Below are positions 1-27,857 of a DNA stretch of 27,857 bases, in pieces. The notes under the pieces are model-generated. The model did not search any database, had not been told where the DNA came from, and was given only the letters and a program-made list of their open reading frames with translations. Each line of letters begins with the position of its first letter. Position 1 is the first letter of the stretch. The position numbers and the translations under genes were made by a program. Source of the stretch: a virus; IMG/VR virus record IMGVR_UViG_3300035698_021447, positions 1 through 27,857 of that record. The stretch is one strand, 5' to 3'.

Positions 1-1
1 G

Positions 2-88
2 GATGCAGCCATCGGGGCAACTGGTGACACTTATGGTGGCGACATTTATGCTATAAATGTTGAACTTTCGGGATATTTCTGGCATTAA
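2..88 (+). CDS. C-terminal end of a gene entering from the left
   Basis: An open frame runs from the left edge to a TAA at 86-88 and gives 28 residues ending in ELSGYFWH. The fragment is rich in Gly, Ala and Thr and looks like the end of a real protein, but it is too short to name. It converges on the leftward gene at 134-1153, and the two share the hairpin at 91-114, which suits a genuine gene end. Confidence 0.45.
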   Translation, partial: DAAIGATGDTYGGDIYAINVELSGYFWH

Positions 89-114
89 AAAAAGCCGCCC
101 CGAAGGACGGCTTT
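87..114 (-). terminator. Intrinsic terminator with a UUCG loop, probably bidirectional
   Basis: Positions 91-100 pair with 105-114 (one mismatch), closing a four-base loop. Read leftward, the loop is C(UUCG)G, an especially stable tetraloop, followed by seven T at 93-87, so it is a textbook terminator for the gene ending at 134. Read rightward, only a short CTTTCT follows, so it is weaker for the gene ending at 88. Confidence 0.9.
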
Positions 115-133
115 CTATCTAAACCACATAGGT

Positions 134-1153
134 TTACTTTTCGAGTTTCTCAAGTTTCTTCCTGAGTTTCTCGTTTTCAGCTTCGGCAAGTTTACGCCGT
201 AGCTTCTTGTTCTCTGCTTCTAGGTCGTCGATGACCGTGTCTTTTGGAAGAGGTCTCTGAGAGACTTCTTCCACAACCTCGGAACCTTCGTAGCCTTGCA
301 AGAAGAGACTGAGAACAGTTTCGGTGTCTTCGCATTCCACACTTACAGAGTGGAAATTCTGGCCAGTGCTGTATCCTTCGACGGTTGCACCGTCTTGGAG
401 TTCTGGAGCAGAATTTCCTAGATTGCAACCTTGAACACCGATGCCTCTTCCTTTGCCTCTACCAAGACCTTGACCAATACCTTGACCTGCACCTTGACCA
501 CTTACGCCGCCTCTACCTTGACCACTTACGCCGCCTCTACCTTTACGTCTCCTGCCGCCACCAGTGGGTGTGGAGCCGCATTTGTAATTAGCATTCTCTG
601 GTCCAGAACTACAGTTGTAGTGCGAACCCCCTTCGTTGGGTTCGTCTGATCGGTAATGCACGTCTGCTTCGCTGGTGCTTCCCCAACAAGGTTTGATTGG
701 GAATGCTTCGGGGCGAGGCACTGGAATCGGACGATAGTGATCATGGTGATGGTGGTGGTGGTGATCGTGAACAACATCCTGATAAATCACCCGTGGTTGT
801 TCCTTTTCCAAGGTGAAGCGAGCCTCAATGGTTCCCTTGACTTTGTCATGGTTCGGACCATTCTTGCCATGATCGATTGCATCTTCACTGTCGAGCGACA
901 CGAACTTGAACGCTCTGTCCTTATCATGGTGTCGCTTGATGTCGATGTGGTCGTTGGCTCGGATCAAATATCCGCCACCTGAGACATTCTCGCCGTCGAT
1001 ATAGATTTTCGCAACTGCTCTTCTTGAATTGCGGTTTCTTAGTCTGATAACATATTCAGATCCAAAAGGCAAACCAACTGTTCCATTGGCAAGTTCTTTT
1101 TGTGGTTTTCCACGATAAAGAACACAAAGCACAAATTTATTACTGTACGTCAT
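134..1153 (-). CDS. His-rich and Gly-rich phage protein with C-terminal coiled coil, probably virion-associated
   Basis: The 339-residue protein has four visible parts. The N-terminal domain (about 1-118) is beta-rich and of a type I recall from phage and giant-virus proteins of unknown function. A histidine run (His131-137, flanked by further His-Asp) follows. A Gly/Arg/Gln low-complexity region (about 198-242) contains two copies of GRGGVSGQ. The end (about 308-339) is a charged heptad-like helix of Leu, Glu and Lys that should form a coiled coil. The start ATG has only a weak GGA upstream. Multimerisation through the coiled coil and metal binding by the His run are inferences. The function is unknown; a structural or fibre-like role fits best. 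Confidence 0.7.
   Translation of the reverse strand: MTYSNKFVLCVLYRGKPQKELANGTVGLPFGSEYVIRLRNRNSRRAVAKIYIDGENVSGGGYLIRANDHIDIKRHHDKDRAFKFVSLDSEDAIDHGKNGPNHDKVKGTIEARFTLEKEQPRVIYQDVVHDHHHHHHHDHYRPIPVPRPEAFPIKPCWGSTSEADVHYRSDEPNEGGSHYNCSSGPENANYKCGSTPTGGGRRRKGRGGVSGQGRGGVSGQGAGQGIGQGLGRGKGRGIGVQGCNLGNSAPELQDGATVEGYSTGQNFHSVSVECEDTETVLSLFLQGYEGSEVVEEVSQRPLPKDTVIDDLEAENKKLRRKLAEAENEKLRKKLEKLEK
492..539 (-). repeat. Two tandem 24-bp repeats inside the Gly-rich region
   Basis: Two exact 24-bp copies (492-515 and 516-539) encode GRGGVSGQ twice. They lie in a longer stretch of imperfect Gly-Gln-Gly codons, suggesting growth or shrinkage by replication slippage. Confidence 0.85.
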
Positions 1154-1189
1154 TTTTTTCCAATTTAGCTCATGATTAAACCCTTATCT

Positions 1190-2092
1190 TCAATCGGGCA
1201 ATTTTAGAAGTGAGCCATCTTCCGAAGATTTCTTTACTGTCCATCCTATTTCTTTTGACTTTACGAAAGTCAAACAGATATCTTTTCCGTGATAAGCTCT
1301 GTGACAATTAGCACATAACAAAGCACACTTATCCAGTTCTGCTGTAACAAGTTTTAATTCACTAGGTTTGATTTTTGTCGATATGTCGAAAAGTTTTTGT
1401 TTTGGATGTACATGATGAAATTGCAAAGAACTCTGATAGGCGTCAAAGTTACAATGCGAGCATTTGCCTCCTAGTAGCTTCACAAAATCTTGTTTGCAAT
1501 GAAACCTGTATTCCCTGTCTTTAGAATTTTTGCAATTTTTACAGTATCGTTTTACACCATTGCGACCTCGTTTATCTACCTGAAAACTGTGGATATTTTG
1601 AATTTTTTCGCAAACAATGCACTTTCTTTTGTTTTGTTTCTTGAGATTTTCATCTTCGTCGCTCCACGGATATTGCTCAACTGAAGGAATCCCCTTGGAC
1701 CTTCTGTATGCAGACACAGTGGCTCTATGGCAACTAATTTTTCTAGACAATTCTGCGTCAGAAAGAACTCCGACAAGATGATGCCATTTGTCCCAATCTA
1801 TAAATTCATATGGGGTGCCTATGAGGATACCTTCTCTGTGGCGTTTAGATCTTACGGCTGCTACTTCACATCCAATAGAATTGGCGATTTCTTTGTCAGG
1901 AACTTTACCAAGTAGAGATTCCCATGGAGACCAATCAATTCTAGGAGCTTTTTTTCTTTTTAAGCAACCTAACCTGTTCCTTTTGGTTATCACAGTTTGG
2001 ATTTTGCATCCAATAAGGTCTGCTAGATCTTGATCGGGAATTTTATTGATGAGATGTTGATGATTTTCCCATTTAATACGTTTAGATTGCAC
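1190..2092 (-). CDS. HNH homing endonuclease with three tandem HTH-like repeats
   Basis: This is a free-standing HNH nuclease of 300 residues. The first 135 residues hold three similar units of about 45 residues (W-x-x-L, a Pro-Asp or Ser-Asp, an Ile-Gly-Cys or Ile-Ser-Cys, and a basic helix), which look like DNA-reading HTH repeats. A zinc-binding part follows (CIVC at 158-161, CKNC at 184-187). The HNH core is C211-C214, FHHVHP at 225-230 and CANCH at 260-264. The start is GTG at 2092, chosen because AAGGAGG lies 4 nt upstream. The 128-bp gap to the next gene upstream shows only short weak hairpins. Nucleases of this type typically cut intron-less or endonuclease-less alleles of relatives and spread by repair. 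Confidence 0.88.
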   Translation of the reverse strand: MQSKRIKWENHQHLINKIPDQDLADLIGCKIQTVITKRNRLGCLKRKKAPRIDWSPWESLLGKVPDKEIANSIGCEVAAVRSKRHREGILIGTPYEFIDWDKWHHLVGVLSDAELSRKISCHRATVSAYRRSKGIPSVEQYPWSDEDENLKKQNKRKCIVCEKIQNIHSFQVDKRGRNGVKRYCKNCKNSKDREYRFHCKQDFVKLLGGKCSHCNFDAYQSSLQFHHVHPKQKLFDISTKIKPSELKLVTAELDKCALLCANCHRAYHGKDICLTFVKSKEIGWTVKKSSEDGSLLKLPD

Positions 2093-2220
2093 TTAACCTC
2101 CTTAATCCTTCTCCTCAAAAGGACATCGCAAAATTGCTTTAGGAACTAAGTCTAATTCCCGAGGAGATTTTACCCGTCTTCTGTATATTACTGTAACTAA
2201 TCAGTTTTTACAACAGAAAA

Positions 2221-2985
2221 TCAATAAAATTTAGGACCACGTATCTTTTTGTTTTGAGCACTTCCTTTGAAATGATGAAGAAATCCATCGGCTTGGACAT
2301 GATAAGCTCGCCCTCTTCTGGAGCATCTGTAAGCAGCGTAAATACCTGTATCCCACCAATTTTGATGTGTTCTGAGCATACGATGGACATCAACCACTTT
2401 GTAAAATAGTCGTTCTTGACCTGTAAAAACAGTTCTTGAAAATGGCTTGAAGCTCAACTCAAGGTATCTCCATACATCTAATCTCCATATCGAAGGAGTT
2501 GGGTGAGCCTCTCTTGAAGGATAAATGAACCCACTTGCCATCCAATATCCTTCGGCAATCCTTTCTTGGAGTCGGTCGTACCAGATAGAACCAATGATGT
2601 CACAGTCTGGTTCAATGTGTACAAAGGCATCATATTGAAGATGTGTTGTGGCAAAATCTACAGCAGTACCATGTTGCATGAAATGCGGAGTTTGTACCAC
2701 TTGTAAGTTGAGTCGTTCTTTGTTTTCGTGGAGCCATTTTGTTTCTAATTCGCAGTACATGCTCCATCTTGCTGAAGTGCCATATACAGTATGTCCCACA
2801 AATGTTTTAGAGCGTTCTGTGCCTCTACATGGATTGTTATCAACAACCACAACATCTACATCTGGTAAATGTTCTCTAAGTCCTTCAAGGCATGGCGATA
2901 TCCAGTCAAATGTGTTGAACGCCACCATGACAATCACACAAGAAATATCTTGAGGCTTCTTGTAGGATCTTACTAACTTGAGCAT
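2221..2985 (-). CDS. Glycosyltransferase, GT-A fold (family 2-like)
   Basis: The 254-residue protein has the features of a nucleotide-sugar-dependent GT-A enzyme: a first beta strand and loop (CVIVMVAFNT, about 16-25), an acidic strand end (VVVVDNN, 45-51) and a metal-binding EPDCD at 125-129. The sugar and acceptor cannot be read from the sequence. The ATG has no recognisable SD. It lies 5 nt after a CATAAATA box on the same strand, so a late transcript from there would be nearly leaderless. It diverges from the glycosyltransferase gene at 2996, and the two starts are only 10 nt apart. Confidence 0.78.
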   Translation of the reverse strand: MLKLVRSYKKPQDISCVIVMVAFNTFDWISPCLEGLREHLPDVDVVVVDNNPCRGTERSKTFVGHTVYGTSARWSMYCELETKWLHENKERLNLQVVQTPHFMQHGTAVDFATTHLQYDAFVHIEPDCDIIGSIWYDRLQERIAEGYWMASGFIYPSREAHPTPSIWRLDVWRYLELSFKPFSRTVFTGQERLFYKVVDVHRMLRTHQNWWDTGIYAAYRCSRRGRAYHVQADGFLHHFKGSAQNKKIRGPKFY

Positions 2986-2990
2986 AGGAG

Positions 2991-2998
2991 TATTTATG
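2991..2998 (-). promoter_or_regulatory. T4-late-promoter-like box CATAAATA
   Basis: Read leftward, CATAAATACTCCT stands directly before the ATG at 2985. T4 gp55 recognises TATAAATA as a -10 element with no -35, and a gp55-like sigma factor is encoded at 15862-16422. The same 14 bases read rightward (2986-2999) are the SD and start codon of the gene at 2996, so the match could be a by-product of that ribosome binding site. Confidence 0.4.
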
Positions 2999-3718
2999 AT
3001 TGAAATACACAGCTTATGGATAGGAGAGCCTCTCAGTACGCTAGAAAGGCTCTGTATTGCGTCCCATTTACAAAATGACCACGAATACCACTTGTGGACT
3101 TATGAGCCTCTGGAGGTGCCAGAGGGTGTCATTCTTGAAGATGGAAGCGAGATCCTGCCAAAATCCGAGATCTTTTGCTACTCTGGTCCTCCAGAAGAAG
3201 GTGGCGGGAGTGTTTCGGCCTTTTCCAATGTCTTCAGGTACAAGTTGCTTTCCGAAAAAGACGTTTGGTGGTGTGATACTGACGTGGTGTGTCTGAAACC
3301 TTTCAAAGACGAACACACAATAGCCACAGAAGAAGGACCGCGAAAGATAGTGTTGCCTGCCACATGCGTCATGAGAATCTCCAAAGACTTGTCTGTATCT
3401 TGTTATCAGTCCGCAATCACTAAAGATTTGGCAAACGTAAGGTGGGGAGAAATTGGTCCAGATTTGTTTCGGAGATGCATAGAAGCAGCAGGAATTAAGG
3501 ACAGAGAAAAACCAGAAACCTTTTGTCCGATACATTGGTGGGACTGTGGGAAAATCTTCGAGCCAACAACCTTGAGCCACGAATCATATGCTGTGCATCT
3601 GTGGAATGAAATGTGGAGAAGAGACAACAAAAACAAGGATTTTGTTTATCGTTCAGACTGTCTGTATGAAAGACTCAAAGAAAGATATCTGGGTGAACAA
3701 AGGATGATGGTGCTATGA
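2996..3718 (+). CDS. Glycosyltransferase with DxD motif (sugar-binding GT-A type)
   Basis: The 240-residue protein resembles the DxD sugar-binding glycosyltransferase group. SAFSNVFRYKLL (about 74-85) precedes WWCDTDVVCLKPF, with the metal-binding DTD at 94-96, and a C-terminal AVHLWNEMWR stretch is typical of alpha-glycosyltransferases of this fold. The ATG at 2996 is preferred over an in-frame start 18 nt earlier because AGGAG lies 5 nt before it. The stop overlaps the methyltransferase start as ATGA, so the two are translationally coupled. Donor and acceptor are unknown. Confidence 0.75.
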   Translation: MIEIHSLWIGEPLSTLERLCIASHLQNDHEYHLWTYEPLEVPEGVILEDGSEILPKSEIFCYSGPPEEGGGSVSAFSNVFRYKLLSEKDVWWCDTDVVCLKPFKDEHTIATEEGPRKIVLPATCVMRISKDLSVSCYQSAITKDLANVRWGEIGPDLFRRCIEAAGIKDREKPETFCPIHWWDCGKIFEPTTLSHESYAVHLWNEMWRRDNKNKDFVYRSDCLYERLKERYLGEQRMMVL

Positions 3719-4350
3719 AAGAGCCTGCGTACACATTGGAGGCATTGAAAAAACTCGCATGTAAAAACGGTATTGGTTATCAACGATTTGATGTTGACTT
3801 CAATTCTCGTACTCTTCATCCTCACGATAAGCATAAGGTCAAGTACGATTTGCTTTACGATTATATGCAAAGAGTGATTCCCGGACAAACCGTAATTGAT
3901 TTGGGTTGTGATAAAGGGTTCTACTCAGTCATGGCGTATCAGGCGGGAGCCACTTCTGTATTGTCCAATGAGAAAAATGCCAAACTAACAAACTACAGGA
4001 AGCTTTTGTTCAAGTGCCTTCATTACCCTGCCACACATTCAGAAGAAAACTACTTTGCTGACATGTCCAAGCCTGTTCCAAAAGCCGATTGTGTTTTGGC
4101 TCTGAGCGTCCTGCACGAGATCAAGCACGTTTCTCTTGATGACAAGATCAGAAGGATTCGAGAGATGTCGAGGCATCGTTCGTTGATCGAGTTCTGCGAA
4201 GATTATCAAGAGAGGTTTGGGGACTGGTGGAACATCGACACGTTTGTGGAGATTGTACAAAGACATTATTCAGAATTGAATCTGATAGCGAAATACGATG
4301 CGATTGGAGGGGCTTCGGGCACTAGATACATCTATGACTGTTGTGGATAG
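3715..4350 (+). CDS. SAM-dependent methyltransferase, class I
   Basis: The 211-residue protein has a clear SAM-binding motif I (VIDLGCDKGF, 60-69), an acidic Asn-Glu-Lys segment after the next strand, and LALSVLHEI, matching the post-motif strand and helix of small-molecule methyltransferases. No DNA methyltransferase signature (NPPY or PCQ type) is visible, so a sugar or other small acceptor is more likely. It sits between two glycosyltransferase genes, overlaps the upstream gene by 4 nt (ATGA) and has AGGATG before the start. Methylating a sugar made or transferred by its neighbours is inferred from position. Confidence 0.75.
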   Translation: MKEPAYTLEALKKLACKNGIGYQRFDVDFNSRTLHPHDKHKVKYDLLYDYMQRVIPGQTVIDLGCDKGFYSVMAYQAGATSVLSNEKNAKLTNYRKLLFKCLHYPATHSEENYFADMSKPVPKADCVLALSVLHEIKHVSLDDKIRRIREMSRHRSLIEFCEDYQERFGDWWNIDTFVEIVQRHYSELNLIAKYDAIGGASGTRYIYDCCG

Positions 4351-4358
4351 GATGTGCT

Positions 4359-5207
4359 ATGATTTTCTACTATCGTAAAGACCTTGTGTCATTTTTTCGC
4401 AACGCAGAAAAGTTTTCTGCGTTGAATACACAGCCGTCTTCGCCAACTGACAAACTCAAGATTTCTGTGTGTACGACATGCATGAACAGATTGCGTGATC
4501 TCAAACACACTTTGCCGCGAAACCTTGCTGATAGCAATTATGAATTAGCTGAATTTATTGTTTTGGATTACGGAGGATCTGATGGTGTGGAGGATTGGGC
4601 CAAGTCAAATTTATCAGAGTTCCTATCGACTGGGAGGTTGAAGGTATTTCGCACAGAAGCTTCCAACTTTTGCCCCAACCATTCAAGGAACGTGTCTTTC
4701 CGCTTGGCTACTGGCGACCTTGTTGCCAATGTTGACAGTGATAATTACATACACAAAGGGTACTTGCAACAACTCAACAAATGTGCCAATTCAACCGAAA
4801 AATTGCTAGTCGTGCCAAATGCTTTCCTTAGACCAAAATCTAAGAGAGTTTTGTTGAAGGGGCGATTTGCTGTATACAAAAAAGACATTGAACTACTGAG
4901 AGGGTTTGATGAATCTTTAGATGGTGGTTTTGGATTTGACGATCTAAATTTTGTATTTCGAGCCATGTTGAAAGGGTTTAAGATCGTTAGATTTGAAGAC
5001 ACTTACGCGGAAGACAGAATACCAACTACTGATGCAGACAGAAACAGATTTATCAAGTCCAGTGATTTTGTGAAGGGCAAGGCACAAAACGAAAGACTGA
5101 CAGAGATGCTTCTGGCAACCGGCACAGTTGTCAACAAGTCAGGATGGGGAGAAGCTAAAGTACGAGATATCCATACTGATTGTTGTTTTGATCTTAAAGG
5201 TGTTTGA
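4359..5207 (+). CDS. Family 2 glycosyltransferase (chondroitin-polymerase-like GT-A)
   Basis: The 282-residue protein carries a complete GT2 set: KISVCTTCMNR (34-44), FIVLDYGGSDG (66-76), NHSRNVSFRLATGD with DSD at 126-128, and GFDESLDGGFGFDDLNF (182-198), the acidic pocket of galactosyl/N-acetylgalactosaminyl-type transferases. The ATG at 4359 is chosen because AGGA lies 8 nt upstream; the in-frame start at 4341 lies inside the upstream gene. The same AGGATG...TGCTATGA arrangement precedes the methyltransferase. Its end overlaps the end of the convergent gene by 14 bp. Confidence 0.82.
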   Translation: MIFYYRKDLVSFFRNAEKFSALNTQPSSPTDKLKISVCTTCMNRLRDLKHTLPRNLADSNYELAEFIVLDYGGSDGVEDWAKSNLSEFLSTGRLKVFRTEASNFCPNHSRNVSFRLATGDLVANVDSDNYIHKGYLQQLNKCANSTEKLLVVPNAFLRPKSKRVLLKGRFAVYKKDIELLRGFDESLDGGFGFDDLNFVFRAMLKGFKIVRFEDTYAEDRIPTTDADRNRFIKSSDFVKGKAQNERLTEMLLATGTVVNKSGWGEAKVRDIHTDCCFDLKGV

Positions 5208-5661
5208 TTTCTATTGTAAGCACAATTTTTTCAATCACTTCGTCCACTGTCTCTCCGTTAGCATTCATGAACGCTATGGGCAATTTGTGAGCGGAAAAGA
5301 TATCACACCATTTTTCGTTGATTTCCAAAAGACCAGAACGAGTGTATTGAGTTTTGTGTTTCTTCTTGTGTATGTTTTTGCTGTACTCTTCCCAAGGCTT
5401 GTTCATCATTAAAACGATTGCCACATTATCGAATGACATTTCATTGATGCCTTTGGATTTTTCGGCAATTGGCCAATGAATAATTGAGTCCAGAAGAATG
5501 CGGGTCGCTTCTGTTACTTCTCGATGGATGGGAATCTTTTTTGAGCTACGGACTCTTTCTCTAAGCTTGTCGATCAGAAAGCTTTTCCCAGAACCCGCCA
5601 CACCAGCTACTATAACACTTTTTTTAGTTTGGTAAGTATGGTTGTTGTAAGAAAATATCAT
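5194..5661 (-). CDS. Small P-loop NTPase or kinase
   Basis: The 155-residue protein has a Walker A loop, GVAGSGKS (20-27), directly after the first strand, followed by basic helices. Its size and layout suit a P-loop kinase or phosphoryl-transfer enzyme; I cannot identify the substrate. The ATG at 5661 overlaps the TGA of the upstream sulfotransferase gene (ATGA), so this start is preferred to a TTG at 5682. Pairing with a sulfotransferase invites the idea of supplying PAPS as an APS kinase would, but I see no diagnostic APS-kinase motif beyond the P-loop. Confidence 0.68.
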   Translation of the reverse strand: MIFSYNNHTYQTKKSVIVAGVAGSGKSFLIDKLRERVRSSKKIPIHREVTEATRILLDSIIHWPIAEKSKGINEMSFDNVAIVLMMNKPWEEYSKNIHKKKHKTQYTRSGLLEINEKWCDIFSAHKLPIAFMNANGETVDEVIEKIVLTIEIKHL

Positions 5662-6296
5662 ATGAGAATCTCGTAAGGACAACTGCGTCTATCATACCCA
5701 AACGATTCAAAGTCTTCTTCATAACATTTCCTGACTATTGCACACGCCTTTGCTGTATATATGGGATGGGTCTGGGAAGATTTATGCAACCATTCTAACT
5801 TAATGTTTTTCTTGTTGCAGAACGGTAATTTATTGAAATCTTTCTGTAAATTTTCTAGTTTTATAACTGCATCAAGTTCAAATTCGGTGCAGTCATCGAT
5901 TGGTATGTAATCTGGATTTTGATGCAGTTTGTAAGTCAATGTCGGGATGGGATTGGCTGTCTCCAATCTTTCAACAAACATCTCAAATGTGGTACCTTCA
6001 GGTAGATAGCCATGCCGCAAATCATGCAGATATCGGGATTGTTCTAGAGTGTAAGGATTTCGTATTGTAGAAAACTTAAAGTAATCTGCAAATTGTTCTG
6101 GCAAGTGAGATACATGTTTCCAGTCCGGTCCTTCGCTACGCCAATCTGGGCTCACTTCTGTGTCTTTGAAGTGTTTCAGGGTATAGTCCCGATAAATCAC
6201 ACCCCCAAAATATTTAGCCAATGCAGAACGGGTAGTGGTACTTCCTGTTTTCTTGGGGGCGAAATAGATGAATTTGAACTTTTCTGAAACAATCAC
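5658..6296 (-). CDS. Sulfotransferase, PAPS-dependent type
   Basis: The 212-residue protein shows the two signature sites of PAPS sulfotransferases. KKTGSTTTR (15-23) is the 5'-phosphosulfate loop near the N-terminus, and FSTIRNPYTLEQSRY (75-89) is the 3'-phosphate site with Arg79 and Ser87. Carbohydrate sulfotransferases share this spacing. Translation starts at GTG 6296 with a GAGGTGAGG SD just upstream. A CATAAATACTCCT box on the same strand lies about 40 nt upstream. It forms a two-gene operon with the P-loop protein. A glycan made by the surrounding glycosyltransferases is the likely acceptor (inference). Confidence 0.8.
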   Translation of the reverse strand: MIVSEKFKFIYFAPKKTGSTTTRSALAKYFGGVIYRDYTLKHFKDTEVSPDWRSEGPDWKHVSHLPEQFADYFKFSTIRNPYTLEQSRYLHDLRHGYLPEGTTFEMFVERLETANPIPTLTYKLHQNPDYIPIDDCTEFELDAVIKLENLQKDFNKLPFCNKKNIKLEWLHKSSQTHPIYTAKACAIVRKCYEEDFESFGYDRRSCPYEILI

Positions 6297-6333
6297 AGAA
6301 CCTCACCTCTCTGTTAATGAAACCTAACAGGAG

Positions 6334-6341
6334 TATTTATG
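6334..6341 (-). promoter_or_regulatory. T4-late-promoter-like box CATAAATA
   Basis: Read leftward, CATAAATACTCCT lies 37 nt before the GTG of the sulfotransferase gene, a good distance for a leader that includes the SD. The same 14 bases (6329-6342) serve the opposite strand as SD and ATG of the gene at 6339, identical to 2986-2999. Confidence 0.45.
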
Positions 6342-7076
6342 AGGCCACTCATCAGATGGACATTCGGAATGGTTGAGAAGCCCGGATTCGAAGTATTCCG
6401 TATGGCAGTCAAGAGATTTCGTGCTATTTACCCAGAGTTTGATTGCGTTATTTGCTATAACAACCTACGTGAACGTGATCATCTGGAAGTCTTAAAGAAC
6501 ATGGGGGTTGATCTTTATGAGCAAAGCACCTCTGATCTTAACTATCCCCTGATGCCTGTCGAAAAACCATTGGGATGGAAAGGGGCAATGCCGGGATGGG
6601 GCTGGAAATTGTGTCCACCTCGGTTGAGGCGTGAGTCTCATGAACTTTGGGTAGACAATGACTTACTCATCAGAGAGCGTCTCCCCGAAATAGATCAATG
6701 GCTTGACTCCAAAATGTCTATTATATCTAAAGGTCATCGTTATGATATGAGATATTACGGCGAATTCGCTGATCTCGTGCCAAAGAACAAAAGTTGTTCT
6801 GCTGGATTTTTCGGTCTTCCTCCCCATTTTGATTTCGAGTCTGCCATTGCAGAAAAATGTCAACAGGTATTGAAAGGAAGACCATTGGGCTATTTTGACG
6901 AACAAGGGTTGGTGACAGCCATTGTGACAAACCAAGATCACATCATTGCACACAACGTAGAGATGATCAAAGGACCAGTTGTTAAGCCTCTTCCCAAAGC
7001 AATGCATTTCATAGCCACCAATCGACTCCCAGAACATGATGATTGGAGAGATTTCAAATGCTCCATCTTGATCTAG
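6339..7076 (+). CDS. Glycosyltransferase-like protein (putative GT-A)
   Basis: The 245-residue protein has a GT-A-like order. The N-terminal FGMVEKPGFEVFR...FDCVICYNN suits a nucleotide-sugar-binding half, ELWVDNDLL has a DND metal-type motif at 106-108, and FDEQGLV resembles the acidic stretch seen late in such enzymes. Similarity is weaker than for its neighbours, so the family is uncertain. The ATG at 6339 has AGGAG 5 nt upstream. The next gene begins 19 nt before this stop. Confidence 0.6.
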   Translation: MRPLIRWTFGMVEKPGFEVFRMAVKRFRAIYPEFDCVICYNNLRERDHLEVLKNMGVDLYEQSTSDLNYPLMPVEKPLGWKGAMPGWGWKLCPPRLRRESHELWVDNDLLIRERLPEIDQWLDSKMSIISKGHRYDMRYYGEFADLVPKNKSCSAGFFGLPPHFDFESAIAEKCQQVLKGRPLGYFDEQGLVTAIVTNQDHIIAHNVEMIKGPVVKPLPKAMHFIATNRLPEHDDWRDFKCSILI

Positions 7077-7528
7077 CAGAATTTCAAGAAGCTTTTGATG
7101 TTAATTGGATTGACTGGTGCAAAGGGGGTCCGAGAGATGGCGGATACACTCGTGCAGGAGTAGAAGTCCCTTGTGTGCCAAGGTGGCTGAGGTTTTCGCG
7201 GAAGACAGACATCTCCATAGAAGATGCATTGGCGAAAAACCGAGAAGAAGCCGAGCGATGGCATTTAGGGTTTTTGAAGGATCATTCGGACTTAGAGCAC
7301 ACGCCATATTATCTGGAATATCTCAATCCTAGATACAACACGGAAAGTGTGCGACGTGCCAACGAGTTCTTATTCCTGTTTGATGACGTGTTGAACAATG
7401 GCGTTAAGAGTCCGATTTGGATTGCTGACTTGGGCGACAGATGCTTCCGATTTGATGGGTGTCACAGAACTTGTTGTGCCAAAATCTGTGGGCACAATAC
7501 TGTTCCTGCTTTGGTGTTTACAGCATAG
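7058..7528 (+). CDS. ParB/sulfiredoxin-fold-like protein with DGxHR motif
   Basis: The 156-residue protein ends in a segment (about 118-154) reading SPIWIADLG, then FDGCHRTCCAK, then VPALVF. This matches the ParB/sulfiredoxin fold, in which a Pro-Ile strand, an Asp-Gly-x-His-Arg loop (133-137) and a final Val-Pro strand bind a nucleotide. In phages and toxins, members act as nucleases, kinases or phosphoryl-transfer enzymes. Here it lies inside a glycosyltransferase island rather than beside a ParA gene. ATG 7058 has GGAG 9 nt upstream and is preferred to TTG 7043. The end overlaps the convergent gene by 11 bp. The role is unknown. Confidence 0.6.
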   Translation: MLHLDLAEFQEAFDVNWIDWCKGGPRDGGYTRAGVEVPCVPRWLRFSRKTDISIEDALAKNREEAERWHLGFLKDHSDLEHTPYYLEYLNPRYNTESVRRANEFLFLFDDVLNNGVKSPIWIADLGDRCFRFDGCHRTCCAKICGHNTVPALVFTA

Positions 7529-8366
7529 GAACTTGGGAGAGTTTGAATATTGGGTCGTTCAACCATTCTGTGATGTCTGCGTCTTCTCCCACAAAATCAG
7601 AGGTTGTTCTTTTCTCATCCAACACATCGTCAGTGAGCGTAGAGTGATATCCGATGTGTTCTGCGAGTGCTGGTGTGTGATAGTAGATTGGCAAACCTAG
7701 TTTCTTTGCCCACTGGCCGATGACTGCATCTTTGACGGTGTTGCCAACTGTATCGATGATTGAAGTGTATCCTTTGCCATAACTAGCATGAGGCGTTCCG
7801 AGCCACCAATCTGTTTGCACCTTGAAGATGTCCTCAAATCTATGTTTTTGCACCGCTTCATCGGTAAAGAATCTCCAAACACTTTTGTGCGACATGATCA
7901 CAGTTACTGTGGACCATGTTTCGATTCCTTCACAACAATCAAAGAATCCACGTCTGTTTTGCTTGTATTTTGTGGGTGTGTAAATTGAAGCAGACCCAAA
8001 GTCTCCGAGTTGAGGCAAAGCATGTTCCAAATAGTCTTTGGAGTGTTCGCAAACAATCGCATCGTCTTCTGACATGAAAAAGTAATCGGTGTCTGGTTCG
8101 CTCAAGAAAAGCTCATAAAGCCCAGAAGCCCAATTGGTCCAATCCCCATACTGCTTCCTTCGTTGCACCACATGCCCGTCAAAGTCGTCAGGGATCACCG
8201 AATTGGGTTCGGCAAATACTACAATGTCCGACCACCCTGCGTTCTTGAGCGAACGTAGGGTACGATCTAGGTAATATCCTTTTTCGCGCGGTGTAGTGGT
8301 TACACCTACGGTCCATTTAGATTTCAACGGATTTCCATTCGAGATCTGGATGTTCGAATTTTTCAT
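7518..8366 (-). CDS. Glycosyltransferase-like protein with EDD motif
   Basis: The 282-residue protein has a GT-A pattern: WTVGVTTTPRE (18-28) as the first strand, YYLDRTLRSLKNAGW as the first helix, IVVFAEP as the second strand, and YFFMSEDDAIV (95-105) with a metal-type EDD at 100-102. A late HIGYHSTL stretch resembles C-terminal His loops of such enzymes. The ATG at 8366 overlaps the upstream gene by 50 bp and lacks a clear SD; a TTG at 8327 (overlap 11 bp) is a credible alternative, since the conserved part begins just after it. Confidence 0.68.
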   Translation of the reverse strand: MKNSNIQISNGNPLKSKWTVGVTTTPREKGYYLDRTLRSLKNAGWSDIVVFAEPNSVIPDDFDGHVVQRRKQYGDWTNWASGLYELFLSEPDTDYFFMSEDDAIVCEHSKDYLEHALPQLGDFGSASIYTPTKYKQNRRGFFDCCEGIETWSTVTVIMSHKSVWRFFTDEAVQKHRFEDIFKVQTDWWLGTPHASYGKGYTSIIDTVGNTVKDAVIGQWAKKLGLPIYYHTPALAEHIGYHSTLTDDVLDEKRTTSDFVGEDADITEWLNDPIFKLSQVPML

Positions 8367-8817
8367 CTAGGTCTATCAAGTCGCATTGCTGATATTCGAC
8401 AACGAGATAGTGTGTTAGGTTCGAAGTCGAATCTTTACAGAATTTACAATGGTGATCTTGGAGACTGATGTTTTGGAATTTTAATCTCGCCACTTCTCTG
8501 TTTTGAGAATCGAACATTTTGAGAATCAAAGCATCTTCATCCAGATCAACAAAAGGGCCTTCCTTGATTTGTTTTTGCCGCTGATGGATGTATTCCATCC
8601 ATCTACAAACACCTAGATCTGGAGTCTCTTTGATGTCTACTTGAATCGTTTTATCTTGTGCTTTCCAAACTACTTTATCAATCTGTTTTCCTAACTCGGG
8701 TTGTTGGCTTGGGATTAAGCAGAAAATTCCTGTCGTCGGCGATCCTTTGACCGGTACCTCTACTACATCTAAAGCCTCATTACGTCTGAGATTGATGCTC
8801 ACCTTGTCGTTCTTCAT
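8317..8817 (-). CDS. Conserved phage protein of unknown function, possibly a tail component
   Basis: The 166-residue protein is mostly beta by appearance. It has a C-terminal half with KMFDSQNREVARLKFQ, a CKFC pair and LTHYLVVEYQQCDL, a strand pattern loosely like tail-tube-type domains, but the match is too weak to name. It follows the virion-like gene at 8838-9575 by 20 bp in the same direction. Two ATGs are adjacent; the second (8817) is preferred because it is 4 nt from AGGAGG, whereas the first is only 1 nt away. Confidence 0.55.
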   Translation of the reverse strand: MKNDKVSINLRRNEALDVVEVPVKGSPTTGIFCLIPSQQPELGKQIDKVVWKAQDKTIQVDIKETPDLGVCRWMEYIHQRQKQIKEGPFVDLDEDALILKMFDSQNREVARLKFQNISLQDHHCKFCKDSTSNLTHYLVVEYQQCDLIDLDEKFEHPDLEWKSVEI

Positions 8818-8837
8818 CATTCCTCCTTGTTAATCCA

Positions 8838-9575
8838 TCAGTCGTATACTTGGAAATTGTATTTGTCGGAGATGTAGCGATTGCCGCCAAAATCCAACCG
8901 GAACCATATGTTGTAGATTCCACAATCCATGTCCTCTGTGTCGATTTGGTAAAAACCAAACCTCTTCTCGCGGTAATCGATGGATGCATTTTCCACTACC
9001 ATCCTAAGATCCTCTTCTGCTGGAACACAATCTCCACAATGTTGTTCGATGGAGACTTGGATGTCGGCAACAATTGCAAGGTTCTCGTAGTAGGCTCTGA
9101 GATCTCCTGCTGTAGGAACGTTAGGGATGATCTCGATTCTGATGTATTGTTTGGAACCCTTTCTGAATTTATTGGGTTGAAAGTGGAAGTTGAAGTCGTA
9201 GACTATTGGCATAGGGGTGGTGTACCATAATGCCGGATAGACTTGGAATGTGTGTTCCAGATTGCCAGAAGGCTGGCCTGCCGAGACGCTAACGGTCCAA
9301 ATGTCTATGTAGCTTCCGATGACGTACTTACCATCTTCAAGACTGATCGGGAGGAGATAATTCCCAGTATCTTCAAGAGTGACAGCAGCACCATAAAACC
9401 TCTCGACAAACCGCCTGCCTTCTGGGTTTTCCGCAGTAACCTCTTCAGGGTCCATGTAGTAGATTTCTACCATCTCTATACTTTCAAAGTCAGCATATTC
9501 ATTCCCATTAAGGGAAAAGATTCTGAGATTGATGTCATCGCCTACTACCGGGTTCTGATAGCGCTCTACGCTCAT
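8838..9575 (-). CDS. Putative virion structural protein
   Basis: The 245-residue, beta-rich protein is free of enzyme motifs. It starts SVERYQNPVVGDD and has repeated aromatic strands such as YDFNFHFQPNKFRKGS. I recall similar proteins in large myoviruses, annotated only as structural. The ATG at 9575 overlaps the TGA of the HNH gene (ATGA) and has AAGGA 5 nt upstream inside the HNH gene. The in-frame TTG at 9608 is less likely. This tight junction shows that the HNH gene is fitted exactly against the start of this gene and supplies its ribosome binding site. Confidence 0.6.
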   Translation of the reverse strand: MSVERYQNPVVGDDINLRIFSLNGNEYADFESIEMVEIYYMDPEEVTAENPEGRRFVERFYGAAVTLEDTGNYLLPISLEDGKYVIGSYIDIWTVSVSAGQPSGNLEHTFQVYPALWYTTPMPIVYDFNFHFQPNKFRKGSKQYIRIEIIPNVPTAGDLRAYYENLAIVADIQVSIEQHCGDCVPAEEDLRMVVENASIDYREKRFGFYQIDTEDMDCGIYNIWFRLDFGGNRYISDKYNFQVYD

Positions 9576-10150
9576 GGTGTTTCCTTGTATTCTATAAGTT
9601 TTCGACAAACTTCTGTGAATAACATATCATCATCAAGGTCTTTTTCGACTTTACAGTATATGTCTGTCACAACCTTTTCTGGCACTTGAAAACCTTCCGA
9701 AAGTCTCGGAAAGAAATGGAAGTTCCATTTATGTGTAACAATCATTAGATTGTCTGGTCTATCATCTTCTAAAGAGACTGCTGATCCACTTTTGTGATGA
9801 ACCACATATCCACTTGGTATTTTTCCGTAATGGTGTTGGTAAACAATTCTTGCATGAGTTGTTCGGGAGCCACTTTTTGCACATACATACCATCGCTTTT
9901 GGGGCTCACTGTATCGCACAACTTTATTTCCGGGGAGATAAGGGCTAATATTGACATTGTCTACTCCCCACTTTTTGACTCTCTTTGTTTTTTCTTCTAG
10001 GCTTTGTTGTTTGCCTCTTCTGTGATGCCCACAAATATAACGTAGTGGTTGTCCTTTTTTGATTTCTTTAGTGTGCCAGTTTCTTGTTGCAATGGGTGCT
10101 GGTTGTCCACATCCGCATTCACAAAGTTTTTGGGGTTTGATATTGTTCAT
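9572..10150 (-). CDS. HNH homing endonuclease with N-terminal Cys/His zinc motif
   Basis: The 192-residue nuclease begins with a CECGCG (10-15) and YICGHHRRG (38-46) zinc-binding unit. The HNH core follows: GYVVHHKSG (114-122), then DDRPDNLMIVTHKWNFHF (129-146), with the central Asn at 134. It is a clear paralogue of the endonuclease at 10355-11020, which shares the zinc unit, the ISPYL/FSPYL stretch, the HHK core and the RPxNLM segment. ATG 10150 is preferred over TTG 10177, though neither has a good SD. TATATAAT lies about 10 nt upstream on the coding strand and may be a promoter. The stop overlaps the next gene as ATGA. Confidence 0.88.
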   Translation of the reverse strand: MNNIKPQKLCECGCGQPAPIATRNWHTKEIKKGQPLRYICGHHRRGKQQSLEEKTKRVKKWGVDNVNISPYLPGNKVVRYSEPQKRWYVCAKSGSRTTHARIVYQHHYGKIPSGYVVHHKSGSAVSLEDDRPDNLMIVTHKWNFHFFPRLSEGFQVPEKVVTDIYCKVEKDLDDDMLFTEVCRKLIEYKETP

Positions 10151-10151
10151 G

Positions 10152-10199
10152 CTAATTATATAGTGGTGCGATATCAAATTTCACACTTTTCGTGGCCAT
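10152..10199 (-). CDS. 15-codon ORF, possibly a truncated 5' end of a gene
   Basis: ATG 10199 follows GGGAAGGT and opens a 15-residue frame (MATKSVKFDIAPLYN) ending in TAG, 1 nt before the HNH start at 10150. It overlaps the end of the small gene at 10181-10321 in another frame. It could be a real micro-peptide, chance, or the stump of a gene interrupted when the HNH gene entered. No matching continuation is visible on the other side of the HNH gene. Confidence 0.25.
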   Translation of the reverse strand: MATKSVKFDIAPLYN

Positions 10200-10321
10200 T
10201 TTACCTTCCCTAATTTGGTTATAAGCTTCTTCCGAATAGCTTGTCGAACGATTTGTTCTATTTCATCCATCCGATTAACAAGCTGTCTTTTTCTGTGTCG
10301 AACTAGCCAGAAATTTTTCAC
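10181..10321 (-). CDS. Small basic protein of unknown function
   Basis: The 46-residue, very basic protein begins MKNFWLVRHRKRQLV, is likely helical, and ends in TGA. It starts at GTG 10321 with GAGG 6 nt upstream; this SD overlaps the TGA of the displaced 3' end at 10330-10365. In the ancestral order it probably followed the gene at 11104-11265 directly, before the HNH gene came between them. It now sits between two paralogous HNH genes. Confidence 0.5.
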   Translation of the reverse strand: MKNFWLVRHRKRQLVNRMDEIEQIVRQAIRKKLITKLGKVKWPRKV

Positions 10322-10329
10322 GTAATACC

Positions 10330-10365
10330 TCAATGCTTCTTAGCTTTTCTAGCCTTATCTATGCT
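10330..10365 (-). pseudogene. Displaced duplicate of the 3' end of the gene at 11104-11265
   Basis: Leftward, these 36 nt read SIDKARKAKKH then TGA. The intact gene at 11104-11265 ends AIDKARKAKKH then TAA. Ten consecutive residues are identical, while seven of the ten codons differ, each at the third position and each synonymously. The copy begins inside the last codons of the HNH gene and ends at the SD of the next small gene. It is best read as the original 3' end, left behind when the HNH cassette inserted with its own version of that end. Confidence 0.75.
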
Positions 10366-11020
10366 CTGTTAGCAGAGAACATAGCTGAGAGAATTTTTCC
10401 TCGTCATCTGAAATATCACTAGGAATCGCCAAGTAACAATCAGTAACAATCTTTTCGCTTACTCCGAATCCCTTTGCTAAAACAGGAAAAAATCTTAAGT
10501 TCCATTCATCAGGTAACAACATCAAGTTCTCAGGTCGATCATCTTTTATCTTGCTGTGCTTGCCGTCTTTGTGATGAGCCACATATCCCTTCGGTATTTC
10601 ACCAAAGCGGTTTTTGTATACTGCGTTGGCGTGCATCACCATTTTCCATTTTCCATTTTCTTTTACACAAGCTGTCCATCTTTTCATTTTTTTATCATAT
10701 GAGATAAATGTCTCTTCTAAGTAAGGGCTGAAGACAGGCTCTCTGCCCCACCTTTTTCTAGTTCTTTCGATTCGGTATTCAAGACTTAGTTTTGACCCTT
10801 TGAGATGATGTCCTTTTATGTAGTCGTTTACATGTCCGTTAGGAAGGGGAGAAATTTCTGTTCCGCACCCACACTGACAATAGTGGATCTCGTTTGGATC
10901 AGGTGGACTCCATCCTTTTTTCCTCATGTGATGTCCACGCAAAAAAAAACTTGTCCTATTGTTTTTCCATATCTTTAACTCGCCTCCGCATCCACATTCA
11001 CAATATTTCTTGTCTTCCAT
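10355..11020 (-). CDS. HNH homing endonuclease with two N-terminal zinc units
   Basis: The 221-residue nuclease begins with two copies of a Cys/His zinc unit: CECGCG...RGHH at 7-31 and CQCGCG...KGHH at 48-72. The HNH core follows (GYVAHHKDG at 145-153, then DDRPENLMLLPDEWNLRFF at 160-178). It is a paralogue of the endonuclease at 9572-10150, which has one zinc unit. ATG 11020 is preferred because AAGGAG lies 6 nt upstream; this SD is inside a perfect 16-bp inverted repeat. Insertion is at the 3' end of a small tail-assembly-type gene, a duplicate of whose end lies at the downstream border. Confidence 0.9.
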   Translation of the reverse strand: MEDKKYCECGCGGELKIWKNNRTSFFLRGHHMRKKGWSPPDPNEIHYCQCGCGTEISPLPNGHVNDYIKGHHLKGSKLSLEYRIERTRKRWGREPVFSPYLEETFISYDKKMKRWTACVKENGKWKMVMHANAVYKNRFGEIPKGYVAHHKDGKHSKIKDDRPENLMLLPDEWNLRFFPVLAKGFGVSEKIVTDCYLAIPSDISDDEEKFSQLCSLLTEHR

Positions 11021-11024
11021 TTTG

Positions 11025-11093
11025 ATCTCCTTAAAAATCAACTATTTCTTATCTACTCTAATAGAGAAAGAAAATTATGATTTTTAAGGAGAT
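11025..11093 (-). promoter_or_regulatory. 16-bp perfect inverted repeat sequestering the SD of an HNH gene
   Basis: ATCTCCTTAAAAATCA (11025-11040) is the exact complement of 11078-11093. The 37-nt loop can add inner pairs (11045-11050 with 11068-11073; 11056-11059 with 11063-11066). In leftward RNA, the arm nearer the gene contains the AAGGAG of the HNH start at 11020, so read-through transcripts should hide it. No clear late-promoter box lies in the loop; the nearest is GATAAGAAATA. It is AT-rich with no U-tract, so a terminator is unlikely. Confidence 0.75.
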
Positions 11094-11103
11094 AATCAGT
11101 TAT

Positions 11104-11265
11104 TTAGTGCTTTTTTGCCTTCCTAGCCTTGTCAATTGCATCAGATTCCCTCTTTTTTTGTTCGATGAAACGCTGAATTAACCACTTTCTCTCATGCACA
11201 GGCAGAATCATGCAATCTTGCTTGCTCATTTTCATATGATATTGGAAGAAGAAGAGTTCCTCCAT
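11104..11265 (-). CDS. Small helical protein next to the gp26-like hub gene, possible tail-assembly chaperone
   Basis: The 53-residue protein begins MEELFFFQYHMKMS, has LPVHERKWLIQRF in the middle and a basic Lys-Ala tail. I recall this pattern in small proteins encoded directly after baseplate-hub or tail-chaperone genes of myoviruses. The ATG has only a weak GGA. The frame is open upstream (KSASVELWNTL...) through the end of the gp26-like gene, with a slippery T_TTT_TTC there, so a fusion by -1 frameshifting is possible. Its last codons appear recoded relative to the duplicate at 10330-10365. Confidence 0.65.
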   Translation of the reverse strand: MEELFFFQYHMKMSKQDCMILPVHERKWLIQRFIEQKKRESDAIDKARKAKKH

Positions 11266-11282
11266 CAACGTATTCCATAGTT

Positions 11283-12416
11283 CTACGCTGGCGCTCTTTC
11301 CTGCTTCTTCCTTGGGAAGAAAAAATTGGTTTCCAGAGGCAGATCTATTTCAAACTCCTCTGTACAAGCTGGGCAAACCATAGGAACTTCAGTATTCACT
11401 CCAAATGGAGGTTCGTTAATGACATTTCTTAGGTGTGAGACATCATTGATTGGCAATCTCTTCAGCAAATGCGCCAATTCCTTCTTCATCGTTACGCCTT
11501 CGACCTCTTCGAGAAGCAAAGCGGTTCGGTATAAAAGAGTGTCATCGTCGCTTTGGTCGCCCCATTGCTGAATGCGTCGTTCGCGATAACTAGTGATTTC
11601 CTGCTCATCTCCACCTGTTGCCAATCGATAGCTGTAATTAAACTCGCTGGTAGGCAAAGTTCCATAAAGCTCTTCATCATCGAAGTCATCAGGACAAGCT
11701 TCTACGTCTAAGTCATTGAGGTCAATGATGGTAGAGAACTTCATTGAACAGTTGGGGCACTTGATCTCTACATCATATTCTGGTGTATAGGAAATACCAC
11801 GCAGATAGATCAAGAGGTGTGTTCTATCAATCGAGAGTAGTTCTTCTGTCCTGATCGATTCTTGGATGCATCGTTGGAAGATCATGTCGATGGCCTTGCC
11901 CTTTTTGACCCATCTTGGCGTGGCAAGGATCTGCTCTTCTTCGCCAGTCATTGGGCGAATGTGAATCTTTTCAGGAATGTCTGCGTAAAACTTGCTTTTG
12001 GATGGGAAAGAAAATTCTTCCCAATGATGTTGGTCAGCCAACTTTTGCAGCAATCCTTCTAGTTGATCACTGCCTTGTACTCTGAGATCGGCTTTCTTAC
12101 CTTTTCGTTTCTTGCGTGGTCTTTCAGGTGGAGCCTCGAATGTTTCAAAGCCGTCCTCATCTACAGATTCGGCGGCAGGCTGTTCGGAAGTTGCTTGTTT
12201 TCCCTGCTGAAGAGCTTGCCTGAATGCAGGAGGTATAGTGCCGCTGATTTCAAATGGTGCTTCTCCGGGAGTTCTGGTTTGCAGGGGCTCTGCTGCTTCG
12301 CCACCTGTTTCTTTAGCTACTGCATCACGTACTTCTTGAATCTTAGCTAGGGGGTCGCTGCCTACATCGGCGGCGGTTACCTTTTTCTTACTGGGTCGAT
12401 AGACATCATCTGCCAT
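11283..12416 (-). CDS. Baseplate hub protein, T4 gp26-like
   Basis: The 377-residue protein has a long polar, probably disordered N-terminus (about 1-112, with a basic RPRKKRKGKK at 99-108). The C-terminal domain is typical of gp26-type hub proteins: FPSKSKFY (137-144), PMTGEEEQIL (155-164), and two CxxC sites (CPNC 220-223; CPAC 348-351). T4 gp26 is about 208 residues, so the N-terminal extension is unusual. The start has AAGGAG 6 nt upstream. A slippery heptamer at 11319-11325, at Phe365-Phe366, could move ribosomes into the frame of the next gene. It diverges from the gene at 12474. Confidence 0.75.
   Translation of the reverse strand: MADDVYRPSKKKVTAADVGSDPLAKIQEVRDAVAKETGGEAAEPLQTRTPGEAPFEISGTIPPAFRQALQQGKQATSEQPAAESVDEDGFETFEAPPERPRKKRKGKKADLRVQGSDQLEGLLQKLADQHHWEEFSFPSKSKFYADIPEKIHIRPMTGEEEQILATPRWVKKGKAIDMIFQRCIQESIRTEELLSIDRTHLLIYLRGISYTPEYDVEIKCPNCSMKFSTIIDLNDLDVEACPDDFDDEELYGTLPTSEFNYSYRLATGGDEQEITSYRERRIQQWGDQSDDDTLLYRTALLLEEVEGVTMKKELAHLLKRLPINDVSHLRNVINEPPFGVNTEVPMVCPACTEEFEIDLPLETNFFFPRKKQERAPA
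11319..11325 (-). other. Candidate -1 frameshift site T_TTT_TTC
   Basis: In the frame of the gp26-like gene, the bases read T TTT TTC, which fits the X XXY YYZ rule. After a -1 slip, the new frame stays open through the end of the gene and enters the small gene at 11104-11265 without a stop. No downstream pseudoknot was established by eye. Confidence 0.45.
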
Positions 12417-12473
12417 TATTGTCTCCTTGTCACTATGATGATCTGTAGTACCTCATCGTGCGAGTAATAGAGT

Positions 12474-12851
12474 ATGAAATACTTGAATTTTTCCAATGTT
12501 GAAGAGCTAATTTTCTATGATAGAGATATCCAAAGGAAGCTCCCCGACCATATGTTTAGCATATTCGAACAGTGGAGGTTGGCACAACGAGTGCCATTCT
12601 TACGGGAAATGGGAAAACAAGCTTTGCTTGATTTCCTAAGTGGCATTAACGAAGATGAGGACACACCAATCCTCGAAGAATATTTCGGTGAGAAAATCCT
12701 GATCGAAAGACTCAATTATAATGTAGCGGAAAGTATACAAATTCCACTCAAAGAGGTATCGATCTGTAACGAGCTATGTGGTATTGAAGGATTCAATAAC
12801 TATAGCATGTGGCGGGATGCGGACTTTCTGTATATATCCTTTTGGAGGTAA
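12474..12851 (+). CDS. Conserved phage protein of unknown function
   Basis: The 125-residue protein has a sequence character I recall from a family in T4-type marine phages: FSNVEELIFYDRD near the start, ILEEYFGEKI in the middle, and WRDADFLYISFWR at the very end. No catalytic motif is visible. It heads a five-gene rightward operon (12474-14583), and the next ATG is 2 nt after its stop. The SD is weak (TAATAGAG). Confidence 0.6.
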   Translation: MKYLNFSNVEELIFYDRDIQRKLPDHMFSIFEQWRLAQRVPFLREMGKQALLDFLSGINEDEDTPILEEYFGEKILIERLNYNVAESIQIPLKEVSICNELCGIEGFNNYSMWRDADFLYISFWR

Positions 12852-12852
12852 A

Positions 12853-13497
12853 ATGGCAAAGAAGCTTGAGGGCGTAGTTGTGTGGTTTGTAAATCTGTAC
12901 CCTGATCTAGGACAATCTATTCAGCAAACCATGATCATGATGAGAGATATGAACAAACCCCTTTTTGACAAATTGTCAGATGACGGTCGATATGTATGTT
13001 TAATGATACCTACCACCAAAGAGTCCACGCGAGTAGTCAAAATTGACTACAATGCACCTTTCCCAAGATACATGGCGAAGAGTGCAGATGTGGAAAGATT
13101 TGGATTGTTAGAGAAGAAGACCCCCAAACAGGTTTTTGCTACAGAAGAAGAACCTGAGTTTTGCGGGATCATCAATCTGTTTATGAACTTTTGCCCTGAA
13201 GTGAATTTCGAAGCCACAGAAGTTGTTAAATTGGTACAATCTTTCAATGAAGAAACTCTTAAGAAAATCTCAGATGATGGCAGATATCAGGTCATGATTG
13301 TTCCTACTATCAAAGAGGCTTCTCGTATAGAGAAGGTGGATTTTGAGATGCCATTCCCACGATTGGCTTCGGATGGTAGAGGCAACGCAATTGCAAATGT
13401 CACCAAGATCGTTAAAGAGATGTTAAAAGCAAACAAAGACGAAGAAGATAAATATGATGAGATTGACGACGATGATCTAGAAGAGGAAAAAGACTAA
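12853..13497 (+). CDS. Internally duplicated protein with acidic C-terminal tail
   Basis: The 214-residue protein consists of two related halves about 98 residues apart. SDDGRY (42-47; 140-145), then IPTTKESTR/VPTIKEASR (52-60; 150-158), then Asp and FPR (70-72; 168-170). Each half begins with a hydrophobic strand followed by N-L/F-Y/C-P. The last 20 residues are almost all Asp and Glu, recalling protein-recruiting tails of phage single-strand DNA-binding proteins, though no such domain is seen. GGAGG lies 4 nt before ATG 12853, which is therefore preferred over the in-frame 12778. Function unknown. Confidence 0.65.
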   Translation: MAKKLEGVVVWFVNLYPDLGQSIQQTMIMMRDMNKPLFDKLSDDGRYVCLMIPTTKESTRVVKIDYNAPFPRYMAKSADVERFGLLEKKTPKQVFATEEEPEFCGIINLFMNFCPEVNFEATEVVKLVQSFNEETLKKISDDGRYQVMIVPTIKEASRIEKVDFEMPFPRLASDGRGNAIANVTKIVKEMLKANKDEEDKYDEIDDDDLEEEKD

Positions 13498-13823
13498 TGG
13501 ACTTTACTTCATTTTTATTGTTTTGCTTAGCGACAATCGGGCTCACCAACATTATGGTGCATGGTAAAATCATGGACGTGATAGGCTTGAGACCTTGGCT
13601 TCAGAAGAATATGAAGCCTGATCACTTTCAAGTATTTGAGTGTTATGAATGTTCAGGTTTCTGGGCTGGGTTATTCTGTGGATTGTTTTTTTGCTTCCCG
13701 CAGTGGTGGCTGATGTTGCCATGTGGATTTGCTGGAAGTGTTTTGGGACAGGGATACACAGATTTCATGTATTGGTTCAGAAGCAAGATCGAGTTTGAAT
13801 TATCAGAGGAGACTGATGGCTAA
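13497..13823 (+). CDS. Small membrane protein with ECYECSGFW motif (DUF1360-like)
   Basis: The 108-residue protein has three hydrophobic stretches (about 4-20, 54-68 and 70-86) and the signature ECYECSGFWAG (48-58, Cys49 and Cys52). I associate this with DUF1360-type membrane proteins found in phages and Bacillus. It should sit in the host membrane. The start is TAATG-coupled to the upstream stop. The biochemical role is unknown. Confidence 0.68.
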   Translation: MDFTSFLLFCLATIGLTNIMVHGKIMDVIGLRPWLQKNMKPDHFQVFECYECSGFWAGLFCGLFFCFPQWWLMLPCGFAGSVLGQGYTDFMYWFRSKIEFELSEETDG

Positions 13824-14193
13824 ACCACAAATCACCAAACGCTGGTTTATTTTCTGCGAGCCTTGTTCTTATCGGCAGATAATCGAGTCAGACGAACCCC
13901 AAGCAGATAATCTTGTGGAGATCAAAACATCTCCTGTGCCCGGTGGAGCACCAATCTTAGATCCCAAAACTAAGAAGCCTAAAAACAAGCCAGATACTAA
14001 GCAGCCCAAGAAATTCAAATGCCCAAAGTGCGGCAGAGGCACGGTCGCCAAGCGATTACCGGATGTATATTCCAAAGCGTACAAAGCCATCGACGAGGAT
14101 CGTCGTAAGCGAGAAGAAGAAGCTGAAAAGCGAAAGAGGATTGAAGATGGCAAGCCTCATGTGAGAGAATCTGACCCTGATTTTATGGGATGA
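13816..14193 (+). CDS. Zinc-ribbon protein of unknown function
   Basis: The 125-residue protein has two CxxC knuckles, CEPC (14-17) and CPKC (69-72), separated by a Pro/Lys-rich linker. Together they could bind one zinc ion. A highly charged helix (about 92-115) follows. ATG 13816 overlaps the preceding stop by 8 nt and has GAGGAG 5 nt upstream, so the longer frame from 13723 is rejected. Zinc ribbons of this size in phages often contact nucleic acid or transcription machinery; here that is only a possibility. Confidence 0.65.
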   Translation: MAKPQITKRWFIFCEPCSYRQIIESDEPQADNLVEIKTSPVPGGAPILDPKTKKPKNKPDTKQPKKFKCPKCGRGTVAKRLPDVYSKAYKAIDEDRRKREEEAEKRKRIEDGKPHVRESDPDFMG

Positions 14194-14196
14194 TCT

Positions 14197-14583
14197 ATGA
14201 AACGAATTACCATTCACGATATCAAAAACGCTCTTCTAGACGAACGTTTCCGAAACAGTCTCGGAGAAGATCTCCAAGAAGATGTCCAGAAATTCCTCAA
14301 GAACCCCGGATGTGCTTGCAATCATCCCATTTACCTGAATGTAATGAAGAAGGGAAAGAAACAAGTTGCGGAGTATTTCCCTGCCAAAGAAACACCTGAT
14401 GAAGATGCTTTCGAAAAGGAAGTACAAAGACTTGCCAAGAATGACTGGGAAGTCATCAACTGTAACGTCGATGAACTTGCTAGAGCACTAAGGGGATTGG
14501 GTCCGGGCAGAAAACAAGTTGAATTGGCTCGATGGGAAGATCAAGTTACTGTAGTGGTCAATCACTTGGAGACAATTTTCTAA
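14197..14583 (+). CDS. Conserved phage protein of unknown function
   Basis: The 128-residue protein contains KFLKNPGCACNHPIY (32-46) and ends with WEVINCNVDEL, then GRKQVELARWEDQVTVVVN. I recall the same two blocks in T4-type and other large myoviruses, where the protein has no assigned function. It is the last gene of the rightward operon and converges on the gene at 14683. The 99 bp between them show no clear terminator. Confidence 0.62.
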   Translation: MKRITIHDIKNALLDERFRNSLGEDLQEDVQKFLKNPGCACNHPIYLNVMKKGKKQVAEYFPAKETPDEDAFEKEVQRLAKNDWEVINCNVDELARALRGLGPGRKQVELARWEDQVTVVVNHLETIF

Positions 14584-14682
14584 GGGGTCAAATCCATAAT
14601 GAAGAATATTCGCTCTTGATAAACCCATCTCGTTCATCACGCAACAGATGTTTGTATAACAGGCAGAAATATGGCAGATCAT

Positions 14683-15615
14683 TCATGTCATATCATAGTA
14701 GAACCCCGATCCCTTTATGATCTTTTGGCAGCTATCGATCATCTTATTTGGGTATTCTTTGTATTTGGCAATGTCCATTGGCCATTTGTCGGATTTGAGA
14801 CGTTTGCTTCCAAGAATCAAGGCGTTCTCGTAGAACACCAGAGCATCTTCGACTTTTCTAAGTAGGTGGTAGTATACATCTCCCATGAGGCACCAGAATT
14901 CAGCCATCAGAGGTCGTGAGCAAAGGCATAGATTGAGGTTCTGCAAGGCTGGACGAACCTTCTTCTTGTGTCGCAGGTACACATAAGCTATGTAGTACCG
15001 CGTCATGATGGCTGGCATAGAAGACTGTGACGAGGTGAGCATGAACCTATTGGCTGTTTGCAGAAACTTGTCGTATTGTCCCAGAGATAACTCCACACAA
15101 GCTTGGTAATAATATGGTTGTGGCGACATTGGTTGTTTCTGTTTCCATCGCTCAATGAGTCGCAAAGATTCCGTTGGGTCTCTCTGTCCTTTGCTTGCAA
15201 GAATCACTCCTGATTCTTGATTTGTGCCTGCTTCCAATGTCTCAAACGCATGATTAACGAAACAAAAATCAGGAGTCCAGAATCGTGTCTCCTTGCTGAG
15301 CATCTTTTGATTTAAGATGGACGCATAAGCACATCCGTTCTGCTTGTTGATGTTGGCGTGTCCTTGCACAACTGTTTCCCAAGGTTCCAGTGCCATATTG
15401 CACCCTTCTTGGGTAAGTTTGTTTCTGGCTTCATCTCTGCCAATATCCCCCAGTCGTTTTACATGAACGCCTGTGGCTTCACACAGTGGGATAGTGATGT
15501 CAGTGCTGCCAAGATCTCCAATAACGACGGATTTTGGTCCAAGGAATTCAATTGATTCCAGTGTTGTCAGAATCGTCTTGGCGTTGTTTCTCGTCAATAT
15601 TTGGATGGTGGTCAT
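14683..15615 (-). CDS. Family 2-type glycosyltransferase fused to TPR-like helices
   Basis: The 310-residue protein starts with a short GT2-like domain: MTTIQILTRNNAKTILTTLE (first strand and helix) and SVVIGDLGSTD (29-39, nucleotide-sugar site), with ARNKLTQEG further on. The C-terminal half (about 150-300) is a series of helix pairs with aromatic and Gly/Ala positions typical of TPRs. This layout is seen in glycosyltransferases that modify proteins or surface glycans. ATG 15615 has AGGA 6 nt upstream. It overlaps the small gene at 15548-15757 by 68 bp. Confidence 0.7.
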   Translation of the reverse strand: MTTIQILTRNNAKTILTTLESIEFLGPKSVVIGDLGSTDITIPLCEATGVHVKRLGDIGRDEARNKLTQEGCNMALEPWETVVQGHANINKQNGCAYASILNQKMLSKETRFWTPDFCFVNHAFETLEAGTNQESGVILASKGQRDPTESLRLIERWKQKQPMSPQPYYYQACVELSLGQYDKFLQTANRFMLTSSQSSMPAIMTRYYIAYVYLRHKKKVRPALQNLNLCLCSRPLMAEFWCLMGDVYYHLLRKVEDALVFYENALILGSKRLKSDKWPMDIAKYKEYPNKMIDSCQKIIKGSGFYYDMT

Positions 15616-15757
15616 CAAATTTCCTATGAATCAGTTCCTCAAACGCTTCCGCCTCATTCGGTTTATTACAAGATTTGTAATAGTCAGCGATTTTCCTGTA
15701 TATCGCCACTTGTCGAGGATGAATTTGCAATTCTGCATAGAGATTTACTATGTTCAT
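15548..15757 (-). CDS. Small TPR-like protein
   Basis: The 69-residue protein reads MNIVNLYAELQIHPRQVAIYRKIADYY in its first part (pattern only), a single helix pair like one TPR unit. It ends in a polar, charged tail encoded in the stretch that overlaps the next gene. I recall similar proteins beside glycosyltransferase/TPR genes in T4-type phages. The SD is weak. Partnership with the TPR-bearing glycosyltransferase downstream is an inference from position. Confidence 0.5.
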   Translation of the reverse strand: MNIVNLYAELQIHPRQVAIYRKIADYYKSCNKPNEAEAFEELIHRKFDDHHPNIDEKQRQDDSDNTGIN

Positions 15758-15861
15758 AGCATATCAGAGTCTTGGGGAAAAGGATTTCTTCTAAAAAACG
15801 TTGGCCGTGCGCAGTATATACGTACCCTTTTTAGCACCACATAATAATTTCGGGAGGACGT

Positions 15862-16422
15862 TTGGCCAGCGAATATCTCAACAACAAAAGTTTCGAATCT
15901 GTTATCCGAGCATTTCAGTTTTACAAGCGGCAAAGAAGAAAATACGAGTTAATTGTGGTTGATCTAGAACAGACCCATATTCGTCGCCGCAACAAGCACA
16001 AAGACAATTCTAAAAAATTAGCTTTTGAAGAGAGAACCCTTCTGTACGAACAGTCTTGTGCAGACTTCAAAGAATACCAAGAGCAATTAGCACATGCCTT
16101 CTACATACTGTCTGAAAATATAGCTAATTGGGCTAAATTCAGCGGCATTGACATAGATGATGCTATCCAAGAAGGGGTTCTGATCTGTTTTGAAAAAATT
16201 GACCGGTTCGATCCACGTAAAGGCAAAGCCTTCAATTACATGAGCACGTGCATCTTAAACCATTTCCGTCAGTTGTACCGAAGTGCAAGAAACTACAACG
16301 AATTGAAGAAGCGTTACCACTCTTTCTTGCAGGAAAGGTTTGAAAGTGTGTTTATTATGAATGGCAAAGAAAAAATGGGAAATGCAAAAAGCAACATTGA
16401 CCCAGATGTCAACATGTGGTAG
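15862..16422 (+). CDS. 55: Late-transcription sigma factor, T4 gp55-like
   Basis: The 186-residue protein carries a compact sigma region 2: DDAIQEGVLICFEKIDRFDP (99-118) and KAFNYMSTCILNHFRQLYR (122-140), covering the helices that bind the RNA polymerase clamp and the -10 element. Length and the absence of region 4 in the ORF match T4 gp55 (185 residues), which directs polymerase to TATAAATA late promoters. The start is TTG with GGGAGG 4 nt upstream; no other start precedes region 2. The 104 bp before it separate it from the divergent gene at 15757. The stop is TAG, and the next ORF continues in the same frame. Confidence 0.85.
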   Translation: MASEYLNNKSFESVIRAFQFYKRQRRKYELIVVDLEQTHIRRRNKHKDNSKKLAFEERTLLYEQSCADFKEYQEQLAHAFYILSENIANWAKFSGIDIDDAIQEGVLICFEKIDRFDPRKGKAFNYMSTCILNHFRQLYRSARNYNELKKRYHSFLQERFESVFIMNGKEKMGNAKSNIDPDVNMW

Positions 16423-16428
16423 ATTTCT

Positions 16429-16701
16429 ATGTATATGAATAATAGAGCTAGTACGGACCCTGTCCGCGCCCTAGAAATGGCTGAAGTTATACAAAAACTA
16501 AAGTCCAATGGGTATATGGAATTGGTAGAGTGTCTTTTGGATCATGAGTCTGACTGTTACACCAAAAAAGGTCGTCTTAACAAAAGTGCTACAACCCGTA
16601 AGATGGGTTGGAAGAGTAAGCAATTAGAAGATGCCCTTAAAGAAATGCGAGAACTCCTCGGTGAGGAATTTGGAGAACAAGAAGAGGATAAAGAAGATTA
16701 G
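16429..16701 (+). CDS. HTH-like protein, in frame with the sigma factor after one TAG
   Basis: The 90-residue frame has a helical core (about 16-77) reading VIQKLKSNGYMELVECLL, then TTRKMGWKSKQLEDALKEM. It resembles a sigma region 4 or other HTH that would contact DNA, and has an acidic tail. It starts 6 nt after the sigma factor's TAG in the same frame and lacks a good SD, so it may be made by re-initiation or by TAG read-through as a C-terminal extension of the sigma factor. The stop overlaps the convergent tube gene by 4 bp. Confidence 0.6.
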   Translation: MYMNNRASTDPVRALEMAEVIQKLKSNGYMELVECLLDHESDCYTKKGRLNKSATTRKMGWKSKQLEDALKEMRELLGEEFGEQEEDKED

Positions 16702-17210
16702 TCTTCAACATATGCTCTTGCGTATCTCATGGTGATGTCGCACATTACGATCCCTGAGTCGCCGTAATCAAGGGTTTGAAAGTTTGCACTTTGGAGCCAA
16801 GCGTCCTCGTACACCCAATTTTCTACGAGGTTGCCACACCCATCGTACATGCCTAGATTAACTAACTTCTTGATGAACTTTTGTTCGTTTGGAGCATAGA
16901 TTGCTCCGTTTTTGGGAATGTAGAACTCTCTGATCCATCCAAAAACAGGATGCACCTCGGTGTCAATATCATAAAGAGTCAGGGAAACTGGTTTCCAATC
17001 AGGTTTGGCAGGATAGTACACATCTTCGGCTTGGTGGCGAACGCTCGTTTCTTTGAACTGAATGTTAGGACGTGCAGCCTTCTCTGGGGGCAAACAATCA
17101 ACACCTCCACCATTAGCCTCTATGGTAACATCGGGTATTGTAAAAATCCAACGGAAATTTCTTTTGCAATGGTTTCCGCTTCCTAAAATTCCTATACCCA
17201 TTTTTGCCAT
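16698..17210 (-). CDS. Divergent tail-tube-like protein
   Basis: The 170-residue protein starts MAKMGIGILGSGN and keeps the tail-tube (T4 gp19-like) pattern: KRNFRWIFTI, RPNIQFKET, DGCGNLVENWVYEDAWLQSA and a final strand DITMRYARAYVED. It lacks the WIPGK segment and the Cys-rich end of the three larger tube proteins. It is separated from them by a terminator, so it can be expressed independently. A role as a specialised tube ring or tube-initiating protein is possible. GGAG precedes the start. Confidence 0.78.
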   Translation of the reverse strand: MAKMGIGILGSGNHCKRNFRWIFTIPDVTIEANGGGVDCLPPEKAARPNIQFKETSVRHQAEDVYYPAKPDWKPVSLTLYDIDTEVHPVFGWIREFYIPKNGAIYAPNEQKFIKKLVNLGMYDGCGNLVENWVYEDAWLQSANFQTLDYGDSGIVMCDITMRYARAYVED

Positions 17211-17225
17211 TTGTCTCTCCTTACA

Positions 17226-17266
17226 GAAAAAGAGCGGCGGACTTGGGGTGTGTTCCGCCGCCCTCT
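17226..17266 (-). terminator. Intrinsic terminator after the tail-tube genes
   Basis: Leftward, 17260-17254 pair with 17241-17235 (CGGCGGA), extended by four more pairs (17263-17266 with 17231-17234) across a two-base bulge. The stem is followed by TCTTTTT. It lies between the third tube gene and the divergent tube gene at 16698-17210. Confidence 0.85.
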
Positions 17267-17296
17267 TCTATCAGAGTAATCTCAGGAAGATAAAGC

Positions 17297-17866
17297 TTAA
17301 CTACCGCATGGTGTACAGCAAGGATCGATTCCAAATCCGGGACAGTAGTTTTCGTATGTAACATCGGAGTATCTAAGTGTTAATTCGATGGTAGCCTCGT
17401 CAGAACTTGAATAGTCCAAGTCTCCAAAATTGATGCTTGTTGGCCACACATCTTTCAATTCCCAACTCTCTATTGCAGCACCACATCCATCCCACATTTT
17501 TATCACGGCGCGAGCAGCGTAATCCTGTCGAGACGATCCCATCTTTAGTCCGAGTATATCGGTAAAATCATACACAGAAGCGAGCCAATCAAATAGGGGT
17601 TTCGAATCCAATGTGGCTACATCGATGTATGTGACAGTGATGGTTTCCCATGCTGCTTTGCCGGGAATCCATGTCTTGGCGTTCAGGAAGTTAACTTCCG
17701 TCTCTTCGATGGAAAGGTTGGGTCGTGCGGCCATTTTAACGTAATGACGCGGAACGCTTCCACCATTACAAATGTCGAATAGTTCAAATGTATATCTGAA
17801 TTTTCTCTTGAAGACCAAATTCTGGAAACCCAGATTTCCGATCCCCATTGGGATTGATTCTGCCAT
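17297..17866 (-). CDS. Tail tube protein paralogue 3 (T4 gp19-like)
   Basis: The 189-residue protein has the tube-protein order of blocks: FKRKFRYTFELF, KMAARPNLSIEETE, KTWIPGKAAWETITVTYIDV, DGCGAAIESWELKDVWP and LTLRYSDVTYE. The last 15 residues hold four Cys (CPGFGIDPCCTPCGS). T4 gp19 is 163 residues, and the difference is mostly the C-terminal extension. It is closest to its neighbour at 17892, with a 34-bp identical stretch (17654-17687 against 18246-18279). GAGG precedes the ATG. Tube proteins stack as hexameric rings inside the sheath and carry DNA. Confidence 0.88.
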   Translation of the reverse strand: MAESIPMGIGNLGFQNLVFKRKFRYTFELFDICNGGSVPRHYVKMAARPNLSIEETEVNFLNAKTWIPGKAAWETITVTYIDVATLDSKPLFDWLASVYDFTDILGLKMGSSRQDYAARAVIKMWDGCGAAIESWELKDVWPTSINFGDLDYSSSDEATIELTLRYSDVTYENYCPGFGIDPCCTPCGS

Positions 17867-17891
17867 GTCTGTTCCTCAAATGCTTAGGATA

Positions 17892-18464
17892 TTACGAACC
17901 ACAACCATCACAGCAACCCTGTGGCTGGAAGTTCGGGCAATATGACGTATACTTCACGTCTGAATAACGAAGAGTTAGTTCAATCGTGGCTTCTTCAGAG
18001 CTTGAATAATCCATCTCTCCAAAATTGATAGCAGTTGGCCATGCGTGTTGCATTTGCCATCCTTCAAGAAGGGTTCCACAACCGTCGTACAAATTTAATA
18101 CGCCTGTTGCGTCCCAGTTTCTCTTATTGCCCTGTCGCAACTGAATTGGATCAGTGAAATCATAAACCGTTGCTAGCCAGTTCCAAAGAGTTGTCATTTC
18201 TTCATGAGCAACATCAATGTAAGTGACAGTAATGGTTTCCCACGATGCTTTGCCGGGAATCCATGTCTTGGCGTTCAGGTGATTGATTTCTGTTTCTTCG
18301 ATTGAAAGGTTTGGTCGTGAAGCGAGCTTCACAAAATGCTCTGGAATCTGATTGTTTTCATTACCGCAGAAACCAAAGATCTCAAATGTCCAACGGAATT
18401 TACGCTTGAACACTATGTCTGGTTGCCCAATAACGCCGATTCCCATGGGTTTTCTATCAGCCAT
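17892..18464 (-). CDS. Tail tube protein paralogue 2 (T4 gp19-like)
   Basis: The 190-residue protein has the same blocks as its neighbours: FKRKFRWTFEIF, KLASRPNLSIEETE, KTWIPGKASWETITVTYIDV, DGCGTLLEGWQMQHAWP and LTLRYSDVKYT. The C-terminal Cys cluster is CPNFQPQGCCDGCGS. It is more similar to the protein at 17297 than to that at 18491, suggesting a later duplication or gene conversion. CAGGAG precedes the ATG. Confidence 0.88.
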   Translation of the reverse strand: MADRKPMGIGVIGQPDIVFKRKFRWTFEIFGFCGNENNQIPEHFVKLASRPNLSIEETEINHLNAKTWIPGKASWETITVTYIDVAHEEMTTLWNWLATVYDFTDPIQLRQGNKRNWDATGVLNLYDGCGTLLEGWQMQHAWPTAINFGEMDYSSSEEATIELTLRYSDVKYTSYCPNFQPQGCCDGCGS

Positions 18465-18490
18465 TTTTACTCCTGTTGATCTTCTTTATG

Positions 18491-19087
18491 TTAAGAAGTA
18501 CATCCCGAACAAGTGCCTTTAACTTGTGGACCACACATGTTGGTGTATGTAACCTCTGAATATCTTAGCGTCATTTCGATTGTGGCCTCTTCAGAATTGC
18601 TGTAATCGAGATCGCCAAAGTTGACAGACTGTGGCCAACACGATCCCATAAGCCATCTCTCTAGTGTATTGCCACAACCATCAAGCATTTCCAGTGCTGC
18701 TACCCCAGCCCATCCGTCCTTTTCGCTCTGATCTAAATTCTCTAATGGGTTCGAGCCTTCTAGATCACCGCTCTTACCAGTGAAGTTATAAACAGTAGCA
18801 ATCCAGTTGTATAAATCGTAAAATTCACTGTGTTCGCCATTTCCGGCAACATCCACATAAGTGACCGTGATGGGTTGCCAACGTCCTTTTCCGGGAACCC
18901 AAGTGACTCCATTGAGATAGTTCAATTCCACTTCATCGAGATCCAATTGAGGGCGTGCTGCTAATTTCACATAATTTTTAGGGATGTGGTGCCCGCTTCT
19001 CGTGTAGATTTCGAAAGTGTATCTGAACTTTCTCTTTAGAATGATGTTGGGAGCACCCAGTTTTCCGATGCCCATTCCTGTCGCCAT
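18491..19087 (-). CDS. Tail tube protein paralogue 1 (T4 gp19-like)
   Basis: The 198-residue protein is the first of four in transcription order. Its blocks are LKRKFRYTFEIY, KLAARPQLDLDEVE, VTWVPGKGRWQPITVTYVDV, DGCGNTLERWLMGSCWP and MTLRYSEVTYTN. The end has three Cys (CGPQVKGTCSGCTS). An insertion around the NFTGKSGDLEGSNPLENLD loop makes it the longest copy. GAGG precedes the ATG, and a 12-bp hairpin separates it from the sheath gene. Confidence 0.88.
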   Translation of the reverse strand: MATGMGIGKLGAPNIILKRKFRYTFEIYTRSGHHIPKNYVKLAARPQLDLDEVELNYLNGVTWVPGKGRWQPITVTYVDVAGNGEHSEFYDLYNWIATVYNFTGKSGDLEGSNPLENLDQSEKDGWAGVAALEMLDGCGNTLERWLMGSCWPQSVNFGDLDYSNSEEATIEMTLRYSEVTYTNMCGPQVKGTCSGCTS

Positions 19088-19110
19088 ATTTCATACCTCA
19101 TTCTGAAAGG

Positions 19111-19139
19111 ACATCCCTCGGGATTGCCCCGAGGGATGT
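19111..19139 (-). terminator. 12-bp perfect GC-rich hairpin between sheath and tube genes
   Basis: ACATCCCTCGGG (19111-19122) pairs perfectly with 19128-19139 around a 5-nt loop. Leftward it is followed by only CCTTTCAG, a poor U-tract. It may be a partial terminator or an mRNA-stabilising or processing element that sets the sheath-to-tube ratio. Confidence 0.6.
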
Positions 19140-19154
19140 TTCTCTCTAGGTGAT

Positions 19155-21506
19155 TTAGAACTCGGTGTTCTCAGCGAACGAGCCTGTTCTGTGGATCGAG
19201 AACTCGATGAAGATAAATTCTGCGGCTCGGACAGGTTGGACACCGATTCGGGCACGAAGCTCGTTTCGGTCAATAACATCCGCAGTGTTCAACTCTTCGT
19301 CGCATTTGACTCGGAAGTCAGTAATACCGCGTCCTACCTGAATCTCTTGGCAGATCGATGTTGCAATTCGGACGAACTTCTGGCGAAGCACTTCGTCGTG
19401 TGGATCGAAGAGCAACTGTCGAGAAGCCGAACGAATCCGTTTCTCAAGAACGAACATGAGTCTTCGAACGTTGACACGGTCGAGGGCTGTTGGTCGTCGT
19501 TGCAGTGTCTTCTGTCCCCAGACTACAAAGCCGTCGAAGTCCACAAACTGAACAATCGGGTTAATGGCATTACGGTAGCCATACATCAAGTCTCGTTCTT
19601 CAAGAGTAGGTCTTGAGAACACGTCAGTAATATTGGGTACAGTACCTCGGTTGACACCAGCCGGTGCGAACCATGGTGCGGACAACTGGTCGGATCGTGC
19701 GATCACGGCCATGATGGAGCCCGAAGGTGGTGCCCAGATGTCTACTCTGTTAAAGTTGTCCCGGATCTTAACCCATGGCCAGTACAGAGCACCGAAGTCG
19801 GAGTCGAATCTGGTTGTGTTAAGAGGATGGGCTCCATTTTGCCAATCAACGATTTCGCTGACTGTCAAACCGAATGGAGGATCAATGACTGCCAAACAGT
19901 CCATGCGAACGTTCTGGCAAAGATCTAACAAAGCAGTTGTTACGGCAGTGCTGGAGTGACCCGGAGCAGCGACCAAGTCAATGTCAATCTGTTCTGGTTC
20001 ACTGAGAGCGTACATGCCGGTGAAACCAAGCGAATTACCGATGATTAGGGAGTCCTGCTCATCAGGATCGGAAGGAATACCATCTGTACCACCTACTAAG
20101 GTGTAAGTTCCGTCCAGCGGAGGTGCTGCATTTGCAGTGTTGTCTTCCACTCTGATCCAGTCGGATACTAGAGCGATATATGTCTCGACGTAGAATCGGG
20201 AAGTCTCGTCTTTCGTCAAGCCGCCCCAAGATTCCATCTGCACTCCACCGTTGTAAACTTGAACAATGAAGTTGCCTTCGCGAACATTGTTCTCGACTAC
20301 AATTTGGGTAGAGTTTCCATCAATGCCAGCAGAGTCGGCATTTACTGTCATGGTGATAGCGCCAGTTGCGTTAGCATCACCATTGACTCGACCATAAGTA
20401 TCGATGGCTGTGTCGCCGGAAGTTCCAATTGGACTCAAACCTGCTTTAGTAACACTGGTGAAACCAAAGATTCCGATAGCTGTGCTATCTGGTTTGACCA
20501 AGAGGCGAGCGTCACGACCAGTGTGGTCAGTAACAAACTTCAGGTTGTCGCCATCAGCAGATGCTGTCCAACCACCCGGTAGAGTTCCACCGTTCTCAGT
20601 CTTTTGACTATTGATCTCTACAACCACTTCGGCGATTGTCGACTCTGAACCTTCAAGAAGTTCAAGGTCAATTGTCTGCACAACGTTGTCAACAAGAACA
20701 TTATCAGTTCCATCAATCACGATTTGCAGATTGAGATCGGTCAGACCTGAAAGGTCATACTCGCCAGCGTCTTGGTAGGATGCTGGGTAACGGTCCAAGC
20801 TACCAGTGATGGTCGCCTGAGTCATCCCAGTACCCAATCCTGTAACGTTTCCGGCTACGACTGTTCCACCATAGATGGCGTCTTGTACGGAAACCATTTC
20901 GAGTTCGGCATCTGGGCCGAAAGCGAATGTCGTCATAACAGCAATCTTAAGATCGGTGGTATGAGTGTAGAACTGAATGCCGTCGATGTCTCCATCTAGC
21001 TGAAGATTAAGATCTTCGGCCAATTGAGCGGCAGTGTAAGTTCCTGCAAGGACCACAAGCGTCTTCGAGTGAAGTACAGTGTTCAACCTCCAACGGAAGA
21101 ACGAATCTTGCGCGAAAGTATATGGTCCAGCCTCATCAGACTCAATCATGATGCGGCCACCAGCAGATTCTACATCCACTGTTGCTGTTATTGCTTGCTC
21201 GTCGCTTACATTCTCTTCGTCTCCGACTCGAACAATGTAAAGTTCATTAGCAATGAGCAGGTATTGTTCTGCGGCGTAAATTAGGTACGGATCACCCGAT
21301 TCAGGATGTGGATATCCAAACACCGTTTGAAGTTGTCGGTGAGTTGATACAAGAGTCGGAACGTTAATTGGACCCTTGGATGCAAAGCCGACAAGCCCTG
21401 CGCGGTGGAAAGATTGCTCTGGTTCAATGAAGCTCAAATCCTTTTCGGTGATTCGTACACTCGGCGAAATTGTATTCGACGGCGGAAAACCCCTTAGAAT
21501 AGCCAT
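19155..21506 (-). CDS. Contractile tail sheath protein (T4 gp18-like)
   Basis: At 783 residues, this is the largest protein here (T4 gp18 has 659). The start SPSVRITEKDLSFI with a Gly-rich segment and TLVSTHRQLQTVFGYP is typical of sheath N-termini. The C-terminal 250 residues show the conserved sheath core: LDRVNVRRLMFVLEKRIRSA, LLFDPHDEVLRQKF, VKCDEELNTADVID and AAEFIFIEFSI. The middle (about 90-480) is low-similarity, beta-rich and rich in Asp, Gly and Thr, as expected for surface-exposed domains. GGGAG precedes the ATG, and the gene follows the small gene at 21509 by 2 nt. The sheath contracts to drive the tube through the envelope. Confidence 0.92.
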   Translation of the reverse strand: MAILRGFPPSNTISPSVRITEKDLSFIEPEQSFHRAGLVGFASKGPINVPTLVSTHRQLQTVFGYPHPESGDPYLIYAAEQYLLIANELYIVRVGDEENVSDEQAITATVDVESAGGRIMIESDEAGPYTFAQDSFFRWRLNTVLHSKTLVVLAGTYTAAQLAEDLNLQLDGDIDGIQFYTHTTDLKIAVMTTFAFGPDAELEMVSVQDAIYGGTVVAGNVTGLGTGMTQATITGSLDRYPASYQDAGEYDLSGLTDLNLQIVIDGTDNVLVDNVVQTIDLELLEGSESTIAEVVVEINSQKTENGGTLPGGWTASADGDNLKFVTDHTGRDARLLVKPDSTAIGIFGFTSVTKAGLSPIGTSGDTAIDTYGRVNGDANATGAITMTVNADSAGIDGNSTQIVVENNVREGNFIVQVYNGGVQMESWGGLTKDETSRFYVETYIALVSDWIRVEDNTANAAPPLDGTYTLVGGTDGIPSDPDEQDSLIIGNSLGFTGMYALSEPEQIDIDLVAAPGHSSTAVTTALLDLCQNVRMDCLAVIDPPFGLTVSEIVDWQNGAHPLNTTRFDSDFGALYWPWVKIRDNFNRVDIWAPPSGSIMAVIARSDQLSAPWFAPAGVNRGTVPNITDVFSRPTLEERDLMYGYRNAINPIVQFVDFDGFVVWGQKTLQRRPTALDRVNVRRLMFVLEKRIRSASRQLLFDPHDEVLRQKFVRIATSICQEIQVGRGITDFRVKCDEELNTADVIDRNELRARIGVQPVRAAEFIFIEFSIHRTGSFAENTEF

Positions 21507-21508
21507 GT

Positions 21509-21733
21509 TTATTCTCCCTTACGAATCTCTGAGTTTGGTATGTATCTAGTGGAAATCAGGCCCATTTTCTCCACCCTATCTATGTACTCGGTCTTGAGTT
21601 CGTCGTCGATAAGCCTGACGTTTTTGCCTTTTCCGATACCCGGAATGATTAAGGTCGTAAATGAACGGGGAGCCTTCCTTGACCTAACCACTAATTGCAC
21701 TGGACTTTTTGATCTGTTTTTAACTTCTATCAT
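21509..21733 (-). CDS. Small conserved tail-module protein
   Basis: The 74-residue protein begins MIEVKNRSKSPVQLVVRSRK and contains TTLIIPGIGKGKNVRLIDDE. I recall similar proteins beside sheath genes in large myoviruses, with no assigned role. The ATG overlaps the stop of the gp15-like gene (ATGA), and AAAGGA lies upstream. The sheath gene starts 2 nt after its stop, so all three are probably co-translated. Confidence 0.6.
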   Translation of the reverse strand: MIEVKNRSKSPVQLVVRSRKAPRSFTTLIIPGIGKGKNVRLIDDELKTEYIDRVEKMGLISTRYIPNSEIRKGE

Positions 21734-22743
21734 TCTTCCAATTCCTTTACCGCGTGTTCTAACCTTGCCAAGACCTCTGTGATGTCGTCTTCATCAGGAG
21801 AGTCAGTGATTTCCACTCGGGTTTTAAGAACAGCTTTCTTTCTAACAATCGGCTGAGCCACTAAGGACTCGGCTGTAAAATTAAACTGATACTTAAAAAC
21901 TCTTACGGCTTTATCACCCGGCTCAAGATCCACGTTATTAGCTATTGAGTCGAGCTTAACACCAATCTCCCATGAGATTCCTCTTACTCGTATATACGCC
22001 ATGGGTGAGAATTTCGTAATGATTTGAGTAAGAATCTGATTCATATCCTCCTCGTAAAGAGTCCATGCATACAACGAGTAACTAATATCAAGAGGAATAC
22101 CTCTTGATATGCCGAAAACTGTATCGCGTTGGTATCGTTCGCTGTCTGTAAAACCCGGTTTCCAACCAGTGTGACTGCTTCTCAAATAGTCAACTGCTTT
22201 GTGGTAGACATACCGGTTTTGATTGAAGTCATAACCAGAAGCGTGGATCGCTAATATCGGTAATCTGATCCTGTCTACTACTAGGCTTTCGTCTTTGCGA
22301 GTGTTCTCTTGTAAGATGTAAGCTACGGCTTTCTCTTGCGATGCCCAGATGATTGGAATTTGATGTGCTTGACCAGCTTCATCAATAGCCACAAGATCTC
22401 CGAACATCTTTTTCATAGCTTCATCAGTGCCTCTTAACGATTTCGCATAACGGTATACCGTGTTGCGGTTAGGAGGACTCATGCCCTGTTCGTTGATAAT
22501 GTGCCCTGTTTGCTGAGGGTCACACAGAGCAGGTTCGCCATCACCTGTTTTGCTTTGGCTTGCATCTTCTAGCCAAGAAAGATCGCGAGGAGACACGTCT
22601 CCCTTGCTGGTCAGGTGAGGTTTGTGGTCGATGGTGCCAGAGGATTTTTCTTTTAGACCATCCCGGCAGAACGTCGGAGGTTGTTCTGGGTATTCCTTGA
22701 TGTATCCGGGTTCATTACAGGGATTGAGATCTGGTTCGGTCAT
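21730..22743 (-). CDS. Tail completion / sheath terminator protein, putative T4 gp15-like
   Basis: The 337-residue protein has a polar, Pro-rich N-terminus (about 1-90). A C-terminal domain follows whose pattern fits gp15-type tail terminators: ISYSLYAWTLYEEDMNQIL (222-240), then ITKFSPMAYIRVRG and a final FKYQFNFTAESLVAQP strand pair. T4 gp15 (272 residues) caps the tail so that it can join the head. Its position just upstream of the sheath gene supports the call. AGAGG lies about 10 nt before the ATG. The family assignment is by pattern, not by search. Confidence 0.6.
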   Translation of the reverse strand: MTEPDLNPCNEPGYIKEYPEQPPTFCRDGLKEKSSGTIDHKPHLTSKGDVSPRDLSWLEDASQSKTGDGEPALCDPQQTGHIINEQGMSPPNRNTVYRYAKSLRGTDEAMKKMFGDLVAIDEAGQAHQIPIIWASQEKAVAYILQENTRKDESLVVDRIRLPILAIHASGYDFNQNRYVYHKAVDYLRSSHTGWKPGFTDSERYQRDTVFGISRGIPLDISYSLYAWTLYEEDMNQILTQIITKFSPMAYIRVRGISWEIGVKLDSIANNVDLEPGDKAVRVFKYQFNFTAESLVAQPIVRKKAVLKTRVEITDSPDEDDITEVLARLEHAVKELEE

Positions 22744-22809
22744 GGGTTTTATTCCTCTCGTTATCTATGCTTTCTGAAGGGATTCTGACTGTTATAAGAA
22801 GGTGACCAA

Positions 22810-22980
22810 ATGAAACCTTACCGAATAATCAAATCCGAACATCCACAATGCAGAAAGATCAAGCTGATAGGCAAACTTAAACCACCCAAGGTGCCCTTGT
22901 ACTTCTTTAAGAACGTGCATCCGCCTGTCAGGATGGAGTTTGTCCGCCTGCCAGATTCATCTTGTCCCCAAGATCCTTGA
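22810..22980 (+). CDS. Small basic protein encoded opposite the neck genes
   Basis: The 56-residue frame begins MKPYRIIKSEHPQCRKIK and is rich in Lys, Pro and aromatic residues. AAGGTG lies 5 nt before the ATG. It fills the 184-bp gap between two leftward genes and overlaps the 3' end of the neck gene by 53 bp. A leftward 42-codon frame in the same gap has no properly spaced SD. Function unknown; it could be spurious. Confidence 0.4.
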   Translation: MKPYRIIKSEHPQCRKIKLIGKLKPPKVPLYFFKNVHPPVRMEFVRLPDSSCPQDP

Positions 22981-23521
22981 CGCTATTGACCTTAAAGTCA
23001 GGCTCACGCTGTGTGACCTTGCCTTCTCCTGTCGTAAGCGACTCTTGGAAACGATTGCACATGACTTGAAGTCTAAGTTCCCCCCACATCTGATAGACTT
23101 CTAGGTTCCTCTGAACAACGACCCAGTTCTCTCGTTTGTGAGGAGTGTATATTCGGGCTCCAATCTTGGGAGCGTGTCCGATCAAAGAAAGGACATGCCT
23201 GTAGTTGAATTCAAACATGGTCTCCAACATCGGCGAGTCAATGCCGAACATCCCCATCATGTTCTCTGATGGTTTTGGATCGTAATACCCATAGACTGTA
23301 ATTGGGTTCTCTGACCAGATCTTGTCGCGAGCTTCCACATATAGTTCGTCGATGTTGTTCACGTTAATGAATACATCGTGATACATCATCGGCGTGCCGC
23401 CGATCTCGATCACTTCTTGGTCCCATACATTGAAGAGATCATGCTCGGGGTTCTCTGGATCAAACTGCTGTAGTGTGCCAGTGGGGTTGAACTGGCTGCC
23501 ATCTGGATTTTGTATAACCAT
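22928..23521 (-). CDS. Neck / head-tail connector protein, putative T4 gp14-like
   Basis: The 197-residue protein has a pattern that recalls T4 gp14 and relatives: EIGGTPMMYHDVFINVNNID near the start, MFGIDSPMLETMFEFN in the middle, and ARIYTPHKRENWVVVQ and MWGELRLQVMCNRFQESL near the end. gp14 joins head and tail. The order gp14-like, gp15-like, sheath, tube follows T4 order, without terminase genes between. ATG 23521 is chosen over TTG 23551; neither has a strong SD. Confidence 0.55.
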   Translation of the reverse strand: MVIQNPDGSQFNPTGTLQQFDPENPEHDLFNVWDQEVIEIGGTPMMYHDVFINVNNIDELYVEARDKIWSENPITVYGYYDPKPSENMMGMFGIDSPMLETMFEFNYRHVLSLIGHAPKIGARIYTPHKRENWVVVQRNLEVYQMWGELRLQVMCNRFQESLTTGEGKVTQREPDFKVNSVKDLGDKMNLAGGQTPS

Positions 23522-23566
23522 CTTATTGGTATGTACCCTTGGTGCCCTCAATTTGGATTGCTAAGG

Positions 23567-23574
23567 GATAAATA
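23567..23574 (+). promoter_or_regulatory. T4-late-promoter-like box GATAAATA
   Basis: GATAAATA differs from the T4 late consensus only at the first base. It lies 37 nt before the ATG of the gene at 23611, in the 89-bp divergent gap. ATTGGTAT/ATACCAAT (23525-23532 and 23572-23579) forms an inverted repeat overlapping it. Confidence 0.45.
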
Positions 23575-23590
23575 CCAATGGCTTTCCTAT

Positions 23591-23797
23591 ACAACAATAA
23601 GGAGGTTGATATGCCAGAGCGACGTGAATTGTTTGATTGGTTTTTCTCGAATGAGAAAACATTCACCGCCGATGAGGTTGAGGAACTCGTGAAGAAGATC
23701 TGTGAGTTCAACTGTGGCGCGATTGACGAGTATTTGACCAAACACGCAAACAAAGCCTTCGATGAGTGGCTCGAAGCAAAACAACAATAAGGAGGTT
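23591..23797 (+). repeat. Direct repeat carrying a ribosome binding site
   Basis: The 17-bp ACAACAATAAGGAGGTT occurs at 23591-23607 and again at 23781-23797, each time as the SD of a gene. The second copy also encodes the final Gln-Gln-stop of the gene at 23611. The first copy looks like the end of a lost gene of the same kind, suggesting duplication of a gene-plus-SD unit. Confidence 0.8.
23611..23790 (+). CDS. Small acidic helical protein of unknown function
   Basis: The 59-residue protein is nearly all helical by appearance (TADEVEELVKKICEFN, then AIDEYLTKHANKAFDEWLEA). AAGGAGG lies 5 nt before ATG 23611, so the longer frame from 23578 is rejected. A late-promoter-like box lies 37 nt upstream. 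The next gene starts 13 nt after its stop. The size and strong SD suggest high expression. Confidence 0.62.
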   Translation: MPERRELFDWFFSNEKTFTADEVEELVKKICEFNCGAIDEYLTKHANKAFDEWLEAKQQ

Positions 23798-23803
23798 ACT
23801 TCG

Positions 23804-24289
23804 ATGGAGATTATTGATGCTGCCAATCCAATTGGCGAAATCAAGATTGACGAGGCGATTGAAACCTACGTCAGTATCATGACCACAGAATGGGATAACA
23901 ACAAAGACAGTATCCCGTGGTACAAATTTTGGAAGCGGATGAGCATGGTGCGAGTCACCAGCTTCTTGCTGAAATCATTAGATGATTTGATTGCTTACGT
24001 AGATCAACTTGTCGCCTTACATGGCTCCGACAAGAAAGCAACTGTGCTTCGTGCAGTTGAGCTGATTTACGATCACATTGTCAAAGAGGCAATGCCAATT
24101 TGGCTAAAGCCATTTGCTGGAAGAATCAAATCAATCATTATCCTAGATGTGCTTTCGCCAGCCGTCGACTGGATTGTGGACAAATACCGTAATGGCGTAT
24201 GGCGTCAACCGGATGGAGCAGAGATTGCTGCCCAGTGGCAATTGAAAGCCCAAATGATGGGCGTCCCCGGTGGCCACATGCCTAAGTAG
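23804..24289 (+). CDS. Phage protein of unknown function
   Basis: The 161-residue protein is mostly helical. Two moderately hydrophobic segments (around VRVTSFLLKSLDDLIAYVDQ and IKSIIILDVLSPAVDWIV) could be amphipathic or membrane-associated, and the end is Gly/Met/Pro-rich. No motif names it. AAGGAGG lies 8 nt before ATG 23804. It is the last gene before a strong terminator. Confidence 0.6.
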   Translation: MEIIDAANPIGEIKIDEAIETYVSIMTTEWDNNKDSIPWYKFWKRMSMVRVTSFLLKSLDDLIAYVDQLVALHGSDKKATVLRAVELIYDHIVKEAMPIWLKPFAGRIKSIIILDVLSPAVDWIVDKYRNGVWRQPDGAEIAAQWQLKAQMMGVPGGHMPK

Positions 24290-24296
24290 GCATAAG

Positions 24297-24323
24297 AAAA
24301 GCCCGGCGAAAGTCGGGCTTTTT
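24297..24323 (+). terminator. Bidirectional intrinsic terminator with GAAA loop
   Basis: AAAAGCCCGGC (24297-24307) pairs with 24312-24322 over 11 bp (one G-T pair), closing a GAAA tetraloop and followed by T-runs on both strands. It ends the rightward gene at 24289 and the leftward gene at 24326. Confidence 0.92.
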
Positions 24324-24325
24324 GT

Positions 24326-24601
24326 TTATCCTAATCCACAGAACTTCTGAAACTCATCATCTGACATTGGTTCCCCTAGCTTTGTTGGGTTGATTCCAAG
24401 AGCTTTCTTTCGTTCCATTTCCTTTCGCACGTCTTCATCAGAATAACGTGCGGTGTCTTCTGGAGACAATGGTTTTAACGTAGCGTGGTCATCACCAGTG
24501 TTAAGATCCATGCTCTGCAACTTGTACTCCGTTGGTGGAGGTACTCCATCTTTGTATGGCTCTCCATTGAGACGATCCCAAAATTGACAGAAATTATCCA
24601 T
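24326..24601 (-). CDS. Small protein of unknown function
   Basis: The 91-residue protein is polar and charged, with MDNFCQFWDRLNGEPY at the start and a LSPEDTARYSDEDVRKEMERKK helix (pattern only). AAGGA lies 6 nt before the ATG. It starts 12 nt after the stop of the endonuclease at 24614 and ends at the shared terminator. No domain recognised. Confidence 0.58.
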   Translation of the reverse strand: MDNFCQFWDRLNGEPYKDGVPPPTEYKLQSMDLNTGDDHATLKPLSPEDTARYSDEDVRKEMERKKALGINPTKLGEPMSDDEFQKFCGLG

Positions 24602-24613
24602 GTTATGTCCTTT

Positions 24614-25708
24614 TCAAGCAAAACTCCGCGTAACATTCTCAAAAATGTTTAGGCGTGCTTGCTTCGTCTTGCGAAACACACTTCCTTCAATTGAAATTAG
24701 ATTCAATTTTCTTTCTCTGTATATACGTTCTTTGGCTACTCGTTTTTTGCCGTATCTTTCGCAACGTTTGTTGTTTGTTCGTTCCTCAAATCCCCATATC
24801 TCTATGAAAGTGTCGCCGATCTTGAAGTCACACCGAATCTTTCTGTCTGGGACAATCTCACAATCAACTTCATGATCAATTCCTTGTTCGTAAAGGAAGT
24901 CGTCAAACTCTACTTCATAATTGGATTTCAGAGCATGTCCATCCTTGGCAATGAGGTAAGACTCTGGGCTGACTTTGAGACCCATTCGCTCTGCCACATC
25001 CACAACGCCACCAAAATCCGCTATAGCGATACCAACACTGCCTCCCAACTCTTTTCTTAAGACAGATACAGGTGGCATCGTGTTCTTTTTACAGTAAGGT
25101 CTGATTGCGTCATCTACATTTTCCCAGATCTTCCAAAAACCTTGGGCTCGTTGAAGGGGTTGATATCCCAATTCTTTCAGTAATTCGCCATACGTGTCTC
25201 CGAGTTTGTCTATTGCTCCCAAGAGACTTGAATCAAATTTCTTTAATTCGGTTGTGGCAGGTACATGACCGAGTTGCTTGACATGTTCTTGGATGCGATC
25301 CAATACTTTGCTCTTTGACCATTTTTCTTTGACTTCATATCCAAGTTTAGATTTGTAGTATCTCCAATCTCGGGTACGGTAGATGGCTCTCATTAACTCT
25401 GCACGATTGCTTTGGATGTATTTGATGGTTGGGAATTCTCCAAGAGTTTCAAGTATAGATTGAATCTCTTGGAGAATGGTTTCTTCTGTCCAATAACCAC
25501 GAGGTTTTCTATTGTGTTCATATCCCAACTCCAAAGCAAGATCGTGATACGTAAGACCCAAGTGAGTGATAGCATTAGTGAGTCGTGATTCCTTTAACTC
25601 ATCTAATCTTTTTCTTGTGGGAAATGAATCGTCTTGTTGTGTAATTTCTGCAAGGCGATCAAGCACATCTTGTTTTGACCACTTTGTGTATGTTTTATTG
25701 AATTTCAT
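24614..25708 (-). CDS. EDxHD/Vsr-like homing endonuclease with four DNA-binding repeats
   Basis: Residues 8-249 of this 364-residue protein hold four related units of about 60 residues: W-S-K at the start, a helix, F/V-P-T in the middle, A-I-x-x-L-G, then an E-L-G-Y end. Such arrays occur in phage homing endonucleases and probably read the target. The C-terminal domain carries a Vsr/PD-(D/E)xK-type core: EVEFDDFL (265-272), His279, CDF (Asp294) and FIEIWGF (Glu303, with Trp305 in the usual Lys position), then a Lys/Arg helix and LNLISIEG. This resembles the EDxHD group typified by I-Bth0305I. AAGGAG lies near the ATG, and the start codon is in a hairpin arm. Confidence 0.8.
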   Translation of the reverse strand: MKFNKTYTKWSKQDVLDRLAEITQQDDSFPTRKRLDELKESRLTNAITHLGLTYHDLALELGYEHNRKPRGYWTEETILQEIQSILETLGEFPTIKYIQSNRAELMRAIYRTRDWRYYKSKLGYEVKEKWSKSKVLDRIQEHVKQLGHVPATTELKKFDSSLLGAIDKLGDTYGELLKELGYQPLQRAQGFWKIWENVDDAIRPYCKKNTMPPVSVLRKELGGSVGIAIADFGGVVDVAERMGLKVSPESYLIAKDGHALKSNYEVEFDDFLYEQGIDHEVDCEIVPDRKIRCDFKIGDTFIEIWGFEERTNNKRCERYGKKRVAKERIYRERKLNLISIEGSVFRKTKQARLNIFENVTRSFA

Positions 25709-25749
25709 GTTACTCTCCTTTTCTGTATTTATGATAGTAACATGAAATT
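25701..25749 (-). promoter_or_regulatory. 14-bp perfect inverted repeat over the start of the homing endonuclease gene
   Basis: AATTTCATGTTACT (25701-25714) is exactly complementary to 25736-25749, with a 21-nt loop. In leftward RNA, the 3' arm contains the ATG at 25708, and the SD AAGGAG sits at the loop edge against the stem. Transcripts from the upstream gene (25774-26166) would fold this way. A transcript starting inside the loop would lack the 5' arm. Confidence 0.75.
25726..25733 (-). promoter_or_regulatory. T4-late-promoter-like box inside the hairpin loop
   Basis: CATAAATA lies in the loop of the inverted repeat on the coding strand. Starting about 6 nt downstream would give an mRNA with the SD near its 5' end and no 5' hairpin arm. 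Confidence 0.55.
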
Positions 25750-25773
25750 ATCTTTATGTCAATTCGGTGGAAT

Positions 25774-26166
25774 TCACGAAAGTGTTAATTTTGTAGTTAT
25801 GGAGATCGTGCCCCCGCCATCGGGGATCGCGAATGCAGTTGATCCGAATCTTTCACACCACAATAATTGGGCGGTATCATCGGTTATATAATACCCGAAT
25901 ACATTCACAGACGTATTGAAAGCAAAAGTTTCTTCCGAGTACACAGCCGTACTCACGCCAGCCGTGGCAATTGTCCAGTTAGCTGATGTAAGAGTTATGG
26001 GGTCATATTCGGCATGGGTAACTTCTGTAAGATCGCCAATTACAGTTGAATCAGCGGGTACGTGATTGCTTGTGTAGAGATGCAAAACTGGTGACCCTGC
26101 ATTTTCTTTGCCAACAATATAGCTAAGCAGTATTACTTCACCAACATAAGGACATACAAGTGCCAT
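25774..26166 (-). CDS. Phage virion-type protein of unknown function
   Basis: The 130-residue protein starts MALVCPYVGEVILLSYIVG and is beta-rich after that, ending SITTKLTLS. I recall a family beginning MALVxPxVGEVxLL in many phages, usually annotated hypothetical or structural. GGGAG lies before the ATG. The region upstream (26167-26238) is AT-rich and shared with the divergent HTH gene. Confidence 0.6.
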   Translation of the reverse strand: MALVCPYVGEVILLSYIVGKENAGSPVLHLYTSNHVPADSTVIGDLTEVTHAEYDPITLTSANWTIATAGVSTAVYSEETFAFNTSVNVFGYYITDDTAQLLWCERFGSTAFAIPDGGGTISITTKLTLS

Positions 26167-26238
26167 GATTTTCTCCCTAATATTTTGGAATGGGTTAATA
26201 GTATATAGAGTGTATACCTATAACAAAGAGTGAATAAT
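26167..26238. promoter_or_regulatory. AT-rich divergent promoter region
   Basis: Between the divergent genes starting at 26166 and 26239 there are several TATA-type hexamers on both strands (TATACT leftward; TATACC and TATAAC rightward). Near-palindromes around GTATATAGAGTGTATAC could be an operator for the HTH protein. No box has convincing -35 spacing. Confidence 0.3.
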
Positions 26239-26454
26239 ATGGCTAAGCCCAAATTTATTGACACAGAAGTGATTAGAGAGATCCGATCTATGTACGGATC
26301 AAATGGTTGTACTCAGCAACAGTTAGCTAAGAGTTTTGGGTTAAGTCAATCTACTATCTGCAAGATCGTCAATAACTACATTCACAAGACGAACACCAAT
26401 ATCACAATGAGCGGAGAAGCTCAAGTCAAAGTGGGTTATAATCATGGCGATTAA
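26239..26454 (+). CDS. Small HTH protein, probable DNA-binding regulator
   Basis: The 71-residue protein has a central helix-turn-helix (about 11-45): IREIRSMYG, TQQQLAKSFGLSQSTICKIVNN, the pattern of resolvase/transposase-type or Trp-repressor-like HTH domains. The C-terminus is polar and has no second domain. ATG 26239 is preferred over GTG 26230, which falls inside the SD-like AAAGAG. It overlaps the next gene by 11 bp. It may regulate the divergent pair or its own operon. Confidence 0.65.
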   Translation: MAKPKFIDTEVIREIRSMYGSNGCTQQQLAKSFGLSQSTICKIVNNYIHKTNTNITMSGEAQVKVGYNHGD

Positions 26455-27136
26455 AGACAAAGAAGGCAAAATATACAAGCTTCGCGGGCCAAACCCTCTG
26501 ATGAAGAATCAGACAGATTGGGACAAAGCCAAACTACATCTGATCAATATGGGATGGGACGAGGAAATCGTTGAAGATGCCAGAAACCCCATCAAGAAGT
26601 TCGAAACTGATTACAATGTGATCAAAATAGAAGATGAATTGGGGTTGGTGTCAAATGAGGTAGCCAATGCCACAGCCGTAGTTCCTGCCAAAGATTTCAT
26701 TTCTGAAGTTCAAGAAACTCAAGTCCCTGTGTTAACAGAGCCTAAGCCTGTTATCCCGGTAATGCCCGAGGTTTCAAGAGAAGAAGTGCCAACTCTCAAT
26801 GTGGACGCCAAGTTAGCTAGGATGCTTCGCGACCGAGGGGCGGAATATTTCTGTGCTCCTGCCATAGGACAGAAGGTGCATGTTGACAGCCTTTACGGCA
26901 CCACCTATGAAACTACACAATATGGCGACAAGTATCTGTTTGATGCAGTGATGGTAGATCAATCGGATTTGGAATTGCAGTTCTGGTGTGTCCGTCCAGT
27001 AACGCCCAAATCTATTGTGTATCGCAAAGTGCAAGATGGAGGAGAACGATGGTGGAGGATCAAGGACGTGGAGCCTAAGACAGGTGGATATTTGGTAATT
27101 GCTGGAGTTTCGGACACTAACCCTGACTTCAGTTAG
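26444..27136 (+). CDS. Phage protein of unknown function with Pro-rich linker
   Basis: Of the 230 residues, the first 65 or so form a charged domain, and about 90-117 are a Pro/Val/Glu-rich linker (VPVLTEPKPVIPVMPEV). A C-terminal domain follows (about 120-230), beta-rich with several Trp and Tyr. No known motif is visible. The start lies inside the upstream HTH gene without a strong SD, so translational coupling is likely. Its end overlaps the convergent gene by 8 bp. Confidence 0.6.
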   Translation: MAIKDKEGKIYKLRGPNPLMKNQTDWDKAKLHLINMGWDEEIVEDARNPIKKFETDYNVIKIEDELGLVSNEVANATAVVPAKDFISEVQETQVPVLTEPKPVIPVMPEVSREEVPTLNVDAKLARMLRDRGAEYFCAPAIGQKVHVDSLYGTTYETTQYGDKYLFDAVMVDQSDLELQFWCVRPVTPKSIVYRKVQDGGERWWRIKDVEPKTGGYLVIAGVSDTNPDFS

Positions 27137-27431
27137 GCTCACCAGCGGACACGTTGATCTTGATGCCTAGACGTTCTACTTCAGAACGGTAGTCTTCTAC
27201 AGCTTTCCTGTATGCCTTCTCGTAGACGTGGGTGACAAGCTGTCCGAACTCTTTAAGATCTTGATCGGTTGCCAAAGAGGTTGCTACTCGTTCTATGATG
27301 GTGTCGAACTTTGGATAGTCTTCTTGGAGTAGTTCAATGAACCATTTCTTTAACGTAAAAGACCTCGGATTCGACATGTACTGAACGAGGCTACTTTTTT
27401 TTGGACTTCCATTTTCTTTTTCTTTTTCCAC
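27129..27431 (-). CDS. Small helical protein overlapping the end of the upstream gene
   Basis: The protein is charged and helical, with LKKWFIELLQEDYPKFD and a C-terminal AYRKAVEDYRSEVERLG helix. The chosen start, GTG 27431, has AAAGGA 7 nt upstream and gives 100 residues, overlapping the upstream gene by 41 bp. ATG 27377, after the upstream stop, has no SD. The frame is open as far as 27578, and an A8 tract near the upstream stop could join the two frames by slippage. No family recognised. Confidence 0.55.
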   Translation of the reverse strand: MEKEKENGSPKKSSLVQYMSNPRSFTLKKWFIELLQEDYPKFDTIIERVATSLATDQDLKEFGQLVTHVYEKAYRKAVEDYRSEVERLGIKINVSAGEPN

Positions 27432-27857
27432 TTTTAGTTCCTTTCTTTCCAGCGGGGTCTTCCTTGGAGGTGTCTGCTTCGCCACCAATCTCTGTTCCCA
27501 AACCACCGACTGAACCCCACCAATTGAAGCCACAACCTGTTTTTGGCTTGGTGCCATCGTAAACGGCACTCGTTTCACGCCATTGGCTTAAGTTCTTGAA
27601 ATTTTCCATTACACCCAGATTGTCTTGTTGCGATACACCGAAGGGTGACTTTTTTACAGGTGCAGTTTGTGTTGCGACAGCAGTTTGTGTTGCAGCAGGC
27701 TCCTGTATCCCAAATGCATTATTCTTCTGTGCAACAGGCTTGGCAACAGGCTTGGCAACAGGCTCCTGTATCCCAAATGCATTATTCTTCTGTGCAACAG
27801 GTTTGGTAACAGGTTTGGTAACAGGCTCCTGTGTTGCAGCAGGCTCCTGTATCCCAA
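27391..27857 (-). CDS. C-terminal part of a repeat-rich protein running off the right edge
   Basis: The frame is open from the edge to TAG at 27391, giving about 154 residues with no start in the window. The first part is Pro/Val/Ala/Lys/Gln-rich repeats containing AQKNNAFGIQEP. Then come SPFGVSQQDNLGVMENFKNLSQW, a Gly-rich stretch with FNWWGSVGGLG, and a very basic end (KRKRKWKSKKK). The in-frame ATG at 27609 follows only a weak GGGTG, so it is probably internal. A structural or DNA-associated virion protein is possible; no family is named. Confidence 0.6.
   Translation of the reverse strand, partial: GIQEPAATQEPVTKPVTKPVAQKNNAFGIQEPVAKPVAKPVAQKNNAFGIQEPAATQTAVATQTAPVKKSPFGVSQQDNLGVMENFKNLSQWRETSAVYDGTKPKTGCGFNWWGSVGGLGTEIGGEADTSKEDPAGKKGTKSGKRKRKWKSKKK
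27696..27857 (-). repeat. 63-bp-period repeats in a Pro/Lys/Gln-rich coding region
   Basis: A 43-bp stretch is identical at 27696-27738 and 27759-27801 (period 63 bp), and its first 18 bp recur at 27840-27857. Within units, shorter repeats encode PVAKPVAK or PVTKPVTK. The array continues past the window edge. Confidence 0.85.

Follow-up and report, generated by a model that had tools for sequence, protein, structure and literature searches.

The window, by which we mean the whole stretch of DNA analysed, is a 27,857-base viral contig carrying genes for the tail sheath (PF04984), a sheath stabiliser (PF16724) and the baseplate (PF12322). The best match of its baseplate hub gene among phage records is an unannotated 595-kb uncultured phage, and several related contigs are longer than 400 kb; thus, the window probably derives from a huge T4-like myovirus. 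All the genes treated at the locus lie on the minus strand (Table 1). The hub gene, situated upstream of the insertion considered here, is kept in all relatives, while the small gene between it and the conserved downstream tail gene occurs in nearly all of them, with 69–94% identity in the close ones; no relative of the small gene was found in the bacterial and archaeal genome collection. The product of HNH1 matches the HNH_3 domain (PF13392) with 26.7 bits against a curated cut-off of 24.8, and two CxCGC...GHH motifs precede that domain. HNH1 has its own ATG and Shine–Dalgarno (SD) sequence and forms a complete reading frame outside that of the host gene. A tblastn search of the annotated phage collection yielded no relative of HNH1, and a PDB profile search yielded weak matches only, one of them limited to a short segment of the HNH homing endonuclease 1u3e (E 0.48).

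Table 1. Features of the locus, with positions in the window.
Feature	Position	Strand	Remarks
T4_baseplate-domain gene (baseplate hub, phrog_150)	11283..12416	-	PF12322 E 1.6e-15; phrog_150 E 8e-19
Small host gene, 53 aa (MEELFFFQYHM...IDKARKAKKH)	11104..11265	-	ATG 11265, TAA 11104
Working gene end, codons 44-53 and TAA	11104..11136	-	IDKARKAKKH-stop; taken as cassette-borne
HNH1 leader hairpin	11025..11093	-	SD AAGGAG paired with upstream CTCCTT; -28.3 kcal/mol, z -5.5
HNH1, 221-aa HNH endonuclease (HNH_3)	10355..11020	-	PF13392 E 4e-6, above cut-off
Leftover (native) gene end, IDKARKAKKH-TGA	10330..10362	-	Own frame part of no gene
KNFW gene (M-KNFW..., 46 aa)	10181..10321	-	Adjoins small gene in empty relatives having KNFW
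HNH2, HNH1 paralogue	9572..10150	-	PF13392 E 8e-10; ~40% identical to HNH1
Downstream tail gene (MSVERYQNP..., 245 aa)	8838..9575	-	Conserved; right anchor of the locus

HNH2 separates the KNFW gene from the tail gene, its TGA overlapping the ATG of the latter. A truncated HNH gene with the same kind of stop/start overlap is found directly before the tail gene in a distant relative (L103, 3690-4004). Within 9572-10200 of the window, ATGGCCACGAAA, just before HNH2, agrees with the start of the tail gene in relatives (MATKERYQ), and HNH2 may mirror the layout at HNH1, with the gene start being the part displaced; these bases are also explained by a conserved end of the KNFW gene (WPRK in L013). 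When the duplicated-end layout described below was looked for at HNH2 and at the other HNH loci (L140-L151), none was found. In another relative (L122, 3793-4014), the gene preceding that for the tail protein opens like the small gene (MEEKFALQYHLGW) and then resembles the KNFW gene (KNHWLQKK), which suggests that the small gene and the KNFW gene are old paralogues. Elsewhere in the window, positions 24614-25708 show a sub-threshold HNH_repeat (PF18780) match and a weak C-terminal Holliday junction resolvase match, marking a probable further endonuclease gene.

Hairpins equivalent to that of the HNH1 leader are present in L020 (z -6.8) and L103 (z -4.4), with different flanking pairs in each, and the HNH1 leader of L018 shows no significant fold (z -0.8). 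Such SD-sequestering hairpins have been reviewed for I-TevI, segB and Aeh1 mobE (PMC2988022), and a sequestered ribosome-binding site is common, though not universal, among free-standing phage homing genes. A loop motif common to the window and L103 (TAGATAAGAAAT) was considered as a late promoter and rejected, as it is not enriched in the window; no second promoter motif could be established.

At this locus, the end of the small gene is present twice. As the sequence-only reading had pointed out, IDKARKAKKH followed by a stop is encoded in the same direction on either side of HNH1, once as the working end (ATT GAC AAG GCT AGG AAG GCA AAA AAG CAC TAA, 11136-11104) and again as what we term the leftover (ATA GAT AAG GCT AGA AAA GCT AAG AAG CAT TGA; codons 10362-10333, TGA 10332-10330). 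Our recount agrees with that reading in finding all ten residues identical and seven of the ten codons different, each synonymously and at the third position, with 25 of 33 bases shared. The second copy is thus present, and only the span originally given for it (10330-10365) has to be trimmed by one extra codon (AGC), the true start being 10362. The leftover lies in a different frame from HNH1 and overlaps its end: the HNH1 frame closes with GAG CAT AGA TAA, of which the last two codons and the stop are largely built from the leftover, the TAA (10357-10355) consisting of leftover bases. On the other side, the likely SD (TTGAGG) of the KNFW gene, which starts with GTG at 10321, overlaps the leftover stop, again as first described. 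As an RNA structure, the leftover shows no fold beyond chance. Since a non-coding leftover would not diverge at silent sites only, the differences between the two ends most likely arose before the insertion, when both versions were coding.

When the viral collection was scanned with the hub protein alone, no match came up, and alignment queries were needed; alignment-based scans of viral contigs recovered 80 loci with the hub gene as query, 52 with the tail gene and 31 with the small gene. Among these are 11 close lineages that lack HNH1 (L006, L008/9, L010 with the near-identical L012, L011, L013, L014, L017, L021, L023, L025 and L087), and all 11 have a single gene end. In six of them (L006, L013, L014, L017, L021 and L087), that end is followed by the KNFW gene or its equivalent, at distances from an overlap to about 17 bases; in L087, the small-gene stop overlaps the KNFW start. 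Because the single end of the empty phages adjoins the KNFW gene, the leftover of the window occupies the position of their native end. For relatives without the HNH gene, the earlier reading had predicted that codon ~43 of the small gene would run straight into an end of the leftover version; the empty lineages do have one end, directly beside the KNFW gene where that gene is present. This supports the empty allele as the ancestral one and bears out the proposal that the HNH gene was inserted into the gene end with the protein kept intact and the old end left behind.

HNH1 orthologues (67–71% identical) occupy the same site in L018/L019 and L020, and a further one (62%) is found at this site, without a recognisable leftover, in the distant host L103. 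Overall, three intact genes and one decayed gene occur at the site among about 15 close lineages, in addition to L103—a sporadic distribution that is patchy on the host tree. The decayed allele belongs to L015, which the host tree places with full support as the sister of L018: the N-terminal part of its HNH gene is lost, and the remainder runs ...VVTDTYLTIQ...LCSRLIDKIKKNKE to a stop, with the next gene directly after. Both the window and L015 have the leftover sequence ATAGAT at the end of the HNH frame. The leftover of L015 encodes IDKIKKNKE. In L020, the HNH frame ends ...LASSRKAKK-stop, its last residues being derived from an 18-base exact repeat of the lineage's own small-gene end; this repeat (CACGAAAGGCTAAGAAGT) is not recoded and extends slightly past the stop. 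In L018 (6069-6160), a full HNH gene is followed by the C-terminal tail of a second one (DEFAELCLVSHR-stop) and then only by ATAGATAA. This succession of a full gene and a second tail suggests that one HNH gene replaced most of another, and we infer that L018 represents the re-invasion of an L015-like allele. The window shares with L015 and L020 the layout of mobile ORFs that carry a C-terminus, with a gene end in frame upstream of HNH1 and the native end downstream.

We then considered whether the working end came with the HNH gene. Seven of the 11 empty lineages use ATA for the isoleucine of the gene end, and all three leftovers that reach this isoleucine have ATA GAT; in the four alleles that hold an intact or decayed HNH gene, the corresponding codons of the working end are ATT GAC, ATT GAA, ATT GAA and ATG GAG. 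In this small sample, Fisher p is 0.023, or 0.06 with L015 and L018 merged, and a permutation test treating the ends of HNH-bearing alleles as a codon type of their own gave p 0.02-0.07, which is suggestive only. Over codons 31-43, L018 and L020, the two relatives with an intact HNH gene, are the two top nucleotide matches to the window (0.85 and 0.82, against at most 0.77 for empty alleles), and over codons 1-30 they are not its top matches. The window leftover shares ATA GAT with the nearest empty allele, L006, versus ATT GAC in the working end. Thus, the codon pattern is suggestive, in a small sample, of a gene end that may travel with the HNH gene. On the claim that the cassette brought in a foreign gene end, the identities give a divided answer: in L015, the leftover has more in common with L017, the empty sister (0.83 over 18 nt), than with the working end of the same allele (0.56), whereas in the window, the leftover is as similar to L006 (0.78) as to its own working copy (0.78). 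Against a cassette that carries its own gene end count L013, which lacks HNH1 and yet has ATT GAC, and L103, which has HNH1 but no leftover, and recoding as a requirement is opposed by the 18 identical bases common to both ends of L020. At 5300-5365, the HNH-free L013 combines an occupied-type front (ATTGAC) with a leftover-type rear (CATTGA, then GTATCTAC, compare GGTATTAC); such an allele might be what remained after recombination between the two ends had removed a cassette.

As a rule, homing genes of the free-standing kind insert in intergenic positions or interrupt a gene. The reading that we favour, with a probability of roughly two in three and on comparative sequence evidence, is that HNH1 is a free-standing homing cassette that carries a replacement gene end and was inserted in the small tail-module gene. 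The insertion point would lie between codons 43 and 44, and the mobile unit would comprise the replacement for the last ten codons, a stop codon, the leader hairpin, which would hold back HNH translation, and an HNH frame without a stop of its own. After insertion, translation of the host gene would continue into the replacement end and yield an unchanged protein. The native end would stay 3' of the HNH frame, give it a stop and keep the start region of the KNFW gene; the leftover may have been retained for these two roles. The HNH protein would cut empty alleles at or near the site and spread by break repair from a donor phage, the replacement end presumably having arrived together with the HNH gene. 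As restoring the junction nearly rebuilds the target of the cassette, silent changes there (ATAGAT to ATTGAC) would protect it from recutting. The free-standing endonucleases of T4 mostly cleave at a distance of hundreds of bases from the point where their gene is inserted (PMC2988022), so the HNH1 cut need not fall at the gene end. More tentatively, one might imagine a class of cassettes in which the replacement end is cleavage-resistant and the displaced recipient end serves as right recombination arm and stop codon, each invasion resetting the leftover to the version of the recipient. If true, this resetting would explain a fresh-looking leftover beside old HNH genes.

Foremost among the alternatives is an old insertion, passed on by vertical descent with many losses and now scarcely mobile, if at all, whose leftover is kept because it holds the KNFW ribosome-binding region as well as the stop codon of the HNH frame. 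Within the clade, pairwise HNH identity (0.68-0.71) parallels host identity (0.66-0.69), so that the data are almost as compatible with an early insertion and repeated loss as with recent spread; the likely KNFW SD on the leftover end and the overlapping small-gene stop and KNFW start of L087 also agree with it. Nevertheless, the need for an SD and a stop leaves unexplained the conservation of ten residues with only silent changes, and both the patchy distribution of HNH1 on the host tree and the full gene with a second tail in L018, which suggests re-invasion, speak against it; we regard it as unlikely. Somewhat less likely still is a local duplication of the gene end at HNH insertion, target-site-like and through break repair, with the copies drifting apart later. 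The exact repeat of L020, running slightly past the stop, is what a young duplication would look like. In the window, however, all seven differences are silent and at third positions in spite of a non-coding leftover, an outcome to which simple arithmetic gives a chance of about 0.0005 under drift, and the L015 leftover resembles the empty sister and not its own working end.

It is most improbable that the HNH gene sits in a self-splicing intron or a translational bypass, with the leftover as a real second exon. The spacing of the two ends is indeed divisible by three (774 nt in the window and 768 nt in L020), but no group I or II intron model matched, Rfam returned only chance microRNA and lncRNA matches, the interval has only about 108 nt that are not HNH, too short for an intron core, and unspliced reading already yields the same protein. 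That the second copy is part of an unrelated conserved gene, an outcome that the sequence-only reading had named as counting against its proposal, or a chance match is hardly credible: it stands where empty relatives have their single gene end, it forms the only 10/10 match, with 6/10 as the next best, when 560 ORF ends of the window are compared with the following 2 kb, and we found nothing in support of this view.

Returning to the homing cassette with a replacement end, its closest counterparts lie outside phages. No mention of duplication was found in a review of phage homing genes (PMC2988022), and none of the open-licence papers searched was found to describe a carried gene end in a phage. 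Among phage systems, T4 mobA and Aeh1 mobE are likewise HNH genes inserted in a phage gene (PMC2988022), and the hairpin of mobE sequesters a ribosome-binding site; there, the host gene is split in two, whereas here it would remain whole, with the cassette giving it a new end. The T4 seg genes and I-TevI are similar in that they are homing genes of sporadic occurrence, either free-standing or in an intron, that the ribosome-binding site of some is sequestered and that flanking sequence is co-converted, but differ in being of the GIY-YIG type. If the favoured reading holds, the cassette would give phage homing genes a route into coding sequence without harm, and silent codon changes at a phage gene end could mark an endonuclease instead of drift. 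The empty, occupied and decayed alleles constitute a defined set for direct tests of cleavage and resistance. The parallel is with fungal mitochondria: in atp6 of Allomyces macrogynus and in atp6, atp9, cox2 and nad3 of Glomus sp., mobile ORFs carry a foreign C-terminus, with the native C-terminus downstream and near that of sister species, and with the carried copy diverged in DNA (PMC3630166). As at our locus, an endonuclease ORF in the 3' part of a gene has its own version of the C-terminus, and the native one is left downstream. The enzymes there are LAGLIDADG or GIY-YIG in mitochondria and not HNH in a tailed phage, and here the replacement has ten codons, with its own hairpin leader and an HNH frame that ends in the native leftover. 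Thus, HNH1 would be a cassette that works like these mobile ORFs by analogy and, its enzyme being HNH, not a member of their group by descent. The gene-end-replacing mobile endonuclease is known from fungal mitochondria; what appears to be new is its counterpart with an HNH enzyme in a tailed phage.
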